Shown here: positions 1 to 46,570 of the stretch, piece after piece
Layout: every line of letters starts with the position of its first letter
Numbering within the stretch: the stretch's first letter is position 1
DNA from: Oscillospiraceae bacterium
GTDB lineage: Bacteria > Bacillota > Clostridia > Oscillospirales > CAG-272
NCBI GenBank assembly: GCA_015063385.1
Contig: SVUG01000013.1
Coordinates: 1 to 46,570 of the forward strand
Length of the DNA: 46,570 nucleotides
Direction of reading: 5' to 3'
The notes under the pieces: generated by a model
The model's input: only the letters and a program-made list of their open reading frames with translations
Databases searched by the model: none
What the model was told of the DNA's origin: nothing
Translations under genes and position numbers: made by a program

Positions 1-1
1 G

Positions 2-436
2 GAGTATGTCGGCACATTACCGTACACAAAAACTCAAATCGTATCAGCAAAGTATCTGATAGGATTGTTCACACAAATTGCTATGCTGATTATAATTTGC
101 ATCGCACAGGGAGTGAAAATGGGTATTCAAGGCACGTTCGTTTTGAAAGAGTTTTTGTTACTAATGATGCTCTTACTGATAATGGCGAGCGTTGCCTCGT
201 CGCTGACTCTCCCGTTTGTATTCAAATACGGAGTAGAAAAAGGGCGCGGTGCATACTATGTAATGATAGGCGTGGTGTGTGCCGGAAGCATTATCGCAAC
301 TACCATCTTTGAGGAAGGTTTGCAAAATAAAATTCAACTAAATGCCTTTTTACCTGTTTTTTGTCTTATAGGTGTCGGAATATATGCGCTTTCCTGGTAT
401 TTATCTATTGTGTTTTATAAAACAAGAGAAATATAG
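2..436 (+). CDS. ABC-2 type transporter permease, C-terminal part (5' end outside window)
   Basis: The reading frame is open from the first bases of the window, so the gene starts upstream; an internal TTG at 65 is not the real start. About 144 residues are visible. The first residues read like the cytoplasmic loop of ABC-2 permeases (a basic 'LPYTKTQIVSAKYL' stretch, similar to the 'LP.s+..i...Ky' motif of that family). Three or four hydrophobic segments follow, at roughly residues 22-43, 54-74, 83-101 and 117-138. It ends in a short charged tail and is followed by a strong terminator. The ATPase partner would be expected upstream. The family call rests on topology and the loop motif only; the substrate is unknown. 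Confidence 0.65.
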   Translation, partial: EYVGTLPYTKTQIVSAKYLIGLFTQIAMLIIICIAQGVKMGIQGTFVLKEFLLLMMLLLIMASVASSLTLPFVFKYGVEKGRGAYYVMIGVVCAGSIIATTIFEEGLQNKIQLNAFLPVFCLIGVGIYALSWYLSIVFYKTREI

Positions 437-480
437 TAGACATATTCAATAATTTAACGAATACCAATCTTTTAACGATT

Positions 481-519
481 AGAAAGGCACTACACCTTGA
501 TTGGGAGTAGTGCTTTTCT
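481..519 (+). terminator. Rho-independent terminator of the ABC-2 permease transcript
   Basis: A 13-bp stem (481-493 with 507-519, one G-U pair) closes a 13-nt loop. The 3' arm contains TTTT and is followed by T-rich DNA. It lies 45 nt after the permease stop codon. Confidence 0.7.
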
Positions 520-585
520 GCATTTTGAGCTCTCCTCAGCACAAGATATAGGCATCACAAATATCGTAATGCACCATGAAAGCAA

Positions 586-610
586 AAAGCCCTTGATTTT
601 CAAGGGCTTT
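586..610 (-). terminator. Terminator downstream of tRNA-Leu
   Basis: A 10-bp perfect stem (586-595 with 601-610) has a 5-nt loop. On the minus strand it ends in a short T-rich tail. It lies about 70 nt beyond the tRNA 3' end. Confidence 0.6.
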
Positions 611-679
611 CGGTCATTTTTTAACGATAAAAAGAAAACAGTAGGTCGATACGATTGTATCAATCTACTGTTCCTTATT

Positions 680-762
680 TGGTGCGGGCGACAGGACTTG
701 AACCTGCACGGATAACCACCAGATCCTAAGTCTGGCGCGTCTGCCAATTCCGCCACGCCCGC
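680..762 (-). tRNA. tRNA-Leu (anticodon UAG)
   Basis: Read on the minus strand, the gene begins GCGGGCG (762 to 756). This pairs perfectly with the acceptor 3' strand at 684-690, followed by discriminator A (683) and an encoded CCA (682-680). The anticodon arm is a 5-bp CCAGA/TCTGG stem with loop CTTAGGA, giving anticodon UAG (reads CUA and other CUN codons). The extended variable arm and the A73 discriminator fit a class II leucine tRNA. The T loop TTCAAGT is canonical. Length is 83 nt including CCA. Confidence 0.95.
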
Positions 763-774
763 ATAACCTCAATT

Positions 775-803
775 ATTTTACCATAATGTATTCAGAAAGT
801 CAA
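775..803 (-). promoter_or_regulatory. Sigma-A promoter of tRNA-Leu
   Basis: On the minus strand, TTGACT (803-798) and TAAAAT (780-775) are separated by 17 nt. The tRNA 5' end begins 12 nt downstream of the -10 box. Confidence 0.7.
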
Positions 804-833
804 GAGTTAGTTATAAATATATTGATAATCAAT

Positions 834-863
834 TTGACACAAAGTGATAGATTTTCATATATT
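834..863 (+). promoter_or_regulatory. Sigma-A promoter of the DUF11-like gene
   Basis: A perfect TTGACA (834-839) is followed by an 18-nt spacer and TATATT (858-863). The leader is about 45 nt long and holds a small GGGG/CCCC hairpin near 873-884 just before the ribosome binding site. The promoter diverges from the tRNA-Leu promoter. Confidence 0.65.
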
Positions 864-911
864 GAGAAAAGGGGGTATTCCCCTAGTTTTGTAAAAATAA
901 AGGAGAAACAA

Positions 912-1748
912 ATGGCAACATTCTTTAACCAGGCAACGCTTTCATATGGCGATAACGTCACTAACTCCAATATCACCACAGGCGAGGTTATCACAGGTCT
1001 TACCCTTACAAAAACGGCGGCTTCGGCAAATTACGGCGACGGTGACGGCATCACTTACGTTATCACGCTTGTGAATGCGACCGGCACTGACAGAACAGGA
1101 GTGAGCGTCAGTGATAATCTCGGTGTCTATACGCTGGGTACTACTGCGCTTGTTCCGCTAACGTACGTTGACGGCTCTGTTCTGTATTACCAGAACGGTG
1201 TATTGCAGGCAGCGCCTACGGTCAACGTTGGTACCGACCTCGTGTTCAGCGGTATTACCGTTCCCGCAGGTGGCAATGCCACTATCGTTTACGAGGCAAC
1301 GGCAAACGGCTATGCTCCGCTGGCTGCCGGCTCAAGCATTACGAACACTGCAACCAGCGGTGAGCTTACCGATACGGCAACGGTTGGCGTTCGCGAGGAG
1401 GCAGCGCTGACCATTGCAAAGGCTATATGCCCTGCTGTCGTGAGCGATAACGGACAGATAACCTACACCTTCATTATTCAGAACAGCGGAAACCTTGAGG
1501 CAGTCGCCACCGATAACGTGACCGTCACCGATACCTTTAACCCTATTCTTTCGGATATTACTGTGACACTCGACGGTGCAACGCTTGCCGAGGGGGCGGG
1601 CTACACATATAACGAGGCAACGGGCGAATTTGCAACCGTTCCCGGCGTTATAACCGTTCCTGCTGCGACCTACGTTCAGAATCCCACGACTGGTCTGATT
1701 ACCACCACTCCCGGTGTTGCAGTTCTTACTGTAAGCGGTACTATTTAA
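912..1748 (+). CDS. DUF11-type repeat protein without signal peptide
   Basis: The 278-residue product starts at ATG 912 behind AAAGGAG (899-905); the frame extends upstream to 786 but that part lies in the promoter and leader. From about residue 28 it carries two tandem Thr/Val/Asn-rich beta-sandwich modules. Each has the 'Y.i.l.N.G....v.V.D.l' signature of DUF11/conserved-repeat domains, with copies near residues 28-150 and 160-275. The protein ends with the second module. There is no signal peptide, transmembrane helix, lipobox or LPxTG motif. DUF11 domains are normally extracellular stalk modules, so a leaderless copy is unusual. It is monocistronic, with its own promoter and terminator. 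The domain call is from sequence pattern; the function is unknown. Confidence 0.7.
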   Translation: MATFFNQATLSYGDNVTNSNITTGEVITGLTLTKTAASANYGDGDGITYVITLVNATGTDRTGVSVSDNLGVYTLGTTALVPLTYVDGSVLYYQNGVLQAAPTVNVGTDLVFSGITVPAGGNATIVYEATANGYAPLAAGSSITNTATSGELTDTATVGVREEAALTIAKAICPAVVSDNGQITYTFIIQNSGNLEAVATDNVTVTDTFNPILSDITVTLDGATLAEGAGYTYNEATGEFATVPGVITVPAATYVQNPTTGLITTTPGVAVLTVSGTI

Positions 1749-1751
1749 ATC

Positions 1752-1777
1752 AAAAAGAGGGCTTTTGCCCTCTTTTT
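1752..1777 (+). terminator. Convergent (bidirectional) terminator
   Basis: An 11-bp perfect stem (1752-1762 with 1767-1777) has a TTTT loop and is A-rich on the left and T-rich on the right, so it can stop both the DUF11-like gene and the dinB transcript arriving from the right. Confidence 0.8.
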
Positions 1778-3001
1778 ATTTGCCTCTTTTTTCTTTTTTT
1801 TGAGCAAAAATTCCAAGGTCGGAATCCAGAAGCGAGCCCTGCGAAATAGCATCGTATCCATATCTCTGCTTGATTTTATCTACCGCAATTTCGCGTTTTT
1901 TGTTTTTATCTCTCACGTCAGAGCCGATGGTATCAAACATAGTTATCTGCTCGGCAATCATATCTGCATGAGTAAGTCCTGTTGCCGTGACTGTGAACAT
2001 TCTGACAGGCTTGTGCTCGCTCCATTCGTCAAGATAAATTTTATAGGCGGTTTCCGCTATCTCACGGGAAATATCGGTAGGTGGATTTTGCGGTCGCTGA
2101 CGTTGAATAGAACGCAAGTACTCGTCCTTGATAGTCAGCTGAACGGTTCGCACTTCATTCCTCTGGCACGCAGCTTCGTGCCTATATCCTCGGCAAGAAA
2201 ATCTATGCCGCGCCGACACTCATCACGTCCCACAAGGTCGTGGCGAAATGTGAATCCCGAGCATATACTCTTTGCATCCTCGTGCTCGGCGCAAACCGGA
2301 CTTTCGTCAAGTCCTGCGGCGTACTTATGAAGCATTTCCCCTGCCTTGCCGAATCTATTTATAAGAAGTGACTCACTGGTTGCGGCAAGCTCTCCGATAG
2401 TACGTACTCCCATATGTATGAGCGCGTCCTCGGTCTTCTTCCCGACGAAAAGCAAATCGCCAACGGGAAGAGGATATACTATGCTTTTGAAATTTTCTTC
2501 ACTAATAACCGTTATAGCATCGGGCTTTTTATAATCGCTGCCGAGCTTTGAGAACACCTTGTTAAAAGAAACTCCTATCGAAACCGTAATACCTATTTCG
2601 CGCTTGACGTCGGCTCTTATACGCTCGGCAATTTCGAGTCCCGTACCAAACAGCTTCTGACTTGCGGTGACGTCAAGCCAGCTCTCGTCAATGCCGAATG
2701 GCTCGACCATATCGGTATAGCGTAAATATATTTCATTAACCCTTTTAGAAAACTTTAGATACTCGTCGTGGTGAGGCTCTGCGATAACAAGCGCGGGGCA
2801 TTTTTTCTTTGCAGACCAAACAGTTTCGGCAGTTTTTACACCGTATTTTTTGGCAAGCTCGTTCTTTGCAAGAACTATGCCGTGTCTTTCTTCGACGCTG
2901 CCGCACACCGCCATTGGAACGTTTTTATAGGCAGGGTTGAGCGCTGCTTCAACCGAGGCAAAAAAGCTATTGCAATCGCAGTGAAGTATAACTCTGCCCA
3001 T
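1776..3001 (-). pseudogene. dinB: DNA polymerase IV (Y-family), frameshifted
   Basis: Residues 1-285 read as a Y-family translesion polymerase. The catalytic acidic residues are D9 in the N-terminal 'LHCDCNSFFASVE' motif and D105/E106 in 'FGIDESWLDVT', followed by the thumb and the start of the little finger. At about 2145-2152 the frame breaks: after 'RARGMKC' the first frame stops within five codons. The expected little-finger continuation 'RTVQLTIKDEYL' runs in the -1 frame down to 1776. One extra base near 2149 would restore a continuous ~410-residue protein. There is no homopolymer at the site. As sequenced, the product would lack most of the little finger. The RBS is GGAGGG, 15 nt behind the kinase gene. 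Confidence 0.85.
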
Positions 3002-3016
3002 AAATATCCCTCCGAT

Positions 3017-4519
3017 TTAATTATTTTGTTCAGGAAGCGCTTTGCGCTTGGGGAGCTGTTCTCCCTCTTTTAAAGTGAAATAAAACTCACATCCCTCGTC
3101 CTCCACCGACTCGACGCCGATGAATTCACCGTGTGCATCTATTATAGCTTTTGAAATATAAAGTCCGAGACCAACACCGCTCTTGTCAAGCCCACGGCTC
3201 TTGTCGGTTTTATAGAATCTATCAAACACCATCTTGGTGTCCTCGGCGGAAATGCTCTGCCCCTCGTCAAACACGGCTACTCTGATTTTACCCAAAGCTA
3301 CGCGCGAAATCCTTATGCGAAGCTTGCCGCCCTCACGCGAGAATTTGATTGCATTATGGCAAAGATTATAAAGCACCTGATATATGGCATCCTGGTCAGC
3401 TCTGACCAGCATAGAATCGTTTTCGGTATCGAACTCCACGTCAAGCCTCTTATCCTCTATCTTCTGCTCAAAGGAAATAAGAATAAGCCTGGCAACCTCG
3501 GCAACGTCAAAGTTCGTGAAATTGAATTTTCGCTCTCCAGACTCCAGCCTTGAAACGTCAAGAATCTGTGAAACGAGACGGGAGAGTCGGTGAACCTCTG
3601 CGGAAATTATACCGAGATAATACTCGTGCTTTTCAGGCGGGATAGCGCCTGAATTGATGCCGTCTATAAAGCCTGCAATAGTCGTCATAGGGGTACGCAG
3701 GTCATGAGAAATATTAGCCAGGAACGAGTTTCTCATCTTCTCAAGGCTCTCAAGAGAGTCTGCCATATTATTAAACGCCCTGCCAAGCTCAGACACCTCG
3801 TCGTGACCGTACACCGTGACTCTGGCACTGAAATCACCCTTTGCAAATTTCTTAGCGGCACTGGTCATATTACGCATAGGATGAACTATGCGCTCGGTGA
3901 TGAAATATGCAGCAATTACTGCCGCAAGCATTACCCATATTGAGCTATTTATTACTACTCGTCTTGTGATGCTGACAAGCCTGTCCTCCTTTGCCGTTGA
4001 GGAAAGAGTCATGACGTATCCTGTGACGATGTCTCCCTTTGATACCGGGGTAGCATAAACCACCGACTGTGCAGAAAGATACCCGTCAAGATTTCCTTGA
4101 TGGACGAGTCTGTCTCCACGACCGCTTTTATTTTCGGTTTCAAACCATGATACGTCAACGCTGCCGAGCCCTGTTGTGAGATTAACCGCGGGCTCCTTTG
4201 ATTCAGGAGTACCGGTATTGACTGTCGACAATATTATCTTGCCGTCGCGATCGGTTATAAAAACATCAAATTGCGTATCAAAATTGACTACAGGTATAAT
4301 CGAAAGCGCAATTTCATGTATGTGACGCGGGAGCTCCTCGAGACCGTTGTCGGATATAAGGTCAACTATTACCGTACCCGTATGTTCAAGCTTTTCCTCC
4401 GTGTCGTTGGATACGAAGGTACGTATCATCGAGGTAATAATACTTGAGAGAATTACGAAGCTGACTAATATTATAATTACGAACGCCGTAAGGTATTTTG
4501 AAAAGGATGTTTTAAACAC
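3017..4519 (-). CDS. Sensor histidine kinase (membrane, HAMP-HisKA-HATPase)
   Basis: The start is taken as GTG 4519, six nt behind GAGGAGA, instead of the upstream ATG at 4570, which has no RBS. The 500-residue protein has an N-terminal transmembrane helix (about 10-33), an extracytoplasmic sensor region of about 140 residues and a second helix (about 180-203). A HAMP domain follows ('ERIVHPMRNMTSAA'), then a HisKA domain with the phosphoacceptor in 'NISHDLRTP' (His about 272). The HATPase_c domain has N-box 'NLCHNAIKFS', a G1-like box written DEGQS instead of the usual DxGxG, and 'GVGLGLYISK'. No response regulator gene is adjacent; the downstream gene is dinB. The signal and target are unknown. 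Confidence 0.88.
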   Translation of the reverse strand: MFKTSFSKYLTAFVIIILVSFVILSSIITSMIRTFVSNDTEEKLEHTGTVIVDLISDNGLEELPRHIHEIALSIIPVVNFDTQFDVFITDRDGKIILSTVNTGTPESKEPAVNLTTGLGSVDVSWFETENKSGRGDRLVHQGNLDGYLSAQSVVYATPVSKGDIVTGYVMTLSSTAKEDRLVSITRRVVINSSIWVMLAAVIAAYFITERIVHPMRNMTSAAKKFAKGDFSARVTVYGHDEVSELGRAFNNMADSLESLEKMRNSFLANISHDLRTPMTTIAGFIDGINSGAIPPEKHEYYLGIISAEVHRLSRLVSQILDVSRLESGERKFNFTNFDVAEVARLILISFEQKIEDKRLDVEFDTENDSMLVRADQDAIYQVLYNLCHNAIKFSREGGKLRIRISRVALGKIRVAVFDEGQSISAEDTKMVFDRFYKTDKSRGLDKSGVGLGLYISKAIIDAHGEFIGVESVEDEGCEFYFTLKEGEQLPKRKALPEQNN

Positions 4520-4550
4520 ACTCTTTCTCCTCGTGCTTTTATTTTTTATT

Positions 4551-4580
4551 ATTTTAACATATTTTATCACAGAATGTCAA
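4551..4580 (-). promoter_or_regulatory. Sigma-A promoter of the kinase-dinB operon
   Basis: On the minus strand, perfect TTGACA (4580-4575), an 18-nt spacer and TAAAAT (4556-4551). It diverges from the gltX promoter 20 bp away. Confidence 0.65.
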
Positions 4581-4599
4581 ACAATTTTACGCTTTTGGA

Positions 4600-4628
4600 T
4601 TGACTAACTATTAATTTTGTGTTAAAAT
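4600..4628 (+). promoter_or_regulatory. Sigma-A promoter of gltX
   Basis: TTGACT (4600-4605), a 17-nt spacer and TAAAAT (4623-4628), about 40 nt before the gltX start. No T-box leader is present between promoter and start. Confidence 0.7.
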
Positions 4629-4668
4629 GTAAAAAGAAAATTATTGACTTCTATTAGGAGAACAAAAA

Positions 4669-6114
4669 ATGATAGTCACAAGATTCGCACCCAGCCCTAC
4701 AGGATATATGCATATAGGAAATCTGCGTACTGCACTCTACTCTTACCTTATTTCCAAGCACGAGGGCGGTAAATTCATTCTCAGAATTGAGGATACCGAC
4801 CGTGAAAGACTCGTTGAGGGAGCTACAGACGTTATAAAGTCCACTCTCGCAGTCACCGGTCTTCACTACGACGAGGGACCCGACGTTGGCGGTGAGCACG
4901 GCCCTTACGTTCAGTCTGAGCGTAAGGAAATATATATGGAATACGCAAAGAAGCTCGTGGAAATGGGACACGCATACTACTGCTTCTGCACCAAGGAGCG
5001 TCTTGAGGCACTTCACGAGGCTGACGCTACCGGTGGCTACGACAGACATTGCCGTAATCTTTCAAAAGAAGAAATTGAGGCTAATCTTGCGGCAGGTATT
5101 CCCTTCGTTATCCGTCAGAAGATGCCCACTGAGGGTGTCACAAGCTATCACGATGAGGTATTCGGTGATATTTCAATGAACAACGAGGAGCTTCAGGACC
5201 AGATTCTTATGAAGGCTGACGGCTATCCTACCTACAACTTCTGCCACGTTATTGACGATCACCTTATGGGTGTCACCCACGTTGTAAGAGGCTCGGAGTA
5301 TCTTACCTCTACACCCAAGTACGTGCTTCTCTACGATGCTTACGGCTGGGAAAGACCTACCTACGTTCATCTCCCCTTGCTTATGGGTAAGGATGCTGAG
5401 GGTAATATTTCCAAGCTCTCGAAGCGTCACGGTGCGGTTTCCTTCCAGGACCTTGTCAGCGACGGCTATCTTCCCGAGGCTATTATCAACTACATTTCCC
5501 TGCTCGGCTGGTGTCCCAAGCAGTCGGAGACCGAGTTCTTCACTCTCGATGAGCTGAAGGCGGCGTTTACTATCGACGGCGTTTCAAAATCGCCCTCTGT
5601 ATTTGATTTTGAAAAGCTGCTTTGGTTCAACGGTGAGTATATTCACAAGCTTGACGATGCAAAGTTCAACGAGCTTGTAGCAGCTTTTATCAAGACTGAA
5701 ATTCCCGAAAGCATCAATCGCGAGAAATTGCTTGCACTTCTTAAAACAAGAATGTCAAAGCTCTCCGAGATTGACGAAAAAATGGCGTTCTTTATCGCAC
5801 TTCCCGAGTACGACAAGGAGCTCTTCCTCAATAAGAAGAATAAGATTGCCGACTTTGAGATTGTTAAAACCGTTCTCACCGAGGCTAAGGCTATTCTTGA
5901 GGGCGTAAGCAGCTTTGATAACGATACCCTCTTCACTTTCCTTATGCCTATTGCAGAGAAGCTCGCTATCAAGACCGGCACGCTGATGTGGTGCGTTCGT
6001 ATTGCGGTTTCGGGTATGGCGGCAACTCCCGGCGGAGCTACCGAGATTATGGAAGTAATCGGCAAGGACGAGAGCCTTAAGAGAATTGACGTAGCACTTA
6101 ATAAGCTTTCTTAA
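4669..6114 (+). CDS. gltX: Glutamyl-tRNA synthetase
   Basis: This class I aminoacyl-tRNA synthetase charges tRNA-Glu, and in many Firmicutes also tRNA-Gln for later amidation. The HIGH-type motif 'SPTGYMHIGNL' lies at residues 9-19 and KLSKR at 249-253, both intact. 'RIEDTDRER' (about 42-50) is the conserved glutamate-binding segment. Length (481 residues) matches bacterial GltX, including the C-terminal anticodon-binding domain. The start codon follows TAGGAG by 7 nt. Codon use is biased to a few preferred codons, as expected for high expression. The gene is monocistronic. Confidence 0.97.
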   Translation: MIVTRFAPSPTGYMHIGNLRTALYSYLISKHEGGKFILRIEDTDRERLVEGATDVIKSTLAVTGLHYDEGPDVGGEHGPYVQSERKEIYMEYAKKLVEMGHAYYCFCTKERLEALHEADATGGYDRHCRNLSKEEIEANLAAGIPFVIRQKMPTEGVTSYHDEVFGDISMNNEELQDQILMKADGYPTYNFCHVIDDHLMGVTHVVRGSEYLTSTPKYVLLYDAYGWERPTYVHLPLLMGKDAEGNISKLSKRHGAVSFQDLVSDGYLPEAIINYISLLGWCPKQSETEFFTLDELKAAFTIDGVSKSPSVFDFEKLLWFNGEYIHKLDDAKFNELVAAFIKTEIPESINREKLLALLKTRMSKLSEIDEKMAFFIALPEYDKELFLNKKNKIADFEIVKTVLTEAKAILEGVSSFDNDTLFTFLMPIAEKLAIKTGTLMWCVRIAVSGMAATPGGATEIMEVIGKDESLKRIDVALNKLS

Positions 6115-6130
6115 TTTCAAAAGGCAATAT

Positions 6131-6160
6131 AAAAAGGTGACTCGGCTGAGTCACCTTTTT
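6131..6160 (+). terminator. Convergent terminator between gltX and the ABC exporter operon
   Basis: A 13-bp perfect stem (6131-6143 with 6148-6160) with a 4-nt loop, A-run on the left and T-run on the right; usable from both directions. Confidence 0.85.
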
Positions 6161-6164
6161 TGTT

Positions 6165-8123
6165 TTAATCGAGTTCTTTTTTGCCCGTATAGAGCTCGTA
6201 GTATCTGCCCTTTTGGGAGAGGAGGTCGTCATGGTCGCCGCGCTCAATGATTTCGCCCTTTTCCAGTACCATAATGGCGTTGGAGTTTCGGACGGTGGAA
6301 AGGCGGTGGGCAATTACGAATGTCGTTCTGTCCTTCATAAGTCTATCCATACCGTGCTCGATATGGCGCTCGGTACGAGTATCAACCGAGCTGGTCGCCT
6401 CGTCAAGAACGAGTATAGGTGCTTTTGAGAGAGCGGCTCTTGCGATATTAAGGAGCTGACGCTGACCTTGCGAAAGGTTTGCACCGTCGCCCTCAAGTAC
6501 AGTATCGTAGCCGTGCTCAAGACGCATAATGAAGCTGTGAGCACTTGCAGTCTTGGCTGCTGCGACAACCTCGTCATCAGTCGCATCAAGTCTGCCGTAG
6601 CGGATATTCTCTCTAACCGTGCCTGTAAATAGGTGGGTATCCTGAAGCACCATTGCAATATTCTTGCGCAGGAAGTCACGCTTATAGGACCTCAGGGGCT
6701 TGCCGTCTATGGTTATAGTTCCCTCCTCTATATCGTAGAAGCGGTTCAAGAGATTCGTTATGGTGGTTTTTCCTGCGCCTGTCGAGCCAACGAAGGCTAT
6801 CTTCTGTCCCGGGCGGGCGTAGAGAGAAATATTTTTGAGAACGGTTTTATCGGGATCGTATCCGAACGTGACGTTCTCCATAATTACGTGTCCCTTGATT
6901 TCGTCATCGGTCGAATCCTCGGCATCAGGTGCTTCGGGCGCTTCGTCCATAACCTTGAACACGCGCTCTGCTCCTGCAAGAGCGGCAAAGAGAGTTGAAA
7001 CCTGCATTGAAAGCTGATTTATAGGCATTGAGAACTGCTTTGAATAGTTAGCAAATACCGTAAGCGCGCCGGGAGTGAAGCCCGTCAGCACGATTAGTAT
7101 ACCGCCTACGCCAAGAGTGACTGCATAGGAGATAAGGCTTATATTGTGCATTATCGGGCCTGTGACGCCGCCCCAGAACTGTGCTTTTTCCTGCTTGTCA
7201 CGAAGGTCTTCGTTAAGAAGATTCATTTCGTCGACACATTCGTCCTCGTGGTTAAATACCTTGATTACCTTCTGACCGCTTATCGTTTCCTCAATGTAGC
7301 CGTTAACCGCACCGAGAGCCGCCTGCTGTGCACCGTAGTACTTTGAGGAATTCTTTGCGATAGTGCCTGCGGCAAAGAGAAGAAGCGGAAGGAATAAAAC
7401 GGTGATAAGAGTAAGCCATATATTAGTCGTCAGCATAAAGATAAACGTTCCGAGGAGAGTTATAACGCCACTGACTATTGAGGTAAGCGAATTATTGAGC
7501 ATTACGTCGATGTTATCAACGTCGTTGGTAAAGCGGCTCATTATCTCACCTGTGGGGTGCGAGTCGAAATATCTTACGGGTAGCTTTTGCAAAGCTTTAA
7601 AGAGGTCGTCTCTTATAGTTTTGATTGAGTTCTGCGATATGGTAAGCATAAGGCGAGCCTGAATATAGCTGCCTAATGCAGAAATGCTGTATACCAGTCC
7701 AAGAACTAAAAGTGCTGCGAATACGTAAACCGTCACCTCTGCAGCAGTATTCACCATAAGCGAGGAAATGAATGGCGTGGCAGCAAATGCCTCAATTATC
7801 TTATCGGCTGCCACTTCAAGTGCACTTGGCTCAAGAATAGCGTCGGGTTTGACCGCAAGCGTGATGCGATTGATTATAGGAGCTATAAGGTATCCTGCAC
7901 AAAGCGAGCTTACGGTAGTAAGAAACATACAGAGAAAGACGGATATAAGGCGAAGCTTATATTTTCCGACGTAGCTGAGCAAGCGCTTTATGGTAGCGCC
8001 CATATTCTTTGGCTTTCCCTTTGCTCTCGGTCCGGGGCCTCTGCCTGGGCCGCCGCCGCGAAGAGACTGACCGTGGGAGACGCTGTTATACTGCTTTTTA
8101 AGCTGTTCGAGTGTTCTAGCCAT
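6165..8123 (-). CDS. ABC exporter half-transporter (canonical ATPase subunit)
   Basis: The start is set at ATG 8123 behind AAGGAGG (the frame extends upstream to 8198 but overlaps the previous gene). The 652-residue protein has an unusual Gly/Pro/Arg-rich cytoplasmic N-terminus (about 20-40), a six-helix type IV exporter domain, and a nucleotide-binding domain. The latter carries Walker A 'GSTGAGKTT' (about 446), signature 'LSQGQRQ' (about 550), Walker B 'LVLDEATSSVD' with catalytic Glu (about 572), and the switch 'IAHRLST'. It pairs with the upstream gene, one nt away. Together they fit the heterodimeric multidrug exporters (LmrCD, BmrCD, TM287/288), with this as the catalytically competent partner. 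Confidence 0.93.
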   Translation of the reverse strand: MARTLEQLKKQYNSVSHGQSLRGGGPGRGPGPRAKGKPKNMGATIKRLLSYVGKYKLRLISVFLCMFLTTVSSLCAGYLIAPIINRITLAVKPDAILEPSALEVAADKIIEAFAATPFISSLMVNTAAEVTVYVFAALLVLGLVYSISALGSYIQARLMLTISQNSIKTIRDDLFKALQKLPVRYFDSHPTGEIMSRFTNDVDNIDVMLNNSLTSIVSGVITLLGTFIFMLTTNIWLTLITVLFLPLLLFAAGTIAKNSSKYYGAQQAALGAVNGYIEETISGQKVIKVFNHEDECVDEMNLLNEDLRDKQEKAQFWGGVTGPIMHNISLISYAVTLGVGGILIVLTGFTPGALTVFANYSKQFSMPINQLSMQVSTLFAALAGAERVFKVMDEAPEAPDAEDSTDDEIKGHVIMENVTFGYDPDKTVLKNISLYARPGQKIAFVGSTGAGKTTITNLLNRFYDIEEGTITIDGKPLRSYKRDFLRKNIAMVLQDTHLFTGTVRENIRYGRLDATDDEVVAAAKTASAHSFIMRLEHGYDTVLEGDGANLSQGQRQLLNIARAALSKAPILVLDEATSSVDTRTERHIEHGMDRLMKDRTTFVIAHRLSTVRNSNAIMVLEKGEIIERGDHDDLLSQKGRYYELYTGKKELD

Positions 8124-8124
8124 A

Positions 8125-9855
8125 TTACGCCTCCTTTTTATCCATCTGGGAATAGTATATTTCGCTGTACTCTGCGTTGCTTTCGAGCAACTCTTCATGT
8201 GTGCCGATGCCTGTAATACGGCCGTCGTTCATAACGATAATCTCGTCAGCATCCTTAACAGAGCTTATTCGCTGTGCAATAATAATTTTGGTGCAATTCT
8301 GAAGGTCGGTTGCAAAGGCGGCTCTTATCTGTGCCTCGGTTGCCGTATCAACGGCACTCGTTGAGTCGTCAAGAATGAGAATCTGCGGCTTCTTGAGAAG
8401 CGCTCTTGCAATACAAAGTCTCTGCTTCTGACCGCCCGAAAGGTTCATACCGCCCTTTTCAAGCTCGGTATCGTATCCGTCGGTAAAGGTGGAAACGAAC
8501 TTATGCGCTGCAGAATGCTCTGCCGCACGAATCATCTCCTCGTCGTTTGCATCAAGGTCGCCCCAGCGAAGATTCTCGGCAATCGTTCCCGAGAAGAGAA
8601 GATTCTTCTGAAGCACCATACCAATGCCGTCACGAAGATTCAGAAGCGAGTAATCCTTCACGTTTACTCCGTCTATCATTACCTCGCCCGAGTCGACGTC
8701 GTAAAGCCTTGGAATCATAGAAACAAGGGTGGTTTTTCCGCATCCCGTAGAGCCGATAATTCCAACGGTAGAGCCTGCGCGTATCTTAAGATTTATATTT
8801 TCAAGCACTGCCTCCTCGCTGTTTTTATAGTAGCGGAAGGATACGTTCTTAAATTCAATATCTCCTGCCGTGATTTTATGTTCTGCCGAGGAATTTATGT
8901 CGTTTATGTCAATTTTTTCGTCAAGAACCTCGCAAATTCTCTTTGCAGATGCCATAGCACGCGAAGACGTCATAAAGAGGAATGTCACCATCATAAGCGA
9001 GGAAAGTATCTGAGTCGTATAGGTGATAAAGGCAGAAAGGTCACCGACCGGCATACCACCGTCAAGCACTATTTTGTGCCCCATCCATATAACTGCAATT
9101 ACGGTGATATACATAAAGATGTTCATAACGGGGCCCATAAAAATCATAAGCTTCACGGCATTCATACCCGAATTTTTAAGGTCGGCGTTATCTGCCTCAA
9201 ACTTCTCTATTTCGTAGTCCTCACGCACGAAGGATTTTACAACTCTGACGTTAGTGACGTTCTCGCGGACGGTGGAATTGAGCTTATCTACCTTTTTCTG
9301 AAGTCGCTCAAATCTCGGGAAGCCGATTCTGATGAGAACGAAGATAACCGTAAGCATAAGCGGCATGGTGACGGCAAGAACAACCGAAAGGCTGGGCTTG
9401 AGCATTACCGCCATTATAATTCCGCCGATAAGCATACCGGGCGAGCGAAGCGCCATGCGAAGAAGCATATTGACAAAATTCTGTATCTGGGTGACGTCGT
9501 TGGTCATTCTCGTCACAAGCGAGCTGGCTGAAAATTTATCAATATTAGCAAATGAATACTGTTGTATCTTGGAATAAAGGTCGCGCCTTAAATCAGCCGC
9601 GAAGTTGACGGACGCCTTTGCGCCGAAATACGCCCCGGCAACGCCACCCGTCATCATAAGTAAAACTATAACGATTAGAGCACCTGCTATGCCAAGGCTC
9701 TTGCCAACCGTAAGTGTGCCTTCGTTTGCATTGTTGATAAGCTCGGCAAGCAGAAGCGGCATAAACATCTCACCGATTACCTCCACTATCATTCCGACAG
9801 GGCCGAGTATAAAAGATGAAAGATAAGGCTTTACATACTTAAACCATCTTTTCAT
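8125..9855 (-). CDS. ABC exporter half-transporter (degenerate ATPase subunit)
   Basis: The 576-residue protein has six transmembrane helices (first about 12-75) and one nucleotide-binding domain. Walker A 'GSTGCGKTT' (about 370) and signature 'LSGGQKQ' (about 471) are intact. Walker B reads 'LILDDSTSAVD', with Asp in place of the catalytic Glu, and the switch motif reads 'IAQRISS', with Gln in place of His. This pair of substitutions is the known mark of the degenerate half of heterodimeric exporters such as TM287/288 and BmrCD. The start codon overlaps the marR stop by four bases (ATGA), so translation is probably coupled. Confidence 0.93.
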   Translation of the reverse strand: MKRWFKYVKPYLSSFILGPVGMIVEVIGEMFMPLLLAELINNANEGTLTVGKSLGIAGALIVIVLLMMTGGVAGAYFGAKASVNFAADLRRDLYSKIQQYSFANIDKFSASSLVTRMTNDVTQIQNFVNMLLRMALRSPGMLIGGIIMAVMLKPSLSVVLAVTMPLMLTVIFVLIRIGFPRFERLQKKVDKLNSTVRENVTNVRVVKSFVREDYEIEKFEADNADLKNSGMNAVKLMIFMGPVMNIFMYITVIAVIWMGHKIVLDGGMPVGDLSAFITYTTQILSSLMMVTFLFMTSSRAMASAKRICEVLDEKIDINDINSSAEHKITAGDIEFKNVSFRYYKNSEEAVLENINLKIRAGSTVGIIGSTGCGKTTLVSMIPRLYDVDSGEVMIDGVNVKDYSLLNLRDGIGMVLQKNLLFSGTIAENLRWGDLDANDEEMIRAAEHSAAHKFVSTFTDGYDTELEKGGMNLSGGQKQRLCIARALLKKPQILILDDSTSAVDTATEAQIRAAFATDLQNCTKIIIAQRISSVKDADEIIVMNDGRITGIGTHEELLESNAEYSEIYYSQMDKKEA

Positions 9856-10304
9856 TTCGTATCCATCCTTTCTTGTTGCTTTTTAATGTTGGCTTGCAGC
9901 TTTTCAAGCGAAGATATATAGCTCTCTAGCTCCTCGTCCGAGAAGCCGTCAAACATTGCTATGTCTGCCTCTGAAAAAAGCTGTCTCGTAAGCTTTACAA
10001 GCTCCCTGCCCTTATCGGTAATCCGAAGCTCGTTATATCTGTTGTCATGACCGAGCGTTCGCTCAACGTAGCCGTCCTGCTCAATTTTTTTAAGAGCGCC
10101 GCAAACAGCCGCTGGCGTGACGTCAAGGTGCTCGGCAAGCTCCTTTTGCGATGGGAGCCTTTCACATCTTGCCAGACGCATCAAAATTCTGTGCTGTGTA
10201 CGGTGAATTCCGATTTCCTTGACACGAGAATCTATCAGAGCTTTATGCATACGGTCAGTACGTATCATCATTTCTATAGCTTGTGCAAGCTTTGTGTACG
10301 ACAT
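9852..10304 (-). CDS. MarR-family transcriptional regulator
   Basis: The 150-residue winged-helix regulator starts at ATG 10304, six nt after AAGGAG. The recognition region contains 'LPSQKELAEHLDVTPAAVCGALKKIEQDGYV' (in part about residues 56-86), then the wing 'GHDNRYNELRITDKGREL', and ends in a dimerisation helix. It is the first gene of an operon with the two exporter subunits (overlaps the next gene by 4 nt), the common layout for MarR repressors of drug exporters. A 27-bp palindrome covers its leader and RBS, which points to autorepression. The ligand is unknown. Confidence 0.93.
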   Translation of the reverse strand: MSYTKLAQAIEMMIRTDRMHKALIDSRVKEIGIHRTQHRILMRLARCERLPSQKELAEHLDVTPAAVCGALKKIEQDGYVERTLGHDNRYNELRITDKGRELVKLTRQLFSEADIAMFDGFSDEELESYISSLEKLQANIKKQQERMDTK

Positions 10305-10314
10305 ATTCAACTCC

Positions 10315-10341
10315 TTAAGCGATTAATAATTAACCACTTAA
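10315..10341. promoter_or_regulatory. Probable MarR operator, 27-bp palindrome
   Basis: The arms match at 11 of 13 positions around the central base, with core TTAAT-N-ATTAA and outer arms TTAAG/CTTAA. It sits directly downstream of the -10 box and its edge overlaps the marR ribosome binding site, a position that would block transcription or early elongation. Confidence 0.7.
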
Positions 10342-10343
10342 CT

Positions 10344-10371
10344 ATTATACACATTTTACAATAAAAATCAA
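10344..10371 (-). promoter_or_regulatory. Promoter of the marR-exporter operon
   Basis: On the minus strand, TTGATT (10371-10366), a 16-nt spacer and a perfect TATAAT (10349-10344), immediately upstream of the palindrome. Confidence 0.7.
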
Positions 10372-10417
10372 TAGCTTTTATACAATTTAACAAAAAGTAC
10401 ACACTTTATTTTTCTGC

Positions 10418-10446
10418 TTGCTTTTTAGTCTAAAAAATGGTAGAAT
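10418..10446 (+). promoter_or_regulatory. Promoter of the Nudix gene
   Basis: TTGCTT (10418-10423), a 17-nt spacer and TAGAAT (10441-10446), 25 nt before the start codon. Confidence 0.55.
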
Positions 10447-10471
10447 ATTCATAGGAAACGAGGTTATTTGT

Positions 10472-10933
10472 ATGATAAACACTACTCTTTGCTACATAGA
10501 ACAAGGCGGCAAGTATCTTATGATACACCGTGTTAAAAAGAAAAATGATATGAATCAGGACAAGTGGATAGGCGTTGGCGGAAAATTTGAGGCGGGCGAG
10601 TCGCCCTATGACTGTGCTCTGCGCGAGATACGCGAGGAGTGCGGAATCGTTCCACGAAATTTAAAATACAGAGGAATAGTCACCTTTGTATCCGACAAGT
10701 ACGGCACGGAATATATGCATCTCTTTACTGCAAACGGCTACGACGGTGAGGTAAATTACGACTGTGACGAGGGCGAGCTTGTGTGGTTGCCTAAGGCTGA
10801 TATAAGAAATCTTCCTCTATGGGAGGGTGACCACATTTTCCTCGACCTTATTGAGAGTGACGCACCCTTTTTCTCCCTAAAGCTTGAATATACGGGAGAA
10901 AAACTTAAAAATCACGAATTAGTTTTTGCATAA
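10472..10933 (+). CDS. Nudix hydrolase (MutT/8-oxo-dGTP diphosphatase type)
   Basis: The 153-residue protein starts at ATG 10472; the frame extends to 10418 but that overlaps the promoter. The full Nudix box is present at about residues 37-59: 'GGKFEAGESPYD' then 'REIREECGI', fitting GX5EX7REUXEEXGU with all metal-binding glutamates. Length and the absence of other domains fit small MutT-like enzymes that hydrolyse oxidised nucleoside triphosphates. The exact substrate cannot be told from the sequence. The gene is monocistronic, with its own promoter and a strong terminator shared with the next convergent gene. Confidence 0.88.
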   Translation: MINTTLCYIEQGGKYLMIHRVKKKNDMNQDKWIGVGGKFEAGESPYDCALREIREECGIVPRNLKYRGIVTFVSDKYGTEYMHLFTANGYDGEVNYDCDEGELVWLPKADIRNLPLWEGDHIFLDLIESDAPFFSLKLEYTGEKLKNHELVFA

Positions 10934-10970
10934 AAAAGTGAGAAACGCGATTTGCGTTTCTCACTTTTTT
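10932..10970 (+). terminator. Convergent terminator overlapping the end of the metallopeptidase gene
   Basis: A 17-bp perfect stem (10932-10948 with 10954-10970) with a 5-nt loop and A-/T-runs on both sides. Its right arm contains the stop codon and last codons of the minus-strand gene. Confidence 0.85.
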
Positions 10971-11470
10971 AATATTCTTTGCCTCTCCTTGTAATCGGGC
11001 ATTACGGAGGCGACAATTCGGTAAAATCTTTCGGAATGATTAAGCTCAACAAGGTGGGCAAGCTCGTGGACTACTACGTAATCTATCGCTTCCTCGGGAT
11101 AGAGCATCAGTCGGTACGAAAAGGAGAGGTTGCCTGCCGAGGAGCATGAGCCAAAACGAGTTTTTGCACTCGTTATAGTTATTCTGCCGTATTTTAAACC
11201 CATAATTTTTGAATAGCGCTCAACTTTTAGAGGTATTATCTGTTTTGCAAGCTTCTTTAATTCCTTTATTCTTTCGTCGGTAAGAGTACCTATTCTGGCA
11301 TCTCTCTCCTCTTGCGCCTTAAGGTGATTTTCAATCCACCTTTTATGCGATAATATAACGCTCTCAATTTTCTCACGCGAAGTACCGAAGGGGGCTTTCA
11401 CTATAAGTTTCCCCTCCTTTATAGAAAGGGCTATCGTGCGTCTTGCGGAATATTTAAGCTCGTAATTCAT
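10961..11470 (-). CDS. YgjP/DUF45-like zinc metallopeptidase
   Basis: The start is set at ATG 11470 behind GAGGTGAT. The 169-residue protein shows 'RFGSCSSAGNLSFSYRLMLYP' (in part) followed by the zinc-binding 'VVHELAHLVELNHSERFY' in the C-terminal third. The two His of HELAH and a downstream His in NHSERF form the expected site of the YgjP-like/SprT-related M48 group. No signal peptide, so cytoplasmic. Proteins of this family accompany many genomes, but their substrate is not established. Its last codons lie within the shared terminator hairpin. Confidence 0.85.
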   Translation of the reverse strand: MNYELKYSARRTIALSIKEGKLIVKAPFGTSREKIESVILSHKRWIENHLKAQEERDARIGTLTDERIKELKKLAKQIIPLKVERYSKIMGLKYGRITITSAKTRFGSCSSAGNLSFSYRLMLYPEEAIDYVVVHELAHLVELNHSERFYRIVASVMPDYKERQRILKK

Positions 11471-11521
11471 TTTATCACCTCGCTGATATTTTACCACAAA
11501 TACGCTACAAAGTAAAGTGCT

Positions 11522-13891
11522 TTAGTGAAGATTGCAGCCTGAGTTGAACTGTTTTTTTCGGTTTGTCACTCCCACGTAGGAATCCGCGGGCAAGGAGTAG
11601 TAGAAGTACGGCAATTCTTCATTCAAAGGGCGCTCGGCATATCCGCTCATATCGCGGTATACGTATTCTGCATCGGTGACGTATATCTCCTTTGGGAAAT
11701 TGCGGTCACTGATAGACAGAAGTGCTACGGCAAGCAGGTTTCCCTTGGGACAATTAGGGTTTGCCACCGCCTTACTCTCGGTGTCGTAAAGACACAGAAC
11801 GTGGCGCTCACACTCGCCTCTTGGCTGGTTATCTACAGTGAAATAGCCGTACTCGCGCCTGTTCCCTCTCGGGTCGTAAACGCACACGTCGGTATATAAA
11901 GCACCCGAATCCTTGCAATAAGGCAGATAAAGAAGTCCTGCAGTGGAAAAGCTCTCGGGAGTTTCTTCGTTCTCGAGTCGCTCACGGTGTATCTCGTTCA
12001 TCACCGAATCCCAGATTTCAAGGTGACTTTTTGAAAGACCGCTTACCGCACGCTCACCGCTGTCGTATCCGCACCAAATGCTAGCGGTATAATAGGGAGT
12101 ATATCCTACAAACATTTTGTCACGGCTGCCGCCTGACGTGCCTGTTTTTCCTGCGGTGTCTACCAGATTATCAAGCGTTAATGATTTTGCAGTACCGTCA
12201 CGAACGACGAGCGAAAGCAGCTGATTCATAATTTTTGCGGTAGAATCCTTAATGACTGTTTTTTTCTCTTGAGTATTTTCAAGTATTCTCCTGCCCTTGT
12301 AGTCCTCGACGTAGAGATACGAGCGCATTTCCCTTCTCACACCGCCGGAGGTGAACACACCGTACGCTTCTGTAAGCTCCGTAAGAGATACTCCGCGTCC
12401 AAGCTGACCGAGCGCCATAGGGGCGGTGGCTACGTCGGTGATTTTTTTGCCGTTTACGGTTTGATTATCTATCAAAGATGTGAAGCCAAACTCATTTGTC
12501 AATGAATTGAAAATGCTGCGCGGAGTGCGAATTTTTGAAAGCCTGACGGCTATCGTGTTTTTAGATTGTCTTATTGCATCGGAAACGGTTGTAAGTCCGT
12601 CATATACCTTAGGTGAATTGTAAGGATATTCTCTATACCCATCGGCAGTTTCCACAAAGCTCGTCGGGACGTCGTCAAGAACCGTCGCCCAGTTTATTCT
12701 TCCCTCGTCAATAAGGGGTGCGTACAGTGCAAGTGGTTTCATTACGGAGCCGGGTGTATGAGGTACTGTAGCATGATTCAAAAGTCTGTTTCCTGTTTTT
12801 TTGCCCACCCTGCCTATGATTCCCGCGAGGTCGCCCGTACGCGAGTCTGCAACCACCATAGCGTAATTGAGCCCGTCCTTTATTTCCTCGGGAAAATTAT
12901 CCGAATTCTCAAAATACTCTTCAAGCGAGTTCTGAACGGATATATCCATAGTAGTATAAACCTTATATCCACCTCCAAGAAGCATAAGGCGAGCGTACTG
13001 CTCGGAGATGTCGTATTTTTCGGCAAGGTCACGAGTCACCTCATCTGTTGCTACCTCGGCAAACCAGGAATCAAATCTGTCGGAGCGCTCCTCACGAGGT
13101 ATAACGGAAATCGGCTTTGCTTTTGCAGCGTTATATTCTTCTTCATTTATAATACCGTCAGAATGCATTACCGAAAGTATAACGTCGCGCTTTTTCTTAC
13201 AAGCTTGGGGGTTAATATAAGGATTATAGGCGGTAGTAGCATTGGTGATTCCTATCAGCATTGCCGCCTCCTCGACAGAAAGCTCGCTCGGCTCAATACC
13301 GAAATATGCTCTCGCGGCCGCGCCGACTCCAAAAATATTATCACTCATGGGAACGAGGTTTAGGTAAACCTCTAAAATTTCATCCTTGGAGTAATTCTTC
13401 TCAATATGAATGGCGCGGATTATTTCGGACAGCTTGCGCTTTATGGTCATCTGATTGTCACCGCTCATATTTTTAACGACCTGCTGGGTTATCGTAGAAG
13501 CACCGAAAACGCGCTCCCTTCCCGTTATATAATTTAAGGCGGCAAGCATCGTACGCTTAAAGTCAAATCCGCTGTGCGAATAGAAAATCTTGTCCTCAAC
13601 GGCTATAAAGCCTTTTTTCAGATAAGGACTTATTTCATTCAGCGAATAATAGCATTTCCTAACGCCTCCCGATTGCTCTATAGCTACGGGTGTGTACTCG
13701 TCGGTATCTGCGTTCGCATAGAAGGTCGTTGACTCGAACGAGAGAGCCCCCTCAAAAAGCTGCTCGTCTGCCTCGAAATTTATTCCTCTGTATACAAAAA
13801 TTGCAAGCAAACCGAGGCTTACGGCAACAACCAATGAGAGTGAAAAAATAGTTATTGCCGTCACCTTTAGCGCCTTTTTAAATTTATTCAT
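11522..13891 (-). CDS. Class A penicillin-binding protein (glycosyltransferase-transpeptidase)
   Basis: The 789-residue bifunctional murein synthase has one N-terminal transmembrane helix (about 8-34). The GT51 domain carries 'AVEDKIFYSHSGFD' (catalytic Glu about 98), 'GASTITQQVVKN' and 'EILEVYLN'. The transpeptidase domain has SxxK in 'GSVMKPL' (Ser about 381), 'SKN' (about 441) and 'KTGTS' (about 582). All catalytic motifs are intact. It acts outside the membrane, polymerising lipid II and cross-linking peptides. Beyond KTG there is a ~150-residue Cys-containing C-terminal extension with no recognised domain. The RBS AGGAGT is 8 nt before ATG. It follows the truA terminator, so it is a separate unit; no convincing promoter was found. 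Confidence 0.93.
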   Translation of the reverse strand: MNKFKKALKVTAITIFSLSLVVAVSLGLLAIFVYRGINFEADEQLFEGALSFESTTFYANADTDEYTPVAIEQSGGVRKCYYSLNEISPYLKKGFIAVEDKIFYSHSGFDFKRTMLAALNYITGRERVFGASTITQQVVKNMSGDNQMTIKRKLSEIIRAIHIEKNYSKDEILEVYLNLVPMSDNIFGVGAAARAYFGIEPSELSVEEAAMLIGITNATTAYNPYINPQACKKKRDVILSVMHSDGIINEEEYNAAKAKPISVIPREERSDRFDSWFAEVATDEVTRDLAEKYDISEQYARLMLLGGGYKVYTTMDISVQNSLEEYFENSDNFPEEIKDGLNYAMVVADSRTGDLAGIIGRVGKKTGNRLLNHATVPHTPGSVMKPLALYAPLIDEGRINWATVLDDVPTSFVETADGYREYPYNSPKVYDGLTTVSDAIRQSKNTIAVRLSKIRTPRSIFNSLTNEFGFTSLIDNQTVNGKKITDVATAPMALGQLGRGVSLTELTEAYGVFTSGGVRREMRSYLYVEDYKGRRILENTQEKKTVIKDSTAKIMNQLLSLVVRDGTAKSLTLDNLVDTAGKTGTSGGSRDKMFVGYTPYYTASIWCGYDSGERAVSGLSKSHLEIWDSVMNEIHRERLENEETPESFSTAGLLYLPYCKDSGALYTDVCVYDPRGNRREYGYFTVDNQPRGECERHVLCLYDTESKAVANPNCPKGNLLAVALLSISDRNFPKEIYVTDAEYVYRDMSGYAERPLNEELPYFYYSLPADSYVGVTNRKKQFNSGCNLH

Positions 13892-13918
13892 ATTAGATTA
13901 ACTCCTGACAAAACGAAA

Positions 13919-13953
13919 ATCCGTGTGACTTTTTATAATCTTGTCACACGGAT
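13919..13953 (-). terminator. Terminator of the ruvC-truA operon
   Basis: An 11-bp perfect stem (13919-13929 with 13943-13953); on the minus strand the hairpin is followed by TTTTCGTTTT. Confidence 0.75.
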
Positions 13954-13993
13954 AGCTTATTTATTTGATGCTTTGTCTGGAAAAAATGGAAAA

Positions 13994-14737
13994 TCAATAC
14001 ATCACGCGATTTAAGTAAAGTCCCTCGGCGGGCGCTGTCATACCTGCACGAGAACGGTCGCGCGAGGCGATAATATCGGAAATTTCATCGGGAGAAATTC
14101 TGCCGAACGCAACCTCGCACAAAGTGCCGACGATGATGCGAACCATATTATAAAGGAAACCGTCGGCAGAAATTTTCACGTCAATGAAGTCGCCCTGTCG
14201 ACTGACTGTAAGCGAGGTGATATTTCTCACTGTGTCCTCTACGTCAGAGCCTTCTGCCATAAAGGTAGAAAAATCATGTTTACCTATAAAATACTTTGCC
14301 GCTTCGTTCATTTTTGTAAGCGCTGACTCGTCAATATATCGGGGTAAAAACCACACTCTGCCGTAATAAAAAGGGTCGTAAATCCGCGTGTTCATTATAC
14401 GGTAGAGGTATTCTTTTTCCTTAACGTCATAGCGTGGATGAAAGCCATCATCGCACTCTTTTGCATAAAACAGGGATAAATCCTCGGGCAGAAATCTCGA
14501 AACGGCTATCGGAAGCTTGTCAGCGGGAATCGTGCCGCCATCGCACTCGACCGTCAAGCAAAACTCGTTGGCATGCACTCCTGCATCAGTACGGCTACAG
14601 CCCGTCACTCTGCAAGGAATGCCAAACGCCTGATTTAGCGCTGCGTTAAGCTCACCCTGCACGGTACGCAGTCCGGGCTGCACCTGGAAGCCGTGAAAGG
14701 CAGTGCCAAGATATTTTATTTTTGCAAAATATTTCAT
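13994..14737 (-). CDS. truA: tRNA pseudouridine(38-40) synthase
   Basis: TruA converts uridines 38-40 in the anticodon arm of many tRNAs to pseudouridine. The catalytic Asp is D51 in 'GCSRTDAGVHA', and the N-terminal 'YLGTAFHGFQVQ' and C-terminal 'FLYNMVRIIVGTL' motifs are typical. Length (247 residues) is normal. It starts three nt after the ecfT stop with only a weak RBS (AAGGT), suggesting translational coupling. An ecfA1-ecfA2-ecfT-truA order is common in Firmicutes. Confidence 0.95.
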   Translation of the reverse strand: MKYFAKIKYLGTAFHGFQVQPGLRTVQGELNAALNQAFGIPCRVTGCSRTDAGVHANEFCLTVECDGGTIPADKLPIAVSRFLPEDLSLFYAKECDDGFHPRYDVKEKEYLYRIMNTRIYDPFYYGRVWFLPRYIDESALTKMNEAAKYFIGKHDFSTFMAEGSDVEDTVRNITSLTVSRQGDFIDVKISADGFLYNMVRIIVGTLCEVAFGRISPDEISDIIASRDRSRAGMTAPAEGLYLNRVMY

Positions 14738-14740
14738 ATT

Positions 14741-15601
14741 TTATACCTTGTAGAACGGTACTCCGTAAAGTATGCCGTCAAGCTCAAATTTGTAAGGCAG
14801 AATTGCAAGCGATATCATCAAGCCGATAATAAGCAAAAATGCGGCAAGGAATATATAATCGCGAGCGCGGTATTCAAGCTTTACCATCTTCGTTCTGCCC
14901 ACGTCACCGCGATAGCAGCGGCATTCCATAGCCGTGGCGAGCTCCTCTGCACGCTTGAACGATGAAACGAACAGCGGGATAAGAATAGGAACGAGCGCCT
15001 TGGCACGCTGGACAAGACTTCCGCTTGTGAAATCTGCGCCGCGCGACTTCTGCGCGTTCATAATCTTCTCTGTTTCCTCAACGAGCGTAGGAATAAAGCG
15101 CAAGGCTATCGACATCATCATAGCAAAGGTATGCACGGGGACCTTGATTTTCTTGAGCGGCGAGAGAAGCGACTCAAGCCCGTCGGTAAGAGCTATCGGA
15201 GAGGTCGTATAGGTGAGGAGAATACTCGTACCTATAATCAGAATTATAACGCGAAGCGCCATAAGAATTGCTCTTATTATGCCCTCTTTATATATTTTAA
15301 TAATCCAAAACTCGACGAGAGGAGCACCCTCGCCCTTGGTCATAAATATATTGATTAGTGCGGTAAAAAGAAGAATAAAGAGTATCGGCTTGATTCCCTT
15401 TAATATAACCGACATAGAAATACGGCTGACGGCAACGAGTATAAGCGCTACTACGCCTATAAGCAAAAACGATGCTGGGTTATTAGCTACGAATACTGCA
15501 ACGATAAATAGTGTTGCAAGAATTATCTTCGTTCTGGGGTCAAGCTTATGAATAGGCGAATATCCCGGGAAAAACTGACCGAGTGTAATATCACTTATCA
15601 T
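14741..15601 (-). CDS. ecfT: ECF transporter transmembrane (T) component
   Basis: The 286-residue T-protein of the energy-coupling factor has about six hydrophobic segments. 'AQKSRGADF' and 'AMECRCYRG' near residues 182 and 222 are the two Ala-Arg-Gly-type coupling-helix motifs (ARGxx/AxExRxY form) that dock on the two ATPases. It overlaps ecfA2 by 4 nt. No substrate-specific S component is encoded nearby, so this is a group II (shared) ECF module that serves S proteins encoded elsewhere. Confidence 0.93.
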   Translation of the reverse strand: MISDITLGQFFPGYSPIHKLDPRTKIILATLFIVAVFVANNPASFLLIGVVALILVAVSRISMSVILKGIKPILFILLFTALINIFMTKGEGAPLVEFWIIKIYKEGIIRAILMALRVIILIIGTSILLTYTTSPIALTDGLESLLSPLKKIKVPVHTFAMMMSIALRFIPTLVEETEKIMNAQKSRGADFTSGSLVQRAKALVPILIPLFVSSFKRAEELATAMECRCYRGDVGRTKMVKLEYRARDYIFLAAFLLIIGLMISLAILPYKFELDGILYGVPFYKV

Positions 15602-16461
15602 TTTTTGCCTCCTTTCAGGTAAGAAAGGATAGCATCGCGCAGTCCCTCGGTGGTATAAAGAGTTCCCTCAAGGTTGATTCCGCGATTTTTCAGTGCAATC
15701 GCAACGCGAGAAACCACAGGAACGTCAAGTCCCACTGCTGTAAGCGACTCCGCCTCGGAGAATATCTCCTCCACCGTTCCGGTCTTATATACCTTGGCAT
15801 TATTCATAACCACGACGTCATCGCAGTAATGTGCCATATCCTCCATAGAGTGACTGACGAGAATTACAGACGTACCGAGCGTGTTAACGTACTCCCTGAG
15901 TCCACCGAGTATCTCGCGTCTGCCACGGGGGTCAAGACCTGCCGCAGGCTCGTCAAGCACGAGAACGTCGGGGCGCATAGCGATAATTCCTGCTATTGCC
16001 ACGCGGCGCTTCTGTCCGCCGGAAAGCTCAAAGGGGGATTTGTCAAGCAGATCAGGGCTTACGCCTGCAAAGCGTGCCGCCTCAATTACCCGTTCCTCCA
16101 CCTCTTCGGGCGAAAGTCCGAGATTTCTCGGTGCGAATCCAATATCTGCCCTGACCGTTTCATCAAAAAGCTGATACTCAGGATACTGCATAACGAGTCC
16201 GACTCTGTATCTAATTTTTGCAATTTCCTTCGGCTTTTCCCAGATATCCTCACCGTCAAGGTATACTCTGCCCTCCTCGGGTTTGTAAAGACCGTTGAGA
16301 AGATTTACAAGCGTCGATTTTCCCGAGCCGGTATGACCTATGAGTCCGGTTATTCTGCCCTTTTTAAAGGAAACGCTGACGTTATCAAGTGCAACCTTTT
16401 CAAAGGGAGTTCCCTTGCCGTATACGAAGGAAACGTTTTCTATCTTCAGAATTTCGTTCAT
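15598..16461 (-). CDS. ecfA2: ECF transporter ATPase A2
   Basis: The 287-residue ATPase has Walker A 'GHTGSGKSTL' (about 37-46), Q-loop 'QYPEYQLF', signature 'LSGGQKRR' and Walker B 'LVLDEPAAGLDP'. The Q-loop and 'DEPAAGLDP' form are characteristic of EcfA2 (the A' subunit). It ends with the short C-terminal domain found in ECF ATPases. It overlaps ecfT by 4 nt and lies one base after ecfA1, so the three subunits are co-translated. With A1 and T it energises vitamin or micronutrient uptake. Confidence 0.94.
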   Translation of the reverse strand: MNEILKIENVSFVYGKGTPFEKVALDNVSVSFKKGRITGLIGHTGSGKSTLVNLLNGLYKPEEGRVYLDGEDIWEKPKEIAKIRYRVGLVMQYPEYQLFDETVRADIGFAPRNLGLSPEEVEERVIEAARFAGVSPDLLDKSPFELSGGQKRRVAIAGIIAMRPDVLVLDEPAAGLDPRGRREILGGLREYVNTLGTSVILVSHSMEDMAHYCDDVVVMNNAKVYKTGTVEEIFSEAESLTAVGLDVPVVSRVAIALKNRGINLEGTLYTTEGLRDAILSYLKGGKK

Positions 16462-16462
16462 T

Positions 16463-17353
16463 TTATATCGTTTTTTCCTTGGAAATAAAGTTATATAGCG
16501 TTTCTACACATTCTTCCTCGGTGAGAGAGTCACCGTCAATCCTGCATCCTGCATCGCGTAGAAGAAGCACTAGCTCATTGCCCTGCGGAGCTTCAAGTCC
16601 CATAGAATGAAGACGCGCGACCTTGGAAAACACCTTTTTCGGAGTACCGTCAAGGGCAAGCTCACCGTCATTTATTACGACGACTCTATCTGCTCTTGCA
16701 GCCTCCTCCATATAATGAGTTATATTGATAACGGTGATTCCTTCTTCTCTGTTCAGCCTTTCCATTATCTCGATAACCTCACGTCTGCCGAGGGGGTCAA
16801 GCATTGCAGTAGATTCGTCAAAAATTATTACCTCGGGCTTCATGGCAATGATACCTGCTATTGCAACGCGCTGCTTCTGACCGCCTGAGAGCTTGTGCGG
16901 TGCGTGGCGCATATAATTCTGCATGCCGACGAGCGCCAATGATGAATTGACTCTGCGGCGGATTTCCTCCCTTGGCAGTCCGAGATTTTCAGGTCCGAAG
17001 GCTACGTCCTCCTCGACAACGGTGGCAACGAGCTGGTTATCGGGATTCTGGAATACCATGCCGATTTTGCGACGAATGGCAAAGACGTCGTCCTCTGTGA
17101 AATCCTCGGCGGTAATATCCACACCGTCAATATAAATCTTACCGACCGTTGGAGTCAGAATCATATTCAAAAGCTTGGCAAGCGTAGATTTACCCGAGCC
17201 GTTATGCCCGAGAACCGCCAGGTATTCACCGCGCTTGATGCCAAGGGTGATATTCTTCAAGGCGGGAATTTCCTCTGCCGCCGAGGTCTCACCCTCGATA
17301 TTCTCGGAATAGGTAAATCCGAGATTTTCACACTTAATAATATAATCGTTCAT
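16463..17353 (-). CDS. ecfA1: ECF transporter ATPase A1
   Basis: Walker A 'GHNGSGKSTLAK', Q-loop 'QNPDNQLV', signature 'LSGGQKQR' and Walker B 'IIFDESTAMLDP' identify the EcfA1 subunit; the 'DESTAMLDPLGR' version differs from A2 as expected. The start is uncertain. ATG 17353 gives 296 residues starting 'MNDYIIKCENLGF', which matches where family members begin, but it has only a weak RBS. A TTG at 17380 would overlap the upstream gene and also lacks an RBS. It pairs with the adjacent A2 and T. Confidence 0.9.
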   Translation of the reverse strand: MNDYIIKCENLGFTYSENIEGETSAAEEIPALKNITLGIKRGEYLAVLGHNGSGKSTLAKLLNMILTPTVGKIYIDGVDITAEDFTEDDVFAIRRKIGMVFQNPDNQLVATVVEEDVAFGPENLGLPREEIRRRVNSSLALVGMQNYMRHAPHKLSGGQKQRVAIAGIIAMKPEVIIFDESTAMLDPLGRREVIEIMERLNREEGITVINITHYMEEAARADRVVVINDGELALDGTPKKVFSKVARLHSMGLEAPQGNELVLLLRDAGCRIDGDSLTEEECVETLYNFISKEKTI

Positions 17354-17369
17354 ATAAAAACCGTTTCGT

Positions 17370-18236
17370 TTATTTTCCAAATATTACGCGCACACTAGAG
17401 CCGCACGGAAGCGCAAGGCCTGTGTTCTCAACAGGCAGTCCAAGCTCGTCTGCCTCGGAATAGCCCGCTTTTTTTGATAAAAGCCTAATGCTTGTGATAT
17501 ATTTCATTGTCGAGGCAGAAAGTCCCGTTGTGTAAGAATTAAGCAGGAAAAAGAGGGGCTCGTCAGAGAGCAGATTGGACACCAGCTCCACGAAGCCGTC
17601 AATATTCTCCTCTATCTTCCAGACCTCGCCCGTCGGCCCTCTGCCGTAGGAGGGAGGGTCCATTATAATGCCGTCGTACTTATTGCCGCGACGGATTTCT
17701 CGCTCAATGAACTTTTTGCAATCGTCTACGATATAGCGTATAGGAGCATCGGCAAGTCCCGAAAGACGTGCGTTCTCCTTTGCGGCGGCAACCATACCCT
17801 TTGATGCATCAACGTGAACTACGCTGGCACCGGCCTTTGCTGCCGCTACGGTTGCACCGCCGGTGTATGCAAAGAGGTTAAGCACCTTTATCGGTCTGTT
17901 TGCTTTCTTAATCAGGCTACCGAACCAATCCCAGTTTGCCGCCTGCTCGGGAAAGAGTCCCGTGTGCTTAAAGCCCATAGGCTTGATACGGAAATTAAGG
18001 TCACCGTAGGATATAACCCAGCTTTCAGGAAGCTTATTGTCACTCCATGCACCGCCACCCGAGCGACTGCGCTTATAGCTTGCGTCAGCCGTGCGCCAAA
18101 GCGGATTTTTCTTATCGCTTTTCCATATTACCTGCGGGTCGGGTCTTACAAGAGTATATTTTCCCCATCTCTCAAGCTTCTCGCCCGAGGAGGTATCTAT
18201 TACCGAATAGTCTTTCCAATTATCTGCTAACCACAT
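17370..18236 (-). CDS. Class I SAM-dependent methyltransferase (RlmI-like, no PUA domain)
   Basis: The 288-residue protein has the SAM-binding motif 'VLNLFAYTGGATVAAAKAGA' (about 130-149), an acidic 'VHVDASKGM', and 'IIMDPPSYGRG' (motif IV DPPSY) typical of the RlmI/RlmK group of rRNA cytosine/guanine methyltransferases (Pfam Methyltrans_SAM). The N-terminal PUA domain of RlmI is absent. The target base is not known; 23S rRNA is likely by family. It lies between ruvC (9-nt gap) and ecfA1 in one operon. Confidence 0.85.
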   Translation of the reverse strand: MWLADNWKDYSVIDTSSGEKLERWGKYTLVRPDPQVIWKSDKKNPLWRTADASYKRSRSGGGAWSDNKLPESWVISYGDLNFRIKPMGFKHTGLFPEQAANWDWFGSLIKKANRPIKVLNLFAYTGGATVAAAKAGASVVHVDASKGMVAAAKENARLSGLADAPIRYIVDDCKKFIEREIRRGNKYDGIIMDPPSYGRGPTGEVWKIEENIDGFVELVSNLLSDEPLFFLLNSYTTGLSASTMKYITSIRLLSKKAGYSEADELGLPVENTGLALPCGSSVRVIFGK

Positions 18237-18245
18237 AAGCTTGTC

Positions 18246-18746
18246 CTATCTTTGATTAAAATATTTGCCCATTGCAGAGCCGGCGCATTGTGAGTGGCAT
18301 ATTGCTATCGCAACGGCATCTGCCGTATCATCGGGCTTCGGGGGCGATTTGAGCTTGAGAATCGAGGTCACCATTGCAATAACCTGGTGCTTCTCTGCCT
18401 TGCCGTAGCCTACGACCGACTGCTTTACTTGCAGAGGTGTATACTCGCTGATTTTAAGCCCCTTTGCGTGTGCGGTGCAAAGGATAACTCCTCTCGCCTC
18501 AGCAACGGCAATACCCGTCGTGATGTTGGTGTTGAAGAAAAGTTCCTCAATCGCCATCTCATCGGGCGAATATTTTTCAATTATCGTTTCAAGGTCGGAC
18601 TTTATCATCAAAAGTCGGGCTTCAATATCAGTATGTGCAGGAGTAGTTATTGCACCGAAAGCAACCGGTCTAAGATTCCCACGCTCAGAGTCAAGCACAG
18701 CCCAACCCACCGTCGCAAGTCCCGGGTCGATGCCAAGTATTCGCAT
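18246..18746 (-). CDS. ruvC: Crossover junction endodeoxyribonuclease RuvC
   Basis: RuvC resolves Holliday junctions bound by RuvAB. The 166-residue RNase H-fold enzyme has the catalytic acids D7 in 'LGIDPGLATVGW', E67/E68 in 'AIEELFFNTN', and the C-terminal acidic pair in 'PDDTADAVAIAICH' (about 138-152). RBS GGGAGG precedes ATG 18746. It is the first gene of the operon running to truA. ruvA and ruvB are not in the window, although they usually sit next to ruvC. Confidence 0.96.
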   Translation of the reverse strand: MRILGIDPGLATVGWAVLDSERGNLRPVAFGAITTPAHTDIEARLLMIKSDLETIIEKYSPDEMAIEELFFNTNITTGIAVAEARGVILCTAHAKGLKISEYTPLQVKQSVVGYGKAEKHQVIAMVTSILKLKSPPKPDDTADAVAIAICHSQCAGSAMGKYFNQR

Positions 18747-18794
18747 AAAGAAGCCTCCCTTCCGTCAAAAGACCATAAAAATCCATAATAAGTC

Positions 18795-18823
18795 ATTATA
18801 GCATAGTTTTGGCAGTTAGTCAA
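18795..18823 (-). promoter_or_regulatory. Promoter of the ruvC-truA operon
   Basis: On the minus strand, TTGACT (18823-18818), a 17-nt spacer and a perfect TATAAT (18800-18795), about 50 nt before the ruvC start. Confidence 0.75.
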
Positions 18824-18906
18824 TTAAAAATAATAAAAAATAGTGAATTGGGTGTAAATATTCCTTGATTTTACCAAATGAAAGAAGTCTGCAAAAGCCC
18901 GCAAAA

Positions 18907-18938
18907 AAAGATAGACACCAAAGTTGGTGTCTATCTTT
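18907..18938 (-). terminator. Terminator of the SGNH lipoprotein gene
   Basis: A 14-bp stem (18907-18920 with 18925-18938), 4-nt loop, followed on the minus strand by a run of T. It starts 14 nt past the stop codon. Confidence 0.85.
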
Positions 18939-18951
18939 TATAAAAGTAAAA

Positions 18952-20427
18952 TCAGTTGTTTCCGGTTATAACGATATAATCGTACAAATTAGTGCTTTCG
19001 GTGGTAAAATCAAAGTTTGAATCATCAGCCTTCTTAAAAGCAAACGTGTACTCGCCTGATTCGTTTACCAGAAAGTCCTCTGTTATCCAGCCGTCACTTA
19101 CCAAACCGAGTTGGTATACGCCCATAAGATACTTGGTGTTATCACACAGCGAAACCTTCTGCCCTGCTTGTAAGTAAATATACTCGGAGTATGATGCTCT
19201 GTTCTGCGCTTCCTTATAGTCGGTTGAGATCCAGTTTCCGATAATCATCTTTGCTTCTTCCGGAAAAACGATTTCCTCATTCTTTTCATTAGAGCCGTAA
19301 ATCTCGTATTGAGTCTTTAAAATATTAGCAATATACTTATGACCGTTAGCGTTGGGGTGTAAACCGTCCGGCATATATGTATTTCTGATAACCGCAAGGC
19401 TAGGGTTCAAGCCACTTATTGAATATAAGTCTATAACCGGAATGGAATGTCTTCTGCAAACATTTATTACTGCATCTACATAATCCTGAAGGGTAAATCC
19501 TGCTCCATTCTTTTCGTAATCAAAATTCAAGCCGCCAAATCCGTACCTGTGAAGAGGAGTGACGAATACTATCCTGCTGTCAGGATGCTTTGCCTGCAGG
19601 CTAGGAATTATTACGTTTAATGCACCGTAAAATGAGGTATCGCCAATATCGTCAATCGTTCCCAGAGGAGTGTCGTGACCGTAATCGTTCGTTCCCATAA
19701 AAATGCTTATCAAATCAGCCTCGGGAATATCGTTATATCTTTGAATAAGAGGACTGTTGTTAGTTCCGTAATCACTCTTTGCGCTGATGCAGCTTCCTGG
19801 AACGCCCATAGCAGTTACATTGGAAAGTCCCATGCTTTCTTCAAGAATCTGCCAATATTTATCTCCGTCGCATCCTGTGCCCGCAGTAATGCTATCGCCA
19901 ACAAAAACTGCGGTCTTGCCATACCAAGCACCCTGTTCTTCGGTAGCAGCGATTTCGCCCTTTGCCTTTACGTCAGTGACCTCACCGTTGATAACCCAAT
20001 ATCCGTCAGCGTTGATTGTAATTGTGGGAGTGGTTCCGTCAGTACCTTCTGCGCCCTTAATGTTGGAAATTAAAACCCAACCCTCCGCGGTCTTGTTGTA
20101 AATGTTGAAATCATCGGTATCATAGAAATAATCTCCTATTACTCCCTGATTATCTGCAAGCTCGATTCCGCTATACCAAACAGAGCCGTCCTTGCCGTTT
20201 TCACCGTCAACACCGTCTTTACCATTCACACCGTCTTTGCCGTCTGCACCGTCCTGACCGTCTATGCCATCCTTTCCGTCCTGACCGTTCACACCGTCAA
20301 CGCCCGGCTCGCCCTGCGGACCGGCCTCGTAAAAGCATCCGGTAAAAGTGAATATGCATAACATTAAAATGCATATAACCGACAGGCATACTCTTTTTTT
20401 CTCTTGTGTGGATTTTGCTGTTCTCAT
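18952..20427 (-). CDS. Lipoprotein with collagen-like repeats and SGNH/GDSL hydrolase domain
   Basis: The start is ATG 20427 behind AAGGAG; the frame runs further upstream to 20523 but that is leader. The 491-residue protein has a signal peptide with lipobox 'FTGC' (Cys about 30), then about 15 Gly-X-Y triplets rich in GKDG/GQDG/GVDG (about 35-82). A beta segment follows, 'GTTPTITINADGYWVINGE', of the kind found next to collagen-like stalks. The SGNH hydrolase domain has 'FVGDSITAG' (Ser about 177), 'GTNDYG' and 'DGLHPNANGH' (Asp/His about 355). A C-terminal beta module of about 100 residues ends it. It is likely a surface-anchored esterase acting on carbohydrate esters. Expression is probably controlled by the structured leader at 20462-20677. 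Confidence 0.88.
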   Translation of the reverse strand: MRTAKSTQEKKRVCLSVICILMLCIFTFTGCFYEAGPQGEPGVDGVNGQDGKDGIDGQDGADGKDGVNGKDGVDGENGKDGSVWYSGIELADNQGVIGDYFYDTDDFNIYNKTAEGWVLISNIKGAEGTDGTTPTITINADGYWVINGEVTDVKAKGEIAATEEQGAWYGKTAVFVGDSITAGTGCDGDKYWQILEESMGLSNVTAMGVPGSCISAKSDYGTNNSPLIQRYNDIPEADLISIFMGTNDYGHDTPLGTIDDIGDTSFYGALNVIIPSLQAKHPDSRIVFVTPLHRYGFGGLNFDYEKNGAGFTLQDYVDAVINVCRRHSIPVIDLYSISGLNPSLAVIRNTYMPDGLHPNANGHKYIANILKTQYEIYGSNEKNEEIVFPEEAKMIIGNWISTDYKEAQNRASYSEYIYLQAGQKVSLCDNTKYLMGVYQLGLVSDGWITEDFLVNESGEYTFAFKKADDSNFDFTTESTNLYDYIVITGNN

Positions 20428-20461
20428 TGTTTTTCTCCTTTTTTGTTTTCTCGGTGCAAAC

Positions 20462-20677
20462 AAAAAGTGCGACAACCGAAGTTGCCGCACCGAAAACTGC
20501 AGACTCCGATTGTCGCCAAACAATTTGAATAAAACAAGGTATCTAAAGCATATCTTTTTTACCCATGGAACCTACAATTTTGCCGAATTCACAGATAAAA
20601 AGGATATGCAGAAAAAGGGTATATTATCCCCATAAGAGAAAAAGATACCTTTGGTTTTAATATTCAAATTGTTTGGC
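20462..20677 (-). ncRNA. Structured 5' leader with attenuator (candidate cis-regulatory RNA)
   Basis: The predicted transcription start (about 20677) coincides with the first base of a 17-bp perfect stem P1 (20661-20677 with 20515-20531). Inside are a second helix (AAGGTATCT with AGATACCTT on the minus strand) and a third (GCATATC with GATATGC, extended by an A/T tract). After P1 comes GGCGACAATCGG (20517-20506). Then a terminator: a 10-bp stem with a C(TTCG)G tetraloop and five T (20490-20462). The GCGACAATCGG segment can instead pair with the terminator's 3' arm over about 11 positions. This is a mutually exclusive terminator/antiterminator layout. The sensor identity is unknown; a MITE-like origin is the alternative. 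Confidence 0.55.
20467..20490 (-). terminator. Leader (attenuator) terminator before the SGNH lipoprotein start
   Basis: Minus strand: GTGCGGCAAC - TTCG - GTTGTCGCAC followed by TTTTTG. It is a 10-bp stem with one G-U pair and an extra-stable UUCG tetraloop, placed about 35 nt before the start codon and downstream of the promoter. Confidence 0.75.
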
Positions 20678-20683
20678 ATTTTT

Positions 20684-20712
20684 ATTCTAGCACAGAGGGG
20701 GAGAAATGTCAA
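20684..20712 (-). promoter_or_regulatory. Promoter of the SGNH lipoprotein gene and its leader
   Basis: On the minus strand, perfect TTGACA (20712-20707), a 17-nt spacer and TAGAAT (20689-20684). The leader to the start codon would be about 250 nt. Confidence 0.75.
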
Positions 20713-20773
20713 GTGATTTTTGTAGCTTTGGAATTTAATAATAAAATTTTACTTATTAGCCACCGACTATACA

Positions 20774-20801
20774 AAAAAGCGCGGTTTTCGCCGCGCTTTT
20801 T
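20774..20801 (-). terminator. Terminator of the 250-residue lipoprotein gene
   Basis: An 11-bp GC-rich stem (20774-20784 with 20791-20801), 6-nt loop, T-run on the minus strand. Confidence 0.85.
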
Positions 20802-20837
20802 GCCGTTATAAATTATTTTATTTGTCCGCCAAATCAT

Positions 20838-21590
20838 TCAGTAAGAGGTGACCGTGTATTCAGCAATCAATTCGTCAAGATTTTTGCCGACGAGCTGATA
20901 GTAAGCACTCCTGTCATCGCCAATATAGAAATAAGAATCTTCGATAAAATACACTTTTTCACCATTCATTTCAATATATCGAGTGGATTCTGCATCACCG
21001 AGATAAATACAATCCGTAAGCTCTTCAAACTCAAGCTCCGATACGGGAATTTCACAAACAAAAGTTTCATCAATAAGATAAACTTGGCAATATTTTTCTA
21101 GTACTTCAAATCCGTAACGATTTACAAAATTCATTCCGTCACGGAACACGGGTAAGCGCACAAGCTCGAAATAATTACCGTTTCCATCGTGATAAAAATC
21201 TCCGTTTATAAAGTACAACCGTTTAACTTCCCCGTTATTCAAAATAAACTGAACAACAACATAGCCACCGTCCGGAATCTGAGTTCTTTCCTCAGAAACG
21301 GGCTTTGAATCAAGCCAATAATATTCCTCAAAAATGCTTGAAATTACCGTCTTATTTCTCGAAGACGAAATATGCGTGAACGAAACAAGAGGCAACGGCC
21401 CGCCACCGCCCGAGATCATCTTGATTTCGGCAATATCCTCGGCGGTTATTTCATTCAGCCACTCACACCCCGACTGATTGCGAAGAAAGTGATTTTTCCC
21501 TGCTAGCTTCCCGTCTGTAAAAAGGCTGCAAGAAGTAAGACAAGCAAGCATTAAAGCTATCGCTAAAATACAAGCTAATAACCTTTTCAT
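20838..21590 (-). CDS. Uncharacterised lipoprotein
   Basis: The 250-residue product has a typical lipoprotein signal ('MKRLLACILAIALMLACLTSC', Cys 21) behind an excellent RBS (AAGGAGG). The mature part is acidic and beta-rich, with many aromatic residues and a repeated 'YFINGDFYHDGNGNYFE'-like beta pattern. I do not recognise a family and see no catalytic motif. It is the downstream neighbour of another unknown lipoprotein gene (145-nt gap) and has its own terminator. Surface location is inferred from the lipobox. Confidence 0.75.
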   Translation of the reverse strand: MKRLLACILAIALMLACLTSCSLFTDGKLAGKNHFLRNQSGCEWLNEITAEDIAEIKMISGGGGPLPLVSFTHISSSRNKTVISSIFEEYYWLDSKPVSEERTQIPDGGYVVVQFILNNGEVKRLYFINGDFYHDGNGNYFELVRLPVFRDGMNFVNRYGFEVLEKYCQVYLIDETFVCEIPVSELEFEELTDCIYLGDAESTRYIEMNGEKVYFIEDSYFYIGDDRSAYYQLVGKNLDELIAEYTVTSY

Positions 21591-21735
21591 TCGTTTACCT
21601 CCTTATAATCAACAAGTAATTTCAACAGCAAGCGGCATGCTAGTCACAAGGTGTTCTATAAATTCATCAAATTTCTTTCGGGAATTATCGAATTTATTGC
21701 GCAGGCTTGTTCTGCCTTGATTTTTGTCCTTATTT

Positions 21736-22854
21736 TTAGTTTTCCGCGTCATTGACGCTATTCTTCTCATAGAAGATATAGAAATCGGAGATTATGAATT
21801 TCGCTGTTTCAGCATGATTTACGCCGTCTATCTTTTCCATACCGTAGCCTCGCTCGAAGCGCAATTTATCGTTTACGGAATCCGTGCTCTCATACGTCAT
21901 AATCTTGCCGTCACGCAAGATTTGATATTCCGCGCGATAGGATATATTCGAGTAAAGCACTATGCCGTCTATTTCCTTCGCCTTGACGTATCCCCAAAGA
22001 TTCATAACGTTTTTTTCGTCTTTGCTTTGAGTGACTGTCTGTGTAATATCAAAATACTGCGATTTATCTAAACCGTAATAGTTGTATATCACTCCGTATC
22101 TATCCGAGGTGGAATATACCAGGCGCTTTTCTTCCCCGTCGTATTCCTGCTTGTCGTAATAAAGGTCAAAAACTACCTCGCCATTCTCTTTGTAAAACTC
22201 CATATACGAGATGCCACCGTAACGCTCATGTCGCATAACGCTCAAGCGCTCACCTGAATAATCAAATCCTGCGGGATTCATATTCTTGTAGTTGTTAAGA
22301 TAGCGTGTCATAGCACCCCAATTTGCAGGAGCGCTAAAAAGAGAATCTACAATTTCGGTGGGTGAAACCTCTAGTACATAATCTGATGCACCGATTGTAT
22401 CAGCAAGCTCGGCATCCTTATGTACGTTGGTGTTGTAATAGACAAATCTGAGAGAGCCGTCGGCACATTTACCGAGTGCTACGTAGCAAAGGAAATATCT
22501 GTACCGCCCTTGTATATCGTGACCGCCGTTCTTGCCCGCGAAGGCAGTCATGGCATTTTCAATATTGTCACCGCCCGCAAATTCAGTGCTAAATTGTTCT
22601 TCGTGAAATTCGAGCTTGAACACTTCTTCGGCATCGTACCAAGTTTCGCCATAAATTACTGCATCTGTAAATATCCATTCGGTCACGGTATATTTCTCTT
22701 TCGCTACCGCGAGAACCTCAGCCTCGGTATATTCCACCATATCGGGATAAGTGGTTGCCATATCCGGATAAGTGGTTGTCCAGCCAAAGAGGAAGCAAGA
22801 AGAGAGCAAAAGCGTGGTTAAAATAATAATCATAACGGCTATAATTTTCTTCAT
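21736..22854 (-). CDS. Uncharacterised lipoprotein with short N-terminal tandem repeat
   Basis: The 372-residue product has a signal peptide ending in 'LLLSSC' (Cys about 20). Right after the Cys region there is a direct repeat, 'TTYPDMATTYPDM', also visible in the DNA near 22742-22782 as two ~21-bp copies, probably a recent duplication in the linker. The remainder is a mixed alpha/beta domain with many Tyr and acidic residues and no motif that I recognise. It has its own consensus promoter and a strong AAAGGAGGG RBS. It may be co-transcribed with the 250-residue lipoprotein. Confidence 0.75.
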   Translation of the reverse strand: MKKIIAVMIIILTTLLLSSCFLFGWTTTYPDMATTYPDMVEYTEAEVLAVAKEKYTVTEWIFTDAVIYGETWYDAEEVFKLEFHEEQFSTEFAGGDNIENAMTAFAGKNGGHDIQGRYRYFLCYVALGKCADGSLRFVYYNTNVHKDAELADTIGASDYVLEVSPTEIVDSLFSAPANWGAMTRYLNNYKNMNPAGFDYSGERLSVMRHERYGGISYMEFYKENGEVVFDLYYDKQEYDGEEKRLVYSTSDRYGVIYNYYGLDKSQYFDITQTVTQSKDEKNVMNLWGYVKAKEIDGIVLYSNISYRAEYQILRDGKIMTYESTDSVNDKLRFERGYGMEKIDGVNHAETAKFIISDFYIFYEKNSVNDAEN

Positions 22855-22912
22855 ATCTATGCTCCCTCCTTTAGTGCTACCTTCGTGTATTGTGAAATTC
22901 TTTTACAATTAC

Positions 22913-22941
22913 ATTTTACAACATTGGGTATAGGTTGTCAA
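22913..22941 (-). promoter_or_regulatory. Promoter of the 372-residue lipoprotein gene
   Basis: On the minus strand, perfect TTGACA (22941-22936), a 17-nt spacer and TAAAAT (22918-22913). It diverges from the lon promoter. Confidence 0.75.
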
Positions 22942-22985
22942 GATTTTATATTATTTTTAATGTTTTGTTAAATTTATTAAAAGTA

Positions 22986-23014
22986 TAGACTTTTTTTATT
23001 TTGTGTGATATAAT
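22986..23014 (+). promoter_or_regulatory. Promoter of lon
   Basis: TAGACT (22986-22991), a 17-nt spacer and a perfect TATAAT (23009-23014), 41 nt before the start. No CIRCE or CtsR heptamers are seen, so heat-shock control by those repressors is not indicated. Confidence 0.65.
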
Positions 23015-23055
23015 AAACTGATTTTATATGCGCAAATGTCAGAAAGGTACTAAAA

Positions 23056-25407
23056 ATGTCGGATAAGATTGATATATATGAAGAAATAAAGCCTATCGAG
23101 GAAATCAAGCTGCCTCTTATTGCTCTGCGCGGTATGGTTGCTTTCCCTGCCGTTCAGCTCAGCATTGAGATTATGCGTCCTATCTCGCTCAAGGCGTTTA
23201 CCGCCGCGGCGACAATGTTTGACGCGAAGGTGCTGCTGGTCGCTCAAAAGGATATTGCAACCGAGGAGCCGAGCGGTGACGACCTCTACAAAATGGGTGT
23301 TGTCGCAGAGATAAAGCACGTGGTGAAGAACCCTCACGGCAATCTTTCGGTAATATTCGAGGGTATCTCTCGCGCTCGAGTCAACTCGGTCAATATGGAG
23401 TCGGGTTATCTCATGGCAACCCTCACCCAGAAGGAAGAAAAGCAAAGCTTCAAGCCCACTACGCAGTGCGATGCTCTTATGCTGGAGGCAAAAAAATTGC
23501 TCGCAGATTTGCGCGGTATTCACCCCACCTTTGACGAGGATATGCGTATTGCAGCAGAGGCAATCACTTCCCCACTATATTTTGCTGACTTTGTAGCGTC
23601 CTCGGCAATTATAGACTACAAGAATAAGCAGGCGGTGCTTGAGGCTCTCACGGCAAAGACAAGACTTGAAAAGATGCTCGTTGCTCTTGAGGAGGAATTC
23701 ATGCTTCTCAAGTGCGAGCACGATATACAAAAGCAGGTGCGCGAAAAGATAGACAAGAATCAGAAGGACTACTTTATGCGTGAGCAGATAAAGGCTCTGC
23801 AATCCGAGCTTGGCGAGTACGACGATGACGACGAGATTAAGGAGTACGACGAAAAAATTTCCAAGGCAAAGATGCCCGAGGAAATAAAGGAAAAGCTCTA
23901 CAAGGAGTTATCCAAGCTCGCAAAAACTCCATTCGGTGCTGCTGAAAGCACTGTTCTGCGCGCTTATCTTGACACCTGCCTCGATTATCCGTTCGGTATT
24001 AAGACTACCGAGGCTGTGACTGTGGAAAACGCAAGAGAAATACTCGATGCCGACCACGACGGTCTTACAAAGGTCAAGGAAAGAATCCTCGAGTTCGTGG
24101 CAGTAAAGCAGTTCAGCCCTGACGTGAAAAATCAGATAATCTGCCTTGTTGGTCCTCCCGGTGTGGGTAAAACCTCGGTTGCGGCATCGGTCGCACGTGC
24201 GCTTGGACGCAAGTATGCGCGCGTTTCTCTTGGCGGTATGCACGACGAGGCGGAGATTCGCGGTCACAGAAAGACCTACGTCGGTGCAATGCCCGGACGA
24301 ATAGTGACTGCTATTATTAACGCAAAGGCAGAGAACCCCGTTATAGTTCTTGACGAAATAGATAAGATGTCCTCTAACTTCAGAGGCGACCCGACCTCCG
24401 CTCTTCTTGAGGTGCTTGACCCCGAGCAGAACAAGGCGTTCAGGGATAATTTTATGGAGATTCCGATAGACCTCTCCGATGCACTCTTTATCGCTACGGC
24501 AAACAGCTACGAGGGTATTCCCTCACCTCTGCTTGACAGAATGGAGGTTATTGAGCTTTCAACCTACACGGACACAGAAAAGCTTAACATCGCAAAGAAT
24601 CACCTTGTACCAAAGCAGATGAAGCGCAACGGAATCAACTCGCGTATGTTCAAGATTTCGGACGAGGGAATTCTCGCCTTGATTAAAGGATATACGAGAG
24701 AGGCGGGTGTGCGTAATCTTGAGCGTGAGATAGCTTCGCTTATCAGAAAAAGCGCGAAGAAGATTGCCGAGGGTAAGGCAAAGTCGGTGAGAATCACAGA
24801 GAAGAATCTCACGGAATTTCTCGGAAAAGTAAAGGTTATTCCCGAAAGGCTTGAGGAAAAGAATCCCGTCGGAATTGTCAACGGTCTTGCATACACACAG
24901 GCAGGCGGAGATATGCTGAAGGTTGAGGTTGCGGTAATGGACGGCACGGGAAAAATTGAGCTTACCGGCTCGCTCGGTGACGTTATGAAGGAGTCGGCAA
25001 AAATCGCGCACTCATACGTCAGAACTATTGCAGACGAGTACAAAATAGACAAGAGCTTTTACAAGGATAAGGATATACATATCCACTTCCCCGAGGGTGC
25101 AATTCCCAAGGACGGTCCGTCCGCGGGTGTCACTATGGTGACGGCTATCGTCAGTGCTCTGTCGGGCATTCCCGTAAAGCGCGACTATGCCATGACGGGT
25201 GAAATTACTCTGCGCGGAAAGGTGTTGCCCATTGGAGGACTCAAGGAAAAGACGCTTGCCGCATACAGAGCAGGAATAAGCACCGTGCTTATTCCCGCAG
25301 ACAATATGCGTGACCTTGACGACATCGACTCCGAGGCAAAGGAAAAACTGAAATTTATTCCATGCAAAGCCGCAGGCGACGTTCTTTCTGCGGTGCTGGA
25401 AAAATAA
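23056..25407 (+). CDS. lon: ATP-dependent protease Lon
   Basis: LonA-type AAA+ protease (783 residues) that degrades damaged and regulatory proteins in the cytoplasm. It has an N-terminal LON substrate domain (from '[13 protein letters not shown]'), Walker A 'GPPGVGKTS' (about 366-374), Walker B '[11 protein letters not shown]', and the S16 protease domain with catalytic Ser in 'DGPSAGVT' (about 688) and Lys in 'GGLKEK' (about 730). All key residues are present. The RBS is AAAGG. It heads a plus-strand gene run with engB immediately behind (15-nt gap), a lon-engB pairing that is common in Firmicutes. Confidence 0.97.
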
Positions 25408-25422
25408 TTTTTGAGGATAATT

Positions 25423-26022
25423 ATGAAAATAAACGTCAACAATGCCGATATAGCGCTTACTGCGGGACATCAGAAGCAGTTCCCTCGCGACGTGAGACCG
25501 CAGGTGGCGCTGTCAGGCAGGTCAAACGTGGGCAAAAGCTCACTTATCAACACTCTGCTCGGCAGAAAATCGCTGGCGAGGGTTTCATCCGCGCCCGGCA
25601 AGACCATCACTATCAATTTCTATAACGTAGATAAAAAGATTTATCTCGTTGACCTTCCCGGCTACGGATATGCAAAGCGCTCGATGGACTCAAAGCGTTC
25701 GTGGAGCTCGCTTACCGAGGATTATTTTGTAAAAAATCCATCGAGCGATGCTCTAAAGCTTGTAATACAGCTTATTGACATCAGAACAGGCCCCACCGAT
25801 GACGACATCATGATGATAAATATGATGATTGACAACGATATTCCCTTCGTGGTGGTTGCTACAAAAACCGACAAGCTCTCAAAAACTGCCCTTGAAAACA
25901 GGCTTGCGGAGCTTCAACACGAATATTTTGAGGGCACGGGAATTGAGATTATGCCCTTCTCCTCGGTAAGCCGCGCGGGCAAGGACGAGCTTTGGAAAAA
26001 AATAATTGACGCCATTTCTTAA
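25423..26022 (+). CDS. engB: Ribosome biogenesis GTPase YsxC/EngB
   Basis: TRAFAC GTPase (199 residues) required for large ribosomal subunit assembly. G1 'GRSNVGKSS' (32-40), G2 around '[10 protein letters not shown]', G3 'DLPGYGYAK', G4 'TKTDK' and G5 'SSVSRAG' are all present. The start is ATG 25423, seven nt behind GAGG; the in-frame TTG at 25411 overlaps that RBS and is rejected. It lies directly after lon. Confidence 0.96.
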
Positions 26023-26041
26023 ATTTTGAAAGGATAATTTT

Positions 26042-26785
26042 ATGGATAGTCCGATATACTATATATTGTCTGCTTTAGCGGCGCTGGTTGCACTGACGGT
26101 ACACGAATACTGTCACGGATATGCGGCGTACAAATTGGGGGACGATACTGCCAAGAATTTCGGCAGACTCACTCTTAATCCTATAAAGCATCTTGACCCC
26201 ATCGGCACGATCTGTATGATATTTCTGCACGTAGGCTGGGCAAAGCCCGTGCCTATCAACACACGTAATTTCAAGAATCCCAGAAAGGATTTTGCCATAA
26301 CCGCTATAGCAGGCCCGATTTCCAATTTAGCGCTCGCTTTTATTTCTGCCCTGCTTTATCTCTCAGTTTTCGCACTTGTTAGAGACGTAAGATTTGAAAC
26401 AGCGAATTTTGGATACCATCTTGCGAACAATACGCTTCTCTTTCTTATGGTATTTCATTCGATAAATATCGGCTTCGCAATTTTCAATCTTTTGCCTATT
26501 CCGCCGCTTGACGGCTCGCGACTTCTCGGTATAGTTTTGCCGCCCAAGGCCTACCATTTCATTTTACAGCACGAGCAAAAGTTTTATTACGGTGTGCTGG
26601 CTTGGCTTCTCGTTGGTGATTACGTTGCTTATGCCCTCAGAATGATTCCGTTTATTGCAATGAGCCCCGTGCTTAATTTTATCGTAGGAATTTTCTCACT
26701 TTCCGACATGCTCGGAGCTGTGATTTCATTTATTTCCGGGCTTATGCTTGATTTCTGGCAGCTTATTCCCTTCCTTAAGATTTAA
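26042..26785 (+). CDS. Site-2 protease family membrane metalloprotease (M50)
   Basis: The 247-residue integral membrane protein has about five to six hydrophobic segments. The zinc motif HExxH is 'HEYCH' (21-25) in the first helix, and the third ligand region 'NLLPIPPLDGSR' lies at about 153-164, both in the order of the short (Rv2869/YwhC-like) S2P subfamily. No PDZ or CBS domain. It probably cleaves substrates within the membrane; the substrate is unknown. It sits upstream of scpA, as is common in Clostridia. The RBS is AAAGGA. Confidence 0.92.
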   Translation: MDSPIYYILSALAALVALTVHEYCHGYAAYKLGDDTAKNFGRLTLNPIKHLDPIGTICMIFLHVGWAKPVPINTRNFKNPRKDFAITAIAGPISNLALAFISALLYLSVFALVRDVRFETANFGYHLANNTLLFLMVFHSINIGFAIFNLLPIPPLDGSRLLGIVLPPKAYHFILQHEQKFYYGVLAWLLVGDYVAYALRMIPFIAMSPVLNFIVGIFSLSDMLGAVISFISGLMLDFWQLIPFLKI

Positions 26786-26817
26786 CCCCTTGTATAGAGA
26801 AAGGACCTTTTCGTTTT

Positions 26818-27645
26818 ATGATTGAACAGCTTACCTACCGCCTCGATCAATTCGAGGGGCCGCTTGACCTGCTTCTGACTCTTATCAGCAAGAACAAGGT
26901 GAGCATTACCGATATACCTATCGCTATGATTTGCGACCAATACGTTGAATATATCACAGAGGCGCAGAGAATGGACCCTGATATCGCCAGCGAGTTTATC
27001 GTTATGGCAAGCGAGCTGATGCTCATAAAGAGCCGTATGCTGCTGCCGCACGAGGAGGGTACGGAAAATGACCCGAGGCGCGAAATAGCAGATGCCCTTA
27101 TGCTCTATCAGCAGGCCAAGCTCGCCGCCAAGGAGTTGAAACCCCGATACGACGAATATTCAGGCAGATATATAAAGGGCACGGATGAGATTCCGCCTGA
27201 GAGAGGTCTGCCACTTAATCTTGACACAGGGCTGCTCGTCAAGGCTCTTGAATCGGTTCTCAGACGAATGAAAATTGCCGAATCGGCAAAGACTCCCAGT
27301 GAGCTTGTTAATCCGCTCATCAAGCACAAGGTTGTTTCGGTAGAGGAAAAAATCGAAGAAATGTGCGCTTTTCTTGAAAATGTTGAGGAGGCCACCCTCT
27401 TCACTCTGCTCTCCGCAGCAGAAACGCGTTCTGAGCTTGTCGCAAGATTTATGGGCATACTGGAGCTGATAAAGCTCGGTAGAATTACTATCACTACCGT
27501 GACGGTTATAGAGGACGTGGTTGAGTATAACGAAAACGGACTTGAAATGTCCTTTAAGCTCAATCGTGATTACGTACCGTCTGAAAACAGCGAGAGTGAA
27601 TTTGACGATAAGCCCGAAGAAAACGAGGTTGAAAGTAATGACTGA
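26818..27645 (+). CDS. scpA: Segregation and condensation protein A
   Basis: The kleisin subunit of the SMC-ScpAB condensin. The N-terminal 'LTYRLDQFEGPLDLLLTLI' signature and the C-terminal winged-helix region are typical; length is 275 residues. The C-terminus carries a highly acidic tail. The start codon lies 12 nt behind AAGGA, a longer gap than usual, but the protein N-terminus matches family members. The last 8 nt overlap scpB, supporting stoichiometric translation of both condensin subunits. Confidence 0.95.
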   Translation: MIEQLTYRLDQFEGPLDLLLTLISKNKVSITDIPIAMICDQYVEYITEAQRMDPDIASEFIVMASELMLIKSRMLLPHEEGTENDPRREIADALMLYQQAKLAAKELKPRYDEYSGRYIKGTDEIPPERGLPLNLDTGLLVKALESVLRRMKIAESAKTPSELVNPLIKHKVVSVEEKIEEMCAFLENVEEATLFTLLSAAETRSELVARFMGILELIKLGRITITTVTVIEDVVEYNENGLEMSFKLNRDYVPSENSESEFDDKPEENEVESND

Positions 27646-28438
27646 AGAAATGATTGAAAATATAAATGACGCCGCTAAAGAGACGGCAGAAGAAAAGACT
27701 CTCGTCGAGGATTCGGCGGAAATAAGCGAGCCTGCACGCGAGGTCGTATTTGAGGAGGCGCTGGAAGCAATACTGTTTGCCGCAGGACACCCCATTACAT
27801 ATGCGACTCTTGCAAGAGTTTTTGAATCCACTCCCCCAAAAATCAAGGAGAGTGTAATAGAATATTCCATACAGTACAACAACTCGGATATACCGAGAGG
27901 CGTTATTCTGCTTACATACGCAGATTCCTGCCAGCTTTGCACTAAAAAATACTATCTTAACGAGATACGCGAGGCACTCGGAATCAAGAAAAGCGGTACG
28001 CTTTCTACCTCCTCTATGGAGGCGCTTGCTATCGTTGCGTATAATCAGCCCGTCACGAGAGCATTCGTTGATACGCTCAGACGTGTTGACTCCTCTTACG
28101 CTATGAATAATCTCATTGACCGCGGACTTATCGAGTCCAAGGGACGACTTGATGCGCCCGGAAGACCTATGCTTTACGGCACTACTCCCGATTTTCTCAG
28201 AGCATTCGGACTTTCCACCATTGACGCTCTGCCTACCACAGCCGAAGAAATTCAGGCGATGTTCGCTAAAATTAACGGTGGTCAGAATCAAGGAGAGGAT
28301 ATGCTCGACGAGCTGCAGATAGCTATGTCCGAGGATGAACTTGCCGTTAAGGAATCGGATACGGAAGCCACCGCAATGGTCGAGGAGATTTCATACGAGG
28401 ACGAGCAATCGGCTGAGGACGATATCCAAAACGGCTAA
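27638..28438 (+). CDS. scpB: Segregation and condensation protein B
   Basis: The start is ATG 27638, overlapping the scpA end by 8 nt, behind GAGG; the upstream in-frame ATG lies inside scpA. The 266-residue protein begins with an acidic ~35-residue extension before the two winged-helix domains ('EEALEAILFAAGHPI', 'EALAIVAYNQPVTRA', 'GRPMLYGTT'), and ends in another acidic tail of about 50 residues. Both tails are longer than in the classic ~190-residue ScpB. It partners with ScpA and SMC in chromosome segregation. Confidence 0.95.
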   Translation: MTEEMIENINDAAKETAEEKTLVEDSAEISEPAREVVFEEALEAILFAAGHPITYATLARVFESTPPKIKESVIEYSIQYNNSDIPRGVILLTYADSCQLCTKKYYLNEIREALGIKKSGTLSTSSMEALAIVAYNQPVTRAFVDTLRRVDSSYAMNNLIDRGLIESKGRLDAPGRPMLYGTTPDFLRAFGLSTIDALPTTAEEIQAMFAKINGGQNQGEDMLDELQIAMSEDELAVKESDTEATAMVEEISYEDEQSAEDDIQNG

Positions 28439-28447
28439 AGGAGCAAT

Positions 28448-28978
28448 ATGGCAGGTATTTTGATAATTCTTATTCTCTCATTTATGATAGCCTTTATCAT
28501 TACGCGAAGCGTATGGGTGAGGGTTATAAACGGTGAGCTTTTAAGAATTGAATTTCATCTGCCAGTATTTGCGCTGATTCTCACAAAGAAAAATAAAAGC
28601 AAGGGTGAAAAGCAAAAAAAGAAACGGCGAGAGCTTTCTGCCCTGACTTATATTGCCATAATTATAAAAACACTAAAAAGATTTGACAGATGCGAGGTTG
28701 CGATAGATAAAGTATCACCGCCTCAAAAGGAAGAAAAATTCAAGGCTTCTACGCTGACGAAGCCTTACGGATACCAATCACTCATTTACACTATAGTTGC
28801 ATATCTTGAAACCAAAGTGCGAAAACTTACTTTAAAGGAAAACGCCGTAGCGTTTATACCTAGTAATCCCCTGTTTCTTTGTGATATTACTGTTAAAGGA
28901 AGACTTTACGAGATTGCACTCGGAGCTTTTTGTCTTTACAAAAATATTCAAAAAGAAAAGAGGCTTAGTTTTTCTTAA
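28448..28978 (+). CDS. DUF2953-like membrane-anchored protein
   Basis: The 176-residue protein has an N-terminal transmembrane helix (about 3-20), the 'GELLRIEFHLPVFALIL' segment of DUF2953-type proteins, a very basic linker (about 47-62), and a C-terminal part with a partly hydrophobic helix. In Clostridia, a DUF2953 gene commonly sits between scpB and ytfJ, as here. Its stop codon overlaps the next start (TAATG). Function is unknown; a link to sporulation is inferred only from the neighbour. Confidence 0.65.
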   Translation: MAGILIILILSFMIAFIITRSVWVRVINGELLRIEFHLPVFALILTKKNKSKGEKQKKKRRELSALTYIAIIIKTLKRFDRCEVAIDKVSPPQKEEKFKASTLTKPYGYQSLIYTIVAYLETKVRKLTLKENAVAFIPSNPLFLCDITVKGRLYEIALGAFCLYKNIQKEKRLSFS

Positions 28979-29358
28979 TGTCAGAAAATAAAATGAGTGA
29001 TATTATAAAAGCGTCTATGGACGGCATCAAAAGCTTTACAGATATGGAAACGGTTATTGGAAATGCCATTACCACGCCGAGCGGAGTGACGGTCATTCCA
29101 GTATCAAAGGTCGCTATGGGAATTGCCACCGGCGGAATTGATTACGGAAATAAAAAAGAGCGCCACGAGCAGAATTTTGGAGGCGGAGGGGGAACGGGAC
29201 TTGCAATTACTCCCGTAGCCTTTCTGACGGTTGGGCGTGACGCCGAGATAAATCTCATACACATAAATTCAAGCGGAGCAAGCGACGTTGAGAGGATAAC
29301 CACTCTTATTGAAAACTCGCCCGCTATAATTGAAAAAATAAAGTCGGTTTTGTCATAA
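28978..29358 (+). CDS. ytfJ: GerW/YtfJ-family sporulation-associated protein
   Basis: The 126-residue protein matches GerW family spore proteins: 'TVIGNAITTPSGVTVIPVSKV', a Gly-rich 'FGGGGGTGLAITPVAFL' segment, and a C-terminal 'IEKI' end. In Bacillus the homologue is needed for spore germination, but the family also occurs in non-spore formers. The gene overlaps the DUF2953 stop by one base. Its presence fits, but does not prove, a spore-forming lineage. Confidence 0.9.
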   Translation: MSENKMSDIIKASMDGIKSFTDMETVIGNAITTPSGVTVIPVSKVAMGIATGGIDYGNKKERHEQNFGGGGGTGLAITPVAFLTVGRDAEINLIHINSSGASDVERITTLIENSPAIIEKIKSVLS

Positions 29359-29414
29359 TCTTCTATGAATACTCTATTGCTTTTTCAGGAAAGATAAGAA
29401 AAAGGAGTATTTTT

Positions 29415-30551
29415 ATGAAAAGACAGGACTTTTGGGGCGAAATATTAAAGATTTTTTCTATCGTTCTTTTATTATTCTCGCTTCTCGGGCTATATCCGTC
29501 GGCAGAGGGGCGATCTGCACGCTTCAATACGAGCGCCAGGTCGGCGACTCTTTACGTGCCTGAAACGGATAGCTTCATATATTCAAAAAATCAAAATGAG
29601 CGACTGCCCATGGCAAGCACCACCAAAATCATGACAGCAATGATAGCCCTTGAAGAATGTGAGGGTGATGAGGTCGTGGTAATCGGTGGCGAATCTGTTG
29701 GAATTGAAGGCTCGTCGGCATACTTGCGCGAGGGCGATGAGCTTACTATGGAAGAGCTAACCTATGCTCTGCTCTTACAGAGCGCAAATGATGCAGCGGT
29801 AGCTATTGCATACCACATAGGTGGCAGCGTTGAGGCGTTTGCAGATATGATGAATAAGCGCGCTCGTGATATGGGACTTTCGGACACTAATTTTGAGAAT
29901 CCGCACGGTCTTGATTCAAGCGAGCATTACACCACAGCGCACGACCTAGCAAAAATTGCTGCAGCAGCACTCGAAAATCCCAAGTTCAAGGAAATAGCAT
30001 CTACTTATAAAAAATCGTTCGTCACCGAGGAAAGAAGCCGCACCTACGTCAATCACAACAAGCTGCTTAACATGTACGACGGCTGTATTGGTGTGAAAAC
30101 CGGCTTCACTAAAAAAAGCGGCAGATGCCTCGTTGGAGCTGCCGAGCGCGACGGATTAACATTTATTACCGTCACGCTGGATGCACCTAGTGATTGGGCA
30201 GACCATAAGGCTATGCTCAACTATGGCTACGAAAGACTAGAAAAAATCAACCTTGCAGAGCCCTCGGAATACGAATATAATATCCCTGTGCTTGATGGCG
30301 AGAGTGAATCCGTATGCGTTAAAAATATTGATGGAGCAAATCTGATAAGAGAGCGCTGCGATGACGGCTTTGAGAGCCACGTTAAGCTCTCGCGCTTTGC
30401 AGTAGCACCTATACGCGAGGGAGATATACTCGGTGAAGTGATATTCACTATCGGCGGCAAGGAGTGCGCAAGGGTGAACCTTGTTGCAACAGAAAGCGTA
30501 AATAAGAAAAACAGCAAAACGTTATGGGAAAGGATTACTTCCCTATTCTAA
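29415..30551 (+). CDS. dacB: D-alanyl-D-alanine carboxypeptidase (PBP5/DacF type)
   Basis: The 378-residue S11 peptidase has a signal segment (about 12-31), 'ASTTKIM' with Ser 68 and Lys 71, 'SAN' (123-125) and 'KTG' (229-231), all active-site motifs in the right order. A PBP5 C-terminal beta domain follows. The C-terminal ~15 residues are amphipathic and basic, fitting membrane attachment. It trims the terminal D-Ala of peptidoglycan stem peptides. In Bacillus the gene at this locus (dacB) is followed by spmA-spmB; here they are missing and rluB follows directly. The RBS is AAAGGAG. Confidence 0.92.
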   Translation: MKRQDFWGEILKIFSIVLLLFSLLGLYPSAEGRSARFNTSARSATLYVPETDSFIYSKNQNERLPMASTTKIMTAMIALEECEGDEVVVIGGESVGIEGSSAYLREGDELTMEELTYALLLQSANDAAVAIAYHIGGSVEAFADMMNKRARDMGLSDTNFENPHGLDSSEHYTTAHDLAKIAAAALENPKFKEIASTYKKSFVTEERSRTYVNHNKLLNMYDGCIGVKTGFTKKSGRCLVGAAERDGLTFITVTLDAPSDWADHKAMLNYGYERLEKINLAEPSEYEYNIPVLDGESESVCVKNIDGANLIRERCDDGFESHVKLSRFAVAPIREGDILGEVIFTIGGKECARVNLVATESVNKKNSKTLWERITSLF

Positions 30552-30570
30552 ATATACTCTGGAGATTTCA

Positions 30571-31308
30571 ATGGAAAAGGTAAGACTGCAAAAATTTATA
30601 GCCGATGCGGGACTGATGTCAAGACGTGCGGCTGAGGACGAGATAGAGAGAGGAAATATGTCGGTAAACGGTCACGTGGCTACGCTTGGCACAAAGATTG
30701 ACCCCAAAAACGACGTTGTCACCTACAAGGGAAAGAGAATACGCTACGAGCGCCGTGAGCATACCTATATTATGCTCAACAAGCCGAGAGGGTATCTTTC
30801 TACCACGACCGACGACAGAGGCAGGAAGTGTGTCACAGACCTGCTCGAAGGCATAAGCGCAAGAGTGTATCCTGTAGGCCGACTCGATATGATTTCAGAG
30901 GGTATGATTCTTCTTACCGATGACGGCGAGCTTAAAAACCGACTTACGCACCCAAGCCACGAGATTGGCAAGGTATATCGCGTTAAGGTTGGCGGCTCGG
31001 TCAGCGAGGAGCAGATGGATATTCTGACGTCTCCCCTTGTTATAGACGGATATAAAATCAAGCCCGTTGAGGTCACCGTCTCATCTGAGGACGAGGGCGG
31101 AACGGTTCTGAAAATGACTCTTTTCGAGGGTAGAAACCGCCAGATAAGAAAAATGTGCGAAGAGGCAGGACTTACCGTTAGGCGTCTGTCGCGCGTTTCT
31201 ATAGGCAATCTTAAGCTTGACGGTCTGCCCGTCGGCAAATGGCGCTATCTTGAGAACTCCGAGGTAGAATATCTTTACAAGGCAACGAGGAACGTGAAAA
31301 ATGTTTAA
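30571..31308 (+). CDS. rluB: 23S rRNA pseudouridine synthase, RsuA/RluB family
   Basis: The 245-residue protein has an N-terminal S4 RNA-binding domain ('VRLQKFIADAGLMSRRAAE') and a pseudouridine synthase domain with catalytic Asp 106 in 'GRLDMISEGMILLTDDG', then 'GRNRQIRKMCEEAG'. The gene position behind scpAB-dacB fits rluB (23S rRNA U2605), but RsuA specificity cannot be excluded by sequence alone. It overlaps the next gene by 8 nt. Confidence 0.93.
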   Translation: MEKVRLQKFIADAGLMSRRAAEDEIERGNMSVNGHVATLGTKIDPKNDVVTYKGKRIRYERREHTYIMLNKPRGYLSTTTDDRGRKCVTDLLEGISARVYPVGRLDMISEGMILLTDDGELKNRLTHPSHEIGKVYRVKVGGSVSEEQMDILTSPLVIDGYKIKPVEVTVSSEDEGGTVLKMTLFEGRNRQIRKMCEEAGLTVRRLSRVSIGNLKLDGLPVGKWRYLENSEVEYLYKATRNVKNV

Positions 31309-31702
31309 AATAACTCCTGTACAAAGCAAGGACGAGCAGCTCTCACTGTGTAAGGCGTGCGGTACTAGCTATCGCGAGGGCGCGTTTGCCTATATTATGT
31401 TTGATATAGATAGCGGTGACCTTATGGGCATGTCGCAGTTTGAGATAGGCGAGTCGGGGTACATATACGACCTAAGAGAAGCACCGAATCACGATGATTT
31501 TGAGGCTATGTTCATTCTGGGCAGACAAACTATGAACTTTATCGACACATGCGGTGCACATACCTGCTACGCAGACTGCGATGCCGGTGCTGAAAGACTG
31601 CTTCGCGCGATAGGCTTCAAGCCTGAAGCCGAGAAGATGTACTGCGATATGACAGGTATGTTCGATGGACATTGCGGAGGGCATACTGTAAAGCTTGATT
31701 AA
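31301..31702 (+). CDS. Small GNAT-like protein of unknown function
   Basis: The 133-residue protein is unusually rich in Cys (seven) with a 'CDAGAERLLRAIGFKP' segment, resembling the C-terminal half of GNAT acetyltransferases ('A..LL...GF'). The acetyl-CoA pyrophosphate loop (Q/RxxGxG/A) is not evident, so catalysis is uncertain. The start overlaps rluB by 8 nt and the gene closes the long plus-strand run. The fold assignment is an inference from pattern. Confidence 0.55.
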   Translation: MFKITPVQSKDEQLSLCKACGTSYREGAFAYIMFDIDSGDLMGMSQFEIGESGYIYDLREAPNHDDFEAMFILGRQTMNFIDTCGAHTCYADCDAGAERLLRAIGFKPEAEKMYCDMTGMFDGHCGGHTVKLD

Positions 31703-31735
31703 AAAAACCTCACAGAAAATTCTGTGAGGTTTTTT
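31702..31735 (+). terminator. Convergent terminator ending the lon-rluB run
   Basis: A 15-bp perfect stem (31702-31716 with 31721-31735) with a 4-nt loop and A/T runs; it also serves the minus-strand hydrolase gene whose stop codon is at 31736. Confidence 0.88.
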
Positions 31736-32710
31736 CTATTTATCCAAGAAATCGTAGATTTTTCTCCAAATTTCCTTATCCTGCTCTGTAATTTTGTGCC
31801 AATCGTAAGAGGAAAGAAAGACTTTTTGAGATTCCTTATCCTTGTGGAGATTCTTTTTGATACGCTTTTTATGAGCTCTGAAAAACTCCGCCTTGTATTT
31901 CACCGCTTCGGCAGTGTAGTTCGGATTGTGTCCCCTATCGGTAAGAGTGATAAAGCTTACGTTTTCCTTGCCAGAAAGCGCACTTTTAAGCCTTAAATAA
32001 TGACGCTTTGCAGAAACGGTATCATCATCAAGCGAATGAATTACAAGCACGTCCCTATCTGTTTGAGTCAGCACCGAGATAGCCGAGCTTGAAATATAGT
32101 CGGGATTCATAGCCCTTTCTATCTCGTAAAGGTGAGACCTGAACGGCGCGAGAATACCTGGGACTACTTGCTTTTGCATATCGCTAAGCGAAATGAAGCC
32201 TGACATTGCAACAATGCTGCGCAGGTTTTTGTGAAAGGCGAGGATATTGAGCGCAGAGAATCCTCCCCAGCTATGACCGACGACCGAAATGCCCTCTTCT
32301 GCGTAGCCGTCATTTTTCAAGGCGGTAATACAAGCATCAAGGTCGGCAAGCGAGCCTGAAAGTCCCATAATATGCTCGCCCTCAGATTCGGTGCAGCCGG
32401 TGTGGTCATATGAATAGACAAGATAGCCGCGGCTTGCAAGCATCTCTATTTCCTTCATATAAGCTCTGTGCCCGACGCCCATGCCGTGCTCAAAAATTAC
32501 GAGCCTGTTCTTATCATACTCGGAAAAATCTCGGTAATGATAAAAATATCCGCTAAGCGTGTGTACTTTTTTAGTTTTAAAGGAATACGCAGTTCTCTGT
32601 AGCCCCGGAAAATCATCAACGCTAAAATAGAACAGCGTGCCGTCATCATCGCGACGGCAAAGCAAAGCATTTTTATATATTTTTTCAATCTGCCGCAGAA
32701 TAAGTCCCAT
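31736..32710 (-). CDS. Alpha/beta hydrolase (serine hydrolase, possible lipase/esterase)
   Basis: The start is ATG 32710, overlapping the tgt end (stop at 32712-32714) and behind AAAGGA. The 324-residue protein has oxyanion-region 'IFEHGMGVGHRAY', 'YDHTGCTESEG', the nucleophile elbow 'GHSWGG' (Ser about 145), an Asp in 'VIHSLDDDTV' and a His in 'DRGHNPNY'. The full triad is present. No signal peptide, so cytoplasmic. It has a basic C-terminal extension of about 60 residues. The substrate is unknown. Confidence 0.88.
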   Translation of the reverse strand: MGLILRQIEKIYKNALLCRRDDDGTLFYFSVDDFPGLQRTAYSFKTKKVHTLSGYFYHYRDFSEYDKNRLVIFEHGMGVGHRAYMKEIEMLASRGYLVYSYDHTGCTESEGEHIMGLSGSLADLDACITALKNDGYAEEGISVVGHSWGGFSALNILAFHKNLRSIVAMSGFISLSDMQKQVVPGILAPFRSHLYEIERAMNPDYISSSAISVLTQTDRDVLVIHSLDDDTVSAKRHYLRLKSALSGKENVSFITLTDRGHNPNYTAEAVKYKAEFFRAHKKRIKKNLHKDKESQKVFLSSYDWHKITEQDKEIWRKIYDFLDK

Positions 32711-32711
32711 T

Positions 32712-33854
32712 TTAATCCTTTCTGCGTTCCGCGAGAGCATCCTTGTAGGTGTGATAGAACTCCTCGTATCTGCCCTCGTCGAGCGCATCTCTTATTTTCT
32801 GCATAAGCTCATTATAGAAGTAGAGATTATGTAAAACTGCAAGACGCATACCGAGAGCCTCGCGCGCCTTGAAGAGATGACGAATGTACGAGCGAGAATA
32901 GCTCTTACACGCGGGGCAACCACACTCCTCAGCAATCGGGCGCGCATCCTCTGCATACTTTTCATTGAGAAGATTGATTTTTCCCTTCCAGGTGAAGAGA
33001 TTGCCGTGACGTGCATTACGGCTCGGCATTACGCAATCAAAGAAATCAACGCCGCGGTATACCGCTTCAACTATATTCTGCGGAGTGCCGACACCCATAA
33101 GATACCTAGGCTTATCCACAGGCATATATGGCTCAACGGTTTCAATAATGTGATACATCATGTCAGCGCTCTCACCAACGGCAAGACCGCCTATTGCATA
33201 GCCGTCGCACTCAATCTCGCGAATAGCCTTCATATTTTCTATACGCAGGTCCTCGTACGTTCCGCCCTGATTAATTCCGAACAGCATCTGATGAGGGTTA
33301 ACAGTTCCCTCCTCAGCGTTTAGTCTATCCATTTCCGCACGGCATCTTTTAAGCCAACGGATAGTGCGCTCGTGCGAATTTTTTACGTACTGATAGGGCG
33401 CGGGGTTCTCCACGCACTCGTCAAACGCCATGGCAATGGTCGAGCCAAGATGCGACTGAATCTGCATCGACTCCTCGGGGCCCATAAATATTCGCTTGCC
33501 GTCCATATGCGAGTTGAAGGTGACACCTTCCTCTGTTATTTTGCGAAGCTTGGCAAGAGAAAATACCTGGAATCCTCCGGAATCAGTAAGTACAGGTCTA
33601 TCCCAGTTAAAGAATTTATGAAGTCCGCCCATACGGTATATAAGGTCGTCACCGGGACGGATATGGAGGTGATAGGTGTTGGAAAGCTCAACCTGACAAC
33701 CAACCTCCTTTAAATCGTTGGTTGAAATACCGCCCTTAATCGCGGCCGAGGTACCTACGTTCATAAACACAGGGGTTTCAATAGTTCCATGCACGGTTTC
33801 AAATCTCGCGCGACGTGCCTTTCCCTCGGTTTTAAGTAAGGTGAATTTACCCAT
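32712..33854 (-). CDS. tgt: Queuine tRNA-ribosyltransferase (TGT)
   Basis: Exchanges guanine-34 for preQ1 or queuine in tRNAs with GUN anticodons. The 380-residue protein contains 'LTDSGGFQVFSL' (base-binding Asp), 'GINQGGTYEDLR', 'GYAIGGLAVGE', 'VDFFDCVMPSRNARHG' (nucleophilic Asp) and the C-terminal zinc site 'ECGCPACKSYSRSYIRHL', all canonical. The RBS (GAAAGG) lies just inside the first intergenic inverted-repeat element boundary. No preQ1 riboswitch is recognised upstream. The operon continues into the alpha/beta hydrolase. Confidence 0.96.
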   Translation of the reverse strand: MGKFTLLKTEGKARRARFETVHGTIETPVFMNVGTSAAIKGGISTNDLKEVGCQVELSNTYHLHIRPGDDLIYRMGGLHKFFNWDRPVLTDSGGFQVFSLAKLRKITEEGVTFNSHMDGKRIFMGPEESMQIQSHLGSTIAMAFDECVENPAPYQYVKNSHERTIRWLKRCRAEMDRLNAEEGTVNPHQMLFGINQGGTYEDLRIENMKAIREIECDGYAIGGLAVGESADMMYHIIETVEPYMPVDKPRYLMGVGTPQNIVEAVYRGVDFFDCVMPSRNARHGNLFTWKGKINLLNEKYAEDARPIAEECGCPACKSYSRSYIRHLFKAREALGMRLAVLHNLYFYNELMQKIRDALDEGRYEEFYHTYKDALAERRKD

Positions 33855-33871
33855 TATATTTGCCTTTCACT

Positions 33872-34150
33872 TAGCCGTAAGGAAATCAAACAAACAAGGT
33901 TTTGAATGATAGATTTTCCCATATACATCACCGATTTTTTCTTAAATATCCGCATATTCTGCGAAAAAATTGGCTTGCATACGAAAAAATCTATTTAGTC
34001 AAAACTGCTTTGCACCATACGGCAAATAAATTTTTGATAGATTTTTTTGGATTTTGCCGAGGTCAAGTGTGGACTTTACAAGGCAAAATACGGGAAAAGA
34101 TGCTAAAATTTCTCGCCGTAGGGTTTGCGGGTTCGATTACCTTACGGCTA
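33872..34150. repeat. MITE-like element 1 (about 279 bp, 16-bp terminal inverted repeats)
   Basis: The ends are 33872-33887 (TAGCCGTAAGGAAATC) and 34135-34150, whose reverse complement is identical except for one base. The interior is AT-rich, has no convincing ORF, and has several smaller hairpins (AAAAAATCTA/TAGATTTTTT; ATTTTGCC/GGCAAAAT). The left end is 17 nt before the tgt start, so the element provides the tgt upstream region. It abuts element 2 and they share the TA at 34149-34150. Confidence 0.5.
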
Positions 34151-34426
34151 GGCAAAAGAAAGTTATCCGAACCCGCTCTAAAGCTTAACTTTTCAGCGCT
34201 TTCGGCACTTATCACTCTTGCCAAGTACTCACTTGGCGGCGAGCGCCAAGCACCAAAATCATCTTAAAATTCAGGCTTTAGAGTTCTTCGAATTTTTAAG
34301 ATATGAAATTTTGCGTAAGACGAGGTTAAAATCTGAGATAATATGCGGATATTATGAGGATTTTTACCGAAGTATTGCACAAAATTTCTATCTTCAAAAC
34401 GGGTTCGGATAACTTTCTTGTGCCTA
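34149..34426. repeat. MITE-like element 2 (278 bp, 27-bp terminal inverted repeats)
   Basis: Ends 34149-34175 and 34400-34426 are reverse complements with one mismatch in 27. Both ends start with TA. The interior has hairpins, among them GCCAAGT/ACTTGGC and ATCTTAAAATTC/GAATTTTTAAGAT, and no plausible gene. The right end lies one base after the mutL stop codon. Together with element 1 it fills the whole 573-bp gap between tgt and mutL. Confidence 0.55.
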
Positions 34427-34427
34427 A

Positions 34428-36362
34428 TTATTTTATACGCTCGAACTGACGGTCAAGCTCATTTTTGGTTAGTTTGTACGCGATAGGTCTGCCATGAGGA
34501 CAAACTATAACGTCAGGAAGCGAAAGAACGCGCTCTACTATCCATTTCGTGACTGATGAGTCGTACACTCTGCCGCCCTTGATAGCCGCCTTGCAGGCAA
34601 TTTGATATAGCGCCTGCTCACGACGGATGGACTCGGTGAGTTCAGGATTCCCTCTGCCTTCAATAAGCTCGTCTACCATTTTAACGAACAACGACTCCGC
34701 CTCGGTTGCACTGATTGACGAGGGAATTGCAGAAAGGCTCACGCATTTGTCAAGCACCTCGTATTCAAATCCCACGGCAAAGAGTGAGTCGATGTATTCC
34801 CTCGATGCCTCAAGCTCGTCGGGATTCATAATAACGAGAATTGGAAGCAGGAGAGCTTGCGAAGCAACCTTGCCGTCCCTCTCGGAAATCTTCTTCAAAT
34901 CCTCAAAAATAACCCTCTCGTGAGCCGCGTGCTTATCAATAACGAGCAGTGCACCGTCATATTCAACTATTATATAACAGTTGAATGCTTCTCCAACAAG
35001 CTTGTAGTCGGGCTCGGAAATTTCTTCAACAGGCACACTTTGAGATTCAACAGCAGGCTTTGACGGTGTATAATCCGGCTTCGGCTCAGCCTTTCTGTAT
35101 CTTTCAAGAAGCTCAATAGAGCTTTTTGGCGTCAACGTAGGCTCTGACTTTTTAGGAGGTTCAGAAAATCCTGCTCCACTTGCAACCCTGACGGGCTTAT
35201 CATAAGAATCAGCAGGCTTTACGTAAGGAGGGATAGTGCGCGAAGCGCTTTCTACTCTTATAGGTGCAGAAATAGATATCTGCTCGCCCTTGGTATCTGC
35301 ACCGATAGGAACGAACGCGACCTCAGCATTACGCCCGTTTTTTTTCTGAGAAAGCGTAAGCTCGGGGCGGTATTCGTGCTCCTCTATCGCGCGCTTAACG
35401 GTATAGTAAACAGCCTCAAAAACGGGTTGCTCGTTTGCGAACTTAACCTCCAGCTTTGCAGGATGAATGTTTACGTCAACCAAGCTAGGATTCATATCGA
35501 GGAACAAAACGCAGGTAGGAAATGCCTCGTGCGCTATGTACGAGGTATACGCCTTTTCAATAGCTGCCATAGCCGTAAGGCTCTTGACGTATCTGCCGTT
35601 GATAAAGACGTTCTGATAATTACGGTTCTTTCTGACGTTATCACTTCTGCCAATATAGCCGTGAACGTGAATGCCGTTCGCCGTTCCGTCCGCCTCGATA
35701 AGCTTGGAGGAAAATTCCTTTCCGTATACTGCGTATATAGTATCAAGAAGATTCTTATTACCGGGCGTCCTGAAGCGTTCCTCACCGTCAACGAGGAGTT
35801 GAATAGATATGTCAGGGCGTGATAATGCAACCTTTTCAACAAGGGCTGCACAGTTCATAGCCTCGGTAGAATCCTTTTTCAAGAACTTACGACGTGCGGG
35901 AACGTTGTAGAAGAGATTTTCCACAACGACAGTAGTACCGTCGGCACATCCGACCTCGGAAATATCTATTATTTTGCCGCCCTCGGAGGTGAGCATAGAG
36001 CCCGTCTGTGCCGTAGCCGTTTTGGTAATAATAGTGACCATCGAAACCGAGGAAATAGCAGCAAGAGCCTCACCTCTGAAGCCGAGAGTAGCAATGCCCT
36101 CAAGGTCCTCACGACGCTGAATTTTGCTCGTAGCGTGACGCTTCAGTGACACCGGAAGGTCCTCTGCCTCCATACCACAGCCATTATCGCTTACGCGTAT
36201 AAGAGCAACACCGCCACGTTTAATCTCCGCAACGATATTGGTAGCACCGGAATCTATTGAGTTTTCTATAAGCTCTTTCATAACCGAGGACGGACGCTCA
36301 ACGACCTCGCCTGCGGCTATAAGGTTGGCTATTTCAAAATCAAGTACGTTTATTTTTCCCAT
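34428..36362 (-). CDS. mutL: DNA mismatch repair protein MutL
   Basis: The 644-residue protein has a GHKL ATPase N-terminal domain ('ELIENSIDSGATNI', 'DNGCGM', 'ATSKI', 'TLGFRGEALAAIS'). A variable Pro/Ser-rich linker (about 340-460) follows. The C-terminal dimer/endonuclease domain has 'DKHAAHER' (DQHAxxER-type metal motif), 'ACKAAIKGG' and 'CPHGRP', so it should be an endonuclease-type MutL, as in bacteria without MutH. It lies 8 nt after mutS. Its stop abuts an inverted repeat. Confidence 0.96.
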   Translation of the reverse strand: MGKINVLDFEIANLIAAGEVVERPSSVMKELIENSIDSGATNIVAEIKRGGVALIRVSDNGCGMEAEDLPVSLKRHATSKIQRREDLEGIATLGFRGEALAAISSVSMVTIITKTATAQTGSMLTSEGGKIIDISEVGCADGTTVVVENLFYNVPARRKFLKKDSTEAMNCAALVEKVALSRPDISIQLLVDGEERFRTPGNKNLLDTIYAVYGKEFSSKLIEADGTANGIHVHGYIGRSDNVRKNRNYQNVFINGRYVKSLTAMAAIEKAYTSYIAHEAFPTCVLFLDMNPSLVDVNIHPAKLEVKFANEQPVFEAVYYTVKRAIEEHEYRPELTLSQKKNGRNAEVAFVPIGADTKGEQISISAPIRVESASRTIPPYVKPADSYDKPVRVASGAGFSEPPKKSEPTLTPKSSIELLERYRKAEPKPDYTPSKPAVESQSVPVEEISEPDYKLVGEAFNCYIIVEYDGALLVIDKHAAHERVIFEDLKKISERDGKVASQALLLPILVIMNPDELEASREYIDSLFAVGFEYEVLDKCVSLSAIPSSISATEAESLFVKMVDELIEGRGNPELTESIRREQALYQIACKAAIKGGRVYDSSVTKWIVERVLSLPDVIVCPHGRPIAYKLTKNELDRQFERIK

Positions 36363-36370
36363 ATTTCACC

Positions 36371-38992
36371 TTAGGAAAGAATTTTTTTAAGCTCAAAGAG
36401 CAGATTCATCGCCTCAATGGGCGTCATGGTATTGATGTCTGTGGCGCGTATTTTATCTGCCACCTCGGTATCCTGCGAAGCAATAATTCCCGAGAAGAGA
36501 TCCGGAGCACTGCTTTCCGAGCGCCTTTGGGGACTCTGTTCTATTGTTCCGCTTTCTATTCCCGCAAGAATTTCTCTTGCGCGCTTTACAACCTCGGAGG
36601 GAATACCGGCAAGCTTTGCAACCTCTATACCGTAGGAGTCATCCGTACCACCTCTGACGATTTTGCGCAGGAAGGTGATAGTGTCTCCCTTTTTCTTCGC
36701 GGCAATATTGTAGTTTACTATTCCGGGGAAATCGTCCTCCATGTCGGTAAGCTCGTGATAGTGAGTTGCAAAGAGAGTCTTTGCACCGATTTTCTTCGAA
36801 TAGGTGTATTCAACAACCGCACGTGCAATAGACATGCCGTCATAGGTGCTCGTGCCTCTGCCGACCTCGTCGTATATGATAAGAGAACGGCTCGTAGCAT
36901 TTTTAAGAATGGTTGCAACCTCGTTCATCTCAAGCATAAAGGTAGACTGACCTGATGCAAGGTCATCAGATGCGCCGACACGCGTGAATACCTTGTCCAC
37001 TATGCCGATTTTCGCCTCTCTTGCCGGGACGAAAGAGCCTATCTGCGCCATCACGGTAATTATTGCAACCTGTCTCATATAGGTAGATTTACCCGCCATG
37101 TTAGGACCGGTGATTATCATAACCTTATTCGACGAGGTGTCAAGAGTCGTGTCATTGGGCACGAAATAGGTATCCTTAACGAACTTTTCAACCACGGGGT
37201 GACGGCCGTCGACAATTTTAATCTCGGTGGAAAGGTCAACCTCGGGACAGACGTAGTTATTCTTACCTGCAACATCGGCAAAAGAGCGGTAAACGTCAAT
37301 CTCAGCGACCAAGGACGCCGCCTTGCGAAGTCTTTCTCTATTGTCAGAGATAAAGGCGCAAAGGCTCTCGAATATCTCATATTCAAGTGCTGCGAGCTTT
37401 TCGTCAGCCGAGAAAATGGTGCTTTCCATTTCCTTAAGCTCCTGAGTTATGTATCGCTCACAGTTGGCAAGGGTTTGCTTTCTTACGAATCTGTCAGGCA
37501 CTTGGTCGATAAAGGATTTCGACACCTCTATGTAATAACCGAAGACACGGTTGTAATCGACCTTGAGCGTCTTTATACCCGTGGCTTCCTTTTCGCGTTG
37601 CTCAATGGACGCCATAATTCCCTCACCACCGTCCTTGATTGAACGGTAGTAGTCTACGTCAGCGTTGAATCCCGTCTTTATCATTCCGCCCTCGCGGATT
37701 GTAAGAGGAGGCTTCTCGTCAATCGCGTTGTTAAGGAGCTCAAATATATCGTCAAGTGTATCCAGTTCACGCGTTATTTCTTTGAAAGTATTTGACGGGA
37801 GTGTAGAAATAAGAGATTTAATTTCAGGCAGTTTTTTAATGCTCTCGGAAATAGCCTGTAAGTCTCTTGCATTTGCCGTACCGTACACCGCCTTTGCGGT
37901 CAGGCGTTCAATATCAAGCATAGACGCCATTAGCTCACCGAGAGTATCGCGCGAGCGATGGTTAAGCAGAAGGTCCAAAACAGCTGCTTGTCTATGCGAA
38001 ATCTTCACAGGGTCAACAAGCGGACGAAGCACCCAGGAGCGAAGAAGTCTTGCACCCATAGCACTCTTGGTTTTATCAAGCACCCAGAGGAGCGAGCCGC
38101 GTTTTTCCTTTGCACGCATAGATTCTATTAGCTCAAGATTTCTTATGGTATTTATATCAAGCTCAAGGTACTGACCTCTCGTATATACGTTTATGCCTTT
38201 GGTGAAGGTAAGCTCGGTCTTCTGGGTTTCCTCAACATAGGCAAGAAGTGCACCGACGGAAAGAAGCATTTCGGTTTCCGAAAGCTTTGCCGCATCGTCT
38301 CCGAAGCTTGACTCTACAAGCGCCTTTGCTCTCTCATAGACGAAGATACGCTGCATCTTATCGGTGATAAGCGTACCGAAGCGCTCACTGGCAAAGGATG
38401 CAATAGCCGCAACCTCTGCGGCGGGTCTATTAAATATTATCTCGGCGGGCTGATAAGCACCGATTTCATTCTTTATAAGCAGGTTAAGGTCATCACCGGA
38501 AAGATATGTCGACGAAACCTCGCCCGTGGAAATATCTATTGCTGAAATTCCTGCAGCTGCACCGGAATAGCATATGGACATAAGGAAGTTGTTCTTTCCC
38601 TCTGAAAGAAGTGAGGCATCAGTGACTGTGCCGGGTGTTATTACCCTTGTCACCTCGCGCTTAACCAGACCAACCGATGACTTTGGGTCACTGACCTGCT
38701 CGCATATCGCAACCTTTATTCCGCGCTCAACAAGACGTCCTACGTAGACGTCTGCTTTATGGAAAGGAACTCCGCACATAGCGGCGCGCTTACCGCTGCC
38801 GCAATCTCTGCCCGTTAAGGTAAGCTCAAGCTCTCTTGAAGCAATTATCGCATCCTCGAAAAAGCACTCGTAAAAGTCGCCAAGGCGATACATAAGGATA
38901 AAATCCTCGTACTGCTCCTTGACATCCATATATTGCTTCATCATAGGCGTGACAGTAGTCACGTCGCTTCTTTTCTCGATAACCTCTGCCAT
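36371..38992 (-). CDS. mutS: DNA mismatch repair protein MutS
   Basis: The 873-residue mismatch sensor has the mismatch-wedging Phe-X-Glu at 40-42 ('GDFYECF'), a clamp and lever region, Walker A 'GPNMAGKST' (about 629-637), 'DEVGRGTSTYDG' (Walker B region) and 'FATHYHEL'. The C-terminal helix-turn-helix and tail are of normal length. The RBS region GGGG is modest. It is co-transcribed with mutL, as in Bacillus. Confidence 0.97.
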   Translation of the reverse strand: MAEVIEKRSDVTTVTPMMKQYMDVKEQYEDFILMYRLGDFYECFFEDAIIASRELELTLTGRDCGSGKRAAMCGVPFHKADVYVGRLVERGIKVAICEQVSDPKSSVGLVKREVTRVITPGTVTDASLLSEGKNNFLMSICYSGAAAGISAIDISTGEVSSTYLSGDDLNLLIKNEIGAYQPAEIIFNRPAAEVAAIASFASERFGTLITDKMQRIFVYERAKALVESSFGDDAAKLSETEMLLSVGALLAYVEETQKTELTFTKGINVYTRGQYLELDINTIRNLELIESMRAKEKRGSLLWVLDKTKSAMGARLLRSWVLRPLVDPVKISHRQAAVLDLLLNHRSRDTLGELMASMLDIERLTAKAVYGTANARDLQAISESIKKLPEIKSLISTLPSNTFKEITRELDTLDDIFELLNNAIDEKPPLTIREGGMIKTGFNADVDYYRSIKDGGEGIMASIEQREKEATGIKTLKVDYNRVFGYYIEVSKSFIDQVPDRFVRKQTLANCERYITQELKEMESTIFSADEKLAALEYEIFESLCAFISDNRERLRKAASLVAEIDVYRSFADVAGKNNYVCPEVDLSTEIKIVDGRHPVVEKFVKDTYFVPNDTTLDTSSNKVMIITGPNMAGKSTYMRQVAIITVMAQIGSFVPAREAKIGIVDKVFTRVGASDDLASGQSTFMLEMNEVATILKNATSRSLIIYDEVGRGTSTYDGMSIARAVVEYTYSKKIGAKTLFATHYHELTDMEDDFPGIVNYNIAAKKKGDTITFLRKIVRGGTDDSYGIEVAKLAGIPSEVVKRAREILAGIESGTIEQSPQRRSESSAPDLFSGIIASQDTEVADKIRATDINTMTPIEAMNLLFELKKILS

Positions 38993-39037
38993 ACGGCAAA
39001 ATACCCCGCTGTTCTTTAAATTGATTGATGTTAATTA

Positions 39038-39433
39038 TTAGTGGCAGCCATTGCATGTTGAGCAATCGTGAGTGCAGTCCGAGGGACGCTCACCCGTAAT
39101 GCAGAACTTAATCTCCGCATTTACGTCTGCCATAAGTGCATTCATAGCGTTCTGCGCCTCGGCAAATTTGATATAGCTCTCGTGCTTTGAAATCTCGGAG
39201 GAAAGCTCCTCGATTCTTGCCTTAAGGTCAGCGATTGCTTTTGCATCCGCCTCGTCGGGATTTTTTGCAAATTCCTGACCGAGAAGGATTCGCTCGGTCT
39301 CGTATTCGCTCATTTTAGTCTGAAGCTCGGCATTGGACTGAAACTCTGCCTTTGCCGCTTCAAGATTTTTAATTTCATCGCTCTTTGCAATCTCCTCGCC
39401 GAGCAGATGTGCAAGCTCTATAATCTTAGTCAT
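39038..39433 (-). CDS. YlbF/YmcA-family protein (RicA/RicF-like) with Cys-rich tail
   Basis: The 131-residue helical protein reads 'IIELAHLLGEEIAKSDEIKNL', the start of Com_YlbF-family proteins, followed by coiled-coil helices. It ends in 'CTHDCSTCNGCH', with Cys at 111, 120, 124, 127 and 130. In Bacillus the related YmcA(RicA), YlbF(RicF) and YaaT(RicT) form an iron-sulfur-containing complex that acts with RNase Y on mRNA maturation, and ymcA lies between miaB and mutS, as here. The tail could be a metal or Fe-S ligand set; that is inference. Co-transcription with miaB and mutS is likely. Confidence 0.8.
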   Translation of the reverse strand: MTKIIELAHLLGEEIAKSDEIKNLEAAKAEFQSNAELQTKMSEYETERILLGQEFAKNPDEADAKAIADLKARIEELSSEISKHESYIKFAEAQNAMNALMADVNAEIKFCITGERPSDCTHDCSTCNGCH

Positions 39434-39451
39434 TTTATTTTCCTCACTTTA

Positions 39452-40837
39452 TTATTTTTTTGCTATACCTATAAGGTGGAACGGACAGGCCTTTGTGACC
39501 TTTACGTTTACAAACTCTCCAACGTTTGCCGATTCTGCCTCAAAATTTATGGGTTTATTTGAAAGCGTTCTGCCCGAACAAATGATTTTATCGCTTCTTT
39601 GCTCAAATGAGTCTACCAGCACGCGCTGGGTGGTATCTTCATAGGATAGGTTCTTCTCAAGCGATATTTTATCCTGCATCAAAAGTAATCTCGACATACG
39701 CTCGTCCATAATTTCCCTTGGGATAAAATTATCGAATTTAGCAGCTCTCGTTCCCTCTCTCTTTGAGTATAGGAAGGCGTAAACCATATCGAATTTCACC
39801 TGGCTTAAAACGTCAAGCGTTTCGAGGAAATCCTCCTCGCTCTCGCCCGGGAATCCGACGATAACGTCGGTTGAAAGTGCAATATCAGGCACTGCCGCGC
39901 GAAGCTTCTCTGCTACGAGCAAATACTGCTCCTTAGTATACGTGCGGTTCATGGCTGAGAGCACCTTGGTACTACCCGACTGAAGCGGGAGATGGAAATA
40001 CGGTGCTATTTTGGGAGTATATTTTGCCATAACCGCAATAAGTGCGTCGGTGGTGTCCTTTGGGTGACTGGTCATAAATCTTATAATAAAGTCGCCCTCT
40101 ATCTCTGCTATCTCGGAAAGAAGCTCTGAAAATGTCAAATCCGATTTATACGAATTGACGTTCTGACCAAGAAGAGTTATTTCTCTTACACCTGATTCTA
40201 CCAGATTGCGACATTCTGCGAGCACCGCCGCGCTGTCACGGCTTCTCTCACGCCCTCTGACGTAAGGAACGATGCAATAAGAGCAGAAATTGTTGCAGCC
40301 GTACATTATTGAAACCCACGCGCGATGTCCCTCTCGTCTGACGGATGGAGCATCCTCGTAAACGTCGCCCTCGTCCTCACCGAAGACAAACGAGCGCTTC
40401 CCGTCCGTAAGCTTTTTGTATACAAGCTCCGGCAGACGATGGAGCATATTCGGCTCAAGAGTGAAGCTGACGTAATGGAAATCGTTTTTGATAAGCTCTG
40501 CTCTATGCGGCTCTGCCGCCATGCATCCGATAACGCCTATAATAAGCTCGGGGCGCGCCTTTTTCAGCGCCTTGAAGCGACCGAGCATAGAAAGCGCCTT
40601 TTCCTCTGCGTGCTGACGGATAGCGCAGGTGTTTACAATTATGAGGTCGGCTTGCTCGGGGGAGTCTGTCGGAATATATCCCATTTCCTGTGCATATCCA
40701 AGTGCAACCTCGGAATCACGCTCGTTCTGCTGGCAACCGAAGGTCATAACAAATGCATGCTTTGTAATTCCCTCATTAGCCTTTCTGACAAGGGATATGT
40801 ATTCCTTCGTTTTCGTGTCGTTAATGCTGTATATCAT
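39452..40837 (-). CDS. miaB: tRNA-i6A37 methylthiotransferase MiaB
   Basis: The radical SAM enzyme adds 2-methylthio to N6-isopentenyladenosine-37 of tRNAs. The N-terminal MTTase domain has the three auxiliary-cluster Cys (C35, C71, C105). The radical SAM motif CxxxCxxC is 'CNNFCSYC' (C181, C185, C188), and the C-terminal TRAM domain begins at about residue 395. 461 residues is a normal length. It overlaps none of its neighbours but is spaced by only 5 nt from dxs. Confidence 0.96.
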   Translation of the reverse strand: MIYSINDTKTKEYISLVRKANEGITKHAFVMTFGCQQNERDSEVALGYAQEMGYIPTDSPEQADLIIVNTCAIRQHAEEKALSMLGRFKALKKARPELIIGVIGCMAAEPHRAELIKNDFHYVSFTLEPNMLHRLPELVYKKLTDGKRSFVFGEDEGDVYEDAPSVRREGHRAWVSIMYGCNNFCSYCIVPYVRGRERSRDSAAVLAECRNLVESGVREITLLGQNVNSYKSDLTFSELLSEIAEIEGDFIIRFMTSHPKDTTDALIAVMAKYTPKIAPYFHLPLQSGSTKVLSAMNRTYTKEQYLLVAEKLRAAVPDIALSTDVIVGFPGESEEDFLETLDVLSQVKFDMVYAFLYSKREGTRAAKFDNFIPREIMDERMSRLLLMQDKISLEKNLSYEDTTQRVLVDSFEQRSDKIICSGRTLSNKPINFEAESANVGEFVNVKVTKACPFHLIGIAKK

Positions 40838-40842
40838 TTTCG

Positions 40843-42696
40843 TTATTTTCTCATTTTTTCTGCTATCTTATCCGCTGAAAGGCCAACGTAATCATATAAG
40901 TCACAAACTCTATCAGGAGATGCAAAGTTATCATCTATCGCTGATATACGATAGTCGGTATTTTTAAGCGCGCCCATTGAACGCAGAGATTCACCGAAAA
41001 TTTCGGCAGCACCACCGTTCTTTATTCCCTCCTCAACGAATAGCACTCGCTCGGCAGAGGAAAGTATTCCTGATACCGCAGCTGCCACGCGCTCATAAGG
41101 CTTAAGGGTTTCAAGCAGGATTATACCGCTGTCAATTCCCTCCGAGCTAAGAAGCTCACTTGCCGCAAGAACGTTGCCAAGAATTGAGCCGTAAGTCAGG
41201 AATATGTGACTTGGTGGATTAGACACGTCAAAATTAAGTGCTACCCTTGATAGCATATCGGTAGATATATAGGTAAATCCTTTAAGATTTTCGGTTTTTT
41301 CAGAAGCGTTTGGATATCTGATTGCAATAGGTTTATCGTAATCCTTTGCAAATCGGATCGCGGCGGAAAGCGACTCGTAGCTTGCAGGAGCAAGCAGAGT
41401 CATATTCGGAATATGAGATATAAAAGCAACGTCGAATATTCCGTGATGTGTCGCACCGTCACCTACAGCAAGACCTGCTCTGTCAATCATTATCCTTACG
41501 GGAAGATCTTGAAGCGCAATGTCGTGAAGCAGGCTATCATATCCACGCTGCAGGAATGTAGAATATATTGCAGCAAAAGGCTTGTAGCCGCCTGCCGCGA
41601 GTCCTGCGGAAAAGGTCAGAGCATGAGGCTCGGCTATACCGACGTCAAAATAACGCTCAGGATATTTTTCGCCGAAGCGGTCAAGACCGGTTCCAATGCC
41701 CATAGCGGCGGTGACAGCAACTATTCTGTCATCCTCATCGGAAAGTCTGATAAGCTCGTCAGCAAATACGCTGTGATAAGTCGAGTCACTGTGAGACCTA
41801 TATACGCTGTGATAATCGTCAGGAGAGCTCTCCGCAGGGGAATATCCCATTCCCTTAACCGTCTTGAGATGCACGACGCAGCTCATACCCGTTTCCTTTG
41901 CAAGAGAGAGCGCACGGGTCACCTTCTCGTAATCATTTCCGTCAATCGGACCTATGTAGTAAAGACCAAGCTCCTCAAAATAGTTAGGCTTATATACGAG
42001 AGATTTTACTTTATTTTTCGCCCAAGTGGTCAGGCGAGCGAGCGCCTTTCCAAATGGTATATGCTCAAAGAAGCTTTTTGTATTTCGCTTCAGCTTTCTA
42101 TATTTTCGCGAAACTCTGACACCGGAAAGATACGACGCAAAAGCGCCTTTGTTTGAGGATATCGACATGCCGTTTTCGTTAAGAACGATTATAAGCGGCA
42201 AATGCGGCTTTGAGTTGTTGAGCGCCTCGTGAACCATTCCGCCGGTATACGCTCCGTCGCCTATGACGCATACGGTGTGGCATTTTCTGCCTGCGAGAGC
42301 ATCTGCCTCTGCAATTCCAAGAGCTGCCGATATAGATGTGGAGGAATGACCTGCACCAAATGGATCATGCTCACTCTCGCGTCGCATAGTAAATCCCGAA
42401 AGTCCTCCGGGAGTGCGAAGCGTTTCAAAGTCAGCCTTTCTTCCCGTCAGCATCTTATGCACGTATGACTGATGACCTACGTCGAAAATAACGTGGTCGT
42501 TTGGCGAGTCAAAGACGGTGTGAATAGCCAAAGTAAGCTCCACAGCACCCAAATTGGAGGCGAGGTGACCGCCCTTTTGCTCAACGTTTTCAATGAGAAA
42601 CTCGCGTATTTCCTTGGCGAGCACCGGTATATCGGATTTATTTAATTTTTTAAGGTCAGACGGCGAATTTATGCCATCGAGCAATTTTTTACTCAT
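40843..42696 (-). CDS. dxs: 1-deoxy-D-xylulose-5-phosphate synthase
   Basis: First enzyme of the MEP isoprenoid pathway; it condenses pyruvate and glyceraldehyde 3-phosphate with thiamine diphosphate. The 617-residue protein has 'VGHQSYVHKMLTGR', the ThDP motif 'GDGAYTGGMVHEALNN', 'VLNENGMSIS', 'GFAEPHALT'-type 'DVGIAEPHALTFSAGLA' and 'DRAGLAVGDGATHHG'. All domains are present. The start overlaps the araC stop by 4 nt (ATGA), so it is coupled to the regulator. This is an uncommon head gene for dxs. Confidence 0.96.
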   Translation of the reverse strand: MSKKLLDGINSPSDLKKLNKSDIPVLAKEIREFLIENVEQKGGHLASNLGAVELTLAIHTVFDSPNDHVIFDVGHQSYVHKMLTGRKADFETLRTPGGLSGFTMRRESEHDPFGAGHSSTSISAALGIAEADALAGRKCHTVCVIGDGAYTGGMVHEALNNSKPHLPLIIVLNENGMSISSNKGAFASYLSGVRVSRKYRKLKRNTKSFFEHIPFGKALARLTTWAKNKVKSLVYKPNYFEELGLYYIGPIDGNDYEKVTRALSLAKETGMSCVVHLKTVKGMGYSPAESSPDDYHSVYRSHSDSTYHSVFADELIRLSDEDDRIVAVTAAMGIGTGLDRFGEKYPERYFDVGIAEPHALTFSAGLAAGGYKPFAAIYSTFLQRGYDSLLHDIALQDLPVRIMIDRAGLAVGDGATHHGIFDVAFISHIPNMTLLAPASYESLSAAIRFAKDYDKPIAIRYPNASEKTENLKGFTYISTDMLSRVALNFDVSNPPSHIFLTYGSILGNVLAASELLSSEGIDSGIILLETLKPYERVAAAVSGILSSAERVLFVEEGIKNGGAAEIFGESLRSMGALKNTDYRISAIDDNFASPDRVCDLYDYVGLSADKIAEKMRK

Positions 42697-43502
42697 TTAT
42701 TCTCCCCTCCGATATACTCTGCTCTGGGTGAGTGGCCAATTATCTTAACGTAAGCGCGATAAAACGCCGAATAATCACCAAAGCCAACCCTAAAGGCTGC
42801 GCTTTGTGCGGTTTCACCCGATTCAATAAGCTGTTTTGCATAGGTTATGCGCTTATGGTTTATATACGAATGCACCGAAGTGCCACTGTATTTTTTAAAT
42901 GCACGGCATAGATGAAACTTGCTGACGAAGAAGCGCCCTGCAAGCTTATCAAGACTGACGTTTTTTTCAATATTGCTATTCAGATAACGCATTGCCCGTG
43001 CGCCAAGCTCATCATCAGAAAACGTCATTTTTTCACCCGATGACGCCGAAAGCAAAATAATTATTTCTGATAAAAGCGTACGGCAATAGGCATCTCTTTC
43101 GAGATTTGGAAGCTTGCCTGCCGATTCAAATCTGTCAATAGCAGATATTAAAGCGTCGGAAATAACGTCGGGGGTAAAATATCTTCCGTTTTCGTCTCCG
43201 TCTATCAGGCGTCTGAACATCGAAAGTGTTTCACCTGAAAGCATGTTTTGCGAAAAACGGAGAACGTACGCATCAAAAGTAGTTGGCGAATCAACTCGCA
43301 TAGTATGATATGCCAAGGGGCGAATAAGCACTAGCGTGCGTCCGTATAAATCGAATTCTCTTCCCTCAACAATATATTTTCCCTCACCGGAAGCTACGTA
43401 CAGTATCTCGTAGCAGTCATGGCAATGATTTTTAGAAGTGGTAATAGCTTCAGAAAGATGCTCTACGGATATTTCATTCTCTTTGATTAAAATCATATCC
43501 AT
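42693..43502 (-). CDS. AraC-family transcriptional regulator with cupin-like sensor domain
   Basis: The start is ATG 43502, five nt after AAAGGAG; the longer frame to 43553 runs into the promoter. The 269-residue protein has an N-terminal cupin-type ligand domain ('HCHDCYEILYVASGEGKYIVEGREFDL' in part, about 25-52). The C-terminal half has two AraC helix-turn-helix motifs ('KLAGRFFVSKFHLCRAFKKYSGTS' in part, and 'AAFRVGFGDYSAFYRAYVKIIGHSP' in part). Ligand unknown. It heads the operon with dxs-miaB-ricA-like-mutS-mutL, so it may regulate that operon; two matching palindromes flank its promoter. Confidence 0.9.
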   Translation of the reverse strand: MDMILIKENEISVEHLSEAITTSKNHCHDCYEILYVASGEGKYIVEGREFDLYGRTLVLIRPLAYHTMRVDSPTTFDAYVLRFSQNMLSGETLSMFRRLIDGDENGRYFTPDVISDALISAIDRFESAGKLPNLERDAYCRTLLSEIIILLSASSGEKMTFSDDELGARAMRYLNSNIEKNVSLDKLAGRFFVSKFHLCRAFKKYSGTSVHSYINHKRITYAKQLIESGETAQSAAFRVGFGDYSAFYRAYVKIIGHSPRAEYIGGENK

Positions 43503-43543
43503 ATTCGCTCCTTTCTGCAAGATGCCATAAATTATCATTATAT

Positions 43544-43572
43544 ATTTTATCACAAACGAGCAATTTTTGCAA
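43544..43572 (-). promoter_or_regulatory. Promoter of the araC-dxs-mutL operon
   Basis: On the minus strand, TTGCAA (43572-43567), a 17-nt spacer and TAAAAT (43549-43544). The -35 box is part of the downstream palindromic site. Confidence 0.6.
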
Positions 43573-43619
43573 CCCCTTTTAAAGTATTAATAAATATTTT
43601 ATAGTATTGCAAAAATTGC
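43560..43619. promoter_or_regulatory. Paired 13-bp operator-like sites at the araC promoter
   Basis: GCAATTTTTGCAA (43560-43572) and its exact reverse complement (43607-43619), centres 47 bp apart. Each site is itself nearly palindromic (GCAA-N3-TTGC). One covers the -35 box and the other lies upstream, a layout typical of AraC-type binding sites. Confidence 0.5.
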
Positions 43620-43624
43620 ATAGA

Positions 43625-43653
43625 AAAAGCCGAGGAAAAAATCCTCGGCTTTT
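43625..43653 (-). terminator. Terminator of the transglutaminase-like lipoprotein gene
   Basis: A 12-bp perfect stem (43625-43636 with 43642-43653), 5-nt loop, T-run on the minus strand. Confidence 0.85.
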
Positions 43654-43663
43654 CATTCACCTT

Positions 43664-45007
43664 TTATTTGTAGGGAATTTCTGCAATTTCAGGAAGAACG
43701 TATACGTAATTTACACCTGTTCCTCCGGGTGTTGCCACAGTGTGATCACTCATTTCGGTCACGCAGAAGTATTTATTACTGCGAGTTCCGTCATCCCATG
43801 TCAAGTCGTACCAATACCATTCGCCATTATCAAGCTTAACCATATTCCAAGCGTGAGCACCGCCGTTTGCCGTACCGGTGACGAAAATACATTCAACGTC
43901 GCAATAATTGAGAAGAAGCTGGAAGGTTTTTGCATAGGACTCACAAACTCCCTCATTTTTCAGAGTCACGCCGATAACATTGTGTGCCCAGTCCTCATCA
44001 GACGGGGTTTCGGTACCGGGAACATATGCATATTCCGCATCGGCAACAATACTGTCGTGGAAGATTTTTGCAATCTCGTAAGCCTCGCCCGCACCGTCAA
44101 GCGCCTCTACGTATTCCTTGACGAAGGCATATATGCTCGCATTAAGCTCTTGACGAGCCTCTGCGGTGATATAATCCTCGTCAACACAGAGGGTTATAAA
44201 CTGATCGTTAGCCGTCACCTGCTTTGAGAGCCAATAATATAACGGGTGGTCAACACTATATGCATTCCATGCGGTACGAGCCTCCTCGACGCTTATACCA
44301 TTGTCCTTGAAGGTGACCTCAGCGGCATAATAAACAGTAATTGTGCCGTTATTCAGTGTTTTGCTCTTAGCATCCTCAACGGATACGTGGAATGCATCGG
44401 CAGCAACGTCAATTTCCTGATAAAATTCCTGCATTTTCGCACCGTTTGGAAGTGCAGCAAGAGAATCATATGCATAATTGCCGTCGTATCTATTATGGTC
44501 GGCATAGTTTCCAGAATATGTAATCTGTGGGTAAACTATAGTAAAACCGCAAACAGAGCATCTCTTCCATTCGCTCTTACCAACAGTGGTTTCGGTAGCG
44601 GGGGTTGGCGGAACTGTTTCTTCCGTGTGTCCTGTTGCCCTAATAGTCACCGCGCCGGAAATAGCTTCACCGCATTCAGAGCAAATCACGCCTGCCTCAT
44701 GTCCATCCTCAGTACAGGTAGGTGCAAGTGCCTCTACCTCCTCTGGAGTGTGGTCAAGCTTTGCTACAGGACGGTAGGTGTAATCCTCACAAATAGAGCA
44801 CCAGCCCTCTTCCTCGCCCTCCTCTGAACAGGTAGGCTCAATCACAACTTCCCACTCGTCAACAACGCAGGTATGTGCAGGAGCATCGCCCAAAATATCG
44901 CCAAGCATTGACTCCAAATCAACGAACTGCATCAGCACGTCGCAAGAAGTAAGAGTAGTCACAAAAAATACACAAAGAACTAAAAATAGAATCCTAATCT
45001 TTTTCAT
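43664..45007 (-). CDS. Lipoprotein with CxxC repeats and transglutaminase-like domain
   Basis: The start is ATG 45007 behind AAAGGA. The 447-residue protein has a lipobox ('VTTLTSC', Cys 22), then three short 'CSICE', 'CSECG', 'CSVCG' CxxC units separated by conserved 'PTCTEDGHEAG'/'PTCSEEGEEEG' segments (about 57-165). These units are the kind found in gut Firmicute surface proteins. The C-terminal domain is a transglutaminase-like fold with Cys in 'EGVCESYAKTF' (about 354), His in 'GGAHAWNMV' (about 384) and Asp in 'WYDLTWDD' (about 400), so the triad is intact. It is probably a surface protease or cross-linking enzyme; the substrate is unknown. Confidence 0.85.
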   Translation of the reverse strand: MKKIRILFLVLCVFFVTTLTSCDVLMQFVDLESMLGDILGDAPAHTCVVDEWEVVIEPTCSEEGEEEGWCSICEDYTYRPVAKLDHTPEEVEALAPTCTEDGHEAGVICSECGEAISGAVTIRATGHTEETVPPTPATETTVGKSEWKRCSVCGFTIVYPQITYSGNYADHNRYDGNYAYDSLAALPNGAKMQEFYQEIDVAADAFHVSVEDAKSKTLNNGTITVYYAAEVTFKDNGISVEEARTAWNAYSVDHPLYYWLSKQVTANDQFITLCVDEDYITAEARQELNASIYAFVKEYVEALDGAGEAYEIAKIFHDSIVADAEYAYVPGTETPSDEDWAHNVIGVTLKNEGVCESYAKTFQLLLNYCDVECIFVTGTANGGAHAWNMVKLDNGEWYWYDLTWDDGTRSNKYFCVTEMSDHTVATPGGTGVNYVYVLPEIAEIPYK

Positions 45008-45037
45008 AGCAAAAGTCCTTTCTAACTTTATATACAA

Positions 45038-45066
45038 ATTATACCATACAAATCAAGGTTTGTCAA
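45038..45066 (-). promoter_or_regulatory. Consensus promoter of the transglutaminase-like lipoprotein gene
   Basis: On the minus strand, perfect TTGACA (45066-45061), a 17-nt spacer and perfect TATAAT (45043-45038). It is the strongest promoter match in the window. Confidence 0.85.
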
Positions 45067-45197
45067 TTCATTTAAGCACACATAAAAAACAAAGCAGCAT
45101 ATTTCCGTTCATTACCACGAATGTCGCAATTTTACAATTCTGCCCTTGATTAACTCGCATTTTCAAGATTTTGTTCCGTTTGAGAACAAATCAAATG

Positions 45198-45527
45198 TTA
45201 TAGCAGAACTTTGATTTCAAAGAATTTTTCCTGAAAATTTACAGCATTGCGAATTTCTTTTTCAGTTAGTTTAGCATCTTCAGATGCAACGACCCACTTG
45301 GTTTCTACATCATTTTTTCTGATTATCTGTGCAATAACTACGCCATCAAAACTATCAATAGGCTCTAAAATTCCAATCACATATGCGTCCTGCTCTTCAC
45401 CATCGTCAGCGATAATCCCCTCTATGTATCCGTAATTGCACTCATAAATAAGATCAGGATATTCAGGATGAGAGCTGCCAATTGGACGGTCAATTATTAC
45501 TCTGACTTTTCGACCTATATTATTCAT
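45198..45527 (-). CDS. Small inorganic pyrophosphatase-like protein
   Basis: The 109-residue protein matches the compact family I pyrophosphatase-related proteins: 'VIIDRPIGSSHPEYPDLIYECNYGYIEG' (in part), then 'DGEEQDAYVIG' with the Asp/Glu cluster that binds metal in soluble pyrophosphatases. It is shorter than classic PpaA enzymes (about 175 residues), as is usual in this clade. Start ATG 45527 follows AGGAAA. It lies 11 nt after the HIT gene, in one operon, so it may hydrolyse pyrophosphate made by a nucleotidyl reaction; that is inference. Confidence 0.8.
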   Translation of the reverse strand: MNNIGRKVRVIIDRPIGSSHPEYPDLIYECNYGYIEGIIADDGEEQDAYVIGILEPIDSFDGVVIAQIIRKNDVETKWVVASEDAKLTEKEIRNAVNFQEKFFEIKVLL

Positions 45528-45538
45528 ATTGATTTTTC

Positions 45539-46024
45539 CTATTTGCAGACGTGTTCGGCAATCTGTTGCCTAATAGCGTTAACCTTTTCTTCATTATATT
45601 TATATACGCCACGAGCTTTTACAAAGTTTGTGCTTCCGCGTTTCTCGTGAGCATATCGTGGTATAAGCTGGACGTGATAGTGATTATTTGGACCGTCACA
45701 CATAGTGCAAAGATATACGCGTTCACATTTGTAAACATCACATATTATCTTCATAAATTTCTTCGAAAATCTCACTATTTTTTCATTCAACCAATCTGGT
45801 GCTTCGCTCATATCGCGGTAGTGCTCAATGGTCGAAATACACATGTGACCGTCAGCTCTGGGATTCCCCACAAAGAAGCATTCAATATCAGAATCCTGAT
45901 ATAAAAGTTTGTCGGAATTGTCACCGTAAATTGCACCGTCATTCTCACGGTTAAAGCACGTTGGACATATCCCCATATCTACAAGTTCACCCGGTGAAAG
46001 CTTTAACAACTCTTCTATTTTCAT
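45539..46024 (-). CDS. HIT-superfamily protein with GalT-type HxHxQ motif
   Basis: The 161-residue protein (start ATG 46024, four codons inside a longer frame to 46036) has the histidine triad region 'NNHYHVQLIPRY' (about 113-124). The third position is Gln, as in the GalT/Ap4A-phosphorylase branch of the HIT superfamily, not His as in hydrolases, which favours a nucleotidyl-transfer reaction. An N-terminal 'CPTCFNREND' with CxxC and a second Cys-rich segment, 'CERVYLCTMC', may bind a metal. The neighbour is a small pyrophosphatase. The substrate is unknown. Confidence 0.8.
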   Translation of the reverse strand: MKIEELLKLSPGELVDMGICPTCFNRENDGAIYGDNSDKLLYQDSDIECFFVGNPRADGHMCISTIEHYRDMSEAPDWLNEKIVRFSKKFMKIICDVYKCERVYLCTMCDGPNNHYHVQLIPRYAHEKRGSTNFVKARGVYKYNEEKVNAIRQQIAEHVCK

Positions 46025-46054
46025 GCCTACCCCCATAATCGAATAATTATCACT

Positions 46055-46083
46055 ATTATATCACGCCATATGATCAAAATCAA
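46055..46083 (-). promoter_or_regulatory. Promoter of the HIT-pyrophosphatase operon
   Basis: On the minus strand, TTGATT (46083-46078), a 17-nt spacer and perfect TATAAT (46060-46055). The next 130 bp (46084-46215) hold no gene or structure I could support. Confidence 0.7.
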
Positions 46084-46216
46084 TACATTGAATTGACATT
46101 TATACTTGTTCAGTTGGGTGTCGCGGATTCTAGTCCTAAATTGTAAAAAACTTGTACAAAGCAAGGTCATTCCCAACTTTTTTAACACACTAACGTACAG
46201 GCTGCAAAACAGGACC

Positions 46217-46297
46217 AGTGACATCGTGCAACATTCGCCAAAGGCGAAATTAACAGTCGTTTGCGTAGCAAACAATGAGTGTTAAGCTGATGTCACT
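46217..46297. repeat. Three-way-junction hairpin unit (copy 1; copy 2 at 46414-46494)
   Basis: Outer 9-bp stem AGTGACATC (46217-46225) with GATGTCACT (46289-46297). Inside are TTCGCC/GGCGAA (46234-46239 with 46243-46248) and TTAACA/TGTTAA (46250-46255 with 46280-46285) capped by GTTTGC/GCAAAC (46259-46264 with 46268-46273). A chain of short perfect hairpins of this sort resembles dispersed palindromic repeats; no protein is encoded. Confidence 0.6.
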
Positions 46298-46323
46298 TTA
46301 GTTCGAGCCTTTGCAAAACAAAA

Positions 46324-46347
46324 AAGCACCCACTGTTGTGAGTGCTT
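46324..46347 (-). terminator. Terminator next to tRNA-Asn 3'-end fragment (copy 1)
   Basis: Stem AAGCAC-C-CAC (46324-46333) with GTG-A-GTGCTT (46338-46347), followed on the minus strand by TTTTTTG; it lies directly downstream of the CCA end of the tRNA-like sequence. Confidence 0.7.
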
Positions 46348-46412
46348 CATTTGGCTCCCCGAACTGGGCTCGAAAACGAGCGTAGCGATTTAGGTATTGC
46401 ATCGCAATACCG

Positions 46413-46570
46413 CAGTGACATCGTGCAACATTCGCCAAAGGCGAAATTAACAGTCGTTTGCGTAGCAAACAATGAGTGTTAAGCTGATGTCACTTTAGTT
46501 CGAGCCTTTGCAAAACAAAAAAGCACCCACTATTGTGAGTGCTTCATTTGGCTCCCCGAACTGGGCTCGA
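46413..46570. repeat. Direct repeat copy 2, running off the window edge
   Basis: Second copy of the 158-bp unit, ending at the last base of the window within the T-loop sequence of a tRNA-Asn on the minus strand. The remaining ~52 nt of a tRNA-Asn gene, if real here, would lie beyond 46570. Between the copies (46374-46412) a GGTATTGC/GCAATACC hairpin (46393-46411) is seen once. Confidence 0.8.
46521..46544 (-). terminator. Terminator next to tRNA-Asn 3'-end (copy 2)
   Basis: The same hairpin as at 46324-46347, shifted by 197 bp; the loop differs by one base. Confidence 0.7.

Follow-up and report, generated by a model that had tools for sequence, protein, structure and literature searches.

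The sequence ahead of a collagen-like SGNH/GDSL lipoprotein gene in the window (the whole analysed stretch of 46,570 nucleotides of an Oscillospiraceae bacterium, contig SVUG01000013.1) probably encodes a 5' leader RNA from a new family of riboswitch-type transcription attenuators. The family would set the expression of surface and accessory genes, and a long-range helix between hairpin P3 and the linker behind the closing stem P1 is its predicted OFF state. The leader RNA spans 20678-20462 on the minus strand and is about 205 nt long up to the U-tract. Its parts follow each other in the predicted fold in the order P1, P1b, P2, P3, linker, and UUCG terminator. The features of the locus, with the evidence for each, are as follows.

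20684..20712, minus strand: promoter TTGACA-17-TAGAAT with TG before the -10 (11 of 12 consensus matches)
20661..20677, minus strand: P1 5' arm GCCAAACAATTTGAATA (sequence, fold, covariation, further-copy check)
20515..20531, minus strand: P1 3' arm TATTCAAATTGTTTGGC (sequence, fold, covariation, further-copy check)
20643..20657, minus strand: P1b 5' side, paired with 20544-20532, small internal loop (fold)
20532..20544, minus strand: P1b 3' side AGATACCTTGTTT (fold)
20612..20631, minus strand: P2 hairpin GGGG...CCC with U5 (fold)
20548..20609, minus strand: P3, long hairpin (fold)
20567..20581, minus strand: P3:linker helix, P3 strand AAAATTGTAGGTTCC (126 copies; covariation in 76)
20493..20507, minus strand: P3:linker helix, linker strand GGAGTCTGCAGTTTT (126 copies; covariation in 76)
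20503..20512, minus strand: antiterminator 5' arm CAATCGGAGT, conserved 10-bp core (covariation)
20473..20482, minus strand: antiterminator 3' arm ACTTCGGTTG, also part of the terminator (covariation)
20462..20491, minus strand: intrinsic terminator with UUCG loop and U-tract (terminator scan; covariation)
20435..20439, minus strand: Shine-Dalgarno AGGAG (sequence)
18952..20427, minus strand: putative controlled gene, collagen-like SGNH/GDSL lipoprotein of 491 aa (PF13472, PF00657, PF01391)

P1 is a perfect stem of 17 bp (20677-20661 with 20531-20515) that encloses 129 nt containing further helices. The terminator hairpin lies at 20491-20466, 38 nt ahead of the ATG at 20427, and its U-tract at 20466-20462. 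The promoter at 20684-20712 ends 6 nt ahead of GCCAAAC, the start of P1, and the predicted transcription start at 20678-20677 is the base of P1. The minimum free energy of the leader fold is -87.6 kcal/mol, against a shuffle mean of -49.5 (z -8.4), and 0 of 200 shuffles were equally good. A first-pass annotation made from the letters alone had listed the promoter, the 17-bp P1 with inner helices, the UUCG terminator, and a segment complementary to the 3' arm of the terminator, and all of them were recovered at the same positions. Its observation is confirmed, and its interpretation as a whole is partly supported. Seen by inspection only, GGTAT of P1b can alternatively pair with a local AUACC of the P2 region. 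Also by inspection only, a U-tract stands directly after P2 (here at 20612-20631 (-) and in long copies), and a U-A-U triple with the A-tract of P3 is conceivable. A hairpin with A- and U-tracts at 20801-20773, upstream of the promoter, was found by inspection and is absent from the terminator scan lists; it probably ends the transcript of the preceding gene. Two lipoprotein-like genes lie directly upstream, at 20838-21590 and 21736-22854 (-), with no Pfam match at E 0.001.

The leader is not unique to this locus. A second copy with 71% identity is present in the same genome ahead of another lipoprotein gene, while a third, weak match to the model (E 0.04) was rejected as a plain hairpin only. 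In the first search, with a cut-off of E 0.001, 23 of 58 other genomes matched, or 24 of 59 when the own genome is counted; one of them has 13 matches at 12 places. Up to 12 copies were found per genome. A pattern scan of public genomes gave at least 117 stretches. Among the 80 matches listed, the titles were mostly of Clostridia, Clostridiales, Oscillospiraceae, and Ruminococcus, many of them from rumen or gut; pattern hits in other taxa had no P1 and no terminator. Copies were accepted with a P1 score of at least 8 and a terminator score of at least 8, so the presence of these two elements in the resulting 126 copies comes partly from selection. Left out were 25 exact-motif stretches: four duplicates, four cut at an end (L054, L065, L146, and L147), one antisense (L130), 14 without family features, L102, which carries the motif without P1, and L142, which has no proper terminator. 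Counts for P1 were made on 122 copies after 13 of 135 candidates had been dropped; L002, L035, and L106 were then restored and L122 re-anchored, which gave the 126 copies of the P3:linker test. The domain is at least 135 nt long in 106 copies and shorter in 20; P2 was seen in long-form copies and is absent from the folded short-form ones. The locus L045 carries two complete copies (within 2160-2700) separated by about 105 nt; both have a promoter of their own, and no gene is obvious in the interval.

A covariance model was built on the 3' half of the leader only, excluding the 5' arm of P1. With it, 98 of 295 genomes of the order matched at E 1e-4, in 59 of 148 genera, and 70 of 291 genomes of the class matched at E 1e-5, 68 of them belonging to other orders; the own genome is included in both samples. 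It was the only match among 199 genomes of the phylum-wide sample, which includes the own genome and at least five others of the same class. As 12 to 18 candidates were scored per genome, with the own genome counted, these tallies are lower bounds. Among the sampled genomes, about one third in the order and one quarter in the class thus carry the leader, yet it has no Rfam family. The alignment and the model are ready for use in finding the trigger.

The promoter belongs to the conserved unit. A promoter with at least 9 of 12 consensus matches, ending no more than 9 nt from P1, was found in 107 of 124 copies, compared with 101 of 1240 shuffled stretches. A spacer of 17 together with a distance of 6 occurs in 91 of the 124 copies and TG before the -10 in 98, and the gap between promoter end and P1 is mostly 6-7 nt across the compared copies. 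Because the position of the promoter is fixed relative to P1, the base of P1 is the probable transcription start throughout the family.

Pairing of P1 is maintained in diverged copies. All 122 copies have positions 3-9 paired, and at least 118 have positions 10-12 paired (118 for positions 11-12); all four Watson-Crick pair types occur at position 11. With cognate arms 1273 of 1342 cells are paired, and with swapped arms 1050 (sd 9.7; 1000 permutations, 122 copies); partners slid by 1-3 are 33-56% paired, against 94% in register. Compensatory variants include GCGAAAC/GUUUCGC, GCUCAAC/GUUGAGC, GCUGAAC/GUUCAGC, and GUCACAC/GUGUGAC. Further copies were collected with the 3'-half model, from which the P1 5' arm is absent. 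Of 50 loci, 49 had the anchor (L187 did not), four were already known and 45 were new. All 45 new copies, one of which (L184) was read antisense, had a P1 score of at least 10, with a mean of 14.1; a control of wrong polarity had a mean of 7.7 and reached 14.0 once. Since the copies had been preselected for P1, the swap test, the compensatory types, and this check on 45 copies outweigh the bare percentage of pairing. That the structure of the leader did not arise by chance is supported by the fold z-score, the second own-genome copy, the matches in other genomes, and the compensatory changes in P1.

An element that the first-pass annotation had missed is a helix between P3 and the linker. Downstream of P1, the linker (GGAGUUUGCGUUUUU) is complementary to a P3 strand whose family consensus is AAAAAYGCAAAUUCC, and here the helix has 15 bp (20581-20567 with 20507-20493). 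The best duplex between linker and domain falls on this P3 strand in all 126 copies, 36 to 63 nt ahead of the end of P1, and the helix had played no part in the selection of copies. The duplex has a mean of -18.4 kcal/mol, compared with -15.5 for swapped linkers (0 of 5000 permutations) and -9.9 for letter-shuffled domains. Some best duplex always exists, and the evidence for the helix consists in its place, its strength, and the swap test. The signal is present in copies of either size, the 106 long ones and the 20 short ones. In 76 copies, 9 of 15 pairs changed on both sides. When the helix and the terminator are counted together in 76 of the 126 copies, 96.6% of cells are paired, against 92.0% in shuffled and at most 52.6% in slid versions, and 18 of 25 pairs have changes on both sides, against 7.1 in shuffled alignments. 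Formation of the helix while P1 is closed makes a pseudoknot, and a linker of 7 nt, as in the short form, may then hardly be able to reach P3. The linker and the 5' strand of P3 are alike (GUGUUUUU, for instance, occurs in both strands of several short copies), so they can compete for the 3' strand of P3.

The conserved core of the antiterminator pairs CAAUYGGAGU with ACUUCGGUUG over 10 bp and begins 2 nt past P1. In 76 copies, 96.1% of its cells are paired, against 94.5% in shuffled and at most 53.1% in slid versions; both sides changed in 4 of 10 pairs, covering 16 cells against 6.1 in shuffled alignments (0 of 500). In 165 copies, 1567 of 1650 cells are paired, while swapped tails average 1519. 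GACUA replaces GACAA in 20 of the 165 copies, and the partner is then A in 13. The most telling position has two independent changes on supported branches and 11 on the whole unsupported tree. The covariation effect of the antiterminator appears real but modest. Covariation of the helices among relatives, which the earlier reading had set as a test, is present. The coupling between P1 and the antiterminator through an overlapping GGC, also proposed there, did not prove general, as the conserved core starts 2 nt past P1; the longer antiterminator of the leader at 20462-20677, which reaches GGC of P1, is not general in the family because many terminators read UUGGCGC where UUGUCGC is required. 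The conserved coupling is instead the P3:linker helix, which takes GGAGU from the antiterminator. A hairpin H of the P1 3' arm (UUGU) with the linker (ACAA; 20515-20531 with 20514-20510 (-)) may possibly be a further state of the switch. Among 165 copies, each of its four pairs is present in 162 to 165, and 20 copies have joint changes at P1 position 8 and in the linker; as only two independent changes fall on supported tree branches, it is kept as a lead.

GGAGU is common to the P3:linker helix and the antiterminator, and ACUUCGGUUG is common to the antiterminator and the terminator; therefore, in each of these two pairs the structures exclude each other, while the P3:linker helix can coexist with the terminator. 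Because it fits the terminator and excludes the antiterminator, we assign the P3:linker helix to the OFF state. We propose that transcription begins at the base of P1 and that P1 closes a domain with P3, to which the long form adds P2. Pairing of P3 with the linker would withdraw GGAGU from the antiterminator, the terminator would form, and transcription would stop ahead of the gene. When P3 stays a closed hairpin and some partner holds the antiterminator, transcription would read through. Given the likeness of the linker to the P3 5' strand, the switch would work by strand exchange on the P3 3' strand, and the trigger would be a small molecule or protein binding the P1-P2-P3 domain. The trigger, the direction of switching, and the effect on expression are what we infer here. 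With three covarying and exclusive helices, the switch is directly testable by single and compensatory mutations.

The main tension in the proposed mechanism is the computed advantage of the terminator. Its mean energy is -15.7 kcal/mol, whereas the best fold with the terminator 5' arm blocked has -5.9; this blocked fold is not always the antiterminator, other folds being found in three of six inspected copies. In every one of the 126 copies the terminator is the more stable, with a mean advantage of 9.8 kcal/mol, and freeing the P3 strand costs a mean of 8.3 kcal/mol. With termination energetically favoured, OFF would be the default and ON would need outside help from a partner, or kinetics. 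The same RNA and helices could accordingly be worked by a trans-acting RNA-binding protein, an antiterminator protein or ribonucleoprotein, that holds the antiterminator or the P1 domain and permits read-through. A terminator-blocked fold about 10 kcal/mol weaker than the terminator in every copy is expected if a partner must hold the antiterminator, and the downstream genes share a surface address rather than a metabolite. The one factor tested, a LoaP-like second NusG-family protein, speaks against it: it was found in just 1 of 22 leader-rich genomes (and in 2 of 17 genomes without the leader), which makes processive antitermination of the LoaP type unlikely. We consider a protein trigger of this kind rather doubtful overall.

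The attenuator reading also agrees with what lies downstream. Of the 119 copies whose downstream sequence is long enough, 78 have a start codon no more than 50 nt past the terminator stem. By the criterion of a Shine-Dalgarno sequence and an ORF of at least 60 aa within 110 nt, a gene lies downstream of 86 of 110 copies, compared with a divergent upstream gene in 10 of 110. An undescribed cis-regulatory leader with terminator and antiterminator, as first proposed, is upheld by this orientation, by the covariation of P1, antiterminator, and terminator, and by the lack of an Rfam match. Alternatively, the element could be a stand-alone gene of a trans-acting small RNA, with its promoter, a 205-nt fold, and a strong terminator, and with the nearby gene read by leakage or from another promoter. 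The strength of the terminator, termination as the favoured computed default, and several copies per genome would suit such a gene. It is nevertheless unlikely, as the position of the start codons and the orientation to the gene oppose it and the antiterminator, needless for a plain terminator, covaries; the match of P3 with its cognate linker also points to action within one molecule.

Among leader genes of at least 120 aa, 76 of 96 look exported, whereas 149 of the 392 remaining genes of these loci do (odds ratio 6.2, p 2.6e-13), by a rule that is a crude letter count without a signal-peptide predictor. A lipobox is present in 30 of the 96 and in 30 of the 392. In a Pfam survey of 110 of 119 proteins, cut at 300 aa, LRR_5 (BspA-type LRR proteins) was found in 21 of 110 and the matches were spread over 59 families, with no shared metabolic theme among these proteins. 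The downstream gene set has a common address, the surface, and not a common pathway. The first-pass annotation had the leader controlling a surface hydrolase, which is too narrow, since the family precedes many kinds of mostly exported protein. No export signal was seen in 20 of the 96 leader genes, among them an EcoRI-type methyltransferase (L129), and some copies may serve defence genes. A phage-labelled faecal scaffold (MT835503.1, L211) has a complete copy at about 338-530, ahead of genes for an EcoRI-type adenine methyltransferase (PF13651) and then a GmrSD_N/HNH protein. The gut and rumen bacteria concerned are mostly uncultured; in them the leader marks a large regulon of surface proteins, and the family would set the expression of these and other accessory genes. 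A more far-reaching version of the attenuator reading, which we put forward tentatively and with less than even confidence, is a new riboswitch class, among the commoner ones in gut Clostridia. In it, one cell-wide or envelope-related signal would set surface, secreted, and defence-type genes, and strand exchange from P3 to the linker would displace the mimic strand of the hairpin.

Inverted repeat ends and up to 12 copies per genome also call to mind a mobile repeat (MITE or REP-like), in which the arms of P1 are the ends and a promoter is carried to new places; the two neighbouring copies of L045 and the copy on the phage-labelled scaffold would fit it. However, conservation extends past the inverted ends, with the promoter before and the linker and terminator after them. 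Diverged copies retain pairing through compensatory change, copies have a preferred orientation to the gene, and neither six viral-contig pattern hits nor plasmids gave a true copy or a match, respectively. A promoterless MITE at unrelated loci had been named at the outset as an observation that would speak against a leader. The block does occur at unrelated loci, mostly with promoter (107/124) and gene, and as the conserved unit exceeds the inverted ends, the MITE was rejected; we regard any mobile repeat as highly improbable. A phage origin was also rejected: there was no true copy in the six viral-contig hits (L159 passed a loose filter and was later dropped), no plasmid match, and one true copy on a phage-labelled scaffold whose label is unverified.

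The leader family, an attenuator on the reading preferred here, is apparently undescribed. Rfam 15 at the gathering cut-off gave no match to the leader, only a tRNA at 683-762 of the window, and at E up to 10 nothing came close to the gathering score; the Rfam covariance search suggested in the first-pass annotation thus gave no family. In 17 loci with copies, it gave tRNA and one Gut-1 RNA, both outside the leader. The Gut-1 RNA (RF01706) is located at 1857-1933 (+) of L175, about 150 nt upstream of a leader copy and on the opposite strand. Fremin and Bhatt (2021; PMC8040213) screened human microbiomes and described 3161 candidate structured RNAs, of which 508 lie immediately upstream of genes; the words lipoprotein, secreted, and Oscillospira have no occurrence in the main text of that paper, and its supplementary tables may hold the leader as an unnamed entry. 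A term search gave one passage of the reference list in PMC8632094 and none in PMC11109978. Literature and motif-letter searches, which did not reach supplementary tables and most subscription papers, gave no description of the leader RNA.

In T-box leaders, a weak antiterminator faces a far more stable terminator, and the leader is similar in this respect. It differs in having no UGGN bulge in the conserved antiterminator core and no T-box match in Rfam, and UGG at the end of P1 is lost in 7 of 126 copies that retain P1 pairing; a T-box identity was rejected on these three points. Riboswitches for c-di-GMP govern surface proteins in clostridia and occur in several copies per genome. The leader resembles them in its presence in Clostridia, its surface protein genes, and its several copies per genome, but it matches no Rfam family, c-di-GMP ones included. 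The search for GGDEF proteins came up empty in 5 of 22 leader-rich genomes, four of these five being at least 94% complete, and c-di-GMP is therefore an unlikely trigger. There is also a likeness to orphan riboswitches with terminator/antiterminator platforms. Unlike them, the leader ties its domain to the platform by the 15-bp P3-linker helix and not by an arm of P1, its genes encode mostly exported or accessory proteins with no pathway, and it has no match in Rfam. As in them, a structured promoter-proximal domain is combined with exclusive helices and a terminator just ahead of the start codon; the conserved folded domain is supported by covariation, and the P3:linker helix, antiterminator, and terminator are predicted from sequence comparison to form exclusive structures, each of them covarying.
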